Shown here: piece by piece, positions 1-64,000 of the stretch | Layout of the letters: every line of letters begins with the position of its first letter | Numbering within the stretch: the stretch's first letter is position 1 | DNA from: Haloplanus sp. GDY1 | Lineage (GTDB): Archaea; Halobacteriota; Halobacteria; Halobacteriales; Haloferacaceae | Reading direction: 5' to 3' | NCBI RefSeq assembly: GCF_023703775.1 | Contig: NZ_CP098514.1 | Location: 2,019,998 to 2,083,997 of the forward strand | DNA length: 64,000 nt | Position numbers and translations under genes: made by a program | Notes under the pieces: model-generated | Database searches by the model: none | The model's input: the letters and a program-made list of their open reading frames with translations, nothing else | What the model was told of the DNA's origin: nothing

Positions 1-1
1 C

Positions 2-634
2 CAGGAGGTCGCCGAGATGGCCAACGACCTGTTCGTCCCCGAGCGCCACGACCTGGACGGCATCCTCGTCGGCGGCCCCTCGCCGACGAAAGACGAGTTC
101 CTCGACGGCGACTACCTCCACCACGAACTGGGGGACCTCGTGGTCGGCAAGTTCGACGTCGCCTACACCGACGAGTCGGGACTCCACGACCTCGTCGACG
201 CCGCGCAGGACGTCCTCGCCGATCAGGAGGTGATGAAGGACAAAACGCAGATGGAGGAGTTCTTCGAGAACCTCCACACCGGCGACCTGGCCACCTACGG
301 CTTCGAGCAGACCCGCCGCAACCTCGTGATGGGCGCCGTCGACCGCCTGCTCATCAGCGAGGACCTCCGGAAGGACGTGGTGGTGTACGACTGCGACGGC
401 ACCGAGGAGTTCGAGGTGATCGACCGCCGCCACTCGACGCCCGACCACGAGTGTTCCGACGGGAGCGAGGCCGAGGTGAAAGAGCGCGAGGACGTCATCG
501 AACACCTGATGGCCATCGCCGAACAGCGCGGCACCGAGACGAAGTTCATCAGCACGGACTTCGAGAAGGGGGAACAGCTCTACGACGCCTTCGGCGGCAT
601 CGCCGGCATCCTGCGTTACTCGACGGGCATCTAA
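2..634 (+). CDS. prf1: Peptide chain release factor aRF1, C-terminal part (5' truncated)
   Basis: The reading frame is open from the window edge, so only about the last 210 residues of a protein normally a little over 400 long are present. aRF1 recognises all three stop codons and releases the nascent chain. The visible part matches the middle and C-terminal eRF1/Pelota-type domains: a segment with GILVGGPSPTK followed by the family's KDEFLDGDYLHHEL-like stretch, then a C-terminal domain ending in AGILRYSTGI. The N-terminal NIKS-type decoding motif and the GGQ motif lie upstream of the window. An internal ATG at 17 is not the true start. A separate glycosyltransferase gene follows after 41 bases. 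Confidence 0.93.
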   Translation, partial: QEVAEMANDLFVPERHDLDGILVGGPSPTKDEFLDGDYLHHELGDLVVGKFDVAYTDESGLHDLVDAAQDVLADQEVMKDKTQMEEFFENLHTGDLATYGFEQTRRNLVMGAVDRLLISEDLRKDVVVYDCDGTEEFEVIDRRHSTPDHECSDGSEAEVKEREDVIEHLMAIAEQRGTETKFISTDFEKGEQLYDAFGGIAGILRYSTGI

Positions 635-675
635 TCGGCCACCTTTTTGCTGAGTGCGGGTCCAGGTCCGACCGA

Positions 676-1902
676 ATGTCCCTCCTCCGCCGTCTGCTCG
701 CGCGTCGCGACGACCGCCCCCTGTTCGTCGCCCTCGCCCTCCTCGTCATCGCCGCCCTCGCCACCTACCCCGTGGCCGACTGGTATCTCCGATCGATCGA
801 CGTCGCCCCTCGCTTCGGCTTCTGGGACTTCGGCGCCTACTCCAGCGCCGTCGACCGTTGGACCGCCGGCGAGCCGCTCTACCTGCAAAACGAGAACGGC
901 GGCTACCACGGGAGCTACCTCTACCCGCCCGTCGCCCTCCTCGCGTTCGCCCCCTTCCTCCTCGCCCTCCCCTTCCGGCCCGCCGTCCTCCTGTGGACGG
1001 CCTGCACCGTCGCACTCCTCTGGGTCGCCGTCCAGCGGCTCGCCACCGCCCTCGGCGTCTCCCTGCGGCCGTGGGAGCGCCTGGCCGTCCTCCCGCTGGT
1101 CGTCGGCTTCCAGCCCGTGTTGCTCTCGATGAAACTCGGCCAGACCGCGGCCGCGCTGGGTGCGCTTCTCACCTTCGCGGCGTCCGCGTCGCTCCGCGGT
1201 CGCCCGTCTCTCAGCGGCGCCCTCACCGCCGCCGTCGGCGTCGTCAAACTCCCCTACGCCCCCGCCGGCGCCCACCTGCTCGGCGACCGTGACCGGTTCG
1301 TCGGCGCCGTCCTCGGCGGCCTCGCCCTCCTCGCGCTCTCCCTGGTCGCCTTCGGCGTCGACGCCCATCGAACCTTCCTCGACGTCCTCGCGTGGGGAGT
1401 TCGGGAGGGCAGCACCGCCCGCTCGCCCCGCGTCTGGCTCCCGCCTTACTACCGCCCGCTGTACGACGTCCCCCACGCGCTCCTGGTTCGCGTCCTCGGG
1501 AGCCTCGCCATCGCCGTCGGCGTCCTCCGGGCGCCGGCCGAAGCCGTCCGGGAGACCACCGCGCTCGGCTTCGCCGCCGTTCCCCTGCTCGCACCGCTGA
1601 CCTACGCCTACTACTTCGTCGCCGCGATTCCGGCCGTCCTCCTGCTCGTGGCCGCCGAACTCGACCGCCCGGACGGCTACCCGGCGCTCCCGCTCGTCGG
1701 CCTTCTGCTCCTCCACGGCCACTCTTACGGCCTCCGGACGGCCGGCCGGCTGGCGCCCGAGTGGGTGCCCGGCATCCTCATCCAGCCCGGCCTCTGGGGG
1801 AACCTCCTCCTCGTCGGCCTCGCGGCCGTCCGCGTCGCCCGCGCCGGCGGCCCCGTCGCCGTCCGGTCGCTCGCGTCGGCCGCGCGGCGGCGCGGGGACT
1901 AG
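676..1902 (+). CDS. GT87-family (DUF2029) polytopic membrane glycosyltransferase
   Basis: A 408-residue integral membrane protein with about 9-10 hydrophobic segments. After the first membrane segment comes the acidic loop WDFGAYSSAVDRW, then GEPLYLQNENG and a YPPVALLAFAPF segment. This layout is typical of GT87 mannosyltransferase-like proteins that use polyprenyl-phosphate-linked sugars on the outer membrane face. The substrate cannot be told from sequence. The ATG at 676 is chosen because it directly precedes the first membrane helix; the frame is open further upstream but overlaps aRF1. It overlaps the opposing zinc-ribbon gene by 4 bases at its 3' end. Confidence 0.8.
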   Translation: MSLLRRLLARRDDRPLFVALALLVIAALATYPVADWYLRSIDVAPRFGFWDFGAYSSAVDRWTAGEPLYLQNENGGYHGSYLYPPVALLAFAPFLLALPFRPAVLLWTACTVALLWVAVQRLATALGVSLRPWERLAVLPLVVGFQPVLLSMKLGQTAAALGALLTFAASASLRGRPSLSGALTAAVGVVKLPYAPAGAHLLGDRDRFVGAVLGGLALLALSLVAFGVDAHRTFLDVLAWGVREGSTARSPRVWLPPYYRPLYDVPHALLVRVLGSLAIAVGVLRAPAEAVRETTALGFAAVPLLAPLTYAYYFVAAIPAVLLLVAAELDRPDGYPALPLVGLLLLHGHSYGLRTAGRLAPEWVPGILIQPGLWGNLLLVGLAAVRVARAGGPVAVRSLASAARRRGD

Positions 1903-2324
1903 CGGAGCAGTTCCGCCAACTGGCGGCGGCGACGGTCGAGGTCGACGTGGGGCTCGATCCCCTCGGCGTCCGCCAGTCGGTCGAGCGTCAACAGCACGTC
2001 GGCGCCCGCCCGCTCGGCGTGGGCACAGCAGTCGTCGACGGCGTCGCGCCGGAGGGCCAGGGAGTCCAGCAGGCCGAGCGTCAGTGCGAACGCCGCGCCC
2101 GCCTCGCCGGTCGGGAACGCGGGGTGGATCGACTCGAAGGTCGGCTCCGACGGCGCCTCGCTCGCCGCGTGGGTGCGAAGACAGACGACACAGACCGCCG
2201 CCGCGCCCGCGTCGGGCGCGTACCGCCGCAGGGCCGGCGGGACAGGAAACCGGACGACGTCGCCGCCACAGGCCGGACACGTCGTCGGCCCGCCCGCGTC
2301 GTTCGTCCCGTGGTCGTTGCTCAT
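1899..2324 (-). CDS. DUF6276-like zinc-ribbon haloarchaeal protein
   Basis: A 141-residue acidic protein with an N-terminal zinc-ribbon made of two CxxC pairs (CPACGG near residue 16 and CVVC near residue 45). A helical region follows that ends in repeated Arg/Leu residues. It resembles the haloarchaeal DUF6276 family by length and by the paired CxxC layout; no function is known. It is convergent with the glycosyltransferase gene and overlaps it by 4 bases. The likely start is the ATG that precedes SNDHGTNDAGG. Confidence 0.65.
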   Translation of the reverse strand: MSNDHGTNDAGGPTTCPACGGDVVRFPVPPALRRYAPDAGAAAVCVVCLRTHAASEAPSEPTFESIHPAFPTGEAGAAFALTLGLLDSLALRRDAVDDCCAHAERAGADVLLTLDRLADAEGIEPHVDLDRRRRQLAELLR

Positions 2325-2429
2325 GACTCGACGCTCCGCGGTGCGGACTGAAAAAGGGCGCCCTCGTGGTGGCGTCCGTCGCCGGTCGTCCGTCTCGGGG
2401 GAGTCCGAGACTCGCGTTCGACGGTGGCG

Positions 2430-3119
2430 TCAGTCGTCGGCCTCGACGACTTCGAGGCCGCTCTCGGATTCGGCGGCCGCCTCGGCCTTCTCCTCTTCTT
2501 CCTTCTTCGCTTTGATCTTCTTCAGTCGGAAAATCTCCTCGCGCTCCTGTTCCTCCAGTTTCTGCTCGATGTACTCCTTGTTCTCGCGGAGGTCGGGCAG
2601 GAGTTTGAACTCGAGGGCGTTGACGCGGCGCTTGGTGGTCTCGATTTCGGTGAGCATCTTCTTCATCGCCGTCTCTACCTCGGCCGCGAGGATGATGGAT
2701 TCGAGGAGTTCCTCGTAGGCGTCGGCCGCCTCGTCGATGCGGGCCGAGGAGCCCAGCAGGCCGTAGCCCCGCTGGTCGAGGCTCTTTCTCACGCGCGAGG
2801 ACTCGATCTGTGGCACGACCACACCCATGATGTTCTTCGACTGGGTCGTGATCTCCGGGTGTTCCTTGAGCGCGGCGGCGGCGCCGCGGACCGCGACGTC
2901 CCCCTCCATCGCCCGCGCCATGTTGATCTTTCGCTGTGCGGTCTCGTAGTTCTCGTCGAGGTCCGCACGGATGTCCTGGGCCTGATCCAGGATGTCCATG
3001 AACTCCATGATGAGGCCGTCCCGCTTTTGCTCCAGCGTGTCGTGCCCCCGCTCGGAGAGTTCGATCCGGTCCTCTATCGCCATGAGGTTCTTGCGAGTGG
3101 GTTTGACGTCCTCGGCCAT
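2430..3119 (-). CDS. atpD: A-type ATP synthase subunit D (central stalk)
   Basis: A 229-residue subunit of the rotor stalk that links the A3B3 head to the membrane ring. The sequence begins [36 protein letters not shown] in outline: an N-terminal helical hairpin rich in charged residues. A long C-terminal coiled coil follows with a Lys/Glu-rich tail ([12 protein letters not shown]). This is the last gene of the usual haloarchaeal order H-I-K-E-C-F-A-B-D. Here it is separated from atpB by about 4.5 kb carrying the bat-bop-crtY-brp cluster. An AT-rich element (tatccttttac, about 3148-3158 on the plus strand) just upstream may give it its own promoter. Confidence 0.95.
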
Positions 3120-3153
3120 TGCCGGGGAGTTGTGGACCGAGCCCCTTATCCTT

Positions 3154-4215
3154 TTACTGTTCGGCGGCCCGCCGGCCCAGCGCCATCCGCTCTACCCGAT
3201 CCATCCAGGTCACCACGACGACGTGCGGGAGCGTCAGGACGGCGACGAACACCAGATACAGCGCCGCCAGCGTCGCGGGCGCGGTCCCCACCCCGGCGAC
3301 GACCCAGACGCCGACGAGCAGGAGGACCGACACGGCGGTCAACGGGACCGCCTCGCGCCCCGTCCACAGGAGCGCCGCGACCGGGCCGGCGGCCGCCAGC
3401 GCCCCTCGCGCGCCCTCGTCGACGCCCACCAGTCGAACCACGTGCCGTAGCGAGTGCCACACGCAGAAGTACACCCCCACGGCGACCAGCGGCGGGACGA
3501 CGAGGAAGTACGCCCACAGCAACAGCGTCTCGCCGGCGTCGCGACGCCAGGCTCGCCCGCCGTCGCGACGGTAGCCCGCGATGAGAGTCCCGAGGGTCAG
3601 GGTCGCGAACCCGACCCCCAGGCCCGCCCGCGCGTCGGGCGCGACCATCCACGCCGCGCCGAGTTCCCGGCCGAACAGCGCCACCCACGCGTCGATCACC
3701 GCCCGGTACCGCTCCGGGAAGCGGAGCATCGGCACCAGCATCGGCAGACCGCCCCGGACGAGTACCGTCCCCGCGCGCACGCCCACGCCGTCCAGGTGCG
3801 GACTCCCCAGCGCGTCGAGGGCATAAAGGTCGCCCTGTCCCCAGTGGAGCCACGTCAGGCCGACGAACAGCGCCGCCGCGACGACCGGCGCGACGGCCCA
3901 CAGCGCGGCGTAGACGCCGCCGAGCAGGAGGTACGCGAGGCCGACGAGCGCCATCGTCCGGGGCGTCGGACGCCGGCCGGCGGCCCGCGCCGGCGCCAGG
4001 TGGTCGACGGCGCCGTGTGGCAACCCGAACACGAGGAGGCTCGCGGCCAGCGGGAGATAGCGAAGCCACCGCGGGAGCGTCGCCGTCGCCCCCGCCGCTG
4101 TCGCGACGGCGGTGCCCAGAAGCAGCGCCGAGACGACGACCCAGGCGGGGCGACAGCCGACCGCGAGCATGAGCGTCGCGGGCGCCCGGTCGCGAGTCCG
4201 GTGTGTCCCCCCCAT
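3154..4215 (-). CDS. brp: Brp/Blh-type beta-carotene 15,15'-dioxygenase
   Basis: A 353-residue multispanning membrane enzyme that cleaves beta-carotene into two retinals, the rhodopsin chromophore. The iron-binding histidines of the Brp/Blh family are visible: HGAVDH (H67, H72), LHWGQGD (H124), and WHSLRH (H254, H258). Hydrophobic helices surround each motif. The ATG lies 4 bases downstream of the crtY stop, so the two are almost certainly translated from one message. The product supplies retinal to the bop protein encoded two genes upstream. Whether it is the brp or blh orthologue of Halobacterium cannot be separated by sequence alone. Confidence 0.93.
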
Positions 4216-4219
4216 CGTC

Positions 4220-5008
4220 TCACGATCCGGCGCCGGCGTCCGCTCCCCGAGGCTCCGACTCCGCCGCCCCGTACCGATCCATCACCCACCGGTAGAGCAC
4301 CAGTCCCTGTACCACGAAGCAGTTGGTCACGAGGAAAAAGAGCGCCTCCTCGACGGGGAGGCCAGCGACCGCGAGGCCGGTGGTGTACCGATCCGAGAGG
4401 ATCCAGATGCCGTACTCGATGGCGACCCGGTCGGCGACACACAGGTACGTCGTCGGGACGAGGACGCCGAGCGCGACGAGTCGGCGGTGTGCCCACAGCT
4501 GCGGCGCGCCGACGGCCCACTGGAGGGCGAGCACCGGCGCCGCCCAGGCCAGGATCGCCCCGAGGTAGAACGTCGACGGCGTCCCGAGCAGGTGCCACCC
4601 GCCGACGCCGATGCCGGCGGCGACAGCCACGGCGCCCAGTCGGCCGCGGATCGATCCCACGCCGGTCGGCCACGCGGCCGGCAGCGACAGATGCGAGAGC
4701 CACAGCGCCGTCAGCCACGGCTGGATCAGGATGAACAGGTACTCCTCGACCGGAGCGTGGCCGAGCGTCGCGAGCGTGCTCCCCTCGCCGTAGGACCACA
4801 CGCCCGTCGCGATGAGGTAGTTGTCCCACGGCGTCGTGTACACGAGGGCGACGACGGTGACGATGGCGACGCCGACCCAGTACCGTCGGCCGCTCCCGAG
4901 CGGCCGGACGGCGATGCGCGTCCGGCTCACGAACGCCGTCGCGACCATGAGCATCATGGCCGGGAGCAGGAAGGCGAGGTGGAACTGAAGGTACGTTGGT
5001 CCGGTCAT
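4220..5008 (-). CDS. crtY: Lycopene beta-cyclase, CrtYcd-fusion membrane type
   Basis: A 262-residue membrane protein with two repeated lycopene-cyclase domains, as in archaeal CrtY (a fusion of the bacterial CrtYc and CrtYd halves). It converts lycopene into beta-carotene. Motifs: TPWDNYL near residue 59 followed by PVEEYLFI in the first half, and the paired PVEEALFF in the second half. At least six hydrophobic segments are visible. It sits between bop and brp on the same strand, 102 bases from bop and 4 bases from brp, so the order follows the pathway to retinal. An AT-rich element (ccgtatagct, 5062-5071) in the bop-crtY gap could be a weak internal promoter. Confidence 0.93.
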   Translation of the reverse strand: MTGPTYLQFHLAFLLPAMMLMVATAFVSRTRIAVRPLGSGRRYWVGVAIVTVVALVYTTPWDNYLIATGVWSYGEGSTLATLGHAPVEEYLFILIQPWLTALWLSHLSLPAAWPTGVGSIRGRLGAVAVAAGIGVGGWHLLGTPSTFYLGAILAWAAPVLALQWAVGAPQLWAHRRLVALGVLVPTTYLCVADRVAIEYGIWILSDRYTTGLAVAGLPVEEALFFLVTNCFVVQGLVLYRWVMDRYGAAESEPRGADAGAGS

Positions 5009-5109
5009 CGTGGCCTGCCGGCGTCACCCGAAGCGGGTCGGGCCGAGGGTTGGGTGGAGCCCCGTATAGCTTCTTGGGTCACGCTATCACGAGCGGGAAC
5101 GCCGCCGGG

Positions 5110-5856
5110 TCAGTCGGCCGGTTCCGCGGCCGCCGTCCCCGACCCCGCGGCGTCGAGCACCTCTCGACTCGACAGGAGGATGAGGCCGAATCCGACCTTC
5201 GCGACCAGGTCGAGCACCATGAATCCCGCCGTCTCGACGTACAGCGAGACCACCTGTAACCCCTCGGTGCCGACGATCCACCACACGGGGTAGATCAGCC
5301 AGACGACGACGATCAGCGTCCGGAGCGTGCCGAACGTCGACGCCGCCGGCCCCGAGAGGCGGCTGGCCCTCTCGTCGAGCGAGCCGTACAGCATGTAGAG
5401 GAGCACGAGCAGGAAGCCCGTCGAGACGCCCCACCAGATCAGCCGGCGCGCCCCCGCGGTGAGAACGCCCGGCCCCGCCGACAGCGTCGCGACGGCGCCA
5501 GTCCCGATCATCAGCATGTCGAGGCCGACCAGCGCCGAGAGCTGGTTCCGGTCCGCCCCGGCCAGCAAGCCGAGGTCGATCAGCAGGAGCGGCGTCGTGA
5601 AGAACCAGTCCGTGTACCGCGCCCAGTAGATGGGCACCTCCTCGCCACCCAGCTGGATCGTCGTCAACCCGAAGCCCAGCGCCATGGCGAGGTAGTTCAC
5701 GAACGCGATGGCGGTGATGAAGACGGTGACGATGTAGAACTCCTGTCGCCGTCGGTCCGTTTCGCCCCAGCCCCTGGCGATGAAGTACAGCATCCCCAGG
5801 AACATGCCGAGCGTGCCGATCCAGAGCCAGATTCCTTCGCTACCGGGTTGTGGCAT
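5110..5856 (-). CDS. bop: Bacteriorhodopsin (light-driven proton pump)
   Basis: A 248-residue, seven-helix microbial rhodopsin. In helix C the [16 protein letters not shown] stretch carries D83 (proton acceptor, D85 of the Halobacterium protein), T87 and D94 (donor, D96). R80 matches R82. Helix G has [12 protein letters not shown] with the retinal-binding lysine K220 (K216). Two glutamates, E198 and E208, fit the proton-release pair. The D/T/D set marks an outward proton pump, not a chloride pump or a sensory rhodopsin. The ATG at 5856 is chosen because a TATA element and a Bat-type upstream site lie at the right distance; a longer open frame overlaps bat. It is flanked by bat upstream and crtY downstream. 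Confidence 0.97.
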
Positions 5857-5882
5857 GATGCACCCGAAATCGGGGGGCGATC

Positions 5883-5910
5883 GGTGTAAGCGTCGTCCAC
5901 AACTAGTTTG
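5883..5910 (-). promoter_or_regulatory. bop promoter: Bat-type upstream activating element plus TATA box
   Basis: Read on the minus strand, ACTAGTT followed by GTGG (5901-5907 and just downstream) precedes TTACACC (5883-5889) by 11 bases. The bop start codon lies about 27 bases further on. This closely resembles the Halobacterium bop promoter, in which an ACTAGTT-centred upstream element bound under Bat control sits just ahead of a TTACACA TATA box and the message is nearly leaderless. The element overlaps the stop codon of bat, so bat's end and bop's control site share the same bases. Confidence 0.85.
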
Positions 5911-7558
5911 GCCGCTCGTCGAGGAGCGCGCCGAACACCTTCCGCTGGGCCGCCCGCAGGTGTTCGTGGAACGTCGACCGGCAGACGCCCATGCCCGCCG
6001 CGAGTTCGTCGCCGGTCGTCTCGTGGGGCCACTCGAAGAAGCCGCCGCTGTACGCACGCACCAGCGCCGCGTACTGCCGCTCCGTCAGATCCTCACGCAG
6101 GCGCGCGACGAACGCCTGCCGCGGTTCGTCCCGCTCCTCGCGGTGGCTGTACCCGACCAGGTCCGCGTCCGCGAACCGCTCGGTGAGCGCCTCGGCCAGC
6201 GACCGCGCGAGGGACTCGCGGGCCACCCCGACGGTGATCCGCGCGGTGCCGTCGGCGACGACCAGGTCGCGGAGATCGGCCCCGTGGTCCGCGAGGAGCG
6301 TCCACAGCTCCGCCCCGGCGACCGACAGCTCGATCAGACAGCCCGTTTCCCCCTCGGTGAGCACCGCGTGTACCTCGACTTCCGTCGTCGCGGCCGCCTC
6401 GCGCACCGCCGCCCCCGTCGCGTCCGACAGTTCGAACAGGCTGGCCGGCCGGTCGCGGTCCGCGACGCTCCCGGCGTACGCCAGCCGGCAGTCCAGCCGC
6501 TCGGCCAGGTCGACCAGCGGGTGGTTCACGACCGTGAACCGGAGTTCGATCACCGCCGTCCCCCGGAGCGTCAGCCGGCTCTCCAAGGTGTTGATGCCCG
6601 TGGCGACGGTCCGGCCGAGCGCGGTCAGCACGGCACGCTCGTGGTCGTCGAACTCGGAGTTGGTCCGGGCGTAGACACAGAAGGCGCCGTAGGTCGCGTC
6701 GCCGTACTGGAGCGGGACCCCGACCGCGGCCGCCGGTCCCCCGACCGTGTCGAGCGCCCGGATCCGGACGCCGCCGCCGGCGACGGCGGCCGCCACCGCG
6801 TCGGTGGCGACGCCCCCGAGGTCCGCGGCCCCCTGGGCGCCGTGGTCCCCGTCGACCGGGACCCGGTCGGGAACGGCGTCGTCGGCCACGCCCGCGACGT
6901 CCCCGGGGACGACCGCCTCGTCCGCGGGATCGTAGGGGCCGATCCAGGCCCCGTCGTAGGTCGTGGCCAGCCCCTCGACGACGGCCCGTTCGAGTTGCTC
7001 CCGGGAGCGCGCCTCGGCCACCGCGCCGGTCACGTCGGCGACGACGCCGTCGAGACGCTCGAGCAGGAGTTCCTGTGCGGCCCGCTCCCGTTCGATCCGC
7101 GCGGCCCGTCTGGCGGCGGCCCGCTCCGCGCGCTTGCGCCGGGTCACGTCCTGCTGGAACCCGACGTAGTGGGTCACCTCGCCCGCCTCGTCGCGGAGCG
7201 GCGCGATGGTCACCTCGTTCCAGAACAGCTCCCCGTCGCGTCGGTAGTTGCGAAGCTCCACGGTCGTCGCCTCGTCGCTCTCGATCGCCGCGCGCATGCG
7301 GGCGACCGGGGCGTCCCTCGTCGCCTCGCCCTGCAGGAACCGACAGTTCCGCCCGACGGCGTACGCCGGCGGGTAGCCCGTGATGCGCTCGAAGGCCGCG
7401 TTCGCGTACACCAGCGGCATGTCCGGCCGCGACGCGTCGGCGACGGTGATCCCGACCGGTGCCTCGTCCATCGCCCGGGTCTTCAACGACTCGTCGACCC
7501 CGTCGGTGCTCGCCGACGTCACCGTCCCTTCCCCTCCGGAGCGCACTCCCCCGGTCAT
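5903..7558 (-). CDS. bat: Bacterio-opsin activator Bat: LOV/PAS, GAF and HTH_10 domains
   Basis: A 551-residue regulator. Residues about 30-140 form a PAS/LOV domain with the signature GRNCRFLQG (C72) and the other flavin-contact residues N104, N114 and Q135. A short coiled linker leads to a GAF domain (about 180-330), then an unlabelled beta-rich segment, then the C-terminal HTH_10 DNA-binding domain ([10 protein letters not shown] ... [15 protein letters not shown]). In Halobacterium, Bat activates bop, brp and carotenoid genes under low oxygen and light. The ATG at 7558 is preferred: upstream codons include only TTG/GTG, and an AT-rich element lies about 30 bases before it. It starts about 110 bases after atpB on the same strand. 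Confidence 0.9.
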
Positions 7559-7667
7559 GCGCTCCCACAGGACGTAGCGCACAAATGGGTTTGGACGGGC
7601 GTCGTCGCGGTGTCGATACGTCAACAAAATCCGGCGGTCCGGGCGGCCCCCGGAACCGGTAGGGGAG

Positions 7668-9083
7668 TCAGTCCGCCGTGACCTCTTCTTCCGCGTCCTC
7701 GGCCGCGTCCTCGTAGTACTGCTCGATGAGGTCTTCGTCGATCCGGTTGAGTTCCTCCTTCGGGAGGTTCGAGAGGAGGTCCCAGCCGATGTTCAGGGTC
7801 TCGTCGATGTCGCGGTTCGTGTCGAAGCCCTGGTCGACGAACTCGCTCTCGAAGTCGTCGGCGAAGTCGAGGTACTTGTTGTCACGATCCGACAGCGCCT
7901 CGCGGCCGACGATGTTCACCAGGTCGCGCAGGTCCTCGCCCTCCGCGTACGCGGCGTACATCTGGTCGGAGACGTCGGCGTGGTCGGCGCGGGTGAGGCC
8001 CTCGCCGATCCCGTCGTCCATGAGGCGGGAGAGCGAGGGGAGCACGTTGACCGGGGGCTGGACGCCCTGACTGTTGAGGTCGCGGTCGACGTAGATCTGC
8101 CCCTCCGTGATGTAGCCCGTCAGGTCGGGGATCGGGTGGGTGTCGTCGTCGCCGGGCATCGTCAGGATCGGGATCTGCGTGACCGACCCCTCGCGCCCTT
8201 CGATCCGGCCGGCGCGTTCGTACAGCTGCGCCAGGTCGGTGTACATGTAGCCGGGGTAGCCACGGCGGCCCGGCACCTCCTCGCGGGCGGCACCGATCTC
8301 TCGGAGCGCCTCACAGTAGTTGGTCATGTCCGTCAGGATCACCAGCACGTGGTAATCCTTGTCGAACGCGAGATACTCGGCGGTCGTCAGGGCCATCCGC
8401 GGCGTGACCGTCCGCTCGACGGCGGGGTCGTCCGCGAGGTTCATGAAGACGACCGAGCGCTCCAGCGCGCCGGTGCGCTCGAAGTCGTCCATGAACTCGT
8501 TTGCCTCCTCGGCGGTGATGCCCATGGCGCCGAAGATGACGGCGAACTCGGAGCCTTCGCCGCCCTCCTCCTCCTCGGGCACGCTCGCCTGTCGCGCGAT
8601 CTGGAGCGCGAGTTCGTTGTGCGGCAGCCCCGAACCGGAGAAGATGGGGAGCTTCTGCCCGCGGACGAGGGTGTTCATGCCGTCGATGGCGGAGACGCCG
8701 GTCTGGATGAACTCCTCGGGGTACTCCCGGGCGTAGGGGTTGATCGCCGCGCCGACGATGTCGCGGCGCTCCTCGGGTTCGATGGCCGGGCCGCCGTCGA
8801 TCGGTTCGCCCGACCCCGAGAGCACGCGACCGAGGAGGTCCTCGGTCAGCTTCATCTTCAGCGTCTCGCCCTGGAACCGGACGAACGCGTTCTTGTCGAT
8901 GCCCGAGGTCCCCTCGAACACCTGGATGGCGACGAGGCCGTCCTCGGATTCGAGCACCTGTCCGCGGCGGATCTCGCCATCGGCGGTCTCGATTTCGACC
9001 ATCTCGTCGTAGCCGATGGGTTTGTCGACCTCGGCGAACACCAGCGGGCCGCTGATCTCGGTGATCGTCTTGTACTCTTTCAT
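7668..9083 (-). CDS. atpB: A-type ATP synthase subunit B
   Basis: A 471-residue non-catalytic nucleotide-binding subunit of the A3B3 head. It begins [16 protein letters not shown] and contains the B-subunit hallmarks [18 protein letters not shown] and [15 protein letters not shown]. The canonical Walker A GxxxxGKT is replaced by the SGSGLPHN stretch, as expected for B subunits. The C-terminus is acidic. Its start is 1 base after the atpA stop, consistent with tight translational coupling. In related operons atpD follows immediately; here bat, bop, crtY and brp come first. Confidence 0.97.
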
Positions 9084-9084
9084 G

Positions 9085-10854
9085 TTAGTACAGCTCCCGG
9101 AGCTGTTCGGTGATGTCGTCTTTCAGTTCGTCCATGTACTCCTCGTAGTCCTCCTGGACGCCGATGCGGTTGATGCGCGGCAGCGCCTCGATGTCCGTGA
9201 TCTCCTCGACCGGCACTCCGGCCTCGAGCGCGTCGAAGGCCTCGTCGTTGAACGTCTTGATCGTCGTGAGGATCAGGTAGGTCTTGTCGGGCTCGCAGTA
9301 CGTGTCCACGTCGTGGAACGCGTTCTGCTGGAGCCACGCCTCGCGGATGTACCGCGCGACCTCGAGGGTGAGCTGCTGGTCCTCCGGCAGGGCGTCCTTG
9401 CCGACGAGCTGGACGATCTCCTGGAGTTCGCCCTCCTCGTCGAGCACGTCCACCGCCCACTGGCGCACGTCCGGCCAGTCCTCGGCGACGTTCTCCTTGA
9501 ACCACGGGTCGAGCTGTTCGCGGTACAGGGAGTACGACTCGTTCCAGTTGATCGAGGGGAAGTGTCGGCGCTCGGCCAGGTCGGCGTCCAGCGCCCAGAA
9601 GCACTTCACGATGCGCAGGGTGTTCTGGGTCACCGGTTCGGAGAAGTCGCCGCCGGGCGGCGAGACGGCCCCGACCACGGAGATGGACCCCTCGGTGTCG
9701 TTGATGTTGTCGAAGTAGCCCGCGCGCTCGTAGAACTGGGAGAGCCGCGCGGCGAGGTACGCCGGATACCCCTCCTCGCCGGGCATCTCCTCCAGGCGCG
9801 AACTGATCTCGCGCATGGCCTCCGCCCACCGCGAGGTGGAGTCGGCCATGAGCGCGACGTCGTAGCCCATGTCGCGGTAGTACTCCGCGATGGTGATGCC
9901 CGTGTAGACGCAGGACTCCCGGGCCGCGACGGGCATGTTCGACGTGTTGGCGATGAGCGTCGTCCGGGCCATCAGCGGGTTCCCGGTCTGCGGGTCGGGC
10001 AGTTCCGGGAAGTCCTCGATGACCTCGGTCATCTCGTTGCCACGCTCGCCACAGCCGATGTAGACGACGATGTCCGCGTCGGACCACTTGGCGAGTTGCT
10101 GCTGGGTGACGGTCTTCCCGGACCCGAAGGGTCCCGGAATCGCCGCCGTCCCGCCTTTCGCGATGGGGAACAGGCCGTCCTGCACCCGCTGGCCCGTCAG
10201 GAGCGGCTCGGTCGGCGTCTGCTTCTCGCCGGCGGGGCGCGCCTCGCGCACCGGCCACTCCTGGCGCATCCGGATCTCCTCGCCGGTGTCGAGTTCGGCC
10301 ACCGTCTCGTCGACGGTGAACTCGCCGGACTCGATGGCGACGATCTCGGCCGTTTCGTCCTCGTCGAGGGCATCCGGCGGGACGAGCACCTTGTGCTCGA
10401 TGGTCACCGTCTCGGGGACGGTGCCGATGATGTCGCCGCGGCCGACCTCGTCGCCCTCCTCGACCTCGGGAGTGAACTCCCACTCCTTCTCGAGGTCGAT
10501 CCCGGGCGCGTCGACCCCGCGGTCGAGGAACGCGCTGTTCATCTTGCTCTCGAGGACGTCGAGGGGGCGCTGGACGCCGTCGTAGATGGTGTCCAGCAGC
10601 CCCGGCCCCAGGTCGACCGTCAGCGGGTCGCCCGTGTTCTCGACGGGTTCGCCGGGGCCGACGCCCGAGGTCTCTTCGTACACCTGAATGGTCGTGATCT
10701 CGCCCTCGATCTCGATGACTTCGCCCATCAGCCCTTCGTCGCCCACGTAGACGACGTCGTTCATTCGGGCGTCGAGATCGACGGCGGTCACGACCGGACC
10801 ACTCACGCTTTCGATGATCCCGTCCTCTCGGACGGTCGTGTCTGCCTGACTCAT
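9085..10854 (-). CDS. atpA: A-type ATP synthase catalytic subunit A
   Basis: A 589-residue catalytic subunit that makes ATP from ADP and phosphate. Features in order: N-terminal beta barrel with [11 protein letters not shown]; the long non-homologous insert region specific to A subunits (about 110-200); Walker [10 protein letters not shown] at about 241-249; [16 protein letters not shown] near the catalytic centre; and [18 protein letters not shown]. No intein interrupts the P-loop, a site where inteins occur in some archaeal and yeast A subunits. The gene is separated from atpF by 1 base and from atpB by 1 base. Confidence 0.98.
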
Positions 10855-10855
10855 G

Positions 10856-11179
10856 TTAGTCTTCCTCCATCAGGTCGATACCGATGGCTCGCTTGATCTG
10901 CTCGCGCAGGCCGCCGCTGCCGGCGCCGCCACCCAGGGTGACCAGCACCGGTTCGATGCTGCCCTCGACGGCCTCCCGGGCCTCCCGGGAGAGATGCGCC
11001 ATGTCGTCGTCGTGCATCACGACGATGCCGACGTCGTCGTCGTCGAGCGTCCGCATGACGGCCTCGTCGAGTGCGTCGTCTTTCTCCTCGTCCGGTACGT
11101 TCTCGAACTTCCGCACGCCCGCGAGTCGGAAGCCCGTCGTGAAATCGGGGCTCCCGATGACGGCGATTTCCTGGCTCAT
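10856..11179 (-). CDS. atpF: A-type ATP synthase subunit F
   Basis: A 107-residue small stalk subunit, beginning [21 protein letters not shown] and containing a Rossmann-like alternating strand/helix pattern with [11 protein letters not shown] binds D in the central rotor stalk and modulates ATPase activity. Its start codon overlaps the 3' end of atpC by 4 bases (ATGA-type junction), indicating coupled translation. Length and position are normal for archaeal operons. Confidence 0.95.
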
Positions 11180-12225
11180 AGGATCACCAGTTCCTCCTCG
11201 ATCTCGTCCTCGGACAGCCCGGCCTCGCGGCCGCGGGCGATGGCGCGGATGTTGTCCACCTCGCGCTCCTTGGCGAGGATGTAGGAGATGATCGGCGCCA
11301 CCGACAGCGGGTGGACGAAGCCGAGCTGCTCCGAGTATTCGAGCAACGCGGCGTCGAGCGCCCGCTCGAACGCGATCAGGCTGTCGGCCTGCTCGAACTC
11401 CGCGAGCGCCTCGTCGAGGTCGTCACCGTACGTGCTCTCGCGGATCGTCGCGACGAGTTCGTCCACGTTCGACGCCAGCGCGCTCAACTCGCCCGCGGAG
11501 AACAGTCGACCGCCCTCGATGTAATACTCCGAGGGGTCGACGTCGGCCCCGCTCCGGGCCAGCCGGAGCGCGTTCCGCGCGTTCCGGAAGTCGATCTCCG
11601 CCTCGAGGAACTCCCGGTAGGTCTCGGTCGCCTCGTCGACGACCAGTTCCGAAAGCAGTTGCTCGTAGAAGACGCGGTCGACCGCGTTCTCCAGCGGCAC
11701 GAGGACGCCGCTCTCCTCGTAGGCCTCCAGCGCCTCCCGGAGCGGGTCCGCGAACATCGTCCGGTCGAGGAGGTCGATGACCTCCTCGATGGAGCCCGCG
11801 TCGAGCAGACGGTCGAGCAGCCGGTCGTCGAGTTCGCCCGCCCGGATGAGGTCGGTCTCGACCTCCTCGCGGTCGGCGTTGGAGTAAATGCCCCGGAGCA
11901 CCGTCTTGACGTTCCACGCGTCGAACTTCCGCAGGTACCGGGCGATCAGGTCGTAGAGCCGACCGTCGGCCCAGTCCAGCAGGTCGTTGAAGTGTTTCGC
12001 GAGGTTCCGGTTGAGCGCGTACTCGATGAGGTCGACCCCCGAGTGGCGCGCGCCGAGCGCGTTGATCTCGCGCTCGTACTCCGACTCCTCCATGAAGCGG
12101 GCGATCTCCGCCGGCCCCATGCGAATCAGCTTCCGGTAGTCGTCGTCGCTGAACAGCGACGCTCGGCGCGACCGAACGCGGGTGGTGACGTACTCCGGAT
12201 TCGAACCGCCGGGGCTCGCGCTCAT
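11176..12225 (-). CDS. atpC: A-type ATP synthase subunit C
   Basis: A 349-residue, largely helical subunit (V-type d / archaeal C) that seats the central stalk on the proteolipid ring. It starts MSASPGGSNPEYVTTRVRSRR and has the family's internal three-fold helical repeats; the end reads [18 protein letters not shown] in outline. It overlaps atpE by 4 bases at its start and atpF by 4 bases at its end. Confidence 0.95.
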   Translation of the reverse strand: MSASPGGSNPEYVTTRVRSRRASLFSDDDYRKLIRMGPAEIARFMEESEYEREINALGARHSGVDLIEYALNRNLAKHFNDLLDWADGRLYDLIARYLRKFDAWNVKTVLRGIYSNADREEVETDLIRAGELDDRLLDRLLDAGSIEEVIDLLDRTMFADPLREALEAYEESGVLVPLENAVDRVFYEQLLSELVVDEATETYREFLEAEIDFRNARNALRLARSGADVDPSEYYIEGGRLFSAGELSALASNVDELVATIRESTYGDDLDEALAEFEQADSLIAFERALDAALLEYSEQLGFVHPLSVAPIISYILAKEREVDNIRAIARGREAGLSEDEIEEELVIL

Positions 12226-12803
12226 CGCTCGAACAGTCGGTCACTCAGTTCCTTCAAGTTGTCCTCCCAGACCGTCTCGAGGATCGAGTCGAAGGTGTTG
12301 TTCACGCGGACCCGTGACTCCTCGCTCTCGACGACGACGCCGCCCAGGCAGTCGTACTCCCCGGCGACGCTGAAGCCGTCGTAACCCTCGGTCAGGTCTT
12401 CGAGCAGTTCCTCGTCGTCCGCGCGGCCGTAGACCGACACCGACTCGCCCTCGTCGAACTCCGCGGCGGCCGCGTCGAGCAGCGACGCCGTGAGCGACCG
12501 TCGGCGCTCGCCATCGATGTCGGCGATGGCGGCCTCGACCTCCTCGCGGACGTCCTCGAGTGCGTCGCGGCGGGCCTCCAGTCGGGCCTGCTTGGCCTCG
12601 AGTTTCGCGCTGGAGACGGCCTGCTCGCGCTGTTGTTCGATCTCGCGCTCGACCTCGGCCTCGCGCTCCTCGAGGATCTCCTCGGCGTCGGCCTCGGCAT
12701 CCGCGACGATGTCCGCGGCGCGTTCCTCGCCCTCCTCGCGGATCTCCTCCGCACGCGCGCGGGCCTCGTCCCGGATGTCCTCGGCGACTGTTTCCAAACT
12801 CAT
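12222..12803 (-). CDS. atpE: A-type ATP synthase subunit E (peripheral stalk)
   Basis: A 193-residue subunit. The first ~95 residues are a long Glu/Arg/Ala-rich coiled coil, and a compact C-terminal domain follows. With subunit H it forms the peripheral stalk that keeps the A3B3 head from spinning. It lies 21 bases downstream of the atpK stop and overlaps atpC by 4 bases. Confidence 0.94.
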   Translation of the reverse strand: MSLETVAEDIRDEARARAEEIREEGEERAADIVADAEADAEEILEEREAEVEREIEQQREQAVSSAKLEAKQARLEARRDALEDVREEVEAAIADIDGERRRSLTASLLDAAAAEFDEGESVSVYGRADDEELLEDLTEGYDGFSVAGEYDCLGGVVVESEESRVRVNNTFDSILETVWEDNLKELSDRLFER

Positions 12804-12824
12804 AGTGGAGAGAACCGGGGGGAG

Positions 12825-13148
12825 TTAGTTACCAGCCGCGGCGAAGACGGAGTCGAGGAACGGATCGGCCGTGTCCCACGGGATCCCCGTCGTGAGGAAC
12901 AGGGTAACCAGCGCCAGGATCACCAGCGTCTCCGGCAGGACTGTGAAAATCAGGCCCCGAACGAACATGTCCTCGTCCTCGGCGACGGCGCCGACGGCGG
13001 CCGCACCGATCCCGCGCTCGGCATACCCCGCACCGAGCGCGGCCAGACCGACCGCGAGCGCCGCGGCGGCGTTGGCCGGGATCGCGGGGAAGGACGTGGC
13101 GTTGTTCTGCAGTACGACCGTCGCGAGTTGTGAAGTAGCTTCGAGCAT
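12825..13148 (-). CDS. atpK: A-type ATP synthase proteolipid subunit K (c ring)
   Basis: A 107-residue hydrophobic protein with two membrane helices. The ion-carrying carboxylate is E73 in LPETLVILALV of the second helix; the first helix has AVGLAALGAGYAERGIG. No Na+-type ligand set is obvious, so proton use is likely, which fits the adjacent proton pump. The ATG at 13148 is chosen because MLEATSQLATVVLQ gives the standard N-terminus; a longer frame would add an unlikely basic leader. A gap of 216 bases separates it from atpI, with TATA-like elements in it. Confidence 0.93.
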   Translation of the reverse strand: MLEATSQLATVVLQNNATSFPAIPANAAAALAVGLAALGAGYAERGIGAAAVGAVAEDEDMFVRGLIFTVLPETLVILALVTLFLTTGIPWDTADPFLDSVFAAAGN

Positions 13149-13183
13149 TGGGGTCACTTCGGGTTTCCGAACAGGCACACGTC

Positions 13184-13206
13184 CGTATAGGCCAGCCATA
13201 AAACTT
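13184..13206 (-). promoter_or_regulatory. Candidate internal promoter ahead of atpK
   Basis: On the minus strand two AT-rich elements, GTTTTATGG (13196-13204) and CTATACG (13184-13190), stand in otherwise GC-rich DNA, 39-52 bases upstream of the atpK start. The 216-base atpI-atpK gap is by far the largest in the ATP synthase operon. Extra transcription here would help make the c subunit in the excess needed for a ring. Position and composition support this; there is no direct proof. Confidence 0.45.
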
Positions 13207-13364
13207 CCCAAAACAGACGGCCACTCTGACCGTTGCAACCGGTGATTTCGGGCGAATCCATGGGAAGCGTTGTCAGCATCCGCCCCCGTGGCATCCGCCC
13301 GACACCGCGGTGACGCCGCTGGTGACGGGTTGGCGACGGGAGGACGGAGGGGACGGCCCGAGGA

Positions 13365-15521
13365 TCAGTCCTCGGTCGTGTACGTCCGCTCGTAGCCGAA
13401 CGGTTCGTACTCGCGGCCGCCGCCCTCGTAGAACTTCCCGAAGAACTCGACGTACTCGAGACGCACGGCCTGCAGGCCGGCGCTCGTGACGCCGAGCGCG
13501 AGGACGAGCAGGTGACCGAGCACGAGGACCAGGATTCCGAGCGGGAGCATCACCGCCGCTGGATCCATGTGCAGGAGTCCGGGGAACATCGCGCCGCCCT
13601 CGTGGCTGCCGTAGATGAAGTGGTACGCGCCCTCGCTGTCGACGTACGCCCCGAAGAACAGCAGGTTGACCGTGAAGGCCATCCCCGCCTTCGCGAGCAG
13701 CACGGCGGCGATCCGTGTGTACGACAGCGCGTTCACGAACACGTTGAGGAACTCGATTGCCTCGACGGGTTCGCCGACGATCAGCAACACGAGGCCGAGG
13801 CCGAAGAGCACGGCGCCGACGACCCCCACCGTCGGGGGCAAGCCGCCGGTCCCGAGCCCGAAGGCCTCCCACACCGAGTACAGCAGGCCGGGCTTGGAGT
13901 TCCGGGCGTGTTCCGAGAACACCCACACCCACAGCCCGTTGAGCATCAGGAGCCACGACCCGCTCTCGAGGACCGCGTGCTTGACGTCGTGAAGCTGGTA
14001 GTTCTCCACGAAGTCGAACAGCCAGCCGACGTTGAGATGCATGACGCCGGCCAGGACGCTGATGACCAGCCACGCCTGCGCCCAGGTGAGGTAGGCCGGC
14101 TGGAGGCCCTTGTGGAGGGGTGCGTGTCCGCCCCAGAGGAGGTACGAGACCTGGTGGGTGCCGAAGATCTCGCCGTAGAGGATGCCGAAGAGTATCGTGA
14201 AGGCGCCACAGAAGATCGTCACCCCGCCCATGCTCTTGAACGCCTGACTGTCGAAGTTGGTGTAGAGGTAGTAGCCGATCAGGGTGTAGATCACCCCGTA
14301 GCCGACGTCACCGATCATGAACCCGAAGAAGGCCGGGAAGGTCAGAAACAGGATGACCGTCGGGTCGAACTCGTCGTACTTCGGGCGGCTCACCGCGCCG
14401 GTGAGCACCTCGAACGGCTTGACCAGTCCGGGGTTGTTCTGGATGACCGGCGGGTCGTCGTCGTTCATCACGACGCCGCCGCCGTCGGCGCGCACCTCCT
14501 CGTCACCGCCGTCGGCTGACGTGGAGGCGGCGGCCCCGCCCTCGACGCTCCCGGAGACGTCCTCGCGGTGTGCCTCGCCGCCGTGGGAGTCGAACTCCGC
14601 GCGCTCCAGTTCCTCGACTTCGGCGTGGTCGCCCACCGCGTCGGTGATCGCCGCGGCGAAGCCGGTGTACTCGTCGGTCGGGATCCACCCCTCGGCGACG
14701 AAGGCGTTGTCCGTCGTCGCGAAGGAGAGCGGCGCCTCCCGCTTCTGGACGTCGATGGAGAGTTTCTCCTCGGCGGCGAGCAGGAAGCCCGCGGCGTCGA
14801 GTTTCACCTCCTCGAGTTCGTCCTCGACGGTCCGGCGCTTCGATTCGAGTTGCTGCTTTCGGTGTTCGAGGTCGGCGACGTACTCCTCGGGGGAGCCCTC
14901 GGCGTCGGGCACCTCCAGCGCCGTGAAGTCGACGCCCACCAGGGCGTCGGTGATCACGTCGTCGGCGCCCTCGACCGGGCGGGCGAAGATGGCGACGACG
15001 CCGTCCTCGGCGAACACCTGGACGTCGTCGACGCCGTCCGCGTCGGCCATCGCGCGCTCGACGGCGTCGGCCTTTCCCTCGCCGACGACCACGTCGAGCG
15101 TGTCGTATCCCGAGAGCAAGTCGAGGTCGATGCCGAGCGTCGCGAAGGGCTCGACGGCCGAGAGCCGCTCCTCGACCTCGTTCAGGTCGCTCCGGATCTC
15201 GTCGCGTCGGTCCTCGAGTTCGTTGACGCGCTCGCGGATCTCCTCGAGTTCGTCCTCGAGGGCGTCCTCGGTGACGATCCGGGTCGGCCCCGCGTCCTCC
15301 CCGTCGACGTCGAGGATGCTCTCGATGGAGCGGACGGTCACCAGTTTGTCGGAGGCCTCCTCGGCGCCGTCGATCGGGTTCCCCGGTTCGAACCCCTCCC
15401 AGGACCCGTCGTACTCGGTGACGTGAAGCAGGTTGCAGTCGTGGACCGCCTCGACGACGTCGTCCATGACCGCTTTCGACCCCGTCACCGACACTTTGCT
15501 CATCCGTTCAGGTCTGAGCAT
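13365..15521 (-). CDS. atpI: A-type ATP synthase subunit I (a-subunit, proton channel)
   Basis: A 718-residue protein. The N-terminal ~340 residues are soluble and coiled-coil rich, bridging to the peripheral stalk. The C-terminal half has about 7-8 membrane helices (for example FPAFFGFMIGDVGYGV and NALSYTRIAAVLLAKAG). The latter contains the conserved arginine of TRIA that faces the c-ring carboxylate. A negatively charged Gly/Ser/Asp-rich linker (about residues 310-350) is typical of halophiles. The start MLRPERMSKVSVTGSK is the family norm and overlaps the end of atpH by 14 bases. Confidence 0.95.
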   Translation of the reverse strand: MLRPERMSKVSVTGSKAVMDDVVEAVHDCNLLHVTEYDGSWEGFEPGNPIDGAEEASDKLVTVRSIESILDVDGEDAGPTRIVTEDALEDELEEIRERVNELEDRRDEIRSDLNEVEERLSAVEPFATLGIDLDLLSGYDTLDVVVGEGKADAVERAMADADGVDDVQVFAEDGVVAIFARPVEGADDVITDALVGVDFTALEVPDAEGSPEEYVADLEHRKQQLESKRRTVEDELEEVKLDAAGFLLAAEEKLSIDVQKREAPLSFATTDNAFVAEGWIPTDEYTGFAAAITDAVGDHAEVEELERAEFDSHGGEAHREDVSGSVEGGAAASTSADGGDEEVRADGGGVVMNDDDPPVIQNNPGLVKPFEVLTGAVSRPKYDEFDPTVILFLTFPAFFGFMIGDVGYGVIYTLIGYYLYTNFDSQAFKSMGGVTIFCGAFTILFGILYGEIFGTHQVSYLLWGGHAPLHKGLQPAYLTWAQAWLVISVLAGVMHLNVGWLFDFVENYQLHDVKHAVLESGSWLLMLNGLWVWVFSEHARNSKPGLLYSVWEAFGLGTGGLPPTVGVVGAVLFGLGLVLLIVGEPVEAIEFLNVFVNALSYTRIAAVLLAKAGMAFTVNLLFFGAYVDSEGAYHFIYGSHEGGAMFPGLLHMDPAAVMLPLGILVLVLGHLLVLALGVTSAGLQAVRLEYVEFFGKFYEGGGREYEPFGYERTYTTED

Positions 15522-15840
15522 GCACCGCCTCCTCGAACTGTGTGATGGCGAATTCGACCGCCTCGTCCATCCGTTCTTCCGCCTGGGCGATGAGTTCCTC
15601 CCGGGCCGCCTCCCCTTCCTCCCGGATCTCGGCCGCCCGGGCCTCGATCTCCGATTCGGCCTCCTCGAGACGCTGCTCGGCCATCTCCTCGGCCTCCGAT
15701 TCGGCCTCGGCGCGGATCTCGTCGGCCCGCTCCCGCGCCTCGGCGATCCGTTCCTCCCGGTCCGCCTCGGCCTCCTCGACGATCTGTTCGGCCTCGGCCT
15801 CGGCCTCCTTGATCCGTTCGAGAACCTCTGGTCTCGGCAT
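15508..15840 (-). CDS. atpH: A-type ATP synthase subunit H (peripheral stalk)
   Basis: A 110-residue protein that is almost entirely one right-handed coiled coil, with Glu/Ala/Arg repeats (EAEAEAEQIVEEAEADREER) from residue 10 to 95. It pairs with subunit E in the peripheral stalk. It is the first gene of the operon. A clear TATA element lies about 36 bases upstream. Confidence 0.92.
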   Translation of the reverse strand: MPRPEVLERIKEAEAEAEQIVEEAEADREERIAEARERADEIRAEAESEAEEMAEQRLEEAESEIEARAAEIREEGEAAREELIAQAEERMDEAVEFAITQFEEAVHAQT

Positions 15841-15869
15841 ACTACTGATCGTTGGAACGTTGCGGGGAT

Positions 15870-15881
15870 CGGATATAAGGT
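15870..15881 (-). promoter_or_regulatory. TATA box of the ATP synthase operon
   Basis: On the minus strand CCTTATATCC lies about 36 bases before the atpH start codon and is the only strongly AT-rich stretch in the 108-base gap. It is placed to start a message that covers atpH onward. Confidence 0.65.
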
Positions 15882-15948
15882 GTTTGCGGAACGTCGTCGC
15901 CGGCGTTCGCGGCGGCTACTCCCCGACGCCGGCGAATCGAGCCCCCCG

Positions 15949-16179
15949 CTACTCCGTCAGGGGGAGCAACACGCCGAACACGAGCGGCGACAGCAGGAAG
16001 AGGAGCAGGCCGACCACCTCGGCGTCGAACAGCAGCGTCGCCTCCCACGCCGGCAGTTGCAGTCCCATCGCGTGCACCGCGAGTTCCCCGAGGGCGCCGG
16101 CCGCGAACAGACACAGGCCGAGCAGTGTGCCCCGTTTCGTCCACGCCGAATAGTCGAGGTCACCGTACCGTCCAGTCAT
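15949..16179 (-). CDS. Small two-helix membrane protein
   Basis: A 76-residue protein starting MTGRYGDLDYSAWTKRGTLLG, followed by two hydrophobic segments (about 18-38 and 50-72) and a short LTE tail. Its place just upstream of the ATP synthase operon on the same strand is suggestive, but the function is unknown. The start at 16179 is chosen over an upstream extension because the N-terminus then reads as a compact soluble head with adjacent helices. It diverges from the small membrane protein at 16265. Confidence 0.6.
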   Translation of the reverse strand: MTGRYGDLDYSAWTKRGTLLGLCLFAAGALGELAVHAMGLQLPAWEATLLFDAEVVGLLLFLLSPLVFGVLLPLTE

Positions 16180-16264
16180 GGGCGGCAGTCGTGCCCTGCC
16201 GAGCAAGAAGCTTCGGTTTCGCGCGACCGAAAGAGCCACGACGGGGAGCCTTCTCCGACCCACT

Positions 16265-16516
16265 ATGAACTCGACACTGCTCGAACTGCTCCCCCAACTG
16301 GTCGAACTCCTCGCTTTCGCCCTCGGCAGCGTCGGCCTGTCGGTCGCCGGCCTGTACATCGAGCGCTTCGCGCTGACGACCGTCGAGAGCGGGCAGGTCA
16401 AACTCGGCGCGTGGCTAGCGTTCATGGGCGCGATGGCGTTCTACTTCGCCTACCTCATGGGCACCGACAAGTTCCGGCCGAAACTGGCGGCGGTCCAGCG
16501 GCGGCTGGCGGAGTAG
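16265..16516 (+). CDS. Small haloarchaeal membrane protein
   Basis: An 83-residue protein with two hydrophobic segments: about 10-32, ending in GLYIERFAL, and about 45-66 (LGAWLAFMGAMAFYFAYLMG). A basic tail follows (KFRPKLAAVQRRL). Family not recognised; function unknown. The ATG at 16265 gives a short N-terminus directly ahead of helix 1. It lies divergent to the 76-residue membrane protein and convergent with the radical SAM gene. Confidence 0.65.
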   Translation: MNSTLLELLPQLVELLAFALGSVGLSVAGLYIERFALTTVESGQVKLGAWLAFMGAMAFYFAYLMGTDKFRPKLAAVQRRLAE

Positions 16517-16572
16517 AGACCGGATCTCGTTTCGCTCGGCGTCGCTCTCGCACTCGAACGCGGAGTCGACCC

Positions 16573-17568
16573 TCACGCCAGCGGCGTGCGCTCCACCACC
16601 GTCCCGTCGACGGTGGGGTACTGCTCGACGATTTCGCCCTCGCCCACGTCGCCCTCGTCGACCATCTCCTCCAGCAGCCACCACGCCAGTTCGACGTGGT
16701 CCGACTTGACCGTGTAGAACTCCTCGGGGACGCCCAGGTCGCGCAGGCGCTCCTCGGTCACCCACGTCTTGCCGTAGACCAGCGTGCCGTCGTCCGTCAC
16801 CTCGTCGAACTCCCGCCGGATCTGCCGGGCCATCCGCTTCAGCCGACGGCGGTGCTGGGCGGCGTCCTTGAACACCGAGGTGCAGAAGTAGACCCGGTCG
16901 TGATCCCCCATCACGTCGAGGATCTCCTCTTTCGGCGACTCGACGGCGCTCATGTGTCCCTCGCGGAGGTCGTAGCCTTTCTCCTGCATCCGCCGGTAGT
17001 TGCCGTCGGACATCTCGAACTCGTTGACGTTACAGAACTCGGCTGCGCCCTCGTCCAGGAACTCCAGAAACTCGGGTTCGGCGCGGATCCCGGGAATCTC
17101 GAACGCCGGGGTGAGACCCTCCTCGCGGGCGACGTGGAGGATGTCCTCCCACTCGGTGCCGTGGAGGTCACCCCACAGATCGAGCGGCGGGTGGAAGCGA
17201 ATCTCGTCCAGCCCCGCCGCCGAGAGGCGGCGCATGTTCTCCCGGCCGCCCGTGATGCCGGTGTAGAGGTGGGTGTGGTGGTCCTCGCCGAACTCCTCTT
17301 TCAGCAGGGAGAGGTAGTGACAGGTGCGGTCCAGCGCCTCCTGCGGTTCCCCGCCGGTGATGGAGGTGCCGAGCGCGTCCATCCGGCGCGCTTCGGTCAA
17401 CACGTCCTCGTCGGACTCGACCTCGCGCTCGTTGGCGTAGACCGTATCGACGTTCTTGCGATTCTCCCCGAGCGGGCAGTAGAAACAGTCGCGCTGGTCG
17501 CAGTAGCCGTAGACGAACAGCACCATCTTCCCGCCCTTGGCGCACTGTTCACAGCCCTTCGAGATCAT
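16573..17568 (-). CDS. Radical SAM superfamily protein, haloarchaeal type
   Basis: A 331-residue protein. Near the N-terminus the Cys cluster CDQRDCFYC (about residues 23-31) with preceding YGY fits an iron-sulfur-binding radical SAM motif, although the spacing between the first two cysteines is four residues instead of the classic three. An additional CEQC pair lies at residues 6-9. SITGGEPQEA matches the GGEP SAM-binding motif. The reaction catalysed is unknown. Start: ATG of MISKGCEQCAKGGK. The gene diverges from the nicotinamidase-like gene across 90 bases. Confidence 0.85.
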   Translation of the reverse strand: MISKGCEQCAKGGKMVLFVYGYCDQRDCFYCPLGENRKNVDTVYANEREVESDEDVLTEARRMDALGTSITGGEPQEALDRTCHYLSLLKEEFGEDHHTHLYTGITGGRENMRRLSAAGLDEIRFHPPLDLWGDLHGTEWEDILHVAREEGLTPAFEIPGIRAEPEFLEFLDEGAAEFCNVNEFEMSDGNYRRMQEKGYDLREGHMSAVESPKEEILDVMGDHDRVYFCTSVFKDAAQHRRRLKRMARQIRREFDEVTDDGTLVYGKTWVTEERLRDLGVPEEFYTVKSDHVELAWWLLEEMVDEGDVGEGEIVEQYPTVDGTVVERTPLA

Positions 17569-17658
17569 TCGTTGCCGGGAACAGAACGCCGAGGCGGGAA
17601 AACCCGTCGGTACGCGACGACCCGACGGTTTACCACCCCCGCCGCCCTAGCCGCGGCC

Positions 17659-18237
17659 ATGCCGTACGATCCAGACACCACGGCGGTGGTCGTCGTCGAC
17701 ATGCAGAACGGCTTCTGTCACCCCGACGGCAGCCTCTACGCGCCGCCGAGCGAGGCGGTCGTCGACGAGGTGTCGTCGCTGGTCGATGCGGCCCGCGAGG
17801 CCGGCGCCCGGGTCGTCTACACGCGGGACGTCCACCCGCCCGAGCAGTTCGACGATGCCCACTACTACGACGAGTTCGAGCGCTGGGGCGAACACGTCGT
17901 CGAGGGGTCCTGGGAGGCACGGGTCGTCGACGAACTCGCCGGGCTGGCGGATCACGTCGTCGAGAAACACACCTACGACGCGTTCCACGGGACGGAACTC
18001 GACGGCTGGCTCTCCGCGCGGGGGGTCGACGACCTGCTCGTCTGTGGCACCCTCGCCAACGTCTGCGTCCTCCACACCGCGGGCAGCGCGGGGCTGCGGG
18101 ACTACCGACCCGTCCTCGTCGAGGACGCCATCGGCTACATCGAGGAGTCGGACCACGAGTACGCCATCGATCACGCCGACTGGCTGTTCGGCGAGACGAC
18201 CACCGTCGACGCCGTCGAGTTCCTGCCGACCTGCTGA
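17659..18237 (+). CDS. Isochorismatase-fold hydrolase, nicotinamidase-like
   Basis: A 192-residue cysteine hydrolase. The catalytic triad of the family is visible: D14 (VVDMQNGF), K103 (VEKHTYDAF) and C136 (LANVCVLHTA), with the cis-peptide-type GTLANVC segment before the cysteine. Nicotinamidases (PncA) turn nicotinamide into nicotinate for NAD salvage, and an NAD synthetase is encoded at 56.7 kb. Other isochorismatase-fold amidases cannot be excluded. The ATG at 17659 gives the usual MPYDPDTTAVVVVDMQ start. Confidence 0.83.
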   Translation: MPYDPDTTAVVVVDMQNGFCHPDGSLYAPPSEAVVDEVSSLVDAAREAGARVVYTRDVHPPEQFDDAHYYDEFERWGEHVVEGSWEARVVDELAGLADHVVEKHTYDAFHGTELDGWLSARGVDDLLVCGTLANVCVLHTAGSAGLRDYRPVLVEDAIGYIEESDHEYAIDHADWLFGETTTVDAVEFLPTC

Positions 18238-18283
18238 CCGGCGGACAGCGACGCGTCTCGTTCGAGCGGCGCCGAGGTGATAC

Positions 18284-18457
18284 GTGACGGTCGTCGGCGT
18301 CTCGATGCCCGAGACACCGGTGGACCGGAGCGACGCCTTCGCGGACGAACACGGCGACCGGCCGGAGCGGGGTGGTCCGCGCCGCCGCCACGCCCTCGGC
18401 GTCGACGACTCCGCGATGCCGGTCGACGAGTTCGGGCCGCTGGCGCCCCCGGAGTAG
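18284..18457 (+). pseudogene. Decayed ribbon-helix-helix (NikR/CopG-type) regulator remnant
   Basis: From the GTG at 18284 the frame reads VTVVGVSMPE ... DAFADEHGD, which resembles the N-terminal ribbon-helix-helix of haloarchaeal CopG/NikR proteins (TVVSVSMPEELLERLDxFADEHGYTGRSEVVREA in outline). Homology then continues in the +1 frame: bases 18360-18389 read GRSGVVRAAA. A frameshift therefore separates the two halves of the motif, and the nickel-binding-type C-terminal domain is missing. It lies between the nicotinamidase and halocyanin genes. No functional product is expected. Confidence 0.6.
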
Positions 18458-19306
18458 CTACTCGACGACGACCGCGCCCTTCGCCCCCAGGGCGTGGTGG
18501 GGGGCACAGGCGTAGCGGTAGACCCCGGCCTCCGCGAACGTGTGTTCGAACCGGACCCCGGGCTCCGTGTGGACGTCGCTCTCGACGTCGACGTCCTCGA
18601 AGGCGACGGCGTGGGGGCCGCCGGTCCACACCCAGCGGACGGTCGTCCCCGTCGACACCCGGACCGCCGGCGGCGAGAACGTGAACTCGCTCTCGCCCTC
18701 GGCGGAGCCGACGGTGACGAGCGGCGAGGAGTGGTCGCGCCAGTCGACGACCGTGCCGTCGTAGACGTTCACGCCCGCGAGCCACTCGTCCACCGCCGGG
18801 TAGCCGCTCGACGGCGGGTCGGCGACGACGACGGCGCCGACCATGCCAGCCTCGCGGGTCGGCTCGGAGACGTAGCGGTACGTGCCCGTCTCGTCGAACG
18901 TGTGGCTGAACGTGTAGCCGTGGACGCCGACGGGCTCCCCGCTGTCGAAGGCGCCGTCGACGGCGACGACGTTGGCGGGGTCACCGTGCCCGCTCCACTC
19001 CCACGTGACCGTCGTCCCGGGGACGACCCGGACGGCCGCGGGACCGAACGCGTCGTCGGTGTGACCCGCGCCGAGGCTCTCGCCGACGGTCACCGTGACC
19101 TCCTGGTCGGGCGCGTACCGCTCGATCACCCCCTCGTAGCCGTTCGCGTCGGCCAGCCAGTCGTCGAGACAGCCGCTCGACTCGTCGGCGGCCGCGGACG
19201 TGTCGTCTGCGGGTTGCCCTCGTGCCGTACACCCGGCCAGCGCGCCGGTGCCGGCGAGGGAGGCGACCACGAACTCGCGCCGGGACCAATCGGACGGATC
19301 GTGCAT
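18458..19306 (-). CDS. Two-domain halocyanin-like lipoprotein with split copper-ligand loss
   Basis: A 282-residue secreted protein. A Tat signal (SRREFVVASLAG) and a lipobox ending in C26 indicate a membrane-anchored lipoprotein. Two cupredoxin repeats follow (about 48-162 and 172-282). Halocyanins carry electrons through a type 1 copper bound by His, Cys, His and Met. The second repeat keeps H232, C267 and H270 but has alanine (A275) where the axial Met is expected. The first repeat has A111, S147 and T150 in place of His, Cys and His, yet keeps M155. One copper site at most is likely. Confidence 0.85.
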   Translation of the reverse strand: MHDPSDWSRREFVVASLAGTGALAGCTARGQPADDTSAAADESSGCLDDWLADANGYEGVIERYAPDQEVTVTVGESLGAGHTDDAFGPAAVRVVPGTTVTWEWSGHGDPANVVAVDGAFDSGEPVGVHGYTFSHTFDETGTYRYVSEPTREAGMVGAVVVADPPSSGYPAVDEWLAGVNVYDGTVVDWRDHSSPLVTVGSAEGESEFTFSPPAVRVSTGTTVRWVWTGGPHAVAFEDVDVESDVHTEPGVRFEHTFAEAGVYRYACAPHHALGAKGAVVVE

Positions 19307-19444
19307 AGCTCACACACCTCCCCTCGGAGTGGCCGACGGCGCGTAAAGTACCCCGCGTCGCGTTCCCGGACCTTGGGAACCGTGCGGTCCGGCGGATTCC
19401 CCCCGGTCTGTACCCTTTTGTCCGTCCGGCGCCTCCCCGCACCC

Positions 19445-20167
19445 GTGACCGAACTCCGCTACCTCCCCGACGCCGACGGCGTCACCGAGTTCGAGGCGAC
19501 CGTGACCGGCGCGACCGACGACTACCTCGTCCTCGACGGGACGCACTTCTACCCCGGCGGCGGCGGGCAACCCCCCGACCGGGGCACGCTCTCGTGGGAC
19601 GGCGGCCGGGCGGCCGTCGTCGACGCCGAGAAGAACCACGGCGACGTGCGCCACTACCTCGGGGACGTCGAGGGTGATCCCCCGGCGCCGGGGGCGACCG
19701 TCACCGGGCGGATCGACGCCGACCGCCGCGACCGACTCCGCCGGATGCACACCGCCCAGCACGTCGTCTCGCGGGTCGTCCTCGACGACTACGGGGCGGC
19801 GACGGTGGGGAATCGAATCTCGGTCGACGGCGCCCGCGTCGACGTCGAACCGGCGGCCTTCGACGACGCGGACCTGGCCGCCATCGAGCGCCGGACGAAC
19901 GCGGTGCTGGACCGGGACCTCCCCGTCGAGAAGTCGGAGCGCCTCCGCGGGGCCGTCGAGGACGCGGTGCCCGAGGGTCGGGCGCAACTCGACCTGATCC
20001 CCGGGGACGTCGATCCGCTTCGAGTCGTCGAAATCGGCGACTTCGACCTGTGTCCCTGTGGCGGGACGCACGTCGACCGCCTCGGCGAGGTGGGAACCGT
20101 CCGGATCACGGACCGCGCCGCGAAGGGAACGGACGTCGAGCGGATCGAGTACGACCTGACGCCGTGA
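19445..20167 (+). CDS. alaX: AlaX-type alanyl-tRNA editing protein
   Basis: A 240-residue stand-alone editing domain that hydrolyses mischarged Ser- or Gly-tRNA(Ala). The zinc-binding motifs are visible: HTAQH (H102, H106) and CPCGGTH (C205, H209, with C203 nearby). The N-terminal half resembles the AlaRS linking domain (FYPGGGGQPPDRG). It starts with GTG at 19445, immediately before TELRYLPDADG; the upstream open frame overlaps the halocyanin promoter region and is not credible. An AT-rich stretch (cccttttgtcc) about 20 bases upstream may be its TATA element. Confidence 0.9.
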   Translation: MTELRYLPDADGVTEFEATVTGATDDYLVLDGTHFYPGGGGQPPDRGTLSWDGGRAAVVDAEKNHGDVRHYLGDVEGDPPAPGATVTGRIDADRRDRLRRMHTAQHVVSRVVLDDYGAATVGNRISVDGARVDVEPAAFDDADLAAIERRTNAVLDRDLPVEKSERLRGAVEDAVPEGRAQLDLIPGDVDPLRVVEIGDFDLCPCGGTHVDRLGEVGTVRITDRAAKGTDVERIEYDLTP

Positions 20168-20473
20168 TCGCCCGACCGCCGTCCCGTCTGGGTCGTGCGT
20201 CCCGAGCCGGGCGCTCGCCCCCAGCCAAGACAGATTTATGCTCCTCGGCTGTTATGTTCGAACGGCTTCCAAGCAGGCCGCGACATGCCTCGAACACCCT
20301 GTTTGGGAGCCACGTCCGACGGCGAGGTGGTGTGGAATCGCCCGGTTGGCCGGCCCCGCAGCGACCGTGTCGTCCGGTGACGCGGCCGCCGGCGGGGCGT
20401 CGGCCGTGATCCGTCCACCGCCCTCGGACGGGGCGGGGTCACGTATTTCGGGACGTGTGCCGTAGCGGTCGGT
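20168..20473 (+). other. 306-base intergenic stretch with a promoter-like element and no convincing gene
   Basis: Between alaX and the next gene there is one AT-rich block, agatttatgctcc (about 20230-20242), of TATA character. It is followed by about 200 bases that contain only short, compositionally unremarkable frames, including a 31-codon frame from ATG 20285. A small RNA or short peptide could be made here. A second AT-rich element (cgtatttcgg, about 20442) lies before the 20474 gene. Nothing identifies a known RNA family. Confidence 0.35.
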
Positions 20474-20845
20474 ATGCTCAGAGCGACCCTGCACGCGCTC
20501 GGCTACGCCATCGCCCACGTCCTCTTTCTCGGCGCGTCCACGCCGACGGCCGTGGTCCGCCGCCTCCGGGTGGCCTACCGGCTCGTCGGCGTGAGGATCG
20601 TCGAGACGCCGCGCGTCGACGACACGGAGCGAACGGTCTTCCTGTGTCCCTACCGGAACCTCGCCGCGACGTGGGTCGGCGAGAAGTGGGTCTGTCACGA
20701 CGTCCTCGACCGCGTCGACGACGGCTACGTGACGTATCTCCGCCGGCACAAGGACATCGACTACCAGCGACCCCGGGGCTGTGCCGACCTCGCGTACTGC
20801 GACGACTCGGCGTACTGCTACTCGGAGGTGTCCGAGCGCCGGTAG
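20474..20845 (+). CDS. Cysteine-rich protein of unknown function
   Basis: A 123-residue protein with an amphipathic or membrane-associated N-terminus (about 1-35) and a C-terminal half with six cysteines: FLCPYRN, WVCHDVL, GCADLAYC and AYCYSEV. The spacing suggests metal or Fe-S binding, but no family is recognised. Its stop codon (TAG) directly abuts the ATG of a SAM methyltransferase, so the two are probably one translational unit. A partner role in a methylation reaction is inference. Confidence 0.6.
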   Translation: MLRATLHALGYAIAHVLFLGASTPTAVVRRLRVAYRLVGVRIVETPRVDDTERTVFLCPYRNLAATWVGEKWVCHDVLDRVDDGYVTYLRRHKDIDYQRPRGCADLAYCDDSAYCYSEVSERR

Positions 20846-21715
20846 ATGGGACGGGACGACCTCCGCGAACGGATCGCCGACCAGTTCTCCTATCGCGGCG
20901 AGCGAGCGGACGTCTGGCGGGGGTTCGATCTGGTGCTCGACACCGACGCCTTTCTCAACCTCGGCTACTCCCCGTGGTACCTGCCCCACGTCGTCGGATC
21001 GAGTCAGTCCCGCCTCGCCCGGGTGGTCGGGCGCCGCCTCGCGGCCGCGCTCCCCGAGACGGCGGGGGTCCGCCTCCTCGACGTCGGCTGTGGGCGTGGC
21101 GGGCCGGCCGTCCACCTCGCCGACCGCTTCGGCTTCGACGTGGTCGGCGTCGACCTCGTGTCGTACAACGTGCGCCGGGCCGCCGACACCGCCGCGGGAC
21201 GGCCCGACGCGGCGTTCGTCGTCGGCGACGCCACTCGCCTCCCCGTCCGGTCGGACGCCCTCCCGGCCTGCACGGCGGTCGATGCGCTCGTCTACGTCCC
21301 CGAGAAGGCCGCCGTCTTCGCGGAACTGGCGCGCGTCCTCGAACCCGACGGGGTCGCCGTCTGCTCGGATCTGGTCGCCCGGTCCGACCTCGACGACGCC
21401 GACCGCGCGGCCGTCGACGCCTTCGCCGACGCGTGGGACATGCCGCCGCTCCCGACCGTCGACGCGTACCGGGCGGCCGTCGACGGGGCGGGGCTCACCG
21501 TCCGATCCGTCGAGGACCTCACCGCCAACAGCGTCGGGCGGTTCCGACGGTGGACGACGCTGTATCTGGGGCTGGCGGGGGCGTTCGACGGCCGACCGCT
21601 CGCCGCGCTCCTCCGCCGGTTCGGCCTCGATCCGTCGGCCGTCACCGAACAGGTGCGCCGCGCCCACGAGGCGCTCCCGGACCTCCGTCACGTGGTCGTC
21701 GTCGCCGAGCGGTAG
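20846..21715 (+). CDS. Class I SAM-dependent methyltransferase
   Basis: A 289-residue enzyme. Motif I is LLDVGCGRGGPAVHLA (about residues 76-91); motif II contains VVGVDLVSYNV; the acidic residue of motif III is in VVGDATRLPV. The N-terminus (QFSYRGERADVWRGFDLVLDTDAFLNLGYS) and the C-terminal cap resemble small-molecule methyltransferases such as sterol or polyketide types. The substrate is unknown. The gene starts right at the stop of the cysteine-rich gene with no spacer. It is convergent with the formyltransferase gene. Confidence 0.85.
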   Translation: MGRDDLRERIADQFSYRGERADVWRGFDLVLDTDAFLNLGYSPWYLPHVVGSSQSRLARVVGRRLAAALPETAGVRLLDVGCGRGGPAVHLADRFGFDVVGVDLVSYNVRRAADTAAGRPDAAFVVGDATRLPVRSDALPACTAVDALVYVPEKAAVFAELARVLEPDGVAVCSDLVARSDLDDADRAAVDAFADAWDMPPLPTVDAYRAAVDGAGLTVRSVEDLTANSVGRFRRWTTLYLGLAGAFDGRPLAALLRRFGLDPSAVTEQVRRAHEALPDLRHVVVVAER

Positions 21716-21721
21716 GTCCCG

Positions 21722-22534
21722 TCACAGGAACGCGTTCCCGCGGGCGAGGAACTCGCGTCGCTCCGCGGCCGTCGGGAGGCCGTGGTACGACTCGGCCGGG
21801 TCCGCCGACGGCTCGTTCGGCCGCTCGTCGGGAAGGTCCGGGTAGTCGGCGAGCAACTCGGTCGCCAGCGCCGCCCCCGTCGACGCCAGCCTCCGGTAGA
21901 CGGAGTCCACCGTGTCCGTCGGCCCGATAGCGAACTCGCGCCGGGCGAGGATCGGCCCGGCGTCGAACCGCTCGGTCATCCGGTGGGCGGTGACGCCCGT
22001 TCGGTCGTCGCCGTAGAACAGTGGCCAGAACGCCGTCGCCCGACCCCGGTAGCGCGGGAGGAGCGATCCGTGGAGGTTGACGGCGTCCGCCGCCGCGTCG
22101 AGGACGGGCCCCGGGAGCCGTTGCCCGGCGACGACCGACAGGAGGAGGTCCGGATCGAGCCCCCGGAGATACTCGACTGCGCCCGGTGCCGACGCGTCAG
22201 GCACGCGCTCGACGGGGACGCCGTGTCGCCGCCCGACCGCACGGACCGAGTGGGGCCGCCCCGTCAGCCGCCAGCCGAGACGGCCGGGGAGCGCGGCCAG
22301 CCCCCGACCCCGGAGGTAGCGACACCCCATCCAGGCGCCGGCCCGGGGGCCGTACATGCCCCGGTACTCGCGGAGCTGTCGCGTCGAGGACGCGGGGAAG
22401 GGCAGGCAGACGATCCGGTCTATCGTCCCCGCGTGTGCCGCGACGATTCGGCGGAGATACCTCGGCATGTACAGGGGTTCCTCGCTCGTGACGACGACGA
22501 CCCGCACGTCCCCACCCCGCTCCCGCGGAGACAT
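21722..22534 (-). CDS. Formyltransferase-family protein (Fmt/PurN-like fold)
   Basis: A 270-residue protein with the formyl-transferase signature: a conserved Asn and His in VNLHGSLLPRYRGRA, followed by TGVTAHRMTERFDAGPIL, whose Asp completes the catalytic set. It probably transfers a formyl group from a 10-formyl-folate-type donor to an amine. Archaea start proteins with unformylated methionine, so a sugar or metabolite target is more likely than initiator tRNA. The ATG before SPRERGGDVRVVVVTSEEP is preferred; an upstream ATG would add seven residues. Confidence 0.78.
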   Translation of the reverse strand: MSPRERGGDVRVVVVTSEEPLYMPRYLRRIVAAHAGTIDRIVCLPFPASSTRQLREYRGMYGPRAGAWMGCRYLRGRGLAALPGRLGWRLTGRPHSVRAVGRRHGVPVERVPDASAPGAVEYLRGLDPDLLLSVVAGQRLPGPVLDAAADAVNLHGSLLPRYRGRATAFWPLFYGDDRTGVTAHRMTERFDAGPILARREFAIGPTDTVDSVYRRLASTGAALATELLADYPDLPDERPNEPSADPAESYHGLPTAAERREFLARGNAFL

Positions 22535-22587
22535 AGACGTTCCGCCCCGGCACAAACCCTATTCCGCTCGCCGCGGACGACTCCCGT

Positions 22588-23208
22588 ATGGCCCCGCAGC
22601 CTCCACCCTCCGCGGACCAGCCGCTCGGCCGCGCGCTCCTCGCCGACGGTGCCCGGACGCTCGCCGTCCTCGTCGCCGGCGGTGGCGTCGTCCTCGCGCT
22701 CTCGCTGTGGCACCGGCTCCTCGCCGCGGTTCGTCCGACCGGGACGGACGCCCCCCGGACGCCGGCCGAAACCGACCCCCGACTCGTCGAGTACGAACTC
22801 GACTGGTACCGCTACCTGAAGGCGTTCGACGCCCACCACGGCCCGGGCGGCAGTCCGGACCGCGCGATCCGCTCCGGCTCGTTCCTCCGGGGGATGCGAA
22901 CGTGGCTCGCGACGCGCTGTCTGCGCGGCTACACGCTCGGCAACGAGGTGTACGTCTGTCCGAACGCGCCGCGGGTCCTCCGGGTGCACCAGGCCGGTCA
23001 CGCCCCGGCGTTCGGCCGCGAGTTCCCGACGCTCGTCCGGCCGCGACGCGACGACGGCGGCCTCGAAGACGCCCCGCTGTACACCGCCGACGTGATGCTC
23101 CCCGGGCGGTTCCCCCACACGCTCCTCCGGCTCCGCGACCCCCGCGGCCTGCGCGAGGCCTACGAGGCGTGGCGCCGCGACGGGCGCATCGCCCGCGTCA
23201 CGACGTGA
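22588..23208 (+). CDS. Haloarchaeal single-pass membrane protein, unknown function
   Basis: A 206-residue protein with one N-terminal hydrophobic segment (about 22-44) followed by a soluble domain rich in Arg and Asp. Motifs such as YELDWYRYLKAFDAH and GNEVYVCPNAPRVLRVHQAGH are visible, but the family is not recognised. It diverges from the formyltransferase gene; the two starts are 53 bases apart. Confidence 0.6.
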   Translation: MAPQPPPSADQPLGRALLADGARTLAVLVAGGGVVLALSLWHRLLAAVRPTGTDAPRTPAETDPRLVEYELDWYRYLKAFDAHHGPGGSPDRAIRSGSFLRGMRTWLATRCLRGYTLGNEVYVCPNAPRVLRVHQAGHAPAFGREFPTLVRPRRDDGGLEDAPLYTADVMLPGRFPHTLLRLRDPRGLREAYEAWRRDGRIARVTT

Positions 23209-23259
23209 ACTGCCGCGTCCAGGTGATCGATGCCGGTCCCCTCGCCGGTCGCCGGACGC

Positions 23260-24537
23260 TCACACCGTGATCTCCTCGCCGAGCGCCGGCGCCGACGCGT
23301 CGTAGCCGTCGGCGGCGAGTTCCTCGGCGAACGCCCCGCACCGATCCCCGTGGTTCACGAGCACGCGGCTCCCGCGATACTCGTCGAGCAGCGACAGGAG
23401 CCCCTCGCGGTCGGCGTGCGCGGAGAAGTCGTACCACTCGACCTGTGCGCTGACCGGCATCACCCGGCCGTCGATCTCGGCACGCCCCGTCTCCAGCAGG
23501 TCGCGCCCGGGCGTTCCCTCGACCTGGTAGCCCGTCAGCGTGATCTTGTTCGTCGGATGCGACCTGATCTCGGGGACGTACGTCATCGCCGGGCCGCCGG
23601 AGAGCATCCCGCTGGTCGTCACGATCACCGTGTTTTGCGCCGCGATTCGTCGCCGCTGTCCGTCGCGACCGGTGACGAACCTGGCGTTCGATTTCGCCCG
23701 CCGAAGCGCGTCCGCGTCCCGAACGAACGCGGGGTGGCGGCGGAGCATCTCGGTTACCCGCTTGCCCATCCCGTCGACGTAACAGTCGACGTCGTGGGCG
23801 TCACAGATCAACAGCAGCTCCTGTGTCCGCCCGATGGCGAACGCGGGGACGACGACGGTGCCACCCTCCCAGACGGTCGTGCGGACGCTGTCGACGAACC
23901 GCGATTCGATCCGCTCGCGGGGGTCGTGCTCCACGTCGGAGTAGGTGCTCTCACAGACGACGACGTCGGCGTCGGGCCGGGCGGTGGAGGCCGACACCAG
24001 CCGCTGGTCGTCGGTGTGGAAGTCCGCGGTGTAGAACAGGCGCGTGCCGCCGTCGTCGGACCCCGTCCGAGCGCCCGAGGCGCGCTGCGCCCCGCCGTCC
24101 TCCACGAGGACGTGCGCGCTCCCGGGGATGTGGCCCGCGTTGTAGAAGGTCACCTCGTGGCCCGCGGCCTCGAACGTCTCGCGGTAGCCGTGGGTCTCCG
24201 AGACCTCCGTGACGCGCCGGACCTCCTCCTCGGTGAACGGGCAGTCGTAGGTACCGCCGTGGAGCTTCAGCGTGTCGCGCGCGAGCGTCAGCGCGAGCTC
24301 CCGCGTCGGCGGCGTCCAGTGGATCGGCGGGCGACGGTCGCCCGAGAGCAGGGACGGCACGGCGCCGACGTGGTCGAGGTGGCCGTGGCTGACGACGACT
24401 GCCTCGGGATCCGGCGTCTCGACCGGGAACTGGGGTGGGTTGCCGGTCTGCATCCCGAAATCGATGAGGAGGCGGTCGTTGACGAGGATCGCGCTCCGGC
24501 CGACCTCGCCCGCCCCGCCGAGGAAACGAACGTCCAT
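23260..24537 (-). CDS. Beta-CASP metallo-beta-lactamase ribonuclease
   Basis: A 425-residue protein of the CPSF/RNase J-like group. The metallo-beta-lactamase zinc motif is HGHLDH (H51, H53, D55, H56). Further motifs are NAGHIPGSAHVL (motif 3), FYTADFHTD (motif 4), a beta-CASP insert with GMLSGGPAMTYV, and VNHGD near the C-terminus. It lacks the N-terminal KH domains of archaeal CPSF1 and is the short form. Such enzymes trim or cut RNA. The start ATG gives MDVRFLGGAGEVGRSA, the family's first strand. Confidence 0.88.
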   Translation of the reverse strand: MDVRFLGGAGEVGRSAILVNDRLLIDFGMQTGNPPQFPVETPDPEAVVVSHGHLDHVGAVPSLLSGDRRPPIHWTPPTRELALTLARDTLKLHGGTYDCPFTEEEVRRVTEVSETHGYRETFEAAGHEVTFYNAGHIPGSAHVLVEDGGAQRASGARTGSDDGGTRLFYTADFHTDDQRLVSASTARPDADVVVCESTYSDVEHDPRERIESRFVDSVRTTVWEGGTVVVPAFAIGRTQELLLICDAHDVDCYVDGMGKRVTEMLRRHPAFVRDADALRRAKSNARFVTGRDGQRRRIAAQNTVIVTTSGMLSGGPAMTYVPEIRSHPTNKITLTGYQVEGTPGRDLLETGRAEIDGRVMPVSAQVEWYDFSAHADREGLLSLLDEYRGSRVLVNHGDRCGAFAEELAADGYDASAPALGEEITV

Positions 24538-24594
24538 GTGGCGTCCAGTAGCCGCACGCGCCGTTTGGGTTCGTCGCTTTCGTTCGAGCCCCCG

Positions 24595-25401
24595 CTACTC
24601 CGCGGGGTCGACCACCTCGTAGTTGATGTTGCCGTCGCGGAGGCGATCCAGATGCGTCGAGAGTTCGTCGGCGACGGCGAGCAGGAGGACGTCGAGCCCC
24701 CTGGCGGCGGCCTCCCCGACCGCCTGCGGGGTGCCGAAGCGGACGTCGGGCTCCAGTCCCGCCGCCCGGGCGGCCGCGAGCGCCTCGGTTCCGGCCGTCG
24801 CCACCAGGTCCGCGTCGGCGGCGTGATCGGCCGTCGACGCGGCGTCGACGGCGGCGCTCCCGCCGTCCTGCACCCGAGGGACCGAGACGGCGGTCACCCG
24901 ACCGAGGTCGTAGTCGAGGACGCCCTCGAAGTCGGTGATGCCCACGTCCCGTTCCGGATCGGCGTCCGTGACTGCAACCGCGGTTGTACTCCCGGCCGCG
25001 CCGGGGGTCGCCCGGAGGACGCCGTCCCGCATCGACAGCGAGACGGTCTCGCCCTCCGAGATGGGGGCGGTGGCGAGGGCGGTTTCGATCTCCACCTGGC
25101 CGATCACGTCCTCGGAGACGTGGGCGACGAACTCGCGGAGTTCGTCGGTCCGCGTGATGAGCCAGTCGACCCCCTCCTTGGTCACCTCGTATCGGCCGCG
25201 GCCGGGGCTCCGGACGTAGCCCTCCTCGATCAACCCCTGCAGGTAGTCGCTCACCGCCTGCGCGGTGATGCCGATGTCGTCGGCGATCTCCCGCTGACTG
25301 ACGGCCGGCTGTCGCTCCGCGATCCCCACGAGGATCTGATACCGCGTCGCCGAGCGCTTGCTCCGCAGGACGCCCGACTCGCCGTCGCCGTGTTCTGCCA
25401 T
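24595..25401 (-). CDS. Winged-helix transcriptional regulator with C-terminal sensor-like domain
   Basis: A 268-residue protein. Residues about 12-75 form a winged helix (TRYQILVGIAERQPAVSQREIADDIG in outline, then ITAQAVSDYLQGLIEEGYV), close to MarR/IclR-like DNA-binding domains of haloarchaea. The C-terminal ~170 residues alternate strands and helices (LATAGTEALAAARAAGLEP), suggesting a ligand-binding domain. The start at 25401 removes a short unlikely extension. It lies divergent to the OsmC gene across 259 bases. Confidence 0.75.
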   Translation of the reverse strand: MAEHGDGESGVLRSKRSATRYQILVGIAERQPAVSQREIADDIGITAQAVSDYLQGLIEEGYVRSPGRGRYEVTKEGVDWLITRTDELREFVAHVSEDVIGQVEIETALATAPISEGETVSLSMRDGVLRATPGAAGSTTAVAVTDADPERDVGITDFEGVLDYDLGRVTAVSVPRVQDGGSAAVDAASTADHAADADLVATAGTEALAAARAAGLEPDVRFGTPQAVGEAAARGLDVLLLAVADELSTHLDRLRDGNINYEVVDPAE

Positions 25402-25531
25402 CGTCCTCCCTCCGACCGCACTCCACAAGTATCTTTGCCGTAGTCCGGGCTGACTTGTCGTGTTCGCCCCGGAGCCACAACCTGGCGTTCACTAGCGAAG
25501 CCACGCTTGTCTCGGAGTCCACGGGGCTTGC

Positions 25532-25580
25532 CGGTCGGCAGTCCGCGGTCGTCGGTCGGCAGTCGGCGGTCGGCGGTCGG
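25532..25580. repeat. Short GTCGGCGGTC-type tandem repeat
   Basis: In the gap between the winged-helix regulator and OsmC genes, imperfect copies of a GGTCGGCAGTCGGC-like unit follow one another about five times. The stretch is low-complexity and GC-rich. It may be slippage-prone and could hold an operator, but no other sign supports that. Confidence 0.5.
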
Positions 25581-25660
25581 GCCGCCGCCCGCGACTCGCC
25601 GCCCCCACGACCCGCCACCCCCGTCGGAACCCCTAACTGACCGACCCCCGTTTCCCACCC

Positions 25661-26185
25661 ATGTCCGTCGTCGACACGACCCTACAGGAGCGGCTGACCC
25701 GACGCATCGAGGGCCTCCGGAACGCCGGCGAACTCAAACCCGGCCGTCCCTCGGTCGAGACGGAGACGCTCCGGAACTACCACGCCCGGGCCCGGGCCGA
25801 CGGCTTCGTCTTCGACGCCGACGAACCCGTCTCCAAGGTCGGCGGCACCGGCCGAGCCCCCCGTCCGCTCCGGTACTTCCTCGCCGGCTTCGCCTTCTGC
25901 CTCCAGGCGCAGTACGTCCGCAACGCCGTCCGCATGGGGATCGACCTCGACGAACTCGCGGTCGACGTCGACGGCGAGATCGACCGCCGGGGTGGGCTCG
26001 GCCTCCGCGAGGCGCCCGCGGACTTCGAGCGGATCGGATACACGACCACCCTCCGGACCGACGCGTCCGAGGAGCGGGTCCGCGACCTGGTCGACGCCGC
26101 CGAGTCCCGCTGTTACGTCCACGGCACGCTCTCGGCGGCGCTCCCCCTCGACGGCACGACGGTCCTGAACGGCTCGCCGCTGTAG
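25661..26185 (+). CDS. OsmC/Ohr-family peroxiredoxin-like protein
   Basis: A 174-residue protein with the OsmC fold: an N-terminal strand segment, then GGTGRAPRPLRYFLAGFAFC with C80 at the start of the long central helix, and a second cysteine C151 in SRCYVHGTL. In the family these two cysteines reduce organic hydroperoxides. The ATG at 25661 gives the standard length. It is divergent from a winged-helix regulator. Confidence 0.85.
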   Translation: MSVVDTTLQERLTRRIEGLRNAGELKPGRPSVETETLRNYHARARADGFVFDADEPVSKVGGTGRAPRPLRYFLAGFAFCLQAQYVRNAVRMGIDLDELAVDVDGEIDRRGGLGLREAPADFERIGYTTTLRTDASEERVRDLVDAAESRCYVHGTLSAALPLDGTTVLNGSPL

Positions 26186-26275
26186 GCGTCGACCCACTCG
26201 CACGGGGGATGGTCCGTCAGTACCGGCGGCTCCCGGCTTCGGCGAACCACCGGCGGACAGGTACGACGATCCGTC

Positions 26276-27001
26276 TCAGTCGTCGCTCCGTGGCGTCCCG
26301 TCCCCGAGGTCGTTCTCGAAGACGACCGACAGCAGGTGTCGCTGGGCCGCCCGCAGGTGCTGGCTGACCGTCTCCTGGCAGATGCCCATCCCCTCCGCCA
26401 GCGCCGACTGGGACACGTCGCGCGGCCGCTCGAAGTAGCCCTCCTCGTGCGCGAGGCGGAGGGTCTGCCACTGCCGGTCGGTGAGTCGCGCGCGGAGGGC
26501 CGTCCGAAAGCACTGCGGGGTCAGGAACGGCGGCGCCACCGGCCGTTCGGTGACGGCGACGACCCGCACCGAGGGGTGGGACGCACGGACGCCCTCGACG
26601 ACGGCCTCCGCCGACCGCGTGGGCGGCAGGGAGACGGTCAGCCGGGACTCCTCGTCGTCGGCGTGGGCCTCCGAGAGGACGGCGCCGGCGTCGGCCACCG
26701 ACTGCACGACGGCGTCGGCCACCGCGACTTCGAGGAGCGTCTCCCCGTCGCGTCGCTCCAGCAGGGTGGCGTGTCGCGCCCGGGGACAGTCCGCCGTGGC
26801 GTCGACGACGCGGGCGGACCCCTCGGCGTCGACGCCGAGGAACTCGAGCGTGTGTTCCCGCCCGTTCGTCGCCGGAATCGCCTCGAGGACGTCGACCCGG
26901 CAGTCGAGTTCCCGCGCCGCGTGGACCATCGGGTACGCGGGGTCCTGGAGCGCGAACTCGACTTCGGTGATGCTGTCGGATCGAGGGGTGTCCGAGTTCA
27001 T
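26276..27001 (-). CDS. Bat-like HTH_10 transcriptional regulator
   Basis: A 241-residue regulator without PAS or GAF domains. The N-terminal ~170 residues are the bacterio-opsin-activator-type sensor module (EVEFALQDPAYPMVHAARELDC in outline), and the C-terminal ~60 are HTH_10 (LTDRQWQTLRLAHEEGYFERPRD, then GICQETVSQHLRAAQ). It resembles the C-terminal half of bat but is a separate one-component regulator. The start at 27001 is chosen because the frame further upstream runs into the promoter of the divergent stress-protein gene. Confidence 0.8.
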   Translation of the reverse strand: MNSDTPRSDSITEVEFALQDPAYPMVHAARELDCRVDVLEAIPATNGREHTLEFLGVDAEGSARVVDATADCPRARHATLLERRDGETLLEVAVADAVVQSVADAGAVLSEAHADDEESRLTVSLPPTRSAEAVVEGVRASHPSVRVVAVTERPVAPPFLTPQCFRTALRARLTDRQWQTLRLAHEEGYFERPRDVSQSALAEGMGICQETVSQHLRAAQRHLLSVVFENDLGDGTPRSDD

Positions 27002-27112
27002 GGCACGCGCCTCCGTCGGCCGCCGCGCGACGCTCGGCTCACGGCTCGATGCGGGGACCGACCCGTTCCGGCTTCGTCCCCCGTCGGCAAATACTCGGTG
27101 GCTGGACGGGGG

Positions 27113-27124
27113 GACAGTATAAGA
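27113..27124 (+). promoter_or_regulatory. TATA box of the stress-protein gene
   Basis: ACAGTATAAGAC is the clear AT-rich element in the 146-base divergent gap. It is centred about 28 bases before the GTG at 27148, the spacing of a leaderless haloarchaeal message. That supports GTG as the start codon. Confidence 0.6.
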
Positions 27125-27147
27125 CCGAGGCGGGCGAAGCGGCGTGC

Positions 27148-27597
27148 GTGACCCTACTGGTTCCATTCGACGACTCGGCACTCGCGGAGACGGCGCTGAA
27201 ACGGGCCTGCGAGTTCGGGGCGTGTCGCGACGAGGCCGTCGTCGCCCTCACGGTGGTTCCGGACGACCGGTCGTTCGCGGAGGAGCGCGGCTGGATCGAC
27301 GCCGGCGAGGCCTACCGCCCGGACGAACTCTGTACGCGGTTCGAGCAGCGGGTGAAGGCCGTCGACGACGGAGTGGCGTTCCGGTGCGAGCGACCGACCG
27401 AGAGCGAGGACGCGACGGCGACGGCGACGGACGACGTGACCCGGACGATCCGGACGGTCGCCGCCGAACTCGACGTCTCGATCATCTTCGTTGGCAGCGA
27501 GAACGCCGGGCGCGTCTCGTCGCCGATGACGAGCGTCGGCGACCCGCTCTCGACGGACGCGCGCTACGACGTCCACATCGTCCGCCACGCGGAGTGA
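27148..27597 (+). CDS. Universal stress protein (UspA)-like domain protein
   Basis: A 149-residue protein with the Usp alpha/beta fold: VTLLVPFDDSALAETALKRACEFGA at the N-terminus and a late strand DVSIIFVGSENAGRVSSPMTSVGD that resembles the Usp phosphate-binding GxxGRxxxxxxG(S/T) region, but lacks its full glycine pattern. ATP binding is therefore doubtful. A middle Glu/Thr-rich stretch (ESEDATATATDD) is unusual. GTG at 27148 is the only start that fits the TATA spacing. Confidence 0.7.
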   Translation: MTLLVPFDDSALAETALKRACEFGACRDEAVVALTVVPDDRSFAEERGWIDAGEAYRPDELCTRFEQRVKAVDDGVAFRCERPTESEDATATATDDVTRTIRTVAAELDVSIIFVGSENAGRVSSPMTSVGDPLSTDARYDVHIVRHAE

Positions 27598-27663
27598 GCC
27601 GTCGCCGACCGCGGTCACGACCGAACGATCACCTTTTTATCTGTGGATCGTGACCCGGGTGGT

Positions 27664-27987
27664 ATGGCAACACGTGGTACCCGGGAGTCGGGGATCGGGG
27701 GCGCGCAACTCCCCGGCGTCGTGCCGTTCGACCTCGCCAACCTGACGCGGTTGAGCTGGGAGCTCGGCGCCCGCGTGGTCGACGACGAGGCGTCGGCGCT
27801 CCGCGGCGAGTGGGCCCACGCCGGGTCGCCGTGGGAGGTGTCGGTGTTCGACGTGGCGAGCGAGACGGCGGCCGTACGGGTCCGGACCCCGACCGGCCGC
27901 GAACGGTTCTACGGCGCCGCTCGGATGGACCTCGACGCCGCCCTGCCGGCCCTCGACGCCGCCGCCGACTGGGACCGGCGGAGCTGA
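27664..27987 (+). CDS. Small haloarchaeal protein of unknown function
   Basis: A 107-residue acidic protein (GVVPFDLANLTRLSWELGARVVDDEA, then WEVSVFDVASETAAVRVRTPTGRERFYG in outline). Its strand-rich middle suggests a small beta-sheet domain. No family is recognised. A TATA element (ctttttatctg, 27632-27642) lies about 26 bases before the ATG, indicating a leaderless message and supporting this start. The LOV histidine kinase follows 121 bases downstream. Confidence 0.6.
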   Translation: MATRGTRESGIGGAQLPGVVPFDLANLTRLSWELGARVVDDEASALRGEWAHAGSPWEVSVFDVASETAAVRVRTPTGRERFYGAARMDLDAALPALDAAADWDRRS

Positions 27988-28108
27988 CCCCCCGGAGCCG
28001 GGAGCCTGGCGGCTCCGCCCCGTGCCGACGACCGCCACACGGCGGCGAGAATCAGCGCTGAAATTTCCGCCAACGAACGTAAGTCGGTCGTGACCCAACG
28101 TCGACGAC

Positions 28109-30052
28109 ATGGACGCCAGCGCCTATCGAGAGGAGATCTACGACGTCTTTTCGGGGTCGGGTGAGGAGGTGGAGCCTCGGGTCGAACGGGCGCTCGAAGT
28201 CGGGACGGCGTATCTGGATCTGCCCATCGGCTTTCTCACGCGCATCGAGGACGGCACCCAGGAGATCGTCGCGGCGACCGGCGACCACGACCTGATCCGG
28301 CCGGGCGAGCGCTGCCCGCTTGACGAGGCGTACTGTCGCCGGACGCTGGAGGCCGACGGGGCGCTGGCCGTCCAGAACGTCGCCGAGTCGTCGGCCGTGG
28401 CCGACCGGGCCGTCCGGACGTTCGGCCTCGGAACCTACCTCGGCGCCACGGTGACCGTCGACGGCGACCCCTTCGGGACGGTCTGTTTCGCGGCCGAGGC
28501 GACGCGCGAGACGCCGTTCGGCGAGGCCGAGGAGGTGTTTCTCGAACTGCTGGCGAAACTGATCGGGGGCGCGCTCGAACGGCGGGTCCACGAGCGGGAG
28601 CTGAAACGGCGAAACGAGCGCCTGGAGCGCGAGAAGGCGCGCTTCGAGGGCATCGCCGAGACGAGCTTCGACGTGCTGTTCCGGGTCGGTCGGGACGCCA
28701 CCTTCACCTACGTCTCCGCGGCGGCGGAGCGGGTGCTCGGCCACGATCCCGAGGACCTGGTCGGCACGCCGTTCGCCTCGTGGCTCGACGGCGCGGCGGT
28801 CGACGACGCGATCCGGGCCTTCGACCGGACGATGGACGGCGAGACGGTCGAGAACCTCGAACTCGACTTCCGGGACGCCGACGGGGACCGGGTGGTCGTC
28901 GCGGTGAACGCCACGCCCATCGAGGAGGACGGGCGGGTGGTCGGCGTCCAGGGCGTCGGCCGGGACGTAACCGCCCGCAAGGAGCGGGAGCGCGAACTGC
29001 ACCGGAAGACCCGGGCGATGGACGAGGCCCAGGTCGGCATCTCCATCGCCGACGCCCGCGACGGCGACCTGCCGCTGGTGTACGCGAACGAGGGGTTCGA
29101 ACGCGTCACCGGCTACGACACCGCCGACCTGCTGGGGCGAAACTGCCGGTTCCTGCAGGGCGAGGCGACCGACCCCGAGACGATCGATCTGCTCGGCGAG
29201 CGCATCGCGGCCGAGGAGCCGGCGTCGGTCGAACTCATCAACTACCGCGCCGACGGGACGCCGTTCTGGAACCAGGTGCGTCTCAGCCCCGTCGAGGACG
29301 ACGCGGGGACGGTCAGCCACTACCTGGGCTTCCAGACGGACGTGACCGAGCGCAAGCGCACCGAACAGCTGGTTCGGCTGCTCAATCGGGTGCTCAGGCA
29401 CAACCTCCGCAACGACATGAACGTCATCCGGGGGACGGGGCGGTTCCTCCAGAACGGCCGGCCGGACGACCCCACCGCGCTCGGGGAACGGATCGAGCGG
29501 ACCGCGGACGGGCTGGTCGGCCTCAGCGAGCAAGCGCGCGAACTGGAGCGGAACGCACGCCGGGAGCGGGAGCCCACCCGGATCGATCCGGCGGCGCTGT
29601 TCGAGACGACCGTCGAGGACCTCCCCGCGGACGCCGCGGTCGAGACCCGGGTCGACACCGACCGCGACCTCTGTGCCGGGCCGGAACTGGAGCGGGCGCT
29701 CGCGGAACTCGCGGGGAACGGGATCGGACACAACCCGGCCGCCGAGCCGTGGCTCGAACTCGCGGCGACGGACGACGGGGAGTGGGTGACCGTCACCGTC
29801 ACCGACGACGGCCCGGGGATCGACGACATGGAGACGGCGGTCATCGCCGAGGGCCAGGAGACGGAACTGGTCCACGGCTCCGGACTGGGGCTGTGGCTCG
29901 TCAACTGGATCGTGACGCGCTACGGCGGGTCCTTCCAGATCGAAGCGCGGGGCGACGCCGAGGGCTCGGTGGCCACGATCCGACTCCCCGGGATCGGTGC
30001 CGACGAGGCCGTCGAGGCGGTCGAGCGGGGGCCGACGGTCCTGTTCCGGTGA
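28109..30052 (+). CDS. GAF-PAS-LOV sensor histidine kinase
   Basis: A 647-residue cytoplasmic kinase. Domains: GAF (about 20-155), coiled linker, PAS (178-290), LOV-type PAS (300-415), and a HisKA-like/HATPase kinase (425-635). The LOV signature is GRNCRFLQG with C346; the flavin-contact set N378, N388 and Q409 is also present. The phospho-acceptor is H431 in VLRHNLRNDMNVI, a haloarchaeal H-box form. The N-box lies near GNGIGHNP and the G boxes are DDGPGID and GSGLGLWLV. No membrane segment is seen. Blue-light sensing is predicted. Confidence 0.9.
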   Translation: MDASAYREEIYDVFSGSGEEVEPRVERALEVGTAYLDLPIGFLTRIEDGTQEIVAATGDHDLIRPGERCPLDEAYCRRTLEADGALAVQNVAESSAVADRAVRTFGLGTYLGATVTVDGDPFGTVCFAAEATRETPFGEAEEVFLELLAKLIGGALERRVHERELKRRNERLEREKARFEGIAETSFDVLFRVGRDATFTYVSAAAERVLGHDPEDLVGTPFASWLDGAAVDDAIRAFDRTMDGETVENLELDFRDADGDRVVVAVNATPIEEDGRVVGVQGVGRDVTARKERERELHRKTRAMDEAQVGISIADARDGDLPLVYANEGFERVTGYDTADLLGRNCRFLQGEATDPETIDLLGERIAAEEPASVELINYRADGTPFWNQVRLSPVEDDAGTVSHYLGFQTDVTERKRTEQLVRLLNRVLRHNLRNDMNVIRGTGRFLQNGRPDDPTALGERIERTADGLVGLSEQARELERNARREREPTRIDPAALFETTVEDLPADAAVETRVDTDRDLCAGPELERALAELAGNGIGHNPAAEPWLELAATDDGEWVTVTVTDDGPGIDDMETAVIAEGQETELVHGSGLGLWLVNWIVTRYGGSFQIEARGDAEGSVATIRLPGIGADEAVEAVERGPTVLFR

Positions 30053-30058
30053 CGAGGC

Positions 30059-30778
30059 TCAGTTCGGATCGCCCCGATCGACCGGGCCACAGACCACCGT
30101 GACCGGAACCGCCGCGGAGACGTCCATCTCCCGGCCCTTCGGCGAGTATCGGGTGTCAACCGTCTCGACGAGGCCGGCGTCGACCTCGTGGTAGCGGTCG
30201 ATCCGGCCGTCGCGGGCGTCCAGAAGCGCCGTGACCGCGGGCGCCCGGTGGACACGCTCGCTCGACCAGACGACGGCGCCGTCGCCGACCGCCGCGCGCC
30301 GGGGCACGTCGTCGCGGGCGAACAGATCGACGTCGCCGTGGGACCCGGCGGCGTCGTAGCCGCTCTCCGTCAGCGTCCGGGCGACGGCGTCGGGGTCGAC
30401 GTCGGCCTCGATCACCGTCCCCAGATCCGTCGCGAGCAGGCGGTCGTAGTTCGCGTAGCCGACGCCGAAGTGATCGAGGTCGGTGAGCAGGCGCTTGCGG
30501 GGCGTCGTGAACCGGACGGGCGCGGGGTAGCCGAGTTCGCCGGGGCGCCGGAACAGATACCCGTAGCCGCCGTCGACGCCGTCGACCGCGCCGGGCGCCG
30601 GGAGCCACTCACGGTACGCCGGCGGGTCGGCGGGCGGCACGTCGATGCGACCGAACTGCTGTGCGGAGCCGAGGGGCGGGAGGCCGGAGGTGCATCCGGA
30701 GAGCGCCGTCGCGAACCCGGTCGCGATCAGGCCCGACCCCCGCCGGAGGAGGTCACGCCGCGTCGTGTCGGAGACCAT
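30059..30778 (-). CDS. Tat-exported lipoprotein of unknown function
   Basis: A 239-residue protein with a Tat motif (TRRDLLRRGSGLIA) and lipobox LSGC, then an acidic mature domain. The domain contains repeated strand-helix elements (FGVGYANYDRLLATDLGTVIEADVDPDAVARTL in outline), suggesting two related halves, but no known family is recognised. It is convergent with the LOV kinase gene, 6 bases apart. A TATA element and a perfect hairpin lie upstream. Confidence 0.6.
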   Translation of the reverse strand: MVSDTTRRDLLRRGSGLIATGFATALSGCTSGLPPLGSAQQFGRIDVPPADPPAYREWLPAPGAVDGVDGGYGYLFRRPGELGYPAPVRFTTPRKRLLTDLDHFGVGYANYDRLLATDLGTVIEADVDPDAVARTLTESGYDAAGSHGDVDLFARDDVPRRAAVGDGAVVWSSERVHRAPAVTALLDARDGRIDRYHEVDAGLVETVDTRYSPKGREMDVSAAVPVTVVCGPVDRGDPN

Positions 30779-30821
30779 CGGTACGCGTCCCGCTTCGGCC
30801 CGTGAGGACCTTACTCCCCGT

Positions 30822-30862
30822 GACGGACTGTGCGGGGGCGCAGTCCGTCGAAGGTTTTATGA
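30822..30862 (-). promoter_or_regulatory. Perfect 9-bp hairpin next to a TATA element, candidate operator
   Basis: GACGGACTG (30822-30830) is exactly complementary to CAGTCCGTC (30841-30849) across a 10-base loop. Immediately beyond, ggttttatgaag (30851-30862) is a TATA candidate for the minus-strand lipoprotein gene, which starts at 30778. The palindrome would straddle that promoter's start site, where a repressor could bind. Confidence 0.45.
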
Positions 30863-30940
30863 AGTGAGTCCTCCCGGCCCGCCCCTGGAGCGTCCGGTGG
30901 CTGCCGGCGTCGATTCTCAGCGGTGATACTGTCGGCGAGC

Positions 30941-30950
30941 GCATATATAC
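30941..30950 (+). promoter_or_regulatory. TATA box of the membrane histidine kinase
   Basis: GCATATATAC stands about 29 bases before the ATG at 30974. The spacing fits a leaderless message and rules against the upstream in-frame start at 30923. Confidence 0.65.
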
Positions 30951-30973
30951 GGGGAGCGAGAACCAACCACGTC

Positions 30974-32761
30974 ATGGGGGGACTGTCGGCACGAACGAGT
31001 GGAGCGGCCGTCGTCGGCGGCGGCCTCGTTCTCTCGGCGCTTCACGTCCGGACCGGCGTGCTGCTGTGGGGGCGGCCGATACTGGCGGTCATGGAGTCGT
31101 TCGTTCCGCTGTTGCTATCGCTGTCGATAGCGACACTGGGGACGCTGATGTGGCGGGGGGAACTCGTCCCGGAGCGGTTCGCCGGGCGGACCCTGGCGTG
31201 GTCGGTGGTCGGCATCGCGGCGCTGGCCGTGGCGGTGGGGTGGCTGTCCGCCGACGCCGCACTCCGCGCCGGGGCGCTCCCGCCGGCGTCGCGGACGCTA
31301 CTCGGCGCCGTCACCCTCGGGGGCCTCGGCGGCCTCGTGGTCGGCGTCTACGACGCCCGCGGGCGATGGCGGCGGTCGCGGATGGCACAGCTCACCCGGA
31401 TCAACGACACGCTCCGCATCGCGACCCAGGAGATGGTCCACGCGGCCGACCGGGAGGAACTCGAAGCCGAGGTGTGTGACCGCCTCACCCGGTCCGACCT
31501 CTACGACAGCGCGTGGATCGGCCGGTACACACCGGGGACGACCGAGGTGCGACCGGTGGCGTGGGCCGGCCACGACGAGGAGTACATCGAATCGCTCGAA
31601 GTCACCGTCGATCCGACGGATCCGGTCGGACAGGGACCGGGCGGCGAGGCGATCCGGACGGGGGAGATCCAGCCGGTCCAGGACGTGTTCGCGGAGCCGA
31701 CCCTGGAACCGTGGTGGGACCTCCTGGCGAGTCGGGGCGTCGAGTCGATGGCGGTCGTCCCGCTCGTCGGCGGGGACCGCGTCTACGGCTTCCTCAGCGT
31801 CTACGCCGACCGGACCAACGCGTTCGACGCCGCCGAGCGGGAGGCGCTCTCGGAACTCGGCGAGAGCATCGGGCACGCGCTGGACTCGATGACGGCCCGG
31901 GACCAGCTCGCCCGGCGCGAGCGCGAACTCGCCCGGCAGAACGAGCGCCTCGACGAGTTCGCGAGCGTCGTCTCTCACGACCTCCGCAACCCGCTGAACG
32001 TCGCCCGGGGTAACCTCGAACTCGCGCGGGAGACCCCGGATCGGGAGTATCTGGAGCGGATCGCGGGCGCCCTCGACCGCATGGACGACCTGATCGACGA
32101 CGTGCTCACGCTCGCGCGCGACGGGCGGACGGTGAGCGAGTTCCGCCCCGTCGACCTCCGGTCGGTCGCCGACGCGGCCTGGGCGACGACGACGACGGCG
32201 GACGCGACGCTCGTCTTCGCGGACGACCCGGGGACCGTCCAGGGCGACGAGGGACGGCTCGTCCGCGTGTTCGAGAACCTGTTTCGGAACGCGATCGAAC
32301 ACGGCTCGACCGGCTCCCCCGCGGGGACTCGCGGGGGGAGCGTGGCTCACGACGCCGGCGACGAGCCCCCGACCGCCGAGGCCTTCACTCGGGGGACGAG
32401 CGCCGACGAACGGGACGGCGACGAACGAGCCTCCGACGAACCGGACGACGACGCCGACGGCGGGCTCACCGTCACCGTCGGTCGCACGGAGAGCGGCTTC
32501 TACGTCGCCGACGACGGCCCCGGCATTCCCGAATCCGAGCGGGAGACGGTGTTCGAGACGGGCTACTCCACCGCCACCGACGGCACCGGGTTCGGCCTCA
32601 ACATCGTCCGGAGCATCGCGGAGGCCCACGGCTGGGAGGTGACCGTGACCGAGAGCGCGGCCGGCGGCGCCCGCTTCGAGTTCAACGGCATCCCCGCGGC
32701 GGAAGACGAGCGCGTGGAGCGACCGCCGGGCGACGGGAGCGCGGCCGACGACGCCGACTGA
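30974..32761 (+). CDS. Membrane sensor histidine kinase with GAF domain and catalytic-domain insert
   Basis: A 595-residue kinase. The N-terminal ~127 residues hold four hydrophobic segments. A GAF domain follows (about 145-310). The H-box is ASVVSHDLRNPLN with H335, followed by a two-helix dimerisation region. The catalytic domain has the N-box FENLFRNAIEHG (about 433-444) and the G-box VADDGPGIP (511-519). Between them, about 50 residues (445-497) of Gly/Asp/Glu/Ser-rich, probably disordered sequence are inserted where most kinases have only a short loop. No receiver is adjacent, so its partner lies elsewhere. Confidence 0.88.
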   Translation: MGGLSARTSGAAVVGGGLVLSALHVRTGVLLWGRPILAVMESFVPLLLSLSIATLGTLMWRGELVPERFAGRTLAWSVVGIAALAVAVGWLSADAALRAGALPPASRTLLGAVTLGGLGGLVVGVYDARGRWRRSRMAQLTRINDTLRIATQEMVHAADREELEAEVCDRLTRSDLYDSAWIGRYTPGTTEVRPVAWAGHDEEYIESLEVTVDPTDPVGQGPGGEAIRTGEIQPVQDVFAEPTLEPWWDLLASRGVESMAVVPLVGGDRVYGFLSVYADRTNAFDAAEREALSELGESIGHALDSMTARDQLARRERELARQNERLDEFASVVSHDLRNPLNVARGNLELARETPDREYLERIAGALDRMDDLIDDVLTLARDGRTVSEFRPVDLRSVADAAWATTTTADATLVFADDPGTVQGDEGRLVRVFENLFRNAIEHGSTGSPAGTRGGSVAHDAGDEPPTAEAFTRGTSADERDGDERASDEPDDDADGGLTVTVGRTESGFYVADDGPGIPESERETVFETGYSTATDGTGFGLNIVRSIAEAHGWEVTVTESAAGGARFEFNGIPAAEDERVERPPGDGSAADDAD

Positions 32762-32773
32762 GGCCGGCGCGGA

Positions 32774-33817
32774 TCAGGACGGGACGATGACCGCCCGCCC
32801 CTCGATGTCGCCGTGTTCGAGGCGCTCGGCGACGGTGTTGATCTCGTCGAGGCCGTACCGCGAGGTGCGGAGTTCCACCTCACCCTGGTCGACGAGTGCG
32901 ACCAGTTCCTGCAGTTCGGTGTACCGGCCCACGAGCGTCCCCCGGTAGTCGAACTCGCCGTCGACCAGCGCCTGTGCGGGTTCGTGGATGTGGCCGCCGT
33001 AGCCGATGACGTGGTGGTCGCCGCCCGCGGCGACGATGTCGGGGGCGTACGCCGTCGTCTCGTCGGCACCGACGAAATCGAGCACCTGCTTGGCGCCGAC
33101 GCCGTCGGTGATCGCCTCGATCTCGGCGGCTACGTCCGCGCTCGACGGGTCGACGGTGTGGCTCGCGCCGAGGTCGGTCGCGAGGTCGCGAGCCGCCGGC
33201 TTGAGGTCCAGCGCCGTGATCTCGGCGGCGCTCATGGCGTCGAGACACTGCAGGCCGATGTGGCCGAGGCCGCCCACGCCGATGACGACGGCGTGATCGC
33301 CGGGGGCGAGTTCGCGAACCGCCCGCTTGGCGGCGTGGTAGGCGGTGATGCCGGCGTCGGCGTGGGGGGCGATGTCGGCCGGATCGACGCCGCCGGGTAG
33401 CGGGATGACCGCTCGCTCGTTCGTGTGGAGATACTCCGCGAACCCGCCGTCGGTCGTCAGGCCGGGAAACTGCGCGTTCTCGCAGTACATGTCCTCGCCG
33501 AGGCGGCAGGGGCGGCAGGTGCCACAGGTCATGTGGGGGTGACAGATCACCCGGTCGCCGGGGTCGACGATGTCGACGTTCTCGCCCACCTCCGCGACGG
33601 TCCCCGCGTTCTCGTGGCCGAGGGTCAGCGGCAGGTCCTGTGGCGCGTAGTCGGTCCACATCCCCTCGATGATGTGATTGTCTGTCTGACACCATCCGGC
33701 CCCCTCCACCTCCACGACGACGGCGTCTGGGTCGGCGGCGGCCGGGCGCGCCACCTCGTCGATGGACAGCGCGTCGCTCATGTCCTCCGTGTACTCGTGC
33801 AGTCGTGCGGCGAGCAT
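32774..33817 (-). CDS. Zinc-dependent NAD(P) alcohol dehydrogenase (MDR family)
   Basis: A 347-residue enzyme of the medium-chain dehydrogenase family. Catalytic zinc ligands: C43 (GWCQTDNH) and H68/E69 (LGHEN). Structural zinc: C98, C101, C104 and C112. The cofactor motif GVGGLGHIG lies near residue 180. It oxidises an alcohol with NAD(P)+. The ATG at 33817 gives the normal N-terminus. It lies divergent to the amidohydrolase and DUF59 genes. Confidence 0.9.
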   Translation of the reverse strand: MLAARLHEYTEDMSDALSIDEVARPAAADPDAVVVEVEGAGWCQTDNHIIEGMWTDYAPQDLPLTLGHENAGTVAEVGENVDIVDPGDRVICHPHMTCGTCRPCRLGEDMYCENAQFPGLTTDGGFAEYLHTNERAVIPLPGGVDPADIAPHADAGITAYHAAKRAVRELAPGDHAVVIGVGGLGHIGLQCLDAMSAAEITALDLKPAARDLATDLGASHTVDPSSADVAAEIEAITDGVGAKQVLDFVGADETTAYAPDIVAAGGDHHVIGYGGHIHEPAQALVDGEFDYRGTLVGRYTELQELVALVDQGEVELRTSRYGLDEINTVAERLEHGDIEGRAVIVPS

Positions 33818-33877
33818 GTGCGGGTGGTTCGCTCCCGACGGCAAAAGCGTTGCTCCGACGACAATCACGAACGACCA

Positions 33878-33891
33878 CAACAGTTATTTGT
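33878..33891 (+). promoter_or_regulatory. TATA-like element in the ADH/amidohydrolase divergent gap
   Basis: CAGTTATTTG lies about 33 bases before the amidohydrolase ATG. In the opposite direction an AT-rich CGCTTTTGCC (about 33840-33849) precedes the dehydrogenase gene. Both genes could be controlled from this 100-base gap. Confidence 0.5.
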
Positions 33892-33917
33892 CAACATTCC
33901 TCACGGACGGTCGTACC

Positions 33918-34985
33918 ATGTACGAGTACGAGGGCGAGGACGTGTTCGTCATCGACTCCCACCTCCACCTGTGGGACGCCACCGAGGAGAACATCGTCCA
34001 CGAGGGCGGGGAGCAGTTCATCCAGTGTTTCTACGACTACCACACCGCGTTCACCCCGGAGGAAAAGCAGTGGTCGCTGGAGGAGTACCGGAAGTACGGC
34101 GCCGACCGGATGATGGAGGACCTGTTCGGATCGGCCGCGGTGGACATGGGCATCTTCCAGCCCACCTACCTCACCGACTTCTACGACGAGGGGTTCAACA
34201 CGACCGAGCAGAACGCCGAACTCGCCGAGGAGTACCCCGAGCGGTTCGTCCTCAACGGCACCTTCGACCCCCGGGACGGCGAGGAGGGGCTGGCGTATCT
34301 GGAGGAACTGAACGAGAAGTACGACCTGCAGGGCGTGAAACTCTACACGGCGGAGTGGCGCGGCGACTCGAAGGGGTGGCGCCTCGACAGCGAGGAGTCC
34401 TTCAGGTTCCTGGAGAAGTGCGCCGAACTCGGAATTCGGAACATCCACCCGCACAAGGGGCCGACCATCCGGCCGCTCAACCGCGACGCCTTCGACGTCG
34501 CCGACGTCGACGACGCCGCCACCTCCTTCCCCGAACTCAACTTCGTCGTCGAGCACGTGGGCCTGCCGCGACTGGACGACTTCTGCTGGATCGCCGCCCA
34601 GGAGCCCAACGTCTACGGCGGCCTCGCCGTCGCGGCGCCGATGGCCGTCCACCGCCCCCGGAAGTTCGGCGAGATCATGGGCGAACTCCTCTTCTGGCTG
34701 GGCGAAGATCGGTTGCTCTTCGGCTCCGACTACGCGCTCTGGAACCCCGACTGGCTGGTCGACGTGGTGATGAACGCCGAGTTGACCGACGAGCAACGCG
34801 ACGAGTACGGCGTCGAACTCGACCTGGAGACGAAACGGAAGATCATGGGCGAGAACGCCGCTCGCCTCTACGACATCGACATCGAGGAGAAGAAAGAACA
34901 GTTCCGCTCGGACGACGTGACCGAGGAGTTCGGCCTCGGCGACCACTACGCCGGCGAGACGTCCGCGACGCCGGCGGACGACTGA
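33918..34985 (+). CDS. Amidohydrolase-2 family (COG2159-type) protein
   Basis: A 355-residue TIM-barrel metal-dependent hydrolase. Motifs: VIDSHLHLWD with the HxH pair H15 and H17, and later LFGSDYALWNPDW with the late Asp of the barrel. The set resembles ACMS-decarboxylase-like amidohydrolases. Its stop overlaps the ATG of the DUF59 gene by one base (TGATG), so the two are translated together. Similar three-gene sets (Zn-ADH, COG2159 amidohydrolase and a DUF59 protein) occur beside bacterial propane-type di-iron monooxygenases, but no oxygenase is present here. Confidence 0.8.
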   Translation: MYEYEGEDVFVIDSHLHLWDATEENIVHEGGEQFIQCFYDYHTAFTPEEKQWSLEEYRKYGADRMMEDLFGSAAVDMGIFQPTYLTDFYDEGFNTTEQNAELAEEYPERFVLNGTFDPRDGEEGLAYLEELNEKYDLQGVKLYTAEWRGDSKGWRLDSEESFRFLEKCAELGIRNIHPHKGPTIRPLNRDAFDVADVDDAATSFPELNFVVEHVGLPRLDDFCWIAAQEPNVYGGLAVAAPMAVHRPRKFGEIMGELLFWLGEDRLLFGSDYALWNPDWLVDVVMNAELTDEQRDEYGVELDLETKRKIMGENAARLYDIDIEEKKEQFRSDDVTEEFGLGDHYAGETSATPADD

Positions 34986-35770
34986 TGGCGGCGGACTCGC
35001 TCGACGGCGACGACGGCGAGGTGAGCGAGGCGGCCGTCCGGGAGCGCCTCGACCGCGTCACCGACCCCGAACTCGACACCTCCATCGTCGACCTGGAGTA
35101 CGTCGACGAGATTCGGATCGACGGCGACGAGGTGTCCGTCGCCATGACGCTCCCGACGGCGTGGTGTTCGCCCGCCTTCGCGTGGATGATGACGACCGAC
35201 GCCCGCGACGAGGTGGAGTCGCTTCCGGGCGTCGCCCGCGCGCGGATCGAACTCCGCGAGCACATGCACGAACGGGAGATCAACCGCGGCGTCAACGAAC
35301 GCCTGTCGTTCGGCGAGGCGTTCCCCGACGCCGACGGGAGCGTCGACCCCGTCCGCGCCGAACTCGACGAGAAGGCGCGGATCGCCCGTCAGCACGACGC
35401 CACGGGCGCCCTCCTCGACGCCGGCCTCTCGGAGACACAGATCGCCGAGTTGACTCGTGACGACCTCGATTTCGACGGGGACCGCGCTCGGGTCTGGTGC
35501 CGCGACGGCGGCCTCGCGGTGCGCGTCGACGCCGACCCCCTGGAGCGATACCTGGAGAAGGCCGAGGCGACGGGGCTGCTCGACGACGACCGCCCCGAAC
35601 TGTTCCGGACCCCGGAGGGCGACCCCATCGACCCCGACGCGTTCGAGACGGTGCGCCACCGCACCCGGCTGGCGGGGGTCAACATGAGCGGCCAAGGGTC
35701 GGTGTGTGACGCCCTCCACGAGTCGCGCCGCGCCGAGGACCGGCCCCCGCTGTCGATGCGGTCGGATTAG
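34985..35770 (+). CDS. MIP18/DUF59 iron-sulfur assembly-like protein with C-terminal extension
   Basis: A 261-residue protein. Residues 15-100 are a MIP18-type DUF59 domain: RVTDPELDTSIVDLEYV, then a cysteine (C61) in TAWCSPAFAWM. The remaining ~150 residues are not typical of PaaD/SufT-size proteins (about 100 residues) and include helix-rich segments such as LDAGLSETQIAELTRDDLDF. It is coupled to the amidohydrolase gene. A role in maturing a metal enzyme is likely but unproven. Confidence 0.75.
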   Translation: MAADSLDGDDGEVSEAAVRERLDRVTDPELDTSIVDLEYVDEIRIDGDEVSVAMTLPTAWCSPAFAWMMTTDARDEVESLPGVARARIELREHMHEREINRGVNERLSFGEAFPDADGSVDPVRAELDEKARIARQHDATGALLDAGLSETQIAELTRDDLDFDGDRARVWCRDGGLAVRVDADPLERYLEKAEATGLLDDDRPELFRTPEGDPIDPDAFETVRHRTRLAGVNMSGQGSVCDALHESRRAEDRPPLSMRSD

Positions 35771-35979
35771 CTGCCGAGCAGCCCGCCCGGCCCCGGCGGT
35801 GGACCGCCGCCGTCGCGTTCGCCGTCCCCGTCGTCCTCCGGTTCACCGTGGCCGGGTTTCGCCAGCCCGTACCGGCCACGCGCGGCGAAGTCCCGGGGGC
35901 TCCAACCACACTCGGGGCAGGCCTCCAGGTCGTAATCGAAGTCGACGCCACAGCCGAGACACTCGTTTTCGGCGCCCAT
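35767..35979 (-). CDS. Double-zinc-knuckle small protein, paralogue A
   Basis: A 70-residue protein with two CxxC knuckles (ECLGCGVDF and CPECGWSP), followed by GRYGLAKPGHGE and an acidic, Gly/Pro-rich tail. Its start is two bases from the stop of a shorter paralogue upstream. It is convergent with the DUF59 gene, and the stop codons overlap. Confidence 0.7.
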   Translation of the reverse strand: MGAENECLGCGVDFDYDLEACPECGWSPRDFAARGRYGLAKPGHGEPEDDGDGERDGGGPPPGPGGLLGS

Positions 35980-35981
35980 CG

Positions 35982-36128
35982 TCACTCACGCGTCCCGAGG
36001 CCGGGACGCCCCAGTCCGTAGCGACCGCCGGCGGTCCACTCCTCGCGGCTCCACCCGCAGTGCGGACAGGTCGCCTCGCCGTAGTCGAACGGCTCGCTGC
36101 AGCGCTGACACGCGGTCCCTCGATCCAT
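35982..36128 (-). CDS. Double-zinc-knuckle small protein, paralogue B (48 residues)
   Basis: A very short frame with CQRCSEPFD and CPHCGWSREEW, then AGGRYGLGRPGLG. Both cysteine pairs and the GRYGLxxPG tail match the 70-residue neighbour, so this is a tandem duplication. The ATG at 36128 is the only plausible start. A rubredoxin- or ribbon-like zinc site is likely. Confidence 0.75.
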   Translation of the reverse strand: MDRGTACQRCSEPFDYGEATCPHCGWSREEWTAGGRYGLGRPGLGTRE

Positions 36129-36295
36129 GAGTCGTGGTACCGCGTGACTCTCCCTAAGCCTGTCGCCGTCACGGATCCGTCTCGACGCGTATCCGCGCGT
36201 CGGAGCCCACCGTCGTCGACGGGGCGGCCTCCGGTCGAGCGCGACGCGGTCGACGCCGAGCGGCCGGCGTCGGCGGGACCTCGGGACGGGGGCCG

Positions 36296-37435
36296 CTACC
36301 CGGGGACGCCGCTCCGGAAGCCACGCTGGATCGTCATGGCGTGGGCGTAGTCGGCCTCGGAGAGGACGCCGACGAGGTCGCCGTTCCGCTGGACGATGGC
36401 GTCGAGGCCTCCCGAGCCCTGTAGCTCCACGAGCGTGTCGAAGGCGTCGGCCGAGGGATCGACGCGCGGAACGTCGCGCATGATCTCCGCGACCGTCGTG
36501 GTCGCGTGGTCCCGTCGGCCGGCCGTCCGCAGGTCGGAGAGGGCAACGACGCCGACGGGCGACCCGTCCGCGTCGAGGACCAGGTGGATCGGCTTGCGGT
36601 CCCGGAGCAACTGCTCGCCCAGTTCCTCGACGGTCGTCGTCGTGGTGACCGTCGCGGGATCACGGGTCACGATGTCGCCGACGGTGAGCCCCTCGAAGAG
36701 TTCGTCGAGGAGGACCGCCTTCGACTCCGTCGTCGCTGCCCCGTAGATGAAGAACGCGAGGAGGAGCAGGATGATCTGGAAGTCGAGGACGCCGACGATG
36801 ACAAACAGGAACGCGAAGCCGACGCCGATCCGGGCGGCGATGCGGGTCGCGACCCCGTACGGCCGCGACCGGGCGAGCAGCGCACGCAGGATGCGCCCGC
36901 CGTCCATCGGGAACGCCGGGAGGAGGTTGAAGACGGCCAGCGTGACGTTCGTGATGGCGAGCCAGCCGAGGACGAACCGCGGGACCTGCAGGGAGGCCGG
37001 CGCGACGAGGACGCCCGCGTAACAGACGACGGCGACGAGGACGCTCGAAACCGGGCCGGCGATGGCGATCCAGAACTCCCGGTCCCACTCCTTCGGGAAC
37101 GTCTTCAGCGACGCGAGGCCGCCGAGGATCCAGAGCGTGATCGACTCGATTTCGAGCCCGTACCGCAACGCGACCCACGAGTGACCGAGTTCGTGGATCG
37201 TGACGCTCACGAACAGGCCGACTGCCGCGACGATGCCGACGAGCCACGGAGTCGATCCGGCACGGAGGCGGGCCAGGTCGAAGCCGACGCCGGTGAGCCC
37301 CTCGACGAGGCCGGCGTAGAGTTCGATCTGCTGGCCGCTGCCGATCAGCCACGCGAGGATCGGGAGGAAGAGCAACAGGGACGTGTTGACTCGGATCGGG
37401 ATGTCCCAGATCTCGGTGATCGTGTAGCTTCGCAT
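36296..37435 (-). CDS. Site-2-type M50 intramembrane protease with CBS pair
   Basis: A 379-residue membrane zinc protease. The catalytic HELGH is at residues 81-85, and the second motif NLLPAFPMDGGR provides the third ligand. About six hydrophobic segments precede two C-terminal CBS domains (about 250-370), which may bind adenine nucleotides and tune activity. Family members release membrane-bound regulators. The ATG at 37435 (MRSYTITEIWDIPIRVN) is the family's usual start. Confidence 0.9.
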   Translation of the reverse strand: MRSYTITEIWDIPIRVNTSLLLFLPILAWLIGSGQQIELYAGLVEGLTGVGFDLARLRAGSTPWLVGIVAAVGLFVSVTIHELGHSWVALRYGLEIESITLWILGGLASLKTFPKEWDREFWIAIAGPVSSVLVAVVCYAGVLVAPASLQVPRFVLGWLAITNVTLAVFNLLPAFPMDGGRILRALLARSRPYGVATRIAARIGVGFAFLFVIVGVLDFQIILLLLAFFIYGAATTESKAVLLDELFEGLTVGDIVTRDPATVTTTTTVEELGEQLLRDRKPIHLVLDADGSPVGVVALSDLRTAGRRDHATTTVAEIMRDVPRVDPSADAFDTLVELQGSGGLDAIVQRNGDLVGVLSEADYAHAMTIQRGFRSGVPG

Positions 37436-37500
37436 ACGTCCGGTGACGGGGTCGGGCCCTAAATTCGTGGTCCCGCCCGCGGACCGGCACTCCCCGGCGA

Positions 37501-37511
37501 CAGATATACAC
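37501..37511 (+). promoter_or_regulatory. TATA box of the DUF3604 gene
   Basis: CAGATATACAC lies about 30 bases before the ATG at 37536 and is the AT-rich core of the divergent gap with the protease gene. Confidence 0.6.
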
Positions 37512-37535
37512 TCCGCCTCGGCGACTGGACGGACG

Positions 37536-39200
37536 ATGACCCGCGCCTCGCTGGGGCCGCTCGTCAAACTCAAGGAGACGGTCGGGGTGTTCGTCCGCAA
37601 CGCCCCCTCGCCGCGGGAACTGCTCGCGAACCGGACCCAGCGCTTCGACCGCCTGCACGCGATCCTCCCCTCGACCGCGGCGCCGGGCGAGTCGCTCACC
37701 CTCACCGTGCAGGCGTGGGATCAGTGCGAGCGCCTCCACCGCGACTTCGAGGCCACGGTGACGGTGACGGCGACGGATTCCGAGGCGACCCACCCGCGCA
37801 CCGTCACGTTCGACCCCGCATCGGACGGCGTCGAACGGGTCGCGGGCGTCGCCTTCGAGTCGCCGGGGGTTCACTACCTCACGCTGACGGAGGACCGCAC
37901 CGGCGAGCGGTTCGTCTCCAATCCCGTCCGCGTCACCGACGACGACCGCCGGGTGTACTGGGGTGACATCCACCTGCACTCCATCCGGTCCGACGGCACG
38001 GGCGACGCCGCGGACGGCTACCGGTTCGGGCGCGACGTGATGGACCTCGACGTGGCCGCCTACACCGATCACGACACGATGGGCTTTTTCATCCCGCCGG
38101 GGTGGCAGCGCCGGCGGATGCACCGCGAGTACTTCGAGGAACTCTGCTCGCTGGCCGACGCGTTCGACGACCCCGGCGAGTTCGTCGCGCTCCCGGCCTA
38201 CGAGTGGACGAAACAGCCGAACGCGGGCGGCCACCTCAACGTCTACTTCGAGGACGGCGCGGACGCGACGCTGATCGACTCCCTCGCGGCCGAGTCGAAC
38301 ACCTACGAACGCCTCTGGGAGCGCCTGCGGGAGTGGGAGCGGACCCACGACTCGCGGGTGGTGACGGTTCCCCACCACCCCGCGGAGGCGATGTACCCCT
38401 TCGATTTCGCGGCCGTCGACTACGACGACGAACTCGCGCCCCTCGTGGAGGTGTACTCCCAGTGGGGGTCGAGCGAGCGCCCCGGCAGCGAGGGCAACCG
38501 GTTCCCGCTGGCGATGGGGCAAGGCGAGATGGACGAGGCCGGCTACTACGTCCGGGACGCGCACCGACTGGGGTACCGGGTCGGGATGATGGGCAGCGCG
38601 GACTTCCACGGCCCCTATCCCGGGCACTCGATCATCCACACGCGCCCCCACCTCCCGTCGCTCGACGAGTGGCGCGAGGCGGGGCTGGGGTGGGGGAACG
38701 TCTGGCGGGTGTGGAACGAGCGAAGCTATCCCGGCGGCCTCACCGCCTTCCTCGCGCCCGACCTCACGCGGGAGTCGATCCTGTCGGCGCTTCGCTCGCG
38801 GTCCGTGTACGCGACGACCCAGCCCCACCGCATCCTCGTCGACTTCCGGGTGAACGGGACGGACGTGGCCGAGCAGGACGACGCGGTCGTCGTCGCGGAC
38901 GCCGACACGCCGCGCGAGGTGCGCGTCGAGGTGGCGGGGACGGCGCCCGTCGAGACCGTCGAAGTCGTCAAGAACGACGCGGTCTGGCGAACCGTCGACG
39001 GCACCGACGACCCCGACGCCGACCTCGACGCCTACGCCGTCGCCGGCGAGTGGACCGACGACGATCCGATCACGGGGATGCGGTGGGACGAGGCGCGCGG
39101 CACCGACGGCGACGTGTACACGGTGCGGGTGCGGCAGGCGAGCGCCGACCGGTATCCCGGCATGGCGTGGGTCGGCCCGCTCTGGGTCGAGGCGGCGTAA
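37536..39200 (+). CDS. DUF3604 protein with PHP-like metal-binding region
   Basis: A 554-residue protein. After an N-terminal beta-sandwich (about 45-140) comes [15 protein letters not shown], an HxH metal site as in PHP phosphoesterases. Further ligands are DHDTMG, VPHHPAE and GSADFHGP. The C-terminal ~150 residues form a second beta-domain. DUF3604 proteins are little studied; a phosphoesterase or related hydrolase activity is inferred from the PHP-type motifs. Confidence 0.8.
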
Positions 39201-39253
39201 GCACCCCCAAAGCTATCCGCTCGCCGGCCGTACCGACGGGCGAGCGACTGGCC

Positions 39254-39760
39254 ATGGCGAGGATCGTCCCGAAGCGCGTGACCGCACGCGTCGACGACGA
39301 GTTCGTCGTCTTCCGGATCGGCATGCGCATCAACTCGCTGTGGAAGGTCCACGAGTGGCTGCCGGTCTTTCTCGCGATGCCGCGGATGTTGCGGGAACTC
39401 GAAGCCGACCCGGAGAGCGGCCTGCTCGCGACGCAGTCGAGTTTCGGGCTCCGGAACCAGGTCATGACCCAGTACTGGGAGTCGTTCGACGCCCTCCACG
39501 AGTACGCCCGGGACGCGGACGGCGAACACCTGCCGGCGTGGAAGGCGTTCAACCGGCGGGTGGGCGAGGGCGGCGACGTGGGTATCTGGCACGAGACGTT
39601 CCTCGTCCGCGACGGCGAGTACGAGGCCGTCTACAACAACATGCCCCCGACGGGGCTGGGCGAGGTGGGCGACCTGGTGCCCGCCACGGGGTCGCTCGAA
39701 ACGGCGCGGGAGCGACTCGGTCGGTCCGCGGACGACGGGCGGTCGCCGCCCGAGGGCTGA
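39254..39760 (+). CDS. DUF4188 heme/monooxygenase-like protein
   Basis: A 168-residue protein with the DUF4188 pattern: [16 protein letters not shown] in the first third, then [15 protein letters not shown] and [10 protein letters not shown]. The fold is predicted to be a ferredoxin-like dimer as in small monooxygenases. The natural substrate is unknown. The ATG at 39254 gives the standard [15 protein letters not shown] start. It follows the DUF3604 gene by 53 bases on the same strand. Confidence 0.75.
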
Positions 39761-39772
39761 CCCGCGGGGGCG

Positions 39773-42013
39773 TCAGTCCCCCACGTCGCCGGCGTCGCTC
39801 CGCGCGCGCTCGACCGTCGCCGCCTCGTCGGTGCGGAGGTCCGAGACGAAGCCGAACAGGTCGTCGAAGTCGTCGATTCCCTCCTGGACCATGTACTGCA
39901 CGTACCGGTGTTTCCGGTGGAACTCCGCCTCCACCGCCTCGACGTCGCGGTCGCTCGCGTCGGCGAGGCGATGGAAGAGGCGGAAGCCAAGCGCCCGGTG
40001 GCCGTCGTCGAGGTGCGGGTGGGCGTAGTCGAACCGGAAGCGGCCGTCGGTGTCCCGGCGCGCGACGACGTTCCAGTAGAGGGTGCGTCCGCCCTTCTCG
40101 ACGGCGCCCGAGGGGAGCTGTCCGCCGCCGAGGTCCTCGTACTCCCGTTCGCTCAGGAGTTCGACCGCCTCGGCGACGTAGCGGTCGCCGTCGACGTGGT
40201 GGGGGAAGACGACGAGATCGATCTCGCGCAGGAGATACGGGGCGAGTCCCTGCTCGATCACCCGGTTGATGAGCGTCTGTACGTCCTCGGCGTGGGTGGT
40301 GCCGACGACGCCGTGGCCCGTGTTGAGCGTCTCGCCGAACGTCTCGAAGGAGGCCGGCGTGTTGATCTCCGCGATCACCTCGACGTCCGGGTTCAGGTAG
40401 TTGGTTTCGGTCATCAGGCGGGCCATCGTCACGCGCTTGTACTCGTTCTCGTGGTCGCGGGTGGTCAGCGAGATGCCCGTCTCGTGGGGGAGCCGCACCT
40501 CGCGGCTCCCCTCGTCGATGGAGACCGGGCGGTCGTCGTAGGGGACGAATGGCATGTGGGCGTTCATGAGCGTCGTCTTCCCGACCCCGGTCGGCCCCGA
40601 GAAGAGGACGATCCCGTGGCTCTCGTAGAGCATCCACAACAGGGTGACCAGTTCCGTCGGGAGGGCGTCGCGCTCGATCAGATCGACGGGCGTCATGGCG
40701 TCGCCGGCCTGCTTCCGGATGGAGACGTGGGGGCCGTCCTCGGAGATGACGGGCAGCGCGACGGCACACCGGATGGTCTCCTCGACGCCAGGGGGTTCGA
40801 GGTTCACCTTCGCGCTGGGGCGACTCGCGCTGAGTTCCGTCCCGTCGCTCGCCGCGAGCTGGGTGACGACGTTGACGAAGGCCGTCTCGTCGTCGAAGGC
40901 GAGGTTCGTGGGCACCCGGCCGACGGGGAGTTCGTCCGCACGGGGGATCACCTTCACCCGTTCGTCGACGCGGTTGGCCTCCACGTCCTCCAGATGGGGG
41001 TCGCGGATGGGGACGGTGAGGACGCCGTGGCCCACGTAGTCACGGAGGACGTAGTAGACCAGGTCGTCGAGGCGGTCGGTGGCGTAGCGGCTGTCGACCG
41101 GCGGGACGGCGAGGCCGTATTCGGCCAGCGCCGTCGTCAGGCGGTACCTCGTCGCCGCGACCCACGCCCGGGTGTTGCGGGCGGTGAGCCGACGGGAGAG
41201 GAACTGGCGGGCGCGCTCGCGGACGAACGCGTGACGGTCCTCGACCACGTCCTCGACGTTCGCCTCCCAGATCCGCTCCTTGCACTCCTCGATGAGTTGC
41301 TCGTCGCCGGGGAGCAGGTCGGGTTCGAGGACGGCGTACTTCGTCGAGAACTGGTCGCTCCCGAGCAGGTGTTCGCGGTAGATCACCACGTCCACGTCGA
41401 AGCCGGCGAAGTCGACGGTGTACCGGCGGAGGCGCTCGCCGGCGACCCGGTCGATAAAGCGGGCGTCGGCGTCGAAGGCGGTGCGGGCGGGGGCGTAGTT
41501 CTCGGTGTGGACGACCACCCGCTCGTCCGCCCGGCCCACGTCCACCACCTCGATCCGGTCGTCGAGGGCGAGCGGCGTCGATCCCTCCAGCAGTCGCAGT
41601 TCGCACAGCGCGTGGTAGGTGAGGCGGCGCCACGTGGCCGGCGAGGCGTCGATCAGCCGGTCGAGCGCGCGCCGGTACTTGGGTTCGAAGCCCGCCTCGG
41701 CGCGCTCGGCGGTCCCCTCGCGGGTCAGCGGCCGCCGCCGGTTGACGACCGTGAAGTGATCGCGGATCCGCTCCATCGCCGCCCGGTCCTCGGGCCCGAG
41801 ACCGGGTTCGCGGACGCCGTACTCGAACTCGTCGTCGGTCTCGCGGATCGTCGCCACCACGCCGGGCGACACCTCGTACTGTGCGACCACGTCGGGCGCG
41901 TACCACGCTCCGGAGTCGTCGGGCGGTCGCGGGGCGGGGACCGGGCCGTCGTCGGTTCCCGTGGCCGCGCCGCCGGCGGCGAGCGTCGATCCGTCACTCA
42001 TCCGTCGGGTCAC
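39773..42013 (-). CDS. Type II/IV secretion-pilus ATPase (GspE/TadA-like)
   Basis: A 746-residue protein with the archaeal pilus or secretion ATPase layout. The Walker A SGPTGVGKTTLMNA is in the C-terminal half (about residue 500), the Asp box is EVIAEINTPASF, and His motifs follow. The N-terminal ~350 residues are the unstructured or two-domain region usual in haloarchaeal PilB-like proteins. No PilC-type membrane partner is next to it, which is unusual because haloarchaeal pilus loci normally encode the pair. Alternative start at 42001. Confidence 0.85.
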   Translation of the reverse strand: MTRRMSDGSTLAAGGAATGTDDGPVPAPRPPDDSGAWYAPDVVAQYEVSPGVVATIRETDDEFEYGVREPGLGPEDRAAMERIRDHFTVVNRRRPLTREGTAERAEAGFEPKYRRALDRLIDASPATWRRLTYHALCELRLLEGSTPLALDDRIEVVDVGRADERVVVHTENYAPARTAFDADARFIDRVAGERLRRYTVDFAGFDVDVVIYREHLLGSDQFSTKYAVLEPDLLPGDEQLIEECKERIWEANVEDVVEDRHAFVRERARQFLSRRLTARNTRAWVAATRYRLTTALAEYGLAVPPVDSRYATDRLDDLVYYVLRDYVGHGVLTVPIRDPHLEDVEANRVDERVKVIPRADELPVGRVPTNLAFDDETAFVNVVTQLAASDGTELSASRPSAKVNLEPPGVEETIRCAVALPVISEDGPHVSIRKQAGDAMTPVDLIERDALPTELVTLLWMLYESHGIVLFSGPTGVGKTTLMNAHMPFVPYDDRPVSIDEGSREVRLPHETGISLTTRDHENEYKRVTMARLMTETNYLNPDVEVIAEINTPASFETFGETLNTGHGVVGTTHAEDVQTLINRVIEQGLAPYLLREIDLVVFPHHVDGDRYVAEAVELLSEREYEDLGGGQLPSGAVEKGGRTLYWNVVARRDTDGRFRFDYAHPHLDDGHRALGFRLFHRLADASDRDVEAVEAEFHRKHRYVQYMVQEGIDDFDDLFGFVSDLRTDEAATVERARSDAGDVGD

Positions 42014-42054
42014 ACCTCCGCGGGGGGCGACATAGCCGTTGGTGCCTCGCTATC

Positions 42055-42066
42055 AGTTATAATACT
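42055..42066 (-). promoter_or_regulatory. TATA element of the pilus ATPase gene
   Basis: On the minus strand GTATTATAACTG lies about 48 bases before the predicted start, in a short AT-rich pocket between this gene and the chemotaxis gene. Confidence 0.5.
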
Positions 42067-42107
42067 CGGGGTGGGGCCGGGACGGGGGTCGCGTGCCCCG
42101 TTCCGGT

Positions 42108-43808
42108 TCAGTCCGCGCCCGCTTCGGTGCCCGGCGACGCCGGGTTCGACGGGGCCGTCGCCTCCGGCCGCTCCCCGAGGTCGAACTCGTCGAGCAGCGT
42201 CAGGAGGGCGTCGGCCTCGGTCGCGAGGTCGTCGACGCGCGCCGCCACGTCGGACAGCGAGTCGGTCTGTTCGCGGGCGGCCTCGGCGACGCTCGTCGCA
42301 CCGGCGGCCGTCTCCTCGCTCGTCGACTCGATCTGCTCGACCATCGAGACGGTCTCCTCGGTCGAGGCGGCCTGCTGGTCGGTCGCGTCGGTGATCTCTC
42401 GCATCCCCTCGTCGGTCTCGTGGGCGAGTTCCGCGATGGTGTCCAGGGCGTCGATGGCGGCCTCGACCGTCTCGACGGCGTCGGCCACCTCCTCGGTCGT
42501 CCGGCGCATTTCCTCGACGGTCGTCTCGGTCTGGGTCTGGACGCCGTCGATGATCTCCTGGACGTCGGTCGCTTCCGCCTGTGCCTCCTCGGCCAGCGAC
42601 TTCACCTCGTCGGCGACGACGGCGAAGCCCTCGGCGCCCTCGCCGGAGTGGGCGGCCTCGATGGAGGCGTTCAGCGCGAGCAGGTTGGTCCGTTCGGCGA
42701 TGTCGGAGATGGTCGCGACGATGTCGCCCATCCGGGTCATCCGGTCGTCGAGTTCGCGGAGCTGGGCCATCGTCTCGCCGGTCCGCGTCTCGATGGCGTC
42801 CATCCGTTCGACCGCGGCGGCGGCGGCCTCCTGTCCCTCGTCGCCCGCCTCGGCGGTGCGGGTGGCCACCTCGGCGACGCTGTCGGCCGAGGCGGCGATC
42901 TCCTCGATCGTCGCCGAGAGGTCGCTCATCTCGCTCACGATCCGCTGGAGCTGGTCGCGTTGCTCCTCGGCGTCGTCGGCGATGTCGCCCGTGGCGTCGC
43001 TGATCCCCTCGCTCGCCCGCGCCACCTCGTCGAGGTCGGCGGACGCGTCGACGGTGCGCTCGGAGACGGTGTCGGCGAAGGCGTACACCTCCGCGACGGT
43101 CCCCTCCAAGTCGTCGAGCATGCGGTTGAACGAGCGGGCGATGGTGGCCATGGCCTCGCTCTCCTCGTCGGGGTCCATCCGCACCGAGAGGTCCTTGTCG
43201 GCGGCCGCGGCCATGACCTCGCCGTACCGGTCGGCGGTCCGTTCGAGGTGGTCGGTCAGCGCCTCCAGTTCGCGGGTGTTCCGCCGGAGGTTATCGGCCA
43301 TCCGGTCGAGGGAGTCGCCGAACGATCCGGGGACCGACTCCTCGAGGACGGGCGCGTCGAACTCCTGGCCCGCGAGGGCGTCCGCCTGCGCGGAGACCGT
43401 CGCCAGCGACGCCCGCATGTCGTCGAAGGCGTCGACGAGGCTGCCGAGTTCGTCGTCCTGGTCGTGGGCCTCGACGTGGGCCTCGTCGACCTCGCCGGCG
43501 GCGACCGTCGTCGCCGCGTCCTCCAGCGCCCGCACCGGCGCGACGAAGTCCCGGCGGGCGATCCACAGCGTGTTCGCGAACGCGACGGCGGCGCCGGCGA
43601 GGAGGGTGACGGTCACCGCCGTCCGGACGGTCCCGCTCAGGACGAAAGGGAGGACGGCCAGCACGGCCGCGACGGCGAACTGGATGGTCACCGCCGTGAC
43701 GATCTTTCGCTCGATGGACTCGTCGATCCCGAGGGCGTCCATCGTCCCCCACAGCGCCCGTCGATACTGCTCCCTGAACATGGCCGACACTGGAGCGTCA
43801 CCCCACAT
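42108..43808 (-). CDS. Methyl-accepting chemotaxis-type transducer
   Basis: A 566-residue transducer. Two hydrophobic segments near the N-terminus (about 43-63 and 68-89) have almost no outside loop between them, so it is probably a membrane-anchored sensor with no external ligand domain. A HAMP-like segment with [14 protein letters not shown] follows. The long coiled-coil signalling region has the hairpin tip [26 protein letters not shown] element (actgataatcg, 43831-43842) about 28 bases before the ATG supports this start. Confidence 0.88.
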
Positions 43809-43961
43809 GAAGACACGGGTGCGATTATCAGTGCGTAGGAACGGCGTGTCGTCCCCGGCGGTGACTCGGACCGGCGATTCTCGTCGCTGCGAATCGTCGC
43901 GGGGGTCGGCGGCGCGAGCGACGCCGCCGGCGCGCTCCGGATCCGCGGCGTTCCCGACCGG

Positions 43962-44669
43962 TCAGGCCCCGCCGAGGTAGAGTTCGGCCACGTCGTCGCT
44001 CTCCAGGAGTTCGTCGCCGGTCCCCTCGAACCGGTTCTCGCCCATGTCGAGGACGTAGCCCCGATCGGAGACCGAGAGGGCTTTCCGGGCGTTCTGTTCG
44101 ACCATCAGGATGGCCGTCTCGGTTTCGTCGCGGATCCCCACCAGTCGGTCGAACATGTCGTCGACGAGGTCGGGCGCGAGGCCGGCGGAGGGTTCGTCGA
44201 CCAGCAGGAGGTCGGGATCGATCATCAGCGCCGAGGAGAGCGCGAGCATCTGCTGTTGGCCGCCGGACATGGCGCTCGCGCGCATGTTCTCCCGCTCCTC
44301 GAGGAACGGGAATCGATCCCACACCGCCTGAAAGTCCTCGGGCGAGGGGTCGTCGATGTACGCCCCCATCTCCAGGTTCTCGCGGACGGTGAGGGTTGGG
44401 AAGATGTTCTCCCGCTGTGGGACATAACACATGCCGCGCTCGGTCACCTGGTCCGCGCGGAGGTGGGTGATCTCCTCGCCGTCGAAGGTGACCGTCCCCT
44501 CCCAGCAGTCGATGAGGCCGTAGATGGCCTTCATCATCGTCGACTTGCCCGCGCCGTTGGGGCCGATGATGGTGACGATCTCCCGGTCCTCGACGTCGAG
44601 GTCGACGCCGTGGAGGATCTCCGCGTCGCCGTATCCCGACACCACGTCGCGGGCTTCGAGCAGCGCCAT
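43962..44669 (-). CDS. livF: Branched-chain amino acid ABC transporter ATPase LivF
   Basis: A 235-residue ABC ATPase. Walker A GPNGAGKSTMMKA, Q-loop, signature MSGGQQQML, and Walker B LLLVDEPSAGLAP. The N-terminus AREDVVSGYGDAEILHG-like stretch is typical of LivF. It couples ATP hydrolysis to uptake by LivH/LivM. It ends the liv gene group and starts 3 bases after livG. Confidence 0.95.
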   Translation of the reverse strand: MALLEARDVVSGYGDAEILHGVDLDVEDREIVTIIGPNGAGKSTMMKAIYGLIDCWEGTVTFDGEEITHLRADQVTERGMCYVPQRENIFPTLTVRENLEMGAYIDDPSPEDFQAVWDRFPFLEERENMRASAMSGGQQQMLALSSALMIDPDLLLVDEPSAGLAPDLVDDMFDRLVGIRDETETAILMVEQNARKALSVSDRGYVLDMGENRFEGTGDELLESDDVAELYLGGA

Positions 44670-44672
44670 CGG

Positions 44673-45647
44673 TCACCCCACCCCGAGGTAGGCGTCGATG
44701 ACGGCTTCGTCGTTGCGGACCGCCTCGGGCCGACCCTCGACCAGTTTCTTCCCTTCGTTCATCACGATGATCGTATCGGAGAGTTCCATGATCACTTCCA
44801 TGTCGTGTTCGACGATGCAGAAGGTGTACCCTTCGTCGCGCAGCGCCTCGATGCGACTCATCAGCTTCTCGGTCAGGGCGGGGTTGACGCCCGCGACGGG
44901 TTCGTCGAGCAGGATCACCCGCGGTTCGAGCATCAACACCCGCCCGAGTTCCAGCAGTTTGCGCTGCCCGCCCGAGAGGTTGCCCGCGGGCTCGTCGCGC
45001 AAGTGGTCGATTTCGAGCAGTTCGAGCATCTCCTCGGCCTGCTCCCGGACCGCGTCCTCCTCCGCGGCGACGGCGTCGCGCCGGAACCAAGCGTTGGCCA
45101 GGTTCTCGCCGGCCTGTCCCTGCGGCGCCAGCATCAGATTCTCGAGTGCGGTCATCTCGCCGAGTTCGCGCGTGAGCTGGAAGGTGCGGACCAGCCCTTC
45201 GCGGGCGAGCATGTAGGGTCTGCTGTTGGTGTGGCCGGGACGGCGCTGCGTGGCCCGCTGTTTGGCGAGGTAGCCGCCGGCGCCGAGGGCCGCCCCGGCG
45301 ACGGTGGTTCCGAGGGCGGGGAGGGCGCCCAGCCCCGCCGGGCCGAGGCCGACGACGCCGCCGAGGACGCCGGCCGTGATGCCGCTGGCACCGCCCCAGA
45401 TGACCGTCTCGTCCCGGTCGGGGCGCATGATCGTCTGCAGGTCCCGGCCGTCGTACCGGACGGTCCCGCCGTCGGGTTCGTAGAACCCGCTGACGAGGTT
45501 GAACGTCGTCGTCTTGCCGGCGCCGTTGGGACCGATCAGCCCCGTGATCGCCCCCTCCTCGATGTCGAAGGTGGCGCCGTCGACGGCGACGATGCCCCCG
45601 AAGGTCTTCCGGAGGTCCTCGACCTCGACGATGGGATCCCCGCTCAT
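44673..45647 (-). CDS. livG: Branched-chain amino acid ABC transporter ATPase LivG with hydrophobic insert
   Basis: A 324-residue ABC ATPase. Walker A GPNGAGKTTTFN (39-50), GLVRTFQLTREL, signature LSGGQRKLLELGR, and Walker B VILLDEPVAGVNP are present. Residues about 72-144, between the antiparallel beta segment and GLVRTFQ, form a Gly/Ala/Leu-rich stretch with two membrane-like segments (GGASGITAGVLGGVVGLG and AGLGALPALGTTVAGAALG) and a basic end. Typical LivG has only a short loop there. The ATG overlaps livM by 4 bases. Confidence 0.9.
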   Translation of the reverse strand: MSGDPIVEVEDLRKTFGGIVAVDGATFDIEEGAITGLIGPNGAGKTTTFNLVSGFYEPDGGTVRYDGRDLQTIMRPDRDETVIWGGASGITAGVLGGVVGLGPAGLGALPALGTTVAGAALGAGGYLAKQRATQRRPGHTNSRPYMLAREGLVRTFQLTRELGEMTALENLMLAPQGQAGENLANAWFRRDAVAAEEDAVREQAEEMLELLEIDHLRDEPAGNLSGGQRKLLELGRVLMLEPRVILLDEPVAGVNPALTEKLMSRIEALRDEGYTFCIVEHDMEVIMELSDTIIVMNEGKKLVEGRPEAVRNDEAVIDAYLGVG

Positions 45648-47329
45648 CGGTCCACCTCCGAGGCCGTGCCCTCCTCGCGGCCGAGCAGTCCCTCCGGCAC
45701 GTAGTAGAGCACGAGCAGGAAGAGGACGCCGACGACCACCAGCCGGAACGCCTGGATGTTGACGCGGACGGCGGGCGGGAAGTAGGCGGCGAGCTGGGTC
45801 GTCGCCTGCTGGAACGCCCAGAAGATGCCCGCGCCGAGGATCATCCCCTTGTTGTTGCCCGCGCCGCCGAGGAACATGATCAACAGGGTGATGAAGGTGA
45901 TCCGCGGCGCGAAGGTGGTGAAGGTCAACCCCTGGGCGTACATGGCCCACAGCGCGCCGGCGAAGCCGCCGAGCGCGGAGCCGAGGACCATCGTCTGGAC
46001 CTTGTAGACGAAGGGGTCCTTGCCGAGCGACTTCACGACCGTCTCGTCGTTGCGGACGGCCCGCAGGACGCGGCCGAACGGCGACTTGACCGCGAGTTCC
46101 AGGGCGTAGTACAGGCCGGCGAGAAAGAGGACGAAGCCGGCGAGCTGGAACCGCGAGTAGTCGACCTTGGTCGTCAGGTCGCCGATGAACACCACCCCGT
46201 AGTCGATGCCCACGTCGCCGCCGAACTGGAGGGTCCAGACGACGTTCTGGAAGAGCACGTTGAGCGCGCCGGCGAGGTCACCGTCCCCGAGCGGCCCGAG
46301 GGTGGGCAGGAGGAAGTACCACAGCGAGAGGAACCACAGCGCGCCGACGCCGACGACCGTGAGTTTCACGTCGGCGAGCCACTCGACCCGCGTGACCCCC
46401 AGGTAGTACGCGGCCACCAGGGCGCCGAGCAGGGAGAGGGTGAGGGCGCTTTTCAGCCCGACGGAGTCGACGACCGGGAGCGGGAGGAGCGAAACCAGCA
46501 GGCCGGTGCCGAGCGCGACCCCGACCAGCCACTCGCGGCGTCCGAGGTGGCCGTAGTGGCCCGCGACGGCCACCAGCGCCACGAACCACGTGTACAGCGA
46601 GACGAGGACGCCGACGGTCAGGAGCGGGTCGACGGCCACCAGCAGGACGAAGGCGACGACCCCCGCGGCGACGCCGGCGAGGGCGCTGACGGCCGAGGGC
46701 GATCCGAGGCCGCCGTCCCGGCCGTGGAGACGCGCCAGGCCGAACGTCGTCACGGCGTAGACCGATCCGAGCGGGAGGCGGCCGTCGGACGCGCGGAAGC
46801 GGCCGAGGACGCCGGTGGCGATGGCCCAGACGACGGCGACGACGAGGCCGAAGATGGCGGGGCCGATCACCGTGTCCATCGCCAGCGGGAACAGCGACTG
46901 GAGCGGCGGGCTGTACCCCCGCAACGCGTCGGGGCCGTTGGCCAGCCACGTCTCGGACTGGATGATCCGCTGGAAGATGACCGACACGCCGAGGACGGTG
47001 ATGGCGAGGTAGTCCTCGCGCAACCTGATCGTCGGCAGGGCGACGAGCCCGCCGACGAGGCCGGCCAGCAGCGTCGCGGCGAGGATGGCGACGGCCCACG
47101 TCCCGATCACGGGCACGTCCCCGAGGCCGATGACGTAGGCGGTGAAGTCGGTGGGGTCGTCCGGGCCGAGGACGAACAGCGCCGCGGTGTACGCACCGAC
47201 GAGGTAGAAGCCCACGTGGCCGAAATCGAGGAGTCCCGTGTGGCCGTACTTGACGTTCAGCCCCAGCGAGAGGATGCCGTAAATCGACACCAGGAGCATA
47301 AAGGAGATGACGACGTCGGAGGCCGCCAT
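45644..47329 (-). CDS. livM: Branched-chain amino acid ABC transporter permease LivM (long form)
   Basis: A 561-residue permease; usual LivM is about 300-420. The N-terminal start LSLGLNVKYGHTGLLDFGHVGFYLVGAY and the motif REDYLAITVLGVSVIF mark the family. The extra length comes from an additional hydrophobic block in the middle (about 200-360). The C-terminal part has the coupling region with SPFGRVLRAVRNDE. It starts 1 base after the livH stop. Confidence 0.92.
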   Translation of the reverse strand: MAASDVVISFMLLVSIYGILSLGLNVKYGHTGLLDFGHVGFYLVGAYTAALFVLGPDDPTDFTAYVIGLGDVPVIGTWAVAILAATLLAGLVGGLVALPTIRLREDYLAITVLGVSVIFQRIIQSETWLANGPDALRGYSPPLQSLFPLAMDTVIGPAIFGLVVAVVWAIATGVLGRFRASDGRLPLGSVYAVTTFGLARLHGRDGGLGSPSAVSALAGVAAGVVAFVLLVAVDPLLTVGVLVSLYTWFVALVAVAGHYGHLGRREWLVGVALGTGLLVSLLPLPVVDSVGLKSALTLSLLGALVAAYYLGVTRVEWLADVKLTVVGVGALWFLSLWYFLLPTLGPLGDGDLAGALNVLFQNVVWTLQFGGDVGIDYGVVFIGDLTTKVDYSRFQLAGFVLFLAGLYYALELAVKSPFGRVLRAVRNDETVVKSLGKDPFVYKVQTMVLGSALGGFAGALWAMYAQGLTFTTFAPRITFITLLIMFLGGAGNNKGMILGAGIFWAFQQATTQLAAYFPPAVRVNIQAFRLVVVGVLFLLVLYYVPEGLLGREEGTASEVDR

Positions 47330-47330
47330 C

Positions 47331-48758
47331 TCAGCTCCCCCCCACGATGCCCTCGGGCTTGACGAGCAACACGATCAGGAGGACGACGAACGCGACGGGG
47401 ATGCGGTAGGTGGCGCTGAGTCCCGGGATGGCGAAGATGCCCACCTCCATCGCGAGGCCGACGACGTAGCTCCCGAGGATGGCGCCGTAGACGCTGATGC
47501 CCCCGAGGATGACGCCGGCGAACATGGCGAGCAGGAGGTTGAACCCGAGGTTGATCGTGATGGAGCTGAACAGGAACCCGAGCATGACGCCGCCGATGGC
47601 GGCGAAGAGCCCGGAGATGATCCAGACCGAGGACATCACCTGCCGGGTGTTGATCCCGCGGACCATCGCGAGCTGGCGGTTGTCGCTGGTCGCTCGCATC
47701 GCCTTGCCGAGCGTCGTCGCCTGCAGGAGGTAGTGGAGGGCGGACATCATCAACAGCGCGAGGGCGACGATGCCGACCCGCAGCGGCGAGGTGCGGATGC
47801 GGGTGGCGGCGATGGCGGCGTCGGGGACGGTACCGCCGGCGCCGCCCCAGAAGACCGCCGCCCCGAGGCCGAGGGTGACGACGCCGGAGAGCGCGGCGGC
47901 GAGCCGCGGCCCGACGACCCCGGCGGTGTCCCGTCGCCGACGGTGGGCCGCGTACGCGACGGCGGCAGTCGCGGCGACGACGACGGCCAGTTCGAGCCAG
48001 GAGTAGCTCATCACGAGGAGCTGTCTGGAGGTGCCACCGCGGGTCTCCTGAATGCTGACGAACAGCCCCTCGGTCACCACGAAGAAGTCGAAGAACTTCG
48101 CGAGCGTGAAGTCGAGCGGCCCGCCGACGAAGGGGACCGTCGTCTCGACGGAGTAAAATCGAATCTCGCCGCCGAATATCGTCTGGATGCCGAACCGGAC
48201 GACGAAGGCCACGGCGAGCGAGACGATGAGCATCAAGGCGAGTTCGACGTCCTTCTCGCGGAACTTCCGGAATATCAGCGACTCCAGCAGGGGAACGATG
48301 GCGCCGAGCAGGACGAACGAGAAGAGCAGCGCCGCCTCGAAGGCCGGCGCCCCGAGCACCACGGCCGCGCCGACGGCGGCCGCCACGAGGCCGTGGACGG
48401 CGAGCGCGAGGCCGTCGGGGACGTCGACCCCCCACCAGCTCCCCTTCAGCGCGCGCATGCCCCCGAGGTGATAGATCGTTCCGAGGACGCCGGCCGCCGA
48501 GAGGACGAACAGCACGGCTGCGCCGGCGACGCCGACCTGCTGGGGGCCGGTCGCGAGCAGGTCGAACAGCGGCACGGTGTCGGGTTTGTTGACCAGGAGT
48601 GCGGTGTACGCTCCGAGCGTCAACAGGTCTCCGTGTGCGAAGTTGGGCACCTCGGCGATGTCGTACACCAGCGCGAGACCGGTCGCGCCGAGGGCGACGA
48701 TGCTTCCGGTGACGACGCCCGTGACGATTGCGTTCAGTAATCCCGTCTCGGCGGCCAT
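47331..48758 (-). CDS. livH: Branched-chain amino acid ABC transporter permease LivH
   Basis: A 475-residue permease beginning MAAETGLLNAIVTGVVTGSI and containing the LivH motif GLALVYDIAEVPNFAHGD. Its C-terminal portion includes a GKAMRATSDNRQLAMVRGIN coupling helix. About nine membrane segments are present, with a hydrophobic extension beyond the common ~300 residues. The start at 48758 is favoured: a TATA element (gatattaacc, 48779-48788) lies 27 bases upstream, whereas the ATG at 48773 would be only 12 bases from it. It is the first gene of the liv group. Confidence 0.92.
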   Translation of the reverse strand: MAAETGLLNAIVTGVVTGSIVALGATGLALVYDIAEVPNFAHGDLLTLGAYTALLVNKPDTVPLFDLLATGPQQVGVAGAAVLFVLSAAGVLGTIYHLGGMRALKGSWWGVDVPDGLALAVHGLVAAAVGAAVVLGAPAFEAALLFSFVLLGAIVPLLESLIFRKFREKDVELALMLIVSLAVAFVVRFGIQTIFGGEIRFYSVETTVPFVGGPLDFTLAKFFDFFVVTEGLFVSIQETRGGTSRQLLVMSYSWLELAVVVAATAAVAYAAHRRRRDTAGVVGPRLAAALSGVVTLGLGAAVFWGGAGGTVPDAAIAATRIRTSPLRVGIVALALLMMSALHYLLQATTLGKAMRATSDNRQLAMVRGINTRQVMSSVWIISGLFAAIGGVMLGFLFSSITINLGFNLLLAMFAGVILGGISVYGAILGSYVVGLAMEVGIFAIPGLSATYRIPVAFVVLLIVLLVKPEGIVGGS

Positions 48759-48777
48759 GACTGGTGATGACATACCA

Positions 48778-48789
48778 CGGTTAATATCG
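48778..48789 (-). promoter_or_regulatory. TATA box of the liv permease operon
   Basis: On the minus strand GATATTAACC lies 27 bases before the livH start; the distance fits a leaderless message. Confidence 0.6.
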
Positions 48790-49025
48790 TTTTGGTGCCG
48801 CCCGACCGGTCGCGACGACGCCGTGGTGCCGTGACTCGCTGGCCCACGGCGTTCGCGGTCCGCCGGACCTTGTTACTAGTTCGCACAATCTTTCGTCGCT
48901 GGCATGACGATACGTCTACCATATCGCCCCTCCAGTGGTATGAACAGACACTATTGAGCCGATTGAGTCACGCACGTACATATTTTTCGCCAACTAATTC
49001 ACACATTTGGTACGAGCGAGCAATA

Positions 49026-49038
49026 GATTAATTTATGA
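49026..49038 (+). promoter_or_regulatory. TATA box of the substrate-binding protein gene
   Basis: GATTAATTTATG is centred about 29 bases before the ATG at 49062 in an AT-rich tract of the 303-base divergent gap. This supports the second in-frame ATG, not the one at 49035, as start. Confidence 0.6.
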
Positions 49039-49061
49039 CAAGAAAGAACACGGCACACGCA

Positions 49062-50423
<1,362 letters not shown>

Positions 50424-50467
50424 TCGCCTCCCGGCGAACTTAACGGCCCCACCCACCTACCACGCGT

Positions 50468-51643
50468 ATGGTAACGCTCGAGACGGAGTGGCACCCCTCG
50501 ACGAAGCTGAACGTCGTCGGCGCGGCACTGGATTTCACGAGCGTCGACCCGCTCCCCGAGACCGTCACGCGCGACGAGATCGAGGAGTACTGCTACGCGC
50601 TCGAACAGCTGTACGGCTCCTACGTCGACGAACTGGTCGCCGAGACGACGCTCTCGAGCCGCGAGGCCCAGACGTGGGTGTTGCGGAACCTCGTCCACGA
50701 GGGCGCCGACCGCCTCTCCTTCGAGGCGATCGGGCTGTACGTCTGGGCCATCGGCCGGTCGGCCGACGGCGACCCCCTCTCCCGGACCATCGTCACGGGG
50801 TACCACGAGCGAGCGACGGCGAAAATCGACGCCGCGGAGGCGACGGTCAAGCGGACCCAGCCGCCGCCGTACCCCGACGACCTCTTCGCGGAGCCGACGA
50901 TGCTGTGGGTCGAGGGCGAGGTGGCCGAACGGCTCGCCCGCCGACTCGGCCCCGAGGAGGGGTTCAGCGACGCCCTCGAACGCCTGCTCGACGAGACGCT
51001 CGACGCCGTCCCGCTCGCGGACCTCGTCGAGCGGTTCCGCGACGCCGGCGCGGCGTACGTCGGCGTCCGGACCGTTCAGCCCGGCTGGGACCGGGAGCTC
51101 CCGCTGTCGGTCCACGCCCCGCCGTCGACGGACGTGGACGTCGAGGCCGACGCGGTCCGCGTCGACGGGACGCCGTACCCCTTCGGGGTCGAGACCCGCC
51201 CGCCCGACGCCGGAACGGGATCGCTGCTCACCCTGTACGGCGACGGGGTGACGCCCGACGCCGGCGTCGAGCGCCTCAGCCGGGCGCTGACGCGGGTCGA
51301 GGCGACGCTGCCGGAACTCGTCGAACGGGCGCGCGAGGCGGGCGTGTCCGGGCTCGCCGTGGCCGACGATCCGGTCGGTGCCGGCGCGCACCTGCTGGCG
51401 ATCCGGCCGCCGGACGCGGCGTCCGGGCCGTTCGAACACCTCGACCGACTCGCGCTCGACGACCGGACGCTCACCGTCGGGCGGGTGACGACCCTCTCGG
51501 CCGACTCGTACGCCGACCGCGCCGACGGGGCGACGCTCCTGTGGACGGCCCCCGACGCGGACCTCGACGAACGCCGGGACCTGCCGGCCGACCCGGTCGA
51601 GCGCCGCGAGCGGTTCCCGACGGCGGTGCTTCACACCGACTGA
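50468..51643 (+). CDS. Haloarchaeal protein of unknown function following livK
   Basis: A 391-residue acidic protein, 44 bases downstream of livK and on the same strand. The N-terminal ~130 residues are helical (FEAIGLYVWAIGRSADGDPLSRTIVTGYHERATAKID in outline). The C-terminal half alternates strands and helices. No family is recognised, and no membrane segment or metal motif is evident. It may be co-transcribed with livK, but nothing ties it to transport. Confidence 0.55.
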   Translation: MVTLETEWHPSTKLNVVGAALDFTSVDPLPETVTRDEIEEYCYALEQLYGSYVDELVAETTLSSREAQTWVLRNLVHEGADRLSFEAIGLYVWAIGRSADGDPLSRTIVTGYHERATAKIDAAEATVKRTQPPPYPDDLFAEPTMLWVEGEVAERLARRLGPEEGFSDALERLLDETLDAVPLADLVERFRDAGAAYVGVRTVQPGWDRELPLSVHAPPSTDVDVEADAVRVDGTPYPFGVETRPPDAGTGSLLTLYGDGVTPDAGVERLSRALTRVEATLPELVERAREAGVSGLAVADDPVGAGAHLLAIRPPDAASGPFEHLDRLALDDRTLTVGRVTTLSADSYADRADGATLLWTAPDADLDERRDLPADPVERRERFPTAVLHTD

Positions 51644-51684
51644 GAGGCGTCGCCGTGTGTCACTGCCGCTGCCCGCCGCCGTCT

Positions 51685-51875
51685 CCCTAATAGGAAGACG
51701 TGGCCTCGTTGAAAACCCTCGCTGACATGATGGACGAGTAGTCCGAAGGAGGATGGACGCCCTGCCAAAGTCGCGTCTTCTCCGTTTCGTCGAACGGGCT
51801 ATGGTGCTGGCTCGCCGTGCTGTTGTACGGTTTTCGACACGCTATTCGCGGACGCGGAGCGGAAAGACTTCGCGT
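51685..51875 (+). mobile_element. Remnant of an IS5-family (ISH-type) insertion sequence
   Basis: From ATG 51753, preceded by an AAGGAGG-like site, the frame reads DALPKSRLLRFVERAMVLARRAVVRFSTRYSRTR. This matches the N-terminus of haloarchaeal IS5-type transposases (LPKSRLLRF followed by a helical stretch and RYS). The match then stops. The DDE catalytic part is absent, so the element is dead. The upstream sequence from about 51685 (taataggaagacgtggcctcgttg) may be its end. It opens the lower-GC accessory region. Confidence 0.55.
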
Positions 51876-52024
51876 GAGTGCTTAGCCACGGTCCGCCACC
51901 TGTGCATCGAAAAGTGCGGTAGTAAATCGATGGGAGCGTGGACGAGGTACGCGCGCTGGATTCAGCGGGACTGCTGGAACATATCATCGACCGAGTGTTT
52001 CAACAAGGCCTCAAATCCGATTGC

Positions 52025-52321
52025 TCAGCCCCAGTCCCAGATTAATTCTGGCCTCGATATGAGGAGAACACAGAAGATAACGAGGACACTGAGGCTGAGT
52101 ATTCGCAGTGCTCCTGCTGAACGTTGTCGGGTCGGAGGAAGAGATTCGGCCACCCCAGAGAACGCAAACGCGATGCCTAAAAAGAGCATGTTGTGAGGGC
52201 CGTCGAGTACAATACCGAAATACACCCACCCGAGGAGACAGCCGAGCGAGAAGAACGAGAAGACGAGGCCCTTTCGGCGTCCATCCGGCTCACGAAACAG
52301 TATCCGTTGAACTACTCCCAC
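52025..52321 (-). CDS. Small membrane protein with three hydrophobic segments
   Basis: A 98-residue protein starting at GTG 52321, placed 27 bases after an AT-rich element (ctttattg, about 52346). It has about three hydrophobic stretches (FSFFSLGCLLGWVYFGIVL; NMLFLGIAFAFSGVA; ILSLSVLVIFCVLLI). It abuts the left end of repeat A in the accessory region. The family is unknown; a 5'-truncated remnant is possible. Confidence 0.5.
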   Translation of the reverse strand: MGVVQRILFREPDGRRKGLVFSFFSLGCLLGWVYFGIVLDGPHNMLFLGIAFAFSGVAESLPPTRQRSAGALRILSLSVLVIFCVLLISRPELIWDWG

Positions 52322-52365
52322 ACGTAACGACAAATTTGTCCTTCAATAAAGCGTTCGGCTGTACT

Positions 52366-52674
52366 TACCGACGCGACTCACCGCATCGAGGGTATTCCAT
52401 CATATCCCTGACTGTGGTTCAGTCACACCTCCGTGAGCGTGGATTAGCGAAATCCGGGGTGTCCCTCGAGGGGACGCGCCCCCGGTCGATTTCGGGGCTC
52501 TCCCACCGCCATCCGTGTATTTGTTTGTATGTCCTGCTAGTTTAGCGAATCGCAACACGGCGAGGGATGCCCCGTTTAGCGAGAGACGCGAATCTCGAAT
52601 GGGGGGTCGTTCAGACGAACGCCAGAAAAGTGTGCGAACAAGGAGTGTACGGCGGAAAGAGCCTAGGCCGGGAT
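52366..52674. repeat. Repeat A: ~310-base flank copy ending in a tRNA-Thr 3' fragment
   Basis: This copy pairs with 55503-55815 at a constant offset of about 3140 bases with small indels. A 55-base core (52429-52483) differs from the other copy at one position, and the 22 bases from 52565 are identical. Its last 15 bases (52660-52674) equal the 3' end of the tRNA-Thr gene, after which similarity to the tRNA fades over about 25 bases. It contains three TTAGCGA motifs at 52444, 52542 and 52576. Confidence 0.8.
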
Positions 52675-52700
52675 GTGGAGCACCGGGGCGCTCGTCGCCG
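52660..52700 (-). pseudogene. Degenerate 3' fragment of tRNA-Thr, candidate attachment site
   Basis: Bases 52660-52674 are identical to the acceptor/T-stem end of the intact gene at 55801. The next ~25 bases are recognisable but decayed. A direct repeat of a tRNA 3' end on the far side of an island is the usual mark of integrase-mediated insertion. Confidence 0.65.
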
Positions 52701-52816
52701 TTCCGGCGTTACACGCGGCTGTTTAGCAGGTGAGAAGTGGCTGCTCGAGGTCCAGTCTCGGCTCCAACGCTCTCGAGGGTACATTCTTACGTCGGGAGGC
52801 CCGACATAGCGATGTA

Positions 52817-53041
52817 ATGGCGTCGTCTACCAGTTCCGAACCGGCCGACGAGTTGGCGACTGCCGTCGGTCGGTACGTCCTCGGCGAGATCTCCCTCGGG
52901 AAGGCCGCCGAAGCGGCAGGGATGTCCCGCTGGGAGTTCGAGGAAGTGCTTCGAGACGCCGGCTTCGAAGCGCTGTACGGGCCGCGGACGGACGACCAAC
53001 TGGATGCGGAACTCGACACCGCCCGGAATCCCGGCGAGTAG
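52817..53041 (+). CDS. UPF0175-family antitoxin
   Basis: A 74-residue protein with the UPF0175 helix-turn-helix pattern: GEISLGKAAEAAGMSRWEFEEVLRDAGF. In archaea these small proteins pair with PIN-type toxins. The stop codon abuts the ATG of the PIN gene with no spacer, so the two form one unit. The ATG at 52817 is the first start that gives a normal-length domain. Confidence 0.8.
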   Translation: MASSTSSEPADELATAVGRYVLGEISLGKAAEAAGMSRWEFEEVLRDAGFEALYGPRTDDQLDAELDTARNPGE

Positions 53042-53554
53042 ATGGCGAAACGGCCCCCGCAACCGGTGTTTCTCGACACGACCGTCGTCAGCAACTTCGC
53101 CAGCACGGACGGAATCGGATTGTTCACGACGGTGCTCGACTCGCCGGTCGTCGTGCCTGCCGTTCGCGAGGAGATCGAACGCGGCGAGCGTGCCGGATAC
53201 GAGTATCTCGATGCGGCAGTCGCTGCGCTCGGCGAGTCGCTACCTGTTCGAGAGGTACCGTCCGAAGCCGACGATTCGGACATCCGCGACCACCTCGACG
53301 CCGGCGAAGCGGAATCGATACTGGGCGTACTCGCCCACGGTGGAACGGTGGCGACCGACGACCTGGCCGCCCGCCGAGTCGCCGAGCACAGAGAGGTTCC
53401 CGTGACGGGATCGGTCGGACTGCTCGTGCACGGTGTCGAATTAGCTCATCTCGACCGCGACACCGCAGACGAGTGGCTCGATACGTGGCGAGAGCGGCGC
53501 GGGTACTACGCGCCCGTCGAAAGCGTGACAGAGGTCCTCGGCGACGAAGGGTAG
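53042..53554 (+). CDS. DUF3368/PIN-like toxin nuclease
   Basis: A 170-residue protein with PIN acidic residues: D12 (FLDTTVVSNF), E43/E44 (VREEIE), E89 (DAGEAESI) and D106 (VATDDLAARR). PIN toxins cut RNA using a metal held by such residues. It is the toxin of a type II pair with the UPF0175 protein. The C-terminus is convergent with the SWIM gene, and a 10-base palindrome (53555-53564) covers the junction. Confidence 0.82.
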   Translation: MAKRPPQPVFLDTTVVSNFASTDGIGLFTTVLDSPVVVPAVREEIERGERAGYEYLDAAVAALGESLPVREVPSEADDSDIRDHLDAGEAESILGVLAHGGTVATDDLAARRVAEHREVPVTGSVGLLVHGVELAHLDRDTADEWLDTWRERRGYYAPVESVTEVLGDEG

Positions 53555-53561
53555 TGACTAG

Positions 53562-54368
53562 TCAGTCGGACTCGGCCCGCAACGTTTCGAGCGCGGCCAC
53601 GTATCTCTCTGCCAGATAATCTACTGCCGCAGTAGTTCGGTCCGAGATCACGTCGACGCGCGCCCGGTACTCGTCGTCGCTCAGATCGACAGCCTGGACG
53701 CATTCGACGTAGCGGTCCAGGGCGGTCTGGAACGTCTCCATGTAGTGGTCGTGCGGGGCGTCGACGCGGTCCATGTTTCGCTCGATACCCTCGAAAAGCG
53801 CCCGATAGATCGTCGCAGCCGCGCGATGGCGACCCCGCTCCCGATATCGGTCGGCTGCATCTAGGAACCGCGAGAAGTCGATCACGTTGAGGACGATCCC
53901 GTCGTCCCTCGCATATTCGTCGAACAGTTGCTCGACGTCAACCCGGTACTCGTCGACGGATTTTTCGACCGTGTCGCCGAACCGCGCGAGAAATCGCTCG
54001 CGCATCTCGGGATTCCGGGCGAGTTCCTCGACGACGAACGAGCGAAGGTCGTCGAACGACACGTCGTCGACCACCGCCTCCATGTGTTCGCGCTGGTCCG
54101 CTGGCGGCTCCTCCGCGACATCCAGCAGTACCGCCACGACGTGCTTGCAGTCCCCGGGGCCGGTGTATGGGCACGTGCAGGTCGTACTGACGACCTCCTC
54201 AGTACGGTCGACCATAACCTCGTAGAGTCGTGAGCCCTGCACAATCGCCGTGACGAGGCTTCCGAATCTGTTCCGTCGCTGGATACGCCCCTCGGAACGA
54301 TAGGTTTGCCCCCGTTCGAACACTGCCTCAGTACAGCGATCCCGGATCTGGTTCCGTCCGATATCCAT
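53562..54368 (-). CDS. SWIM zinc-finger protein
   Basis: A 268-residue protein. The SWIM motif CTCPYTGPGDCKH (C64, C66, C74, H76) follows a beta-strand region. The C-terminal ~190 residues are helical with Arg/Asp-rich stretches. SWIM proteins bind nucleic acid or proteins and occur in haloarchaeal accessory regions. The role is unknown. The ATG at 54368 is preferred to upstream starts, which lie in AT-rich non-coding sequence. Confidence 0.75.
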   Translation of the reverse strand: MDIGRNQIRDRCTEAVFERGQTYRSEGRIQRRNRFGSLVTAIVQGSRLYEVMVDRTEEVVSTTCTCPYTGPGDCKHVVAVLLDVAEEPPADQREHMEAVVDDVSFDDLRSFVVEELARNPEMRERFLARFGDTVEKSVDEYRVDVEQLFDEYARDDGIVLNVIDFSRFLDAADRYRERGRHRAAATIYRALFEGIERNMDRVDAPHDHYMETFQTALDRYVECVQAVDLSDDEYRARVDVISDRTTAAVDYLAERYVAALETLRAESD

Positions 54369-54559
54369 TGGCACCGGCTGAAACGTACGGGTCAGTGGGT
54401 ATTGGGTATTCGGCCCCGTATGTCGTCTGTGGACACCGGAAATAGACGACTGTGGACCGAGTATTCGGATTCGAGTGTTGCCGACCGTCACATCATAACT
54501 CCAATCCCGATGAGAAAGACACCAATAGATATTAGCGGGGTCACAAAAATACGCTCCGC

Positions 54560-54808
54560 TTAGTAAAGTGAAGAACTTTCCGACTCGGAACGACCATTTT
54601 TGACGACGTTGGCTCCTGCTACGGCTAAAACTAATCCACAGACTATGAAAACAACTACAAGTACTGTATTGAGAGTACCCGAGATAACATCGACTCCGTA
54701 GCCTGCTATCAGGTGTTCCCGTCCAGTTAGGGCGAGTCCCAGCGGGGCAATACCGATCAAGATCATCGTCACCCCGAGAAAGATATCGCCGATTCGCCTC
54801 TGGTTCAT
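54560..54808 (-). CDS. Small two-helix membrane protein of the island
   Basis: An 82-residue protein with two hydrophobic segments (GVTMILIGIAPLGLAL and NTVLVVVFIVCGLVLAVAG) and a Ser/Glu-rich tail. Base composition is clearly lower in GC than the chromosome around it, supporting foreign origin. Function unknown. Confidence 0.55.
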   Translation of the reverse strand: MNQRRIGDIFLGVTMILIGIAPLGLALTGREHLIAGYGVDVISGTLNTVLVVVFIVCGLVLAVAGANVVKNGRSESESSSLY

Positions 54809-54848
54809 GTGGGATGTGACAAATCGCTTTTGCTTGATTCTTCTCCTC

Positions 54849-54880
54849 TACTTACCGAAGCAACTCGCCACATCGAGGGC
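54849..54880. repeat. Repeat B: short third copy of the flank sequence
   Basis: tacttaccgaagcaactcg followed by ccacatcgaggg resembles the left edge of repeat A (tacttaccgacgcgactca, ccgcatcgaggg) and, more weakly, repeat C. It directly abuts the end of the RelE gene and may be the trace of a third junction. Confidence 0.5.
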
Positions 54881-54886
54881 CTCTCG

Positions 54887-55174
54887 TCACTTAGTCATCG
54901 TCGGCGGTGTACGCGCCGCCACGGCGCTTGATACGTGCGACGACGAGCCGCTGGCGTCCCGTCGGAAGCTCACGGAGAGCCGGAACTCCCCGACGCGTAT
55001 CTTCTTGTACGGACTGTTCCGGAGCGGCTCGCCGTAGTCCGGCGGGTCACGCCACGGCGAGGAGACGATTTCATCGAGCTTGTCGCGTATCCGGTCTTGG
55101 TCGGCGGGAGACAGTCCGTCGAGGTCGTCTTCGGCCGTCGAGGAGAATTCCCACGTCCACTCCCCATCACTCAT
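54887..55174 (-). CDS. RelE/ParE-type toxin with a frameshifted C-terminus
   Basis: A 95-residue protein with the RelE-type fold: WEFSSTAEDDLDGLSPADQDRIRDKLDEI in outline and PYKKIRVGEFRLSVSFRRD. After FRRD the frame degrades to GSSSHVSSAVAA. In the neighbouring frame the same bases read QRLVVARIKRRGGAY, the normal end of the family, with a stop at 54891. A single deleted base after GAC restores it. The toxin is probably inactive. It overlaps the RHH antitoxin gene by 8 bases. Confidence 0.8.
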   Translation of the reverse strand: MSDGEWTWEFSSTAEDDLDGLSPADQDRIRDKLDEIVSSPWRDPPDYGEPLRNSPYKKIRVGEFRLSVSFRRDASGSSSHVSSAVAARTPPTMTK

Positions 55175-55445
55175 CCGTGCCGAACCGCTCGCGGGCTTCC
55201 TCGGCGCTCGTCGTTCGTCCCTCGCGGATGTCTTCCTCGGCTTCGAGCAGGGCGACGAGTTCGTCGCGGTCGAACGTCGGGAACTCGACGGCGTCCCGAA
55301 GCGTGTACCGGATGAACTCGCTTCGGCTGTTGAACCCGCGCCCTTGCCACGTATCGTCTATCCGTTCGAGGAACGACTCGGTGACCTTGAAGTTCACCGT
55401 GACGATGTCGTCCCCGCCGTCGTCGTTTGTGGCCGCTTCGGACAT
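55167..55445 (-). CDS. Ribbon-helix-helix antitoxin
   Basis: A 92-residue protein with a central ribbon-helix-helix: VTVNFKVTESFLERIDDTWQGRGFNSRSEFIRYTLRDAVE in outline. It overlaps the RelE-type gene and precedes it, the usual order of antitoxin then toxin. RHH antitoxins repress their own promoter and neutralise the toxin. The ATG at 55445 (MSEAATNDDGGDD) is preferred over an upstream extension. Confidence 0.82.
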   Translation of the reverse strand: MSEAATNDDGGDDIVTVNFKVTESFLERIDDTWQGRGFNSRSEFIRYTLRDAVEFPTFDRDELVALLEAEEDIREGRTTSAEEARERFGTDE

Positions 55446-55502
55446 ACAGTCGTAATACGTTGGTCTTACCAATAGCGTTTCGCCGGAACCTCGCGTACCG
55501 CG

Positions 55503-55815
55503 TAACCGACGTGGATAGCCGCATCGAGGGGGTGTTCTATCACATTCTTGACTACGTTTCATCCCTCTCTCCGTGAGCGTGGATTAGCGAAATCCGGGGT
55601 GTCGCTCGAGGGGACGCGCCCCCCGATCGATTTCTGGTCTATCCCGGCGCTGTCTGTGAATTAGTTTGTGTCCTGACAGTTCAGCGAATCGCGTTACGGC
55701 GAAGGATGCCCCGTTTAGCGAGAGAAGCGAATCTTGAACGGATTTTATCCAGACGAGTGTAGTCAGAAAAGTGCCCTCACAAGGAGTCTATGGCGGAAAG
55801 AGCCTAGGCCGGGAT
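55503..55815. repeat. Repeat C: ~310-base flank copy adjoining intact tRNA-Thr
   Basis: This is the partner of repeat A. Its last 15 bases are the 3' end of the tRNA-Thr gene. TTAGCGA-type motifs lie at 55584, 55681 (TCAGCGA variant) and 55715, with spacing of 97 and 34 bases compared with 98 and 34 in copy A. The region between copies A and C carries the toxin pairs, the SWIM gene and small membrane proteins, but no integrase. Confidence 0.8.
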
Positions 55816-55872
55816 TTGAACCCGGGGTCTCGTCCTTACCAAGGACGCGCTTTACCGCTAAGCTACCCAGGC
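55801..55872 (-). tRNA. tRNA-Thr (GGT)
   Basis: On the minus strand the 72-base gene begins GCCTGGG and ends CCTAGGC plus T. The anticodon stem-loop is CGTCC TTGGTAA GGACG, giving anticodon GGT. The T arm CCGGG TTCAAAT CCCGG is intact. No intron is seen. It is the integration target at the edge of the accessory island. Confidence 0.95.
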
Positions 55873-55915
55873 ACGCGTACACCGGTTGGCCGGAGCCGTC
55901 TTTAGGCGTTTCGAT

Positions 55916-56569
55916 TTACGGGTCGGCGGGCGGGGCGGCGTCGCCGCCGGCGAGGGCGAGCACTCGGTCGGCCGTGGCGTCGGGGAGCGCGGCGTCGGGC
56001 GGGGGAAGGTCGCCGTCGAACTCGCGGGCGAGGTCCGCGGCGTATTCGAGGAGGTCGTCCCCGGGCGAGACGCCGGCGGCGGTCGTGCCGGCGGCGACGG
56101 CGAGGGCGAACACGTCGGCTTCGAGGTTGCGGTCGAGGGCGGGACCGTCGGCCCCCGCCGCGCGGCGACGCGTCTGATCCCGGCCGAACGCGCGAACCAC
56201 CTCGACGGCGCGCTCGGCGGTTTCGGTCCGTGCGAGCAGGTAGAAGCCACGGGAGACGAGGACGTCCGCCGCGAGGATGTCGAGGTCGGCCCGCCGGCCG
56301 GCCTCGTCGTCGTCGAGCCAGGGTTCGGTGTGGGCGAGCGAGCGCGTGAGCCGCAACCCCTCGTAGATGAGCTGGACGCCGGCACCGCGTTCGGCGACGT
56401 GTTCGGCGTCCACGGTCGCATCGAGGGCGTGGGCGCTCACCATCGTCAGGACGCTGGGGGTCATCGACGCGTCCGCGAGGCGGTCCCGAAGCGCCTCGCC
56501 GAGCCGTTCGGGCTCGATGTCGGCGAGCGCGTCGCGGGCGGCACGCCGGGCCCGTACGGCGTCGTCCAT
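55916..56569 (-). CDS. Haloarchaeal protein resembling a prenyl synthase small subunit (DUF7114-like)
   Basis: A 217-residue helical protein. The segments VQLIYEGLRLTRSLAHTEPW and LAADVLVSRGFYLLARTETAERAVE resemble the small, non-catalytic partner of heptaprenyl-type diphosphate synthases; no DDxxD catalytic motif is seen. The role is unknown. The ATG gives MDDAVRARRAARDALADI. Confidence 0.6.
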   Translation of the reverse strand: MDDAVRARRAARDALADIEPERLGEALRDRLADASMTPSVLTMVSAHALDATVDAEHVAERGAGVQLIYEGLRLTRSLAHTEPWLDDDEAGRRADLDILAADVLVSRGFYLLARTETAERAVEVVRAFGRDQTRRRAAGADGPALDRNLEADVFALAVAAGTTAAGVSPGDDLLEYAADLAREFDGDLPPPDAALPDATADRVLALAGGDAAPPADP

Positions 56570-56696
56570 TGCCGTACGGTTGCGGTGCGATGGCCAAAGA
56601 CCTTTGGAAACGGCCGGCCGCGGGCGGGGAGTCGGGGGTGTGAGCCCCGCCTCGGCGGACGAGTCGTCGGGAGCGTGCCCCGGACGGGACGGACGC

Positions 56697-57554
56697 CTAC
56701 AGGTAGAGCGGGTCGGGCGACGGCGGCATCGACCGCTTGTGCGCGCTCGTCTCGTAGAGGTCGACCACGCGGTCGACCTGCTCGGGGGTCACGTCGAGGT
56801 GACGGACGGTCGCGGCCCGGGAGAGCGGGCCGTCGACGTGGAGCGCGAGGATGGCGTCCAGCGTGTCGTACCCGAGGCCCATCTCCGCCTCGTCGGTCTG
56901 TCCCGTCCACATCTCCGCCGAGGGCGTCTTGGTCACGAGGTCGTCGTCGACGCCGACGTGGGCGGCGAGCTGCCGCACCTGCTGTTTGTAGAGGTTGCCG
57001 ATGGGGTGGCAGTCGACCGCACCGTCGCCGTACTTGGTGAAGTAGCCGGTGAGCGCCTCGCTCCGGTTGCCCGTCCCGAGGACGATCCGGTTCTCGGCGT
57101 TGGCGACGAAGTAATCGAGGACCGCACGGATACGCACCCGAACGTTGCCGGCGGCGGTGCGGAGCGGGTCGGTATCGACCCGCTCGGCGGTCGCCTCGCC
57201 GGGGAACGCCTCGACGAAGGCGTCGTAGATGGGACCGATGTCGATCACGTCGTACTCGACGCCGAGGTCGCGGGCGACGCGTTCGGCGTCGCTCATGTTG
57301 TCGGCGGCGTTCACCTCGCTCGGCATCACGAGCCCGTGGACGCGCTCCGCACCGAGCGCCTCGACGGCGAGGTGGGCGGTCAGCGTGCTGTCGATGCCGC
57401 CGGAGAGGCCGAGCACCGCGCCCTCGGCCCCGGCGCTGTCGACCGTGCGCCGGATGAAGTCCGTGACGTGGTCCCGGACCGCTTCCAGTTCCGCCTCGGA
57501 GAGGCGGAGGTCGAGCGGGGCCGACGCTTCCAGAATGACGGATTCGTCGCTCAT
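56697..57554 (-). CDS. nadE: NAD+ synthetase
   Basis: A 285-residue amidating enzyme. The PP-loop SGGIDSTLTAH is near residue 51, and the nucleotide-binding segments VLGTGNRSEALTGYFTKYGDG and KTPSAEMW follow. It makes NAD+ from deamido-NAD+ using ammonia; no glutaminase domain is attached. An ATG at 57572 would add six residues (MPYEVV). Confidence 0.93.
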   Translation of the reverse strand: MSDESVILEASAPLDLRLSEAELEAVRDHVTDFIRRTVDSAGAEGAVLGLSGGIDSTLTAHLAVEALGAERVHGLVMPSEVNAADNMSDAERVARDLGVEYDVIDIGPIYDAFVEAFPGEATAERVDTDPLRTAAGNVRVRIRAVLDYFVANAENRIVLGTGNRSEALTGYFTKYGDGAVDCHPIGNLYKQQVRQLAAHVGVDDDLVTKTPSAEMWTGQTDEAEMGLGYDTLDAILALHVDGPLSRAATVRHLDVTPEQVDRVVDLYETSAHKRSMPPSPDPLYL

Positions 57555-57653
57555 CACCACCTCGTACGGCATCCGGTTTGAAATACTCTCCCGTTGAGGG
57601 GACGCGGTGGACGCGCGTTCGTGCGACGGCCCCCAAACCGACGGGACCGACAA

Positions 57654-57935
57654 TTACTCCACGTCGAGTTCGGTGTCGTCGACGGCGCCGGCCGTCCCGC
57701 TCGCGGCGTCCCGGCGCTCGCCCGCCGAGCCCTCGGCCCCGGCACCGGCCGCCGTCTCGGCGCCCTCGCGGATCCGCAGCACGCGGCGATACGGGAAGAA
57801 GTCCCGGCCGTCGGCGTGGGTGACCCAGACCCCCGAGTCGTAGAACTCGACCGAATCGGCCCGAATCGACGCCTCGCCGAAGTCGGCGCTCGCCTCGTCG
57901 GTCAGGAACACCTCGAAGGACTGTGTGTCGGTCAT
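57654..57935 (-). CDS. Small haloarchaeal beta-rich protein
   Basis: A 93-residue acidic protein with an N-terminal strand-rich half (FEVFLTDEASADFGEASIRADSVEFYDSGVWVTHADGRDFFPYRRVLRI in outline) and a Gly/Ala/Glu-rich tail. No known family. It lies 99 bases from nadE on the same strand. Confidence 0.55.
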   Translation of the reverse strand: MTDTQSFEVFLTDEASADFGEASIRADSVEFYDSGVWVTHADGRDFFPYRRVLRIREGAETAAGAGAEGSAGERRDAASGTAGAVDDTELDVE

Positions 57936-58078
57936 GTCAAGTCCCGGCTACGACCCGTGACGGCATAAGCGTTCGTTCCGCGAAACGCTACGTTGAAGTG
58001 GGACGGCGTGGAAGCCGGTGACACGAGCGCCGTCGGTCCCGTGAGTTCGGCGAGGGGGACCGCGGGGCGAGCCGAGGA

Positions 58079-58149
58079 GCGCCGTTGGTCCAGTGGTAGG
58101 ACAGTGGCTTCCCAAGCCACTAGCCCGGGTTCAATTCCCGGACGGCGCA
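58079..58149 (+). tRNA. tRNA-Gly (CCC)
   Basis: The 71-base gene starts GCGCCGT and ends ACGGCGC plus A. The anticodon stem-loop is GTGGC TTCCCAA GCCAC, with anticodon CCC. The T arm is CCGGG TTCAATT CCCGG. No intron is seen. Confidence 0.95.
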
Positions 58150-58280
58150 TGTTCCGAACGGAGTGAGGGGGATCGCCGGACGGCACGCGGCGCCCGCTTG
58201 CGTCGCCCGGTCACGCCGTCGCTCGACCGCCGCCGCCGAACACGCCACCGTTTATGTGTCGAGCGTTGCGACCACCCGAC

Positions 58281-59384
58281 GTGTTCGCCCTCCAGTCCAC
58301 CGCACCCTCGCTGGCACCGCCCGTGGCGATGCTCGTCGTCTTCGCCCTCCTGGGCGCCGTCGTCGGCGCCGTCGGGAGCGCCGTGGCCCGCCGCCTGTCG
58401 AACCCAGTCGCCAAGTACCGCGTCCTCTACGCCGGCGTCCTGTTGCCCTTCGCGCTGCTCGCGTACGGCGTCCTCGCTCTCCTGGGGTTCGGCGGGGCCG
58501 TCGCCGCGACGGCGCTCGGCGGAACCGACGGGGTGGCCGCCACACTCCTCGCGGACTTCGTCGGCCTCCTCGGGGCGGGGCTCGTCGGACTGGCCGCCTA
58601 CGCGCCGACGGTTCGTGGCGTGCGGGCCGTCCGCGACATCGACCTGTCGACCGGGCGGGCGCTCGCCCGGATGGCGCGCTACGTCGTCGGCCTGAGCGCC
58701 GTCGTCGCCGTCGTCATCGCCCCACTCCGGCTCACGGGCACCGCGTCGCCGCTCGGACTGGCCGGCGTCTTCGTCCTCGTCGTCGCGGCGACGCTCGTCG
58801 GATCGCCGTGGATCGTCGCCGCGGTTCGGTCGACGGCGACGCCGACGGGGGCGACCCGCGAGCGCGTCGACGCCCTCCGCGAGCGGGCGGGACTCGACGT
58901 GCGGGACGTGCGGGTGCTCGACACCGACGACGAGGAGACGGCGACGGTCCACGTCCGCGGTCCGCCCGGCTATCGGCGGCTGTTCGTCACGACGACGTTC
59001 CTGGATCGCTTCGACGACGACACCGCCGCGGCGCTGCTGGCGGTGGAAGCCGGCCGGATCGAGGCCCACGTCCTCCCCGCGCGGGCGGGGAGCGTCGTCG
59101 CCGCCGCCGTCCCCCTCGTCGCGTCGGTCGCCGGACGGGGGCCGCGCTGGGTGCTGCTCGGCGCGGCGTTCGTCGCACTCGGCGTCGGCTTCGGGCTCTG
59201 CCGGCGGGGGGTGCGTGCGGCCGACGACCACGCCGCCGCGCGGGTCGGTGCCGACGCCGTCGCGGACGCGCTCGAACGCTACGCCGACGTCCACGGGATG
59301 GAGCCGACCCGGCGGCGCGTCCCGAACCCGCTCTCGATCAACGTCGCGCTCGGCGACCGGATCGACCGCCTGCGCGAGCGGTAG
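58281..59384 (+). CDS. M48-like membrane protein with a degenerate protease site
   Basis: A 367-residue protein with several hydrophobic segments and the HtpX/Ste24-like layout (strand-rich module VTTTFLDRFDDDTAAALLAVE). Where active M48 proteases have HExxH the sequence reads VEAGRIEAH: the first histidine and the glutamate arrangement are lost. The downstream (E/D)xxAD segment is weakly kept (ADDHAAARVGAD). It is probably a pseudo-protease. The GTG at 58281 fits a tttatg element 30 bases upstream; ATG 58254 is the alternative. Confidence 0.7.
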   Translation: MFALQSTAPSLAPPVAMLVVFALLGAVVGAVGSAVARRLSNPVAKYRVLYAGVLLPFALLAYGVLALLGFGGAVAATALGGTDGVAATLLADFVGLLGAGLVGLAAYAPTVRGVRAVRDIDLSTGRALARMARYVVGLSAVVAVVIAPLRLTGTASPLGLAGVFVLVVAATLVGSPWIVAAVRSTATPTGATRERVDALRERAGLDVRDVRVLDTDDEETATVHVRGPPGYRRLFVTTTFLDRFDDDTAAALLAVEAGRIEAHVLPARAGSVVAAAVPLVASVAGRGPRWVLLGAAFVALGVGFGLCRRGVRAADDHAAARVGADAVADALERYADVHGMEPTRRRVPNPLSINVALGDRIDRLRER

Positions 59385-60092
59385 CTACGGCCCCGCGTCG
59401 TCGACGGCGGCCCGCAGTCGCCCGGTCGCGTCGGCGTCGTACCGGAGCACCCGCCGCCACCACGGCCCCTTCCCGGAGTCGGCCGAGAGGTCGGTGACGA
59501 GCGGCCCGGCCGTGGCGCCCGCCTCGGGGTCGCTGAGGGGCACCGCCCGCTCGAACAGGCGGGAGTCGTCGCCGCCGGCCACCAGCACCTTCGCGTCGAA
59601 GTCGGCGCGCTTGCAGTGGGCGTTGCTGGCGAAGCGCTCGCGCTCGGCCGGCGGCAGGTCACGGTACGTCTCGCCCGTCACCGCGCGCTCGACGCGGAAC
59701 TCGCCGATCAGGTAGGCGCCCCACTCCGGCGGGAGGTCGGGCGCCGCCTCGGGGTCGCCACGCAGCGAGAGCGTCGCGTAGAAAAAGAGCGAGTCGCCGG
59801 GGGCGAGCGCGGAGAGCGGGCCGGCCTTCACGCCGTGTTCGTCGCCGTAGGTGTAGGCCGTCGAGCCGTAGATCCCCGCGAACTCCGGGTCGAGGTGGAC
59901 GCGCCGGTCGGCGACGTCCGAGACGTCCACGCCGAGCGGGACGGCGAGGTCGCCGTAGGTCGGCACCGGCTCGGCGGTCGGCTCCCGCTCGGGGATGGGG
60001 ACGTACGCGAACCGGCGGTCGGGGAGGACGGGACCGCGAAAGCCCGGGAGGGTGGTGTTGGCGCCGACGTTGATGGCGACGGCGCGGGCCAT
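59385..60092 (-). CDS. Nmad3-domain protein (nucleotide-modification-associated)
   Basis: A 235-residue protein with the Nmad3-type start AVAINVGANTTLPGFRGPVLPD and a later KRADFDAKVLVAGG. Nmad3 domains are linked to nucleotide modification in mobile elements, so the substrate may be a modified nucleotide. Its catalytic chemistry is not established. The start at 60092 abuts the stop of the sugar dehydrogenase gene at 60093. Confidence 0.75.
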   Translation of the reverse strand: MARAVAINVGANTTLPGFRGPVLPDRRFAYVPIPEREPTAEPVPTYGDLAVPLGVDVSDVADRRVHLDPEFAGIYGSTAYTYGDEHGVKAGPLSALAPGDSLFFYATLSLRGDPEAAPDLPPEWGAYLIGEFRVERAVTGETYRDLPPAERERFASNAHCKRADFDAKVLVAGGDDSRLFERAVPLSDPEAGATAGPLVTDLSADSGKGPWWRRVLRYDADATGRLRAAVDDAGP

Positions 60093-61232
60093 TCAGGCGG
60101 GGACGAACCGGAGGACGCGGTCGTCGCTCGCGACGGGCGATCCCCGGCCGTCGCGGTTGCTCGTCGTCGCGTGGAGGTGGCCCTCGGGGCCGGTGAACAC
60201 GGTGCGGATCCGGCCGAACTCGCCGCCGAACAGGCGGTCCTCGGCGACGACGTCGGGGTCGTCACCGCCGTCGAGTCGAACCCGGTGGACGTGTTCGGCC
60301 TTGAGCGTCCCGAAGAGGAAGTCGCCGCGCCACGCCTCGATCGGGCCGTCGTAAACGGTCGCGCTGGCGGGGGCGATGGTCGGCGAGTAACTCGTGACGG
60401 GATCGGTGAAGCGGTCGTCGTCGCTCGGCCCCGTCACCTCGGGCCACCCGTAGTGGGCCCCCGCGCGGAGGACGTTGATCTCGTCCCCGACGTCGGGGCC
60501 GTGTTCGGTGCTGTAGATCTCCCCACGCCGGACGGTGAGCCCCTGCGGGTTGCGGTGCCCGTAACTGAAGACGGGGGAGTCGAAGGGGTTGTCCGGGTGC
60601 GGGTCGCCGTCGAGGGTGATCCGCAGCACCGATCCCGCGAGGACGTCGGGATCCTTCGCCAGGGCGCCGTCGGCGGCGTCGCCACAGGTCATGTAGAGGG
60701 CGTCGTCGTGGACGAGCAATCGACCGCCGTCGTGGATGAACGACCCCGGAATCCCCTCGATCAGGGGCTCCCCCGCCCAGTCGTCGTCGAGGTCGTGACG
60801 CACCAGTCGGTTCGCCGTCCCGCCGTCCGCGGGTTCGTAGGTCTGGTGGGTGTAGGCGTACGGCTGGTCGGGGTGGAAGGCCAGGCCGAGCAGACCGCCC
60901 TCGCCCGCGGCCTTCACCGGGACGTCCTCGACCACGGGTTCGACCGCCCCGTCAACGAGGCGGACGATCCGTCCCGGCCGCTCGGTGAGATAGAGGGTGC
61001 CGTCGCGGAACGCGGTCCCCCACGGCACTTCGAGGTCGGTCGCGAGCGTCTCGACGGCGACGTCCGCGTCCCCGGACGGGGCGTCGTCGCTAGCGTCGCC
61101 GTCGGTGGTAGCGGTGGCGGTGGCGGTAGCGGTAGCGGTAGGTGACGCGCCGTCCGAATCACGCGGCCGGCTCCCACACCCGCCGAGCGCCGCCGCTGCG
61201 CCGAGGGTCGCCAGATAGCGTCGTCGGTCCAT
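60093..61232 (-). CDS. PQQ-type soluble sugar dehydrogenase lipoprotein
   Basis: A 379-residue secreted protein. The N-terminus has a basic MDRRRYLATLG signal and lipobox LGGC. The mature domain is a six-blade propeller of the glucose/sorbosone dehydrogenase family (GEGGLLGLAFHPD, YGHRNPQGL, EINVLRAGAHYGWPEV). These enzymes oxidise aldoses with pyrroloquinoline quinone; PQQ supply in this organism is unproven. An alternating Thr/Ala linker, encoded by a hexamer repeat at 61107-61144, follows the signal. Confidence 0.85.
   Translation of the reverse strand: MDRRRYLATLGAAAALGGCGSRPRDSDGASPTATATATATATTDGDASDDAPSGDADVAVETLATDLEVPWGTAFRDGTLYLTERPGRIVRLVDGAVEPVVEDVPVKAAGEGGLLGLAFHPDQPYAYTHQTYEPADGGTANRLVRHDLDDDWAGEPLIEGIPGSFIHDGGRLLVHDDALYMTCGDAADGALAKDPDVLAGSVLRITLDGDPHPDNPFDSPVFSYGHRNPQGLTVRRGEIYSTEHGPDVGDEINVLRAGAHYGWPEVTGPSDDDRFTDPVTSYSPTIAPASATVYDGPIEAWRGDFLFGTLKAEHVHRVRLDGGDDPDVVAEDRLFGGEFGRIRTVFTGPEGHLHATTSNRDGRGSPVASDDRVLRFVPA
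61107..61144. repeat. Hexamer tandem repeat encoding a Thr-Ala linker
   Basis: Units of GCGGTG/GCGGTA run six times and encode the TATATATATT linker of the sugar dehydrogenase lipoprotein. Change in copy number would alter linker length without a frameshift. Confidence 0.7.
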
Positions 61233-61260
61233 ATCCGCCCTGAGGGCGCGAGCCGTAAAA

Positions 61261-62160
61261 CTACGTCGAGGGATCCAGGTCCCGCTCGAACTCGTCGAAG
61301 ACGTCGAGGTCGTCGGGCAGGTCGTAGGCGATGCGGCGGTCCTCCTGTCGGTTCTCGCCACCCGTCTCCAGCGGGTCGGCGCGGTCCCCCCAGCCCGGCT
61401 TGACGCGGACGCTCTTGGCTGGCATGCCGACCGCGATGTGGTGGTCGGGAACGTCGCCCTGCACCACCGCCCGGGCGCCGACGACGGCGTTCTCGCCGAC
61501 ACGGCACCCCGCGCTGACCATCGCGTCGTAGGTGATGCGGGCGTCGTCCTCGATGATCGTGTGGTAGTTGCGGACCTCGGTCTGGTCGACGACGTCGTGG
61601 TCGTGGCTGTAGACGTGGACGCCGTCGGAGAGGGAGACGCGGTCGCCGACGGTCAGTCGCCCCCGGTCGTCGAGGTGGACGTCGTCGTGGACGACCACGT
61701 TGTCGCCGACGGAGATGTTGTGGCCGTAGGTGAAGGAGATGCCCTTGAAAAAGCGGCAGCCGTCGCCACACTCCGCGAAGAGGTGATCGGCGAGCATCGC
61801 CCGGAACCGGAGCGCGAACTCCACGTTGTCGGCCATCGGCGTCGCGTCGAACTGCCGCCAGAGCCACTGGAGGTACTTCGATTCGGTGAATCGCTCCTCG
61901 TCCTTCTCGGCGTAGTACTCGCTTTCGAGCGTGGCGTTACAGGGGTCGTACCCCTGCAGGCGGACGCGTTCCGCGGGCGAGACGTCCCCGCCGTCCTGCC
62001 AGCGCTCGTACGCCTCGCGGTCCCCGAACAGGTCGATCAGCACGTCCTGTACGACGTTGCACGTGTCCTCGTCGGAGGCCAGTCGCTCGTCGACGTGGTC
62101 GATGAACTCCTCGAGGCCGGCGTCGGCCTCGATGGGGAGCGAGACGTGTCGCTTCGTCAT
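61261..62160 (-). CDS. Hexapeptide-repeat acyltransferase
   Basis: A 299-residue enzyme. The N-terminal ~120 residues are helical and not typical of short maltose acetyltransferases. The rest forms a left-handed beta helix (YGHNISVGDNVVVHDDVHLDDRGRLTVGDRVSLSDGVHVYSHDHD in outline, then a late HHIAVGMPAKSVRV). The catalytic His in SHDHD fits a CoA-dependent O-acetyltransferase. The substrate is unknown. Confidence 0.82.
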   Translation of the reverse strand: MTKRHVSLPIEADAGLEEFIDHVDERLASDEDTCNVVQDVLIDLFGDREAYERWQDGGDVSPAERVRLQGYDPCNATLESEYYAEKDEERFTESKYLQWLWRQFDATPMADNVEFALRFRAMLADHLFAECGDGCRFFKGISFTYGHNISVGDNVVVHDDVHLDDRGRLTVGDRVSLSDGVHVYSHDHDVVDQTEVRNYHTIIEDDARITYDAMVSAGCRVGENAVVGARAVVQGDVPDHHIAVGMPAKSVRVKPGWGDRADPLETGGENRQEDRRIAYDLPDDLDVFDEFERDLDPST

Positions 62161-62267
62161 TGCAGGCGTGATAAGACGGGGGTTCCCAAAGGGGTTCGGG
62201 TGTGCGTGCCGGGCGGGAAACTGGGCGGGCGGAGGCGAGGAGACGGAGCGGTGCGAACCGGTGACGG

Positions 62268-63767
62268 CTACGCGAGGAAGACGTGTCGCGGCCGGTCGGC
62301 GAGCACGTCACGCCCCCACGAGACGGTGTCCGCGAACTCGTCGGAGCGGAAAAAGCCCATGGCGTCGTCCTTCGAGCGCCACTGGCTGGCGATGAACATG
62401 TCGTTCTCGTCCTCGAGGTTGACCATCAGATCCGTCTCGCCGTGGCCCTCCATGTCGGCGAGGAGGCCGCCCACCGTCTCGAACTTCTCGACGAAGTCCT
62501 CGCGGTGCTCCGGCTCGACGGTGTAGAACATCCCCATGGTGCCGAAGCCGGACTCCTCGCCGGCCCGGCTGACGATGTCGGGGAGGTCCGACAGGAAGCC
62601 GGCGGCGGTGTCGGCGGCGCTCGCGGTGTCCCAGATGCTCACGACCGCCCGCCGGTCGCGTTCGAGGGCGTCGTACACCGCCGTCTTCACGTGCGTGTCG
62701 TAGTGATCGAAGTTCGAGCGGAGGCCGTCCACCTCCTCGAACAGGTCGTCCGCGTCGGCCTCGGAGTAGAGCACCGTCGCGTAGACGTCCTCGCCGTGGG
62801 GCTTGCCGGCGTAGACGTCCAGATCCGCGAGTTCGCCGCGGATGTCGTCGTCGCTCTCGTCGGTCCCGCCGCCGCTCTCGTCGTGGTGGGCGTCAGAGCC
62901 GTGGTGGCCACCCGCCTCGTCCTCGCCGCCGTGGTGGGCGTCAGAGCCGTGGTGGGCGTCGGCCTCGCTCCCGGCGTCCGCGTCGCCCGTCGGCACCGTC
63001 TCGCCGTCGAGGAAGGCGGGCAGGTCCGCGGGCGGGAACCGCCGGCCGACGTAGAAGGGGCCGAACTCGCTGTAGCGGGCGCTCGCCTCGTCGTATCGCA
63101 TCTCGTAGACGATGTCCTTCAGATCCGTCGGATCCTCGGAGAAGAGCGTCACGCCCCACTCCCAGTCGTCGAGGCCGACCGACGACGCGACGATCTGTTT
63201 CACCCGACCGCCGAACTCGCGGCCGTGTTCGCCGTGTTCCTCCATCATCTCGCGGCGGCGCTCGAACGGCAGGTCGTACCAGTTGTCCTGCTCGCCGCGC
63301 TTCCGGCTCATCGGGTAGAAGCTGAGGTACTGTCCCTCCGGAATCTCGGGTTCGAGTTTCCCCTCGATGTAGCGTTTCAGGCCGGTGTCGACCTCCTCCT
63401 CCTCGTCGGCGAAGTAGGCGTCGGAGACGTAGCCGCTCACCTCGGTGACGGAGACGTAGGAGGTGGACTGCTCGGTGACGGCGCCGAGGGCCGTGCGGTC
63501 GAAGCGCCGTTCGGCCGTCGAGAGGGCGTCGAGCGTCGGCCGCAGGTGGACGATCAGCAGGTCCGCCTTGTGGCCGAGCATGGCGAAGACGGCGGAGGCG
63601 CCGTCGTCGGCGTCCTCGACGTTCTCGTGGGCCCGGAGGTACGCCACGCCCTCCTCGACGGCCCGCTCGCGCTCCCGTTCGGGGGCGTCGCGCCACGCCG
63701 CCCAGTCGATGCGACGGAAGTCGTGCAGTACGTACCAGCCTTCGTCCGTCCGGGGAGGCTCTCGCAT
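62268..63767 (-). CDS. Cld-like heme domain fused to an antibiotic-biosynthesis-monooxygenase domain (PitA-type)
   Basis: A 499-residue fusion known in haloarchaea. Residues about 10-250 are a chlorite-dismutase/HemQ-like domain (GWYVLHDFRRIDWAAWR; LSFYPMSRKRGEQDNWYDL). About 268-300 is a His-rich linker (DAHHG, DAHHGGED, DAHHDESG). The C-terminal ~170 residues form an ABM-type ferredoxin-like domain. A role in coproheme processing or heme handling is probable. The ATG at 63767 (MREPPRTDEGWYV) is chosen because upstream codons overlap the next gene's promoter. Confidence 0.87.
   Translation of the reverse strand: MREPPRTDEGWYVLHDFRRIDWAAWRDAPERERERAVEEGVAYLRAHENVEDADDGASAVFAMLGHKADLLIVHLRPTLDALSTAERRFDRTALGAVTEQSTSYVSVTEVSGYVSDAYFADEEEEVDTGLKRYIEGKLEPEIPEGQYLSFYPMSRKRGEQDNWYDLPFERRREMMEEHGEHGREFGGRVKQIVASSVGLDDWEWGVTLFSEDPTDLKDIVYEMRYDEASARYSEFGPFYVGRRFPPADLPAFLDGETVPTGDADAGSEADAHHGSDAHHGGEDEAGGHHGSDAHHDESGGGTDESDDDIRGELADLDVYAGKPHGEDVYATVLYSEADADDLFEEVDGLRSNFDHYDTHVKTAVYDALERDRRAVVSIWDTASAADTAAGFLSDLPDIVSRAGEESGFGTMGMFYTVEPEHREDFVEKFETVGGLLADMEGHGETDLMVNLEDENDMFIASQWRSKDDAMGFFRSDEFADTVSWGRDVLADRPRHVFLA
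62883..62955. repeat. Direct repeat in the His-rich linker
   Basis: The 25-base unit that starts GTGGTGGGCGTCAGAGCC occurs at 62883-62907 and again at 62931-62955, 48 bases apart. Both copies lie in the coding strand's His-rich linker and produce the repeated DAHHG segments. Confidence 0.75.
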
Positions 63768-63891
63768 GTCCGCCCGTTGGGACCGCTGGGGTATGGGAGT
63801 TGCGTGTCTTCGCGGTCGCCGGGAACGTGGGCGGCCCCGGCGCGGACCCCGACCGCCGGGTTTTCCGGGCGCGAGGCCGACGGGTGGGACG

Positions 63892-64000
63892 ATGACCCAC
63901 GGGACTGTCGCGGCGCTCGCCGGGACCGCCGCGCCCACGCTCGGCGGTGCCGTCGAGCGACTGGCGCTCCTGGTCGCCTTCGGCGCCCTCGTCGTCGCCG
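63892..64000 (+). CDS. Start of a hydrophobic protein (3' truncated)
   Basis: From ATG 63892 the frame reads THGTVAALAGTAAPTLGG and then a hydrophobic stretch ending LLVAFGALVVA at the window edge. Only 36 codons are visible, so the family cannot be named. It diverges from the heme-protein gene across 124 bases. Confidence 0.55.
   Translation, partial: MTHGTVAALAGTAAPTLGGAVERLALLVAFGALVVA

Follow-up and report, generated by a model that had tools for sequence, protein, structure and literature searches.

The bop gene of Haloplanus sp. GDY1, which encodes bacteriorhodopsin, is preceded by a 16-bp dyad and a TATA-like box that form, with high probability, its own regulated promoter, on which a dimer of the activator Bat would bind the dyad and from which a near-leaderless mRNA would arise, the overlap of the dyad with the bat stop codon being incidental. 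The first-pass annotation of this site is very likely right in reading the dyad and the TATA box as a promoter, but its further claim that control site and regulator gene are locked together does not hold. The control of bacteriorhodopsin by Bat is a classic archaeal regulon that is known in detail from Halobacterium only, and the comparison presented here defines the putative Bat operator across haloarchaea and predicts the residue of Bat that reads it. The points of specialist interest are the covariation between operator and activator and the presence of a conserved promoter inside ATP synthase operons.

Layout, rarity and conservation of the element

The features of the site and its neighborhood are collected in Table 1, in which positions refer to the window, i.e., the whole stretch of 64,000 nucleotides that was analyzed. 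The sequence from the dyad through the bop ATG (5912..5854, minus strand) reads GCCAAACTAGTTGTGGACGACGCTTACACCGATCGCCCCCCGATTTCGGGTGCATCATG. Eleven bases (5900..5890, minus strand) separate ACTAGTT from TTACACC ahead of bop, an arrangement that had been described in the first-pass annotation and whose coordinates were verified on the minus strand, although the element comprises the full 16 bp of the dyad and is wider than ACTAGTT alone. The TAG within ACTAGTT had also been correctly identified as the stop codon of bat, the 3' end of which reads CGG CCA AAC TAG. As sequence spacing, the distance from the TATA-like box to the ATG is compatible with a near-leaderless bop transcript.

Table 1. Features of the bop promoter and the surrounding gene cassette in the window
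Feature	Position	Strand	Basis or remark
16-bp dyad (Bat-type upstream activating sequence), GCCAAACTAGTTGTGG	5897..5912	-	consensus ACCNAACTAGTTNGGT
ACTAGTT core of the dyad	5907..5901	-	read from sequence
TAG, bat stop codon within the dyad core	5905..5903	-	read from sequence
TATA-like box TTACACC, 7 bp downstream of the dyad	5889..5883	-	
Predicted bop transcription start zone	5858..5862	-	about -4 from ATG; predicted from H. salinarum spacing
bop ATG	5856..5854	-	read from sequence
bop, bacteriorhodopsin, 248 aa	5110..5856	-	Pfam Bac_rhodopsin 1.3e-65
bat, LOV/PAS-GAF-BAT-HTH_10 activator, 574 aa as called	5903..7627	-	Pfam PAS, GAF, BAT and HTH_10
crtY-type lycopene cyclase, downstream in the cluster	4220..5008	-	
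brp/blh beta-carotene 15,15'-dioxygenase (makes retinal)	3154..4215	-	
atpB, subunit B of the A-type ATP synthase; flanks the cassette upstream	7668..9083	-	
atpD, subunit D of the A-type ATP synthase; flanks the cassette downstream	2430..3119	-	

The G+C content of the window is 70%, and CTAG occurs 13 times in its 64 kb. A composite pattern, ACTAGTTNNGNANNNNGCTTA, the design of which was prompted by the sequences of relatives, has a single exact match in the 3.44-Mb genome, namely the present site, with no match at one mismatch and two at two mismatches. A 27-column profile trained on 37 bat-adjacent loci, all outside Haloplanus, assigns 30.5 bits to the present site, compared with 8.3 bits for the runner-up in the window and a maximum of 12.4 bits in 20 Mb of first-order Markov (Markov-1) random sequence. 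The combination of dyad and TATA box upstream of bop is more than chance. When the genome was scanned for the dyad only, at up to three mismatches, the number of matches was equal to that of a reversed control, and such a loose scan is therefore unable to list the regulon; a Bat-type dyad was not found near the two crtB-like genes of this genome.

For comparison, protein searches yielded 64 named bop loci, further loci of the same genus, and loci from a sample spread evenly over the class (142 genomes with a match out of 391), giving a pooled set of 137 non-identical loci. The dyad could be anchored in 89 of the 137, in some cases by hand placement. Within bat-adjacent loci, dyad offsets 5, 6, 9, 10, and 11 (A, C, G, T, and T) carry 1.4-1.9 bits, most columns flanking the core carry about 0-0.5 bits, and in close relatives the TTA of the TATA position (+23..+25) reaches 1.92 bits. 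Within the core, the central TA of TAG varies most, with ACTGGTT and ACCAGTT among the variants. The Halorussus dyad (L039), ACCACACTAGTGTGGT, is a perfect palindrome. A lack of conservation of the ACTAGTT bases beyond the stop codon had been named in the first-pass annotation as one observation that would refute it; the core columns are conserved at the level given above, well past the stop codon, and in most of the bat-adjacent loci the stop lies elsewhere, which supports a Bat-type upstream element and TATA box at bop. The dyad is also retained without an adjacent bat in Natronomonas (L024, L026, and L044) and in L171 and L190. The putative bop switch is conserved in dozens of related species.

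A different arrangement is observed in the Natrialbaceae-type loci (L131-L150), where most bop promoters lack the dyad and carry another conserved element, approximately GTTATNTNCGTTAGG, followed by a GTATAT box. Several of these genomes still encode a full-length Bat with the helix RPTFHEHL, and the dyad is present in L148, a locus of this family in which bat is adjacent.

Covariation of the dyad core with the Bat recognition helix

The N-terminal PAS domain of Bat is LOV-like, with many blue-light receptors among its best solved relatives, and its LOV motif GRNCRFLQ (residues 90-100; window 7328-7360, minus strand) is intact, including the flavin-linking cysteine C95. In Bat of H. salinarum, the counterpart motif is GANHRFL, with NHRFL in place of NCRFL and no cysteine, so that Bat may not sense light in the same way in all genera. 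According to the mechanism proposed here, Bat would sense light through the LOV domain, and possibly redox through the GAF domain; a Bat dimer would then bind the 16-bp dyad ACCNAACTAGTTNGGT with one recognition helix per half-site and recruit TBP/TFB to TTACAC, a weak TATA box that follows the dyad after 7 bp, activating a bop mRNA that would begin a few bases before the ATG.

The assignment of Bat to the dyad draws on a comparison of 79 Bat proteins, each paired with a bop dyad that nearly always belongs to the neighboring gene. In a structure model, the recognition helix is the second HTH helix (550-570) and begins with Arg550. Arg at this position, as in the RSTFHEHL of the window, is accompanied by G at dyad offset 9 (AGTT) in 61/61 loci, whereas loci with Pro, Ala, Gln, or Thr have A or T there in 16 cases out of 17 alignable ones, the exception being L184. 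When the core was masked during anchoring, G was found in all 54 applicable loci of the Arg class. Bats with an RQT helix pair with AGTC (L239-L241), as does L155, which has RST. On a Bat tree calculated without the HTH, a quick build in which several rows sit on long branches, the helix residue has changed independently three times and the base follows in about 2.9 of the 3 changes (random pairings); three independent changes yield a sign test p of 0.25, which is below significance, and the pattern was recognized post hoc.

Two Haloplanus genomes, G003 and G009, contain both an RST-Bat with AGTT and a VAST-Bat with AATT or GATT. The second of these systems belongs to a Halobacterium-type bop that is found in several Haloplanus genomes (loci L253, L254, L255, and L256), where it is accompanied by a Bat of its own, with the helix VPST or VAST, and by another dyad core. 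A recognition code in which Arg550 specifies G (AGTT) and Pro, Ala, Gln, or Thr specifies GATT, TTT, or ATT, with two codes coexisting in G003 and G009, apparently one per bop, has about equal chances of holding and of failing. One novel aspect is that the dyad core covaries with the residue that opens the Bat recognition helix, which suggests that the dyad is read directly by Bat; the other is the separate promoter indicated for bop genes within ATP synthase operons.

This covariation also bears on the possibility that the dyad is bound by another regulator, such as a zinc-finger protein or a Bat paralogue, with Bat acting indirectly. Genetic work established both the activator sequence and Bat in H. 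salinarum (PMC1447603, PMC1502140), and genetic evidence is the kind of support for the activator sequence given in the available text of the sources; bop there requires Brz (PMC3184054, PMC2253796) and Brb besides Bat (PMC3184054), and many Bat-like paralogues occur in haloarchaeal genomes. Against another regulator stand the covariation of the core with a residue of the Bat recognition helix and the Halobacterium-type bat that accompanies the second bop and a different core within the same Haloplanus genomes. In addition, no Brz was found in the Haloplanus sp. GDY1 genome with the H. salinarum protein as query (best E 0.39), so that the co-factor requirement may differ in this genome. The requirement for Brz is established for H. 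salinarum only rather than as a universal feature of the regulon. Binding by another regulator is considered unlikely, and Bat remains the preferred candidate.

Placement in the ATP synthase operon and overlap with bat

The phototrophy cassette bat-bop-crtY-brp sits between atpB and atpD of the A-type ATP synthase operon (window 2430-12225, minus strand), and brp and crtY, downstream of bop, may be co-transcribed with it. A position of bop between atp genes is common to most related genera and has already been reported (PMC1885257, PMC7755889); among the 77 bop loci of 63% identity or more, 51 have same-strand atpA/B upstream and atpD downstream, some of the others being cut by contig ends or by the extent of the retrieved sequence. 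Placed in this way on the same strand, bop might be transcribed mainly by read-through of the ATP synthase operon, with the dyad as a relic; read-through is the published proposal for BRI of H. marismortui, a bop described in the available text of the source as constitutive and without a separate promoter (PMC7755889). The bop dyads of Haloarcula are indeed degenerate (AATATTTT; e.g., ACCTAATATTTTGGGT), although they are kept at the same distance. A relic is not expected to be near-invariant in spacing and sequence across genera. Read-through as the main source of bop mRNA is thus judged quite improbable; the dyad promoter would instead provide bop with its own switch within the operon.

The relationship between the dyad and the end of bat was examined at the 46 bat-bop junctions in which the dyad was anchored. 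Measured from the bop ATG, the distance to the dyad is 57.5±1.4 nt (54-60) and that to the bat stop 110.8±63.5 nt (47-328), and a fixed site combined with a wandering stop means that the two are not locked. The dyad TAG serves as the bat stop in 9/46 junctions from six genera (three in Haloplanus, two in Halobaculum, one in Halorussus, and three in as many additional genera). At the other 37 junctions, the bat stop precedes the dyad TAG by 9-277 nt. Over all 46, the phase of the bat frame relative to the TAG is distributed as 18/13/15, i.e., at random, and no bat frame was seen to extend beyond the dyad. Four Haloplanus species have their bat stop 9 nt before the dyad TAG, which then forms an in-frame second stop, and two Haloplanus relatives (L127 and L019) have a bat frame out of phase and a stop further upstream, with the dyad intact. 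Together with the variability of the central TA of the core, the small share of overlaps, the random phase, and the wandering stop contradict the earlier notion of locking. The same annotation had proposed a conserved bat-bop adjacency beyond Halobacterium, of which one part stands, since adjacent co-directional bat and bop occur in 49 of the 137 non-identical loci, whereas in Halobacterium itself the two genes are not adjacent.

Selection for the overlap, by which termination of bat translation would clear or expose the operator and couple it to bop transcription, could be supposed from its presence in six genera, from the second in-frame TAG 9 nt after the bat stop in several Haloplanus species, and from the fact that no bat frame passes the dyad. 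Such coupling seems very improbable given the 9/46 overlaps, the random phase, and the two out-of-phase Haloplanus relatives. That ACTAGTT is conserved merely as the coding end of bat (C-terminal Pro-Asn-stop) with no promoter role is hardly credible: bat does end in PN, PH, or PD followed by the dyad TAG at 9/46 junctions, but a coding or stop-codon constraint is ruled out by the 37/46 that keep the dyad outside the coding frame, the phase is random, the bases after the stop are equally conserved, and the dyad is kept without an adjacent bat. In the simplest interpretation, the overlap is a by-product of compact spacing that has arisen repeatedly, neither a rule nor a regulatory device: whenever a drifting bat frame enters the dyad in phase, the fixed operator would catch it, and the dyad TAG would end bat translation. 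The overlap illustrates how a fixed operator can turn into the stop codon of the preceding gene.

Comparison with known regulatory systems

The nearest known system is the bop promoter of H. salinarum, represented here by locus L262, the genome of which was taken as H. salinarum on the basis of a 100% match to the bacteriorhodopsin (BR) protein. The promoter reads ACCATACTGATTGGGT-CGTAGAG-TTACACACATAT...ATG and shares with the present site the 16-bp ACC...GG dyad, the 7-bp gap, a TTACAC TATA-like box (TTACACA there, TTACACC here), and an ATG about 31-33 nt further on; a Bat of the same domain order is encoded in the genome. The dyad core is ACTGATT there and ACTAGTT here, and the Bat recognition helix is PSTYHQHL there and RSTFHEHL here. 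The statement that the Haloplanus site mirrors the Halobacterium promoter consequently applies to layout, outer bases, and TATA box (17/31 bases), but not to ACTAGTT. A site with the ACTAG core, ACCCCACTAGCTTGGGT, occurs upstream of brp in H. salinarum.

The gene order differs as well, in that brz lies directly upstream of bop in Halobacterium and bat belongs to the divergent brp-bat operon (PMC2253796), whereas bat is directly upstream of bop here; an argument from bat-bop adjacency is therefore inapplicable to Halobacterium. Since the cores differ, and the difference tracks the type of Bat helix, the Haloplanus element is probably best classed as a variant of the known Bat-bop regulon and not as an identical member. 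In the H. salinarum genome that was used, bop is split after approximately codon 5 between two contig ends (L262 1-110 and L169 1-100) that have similar terminal sequences, suggesting an insertion element in bop; the second contig carries the promoter in intact form.

Among other haloarchaeal activators, the GvpE activator sequences of gas vesicle promoters are likewise located directly upstream of the BRE/TATA region, but they have an unrelated structure, consisting of 8-nt elements 4 nt apart, and serve another activator (PMC4390858). Other bop genes located within ATP synthase operons, among them Haloarcula BRI and that of Halorubrum, share the atpB-atpD placement, often together with bat, crtY, and brp. 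For these genes, a conserved promoter is not described in the available text of PMC1885257 and PMC7755889, the latter of which states that the H. marismortui BRI gene has none, whereas most of them carry the dyad and TATA box at fixed spacing in the present comparison. These sequences point to a separate promoter for bop genes in this position, and such a switch would contradict the published statement that one gene of this kind has none.
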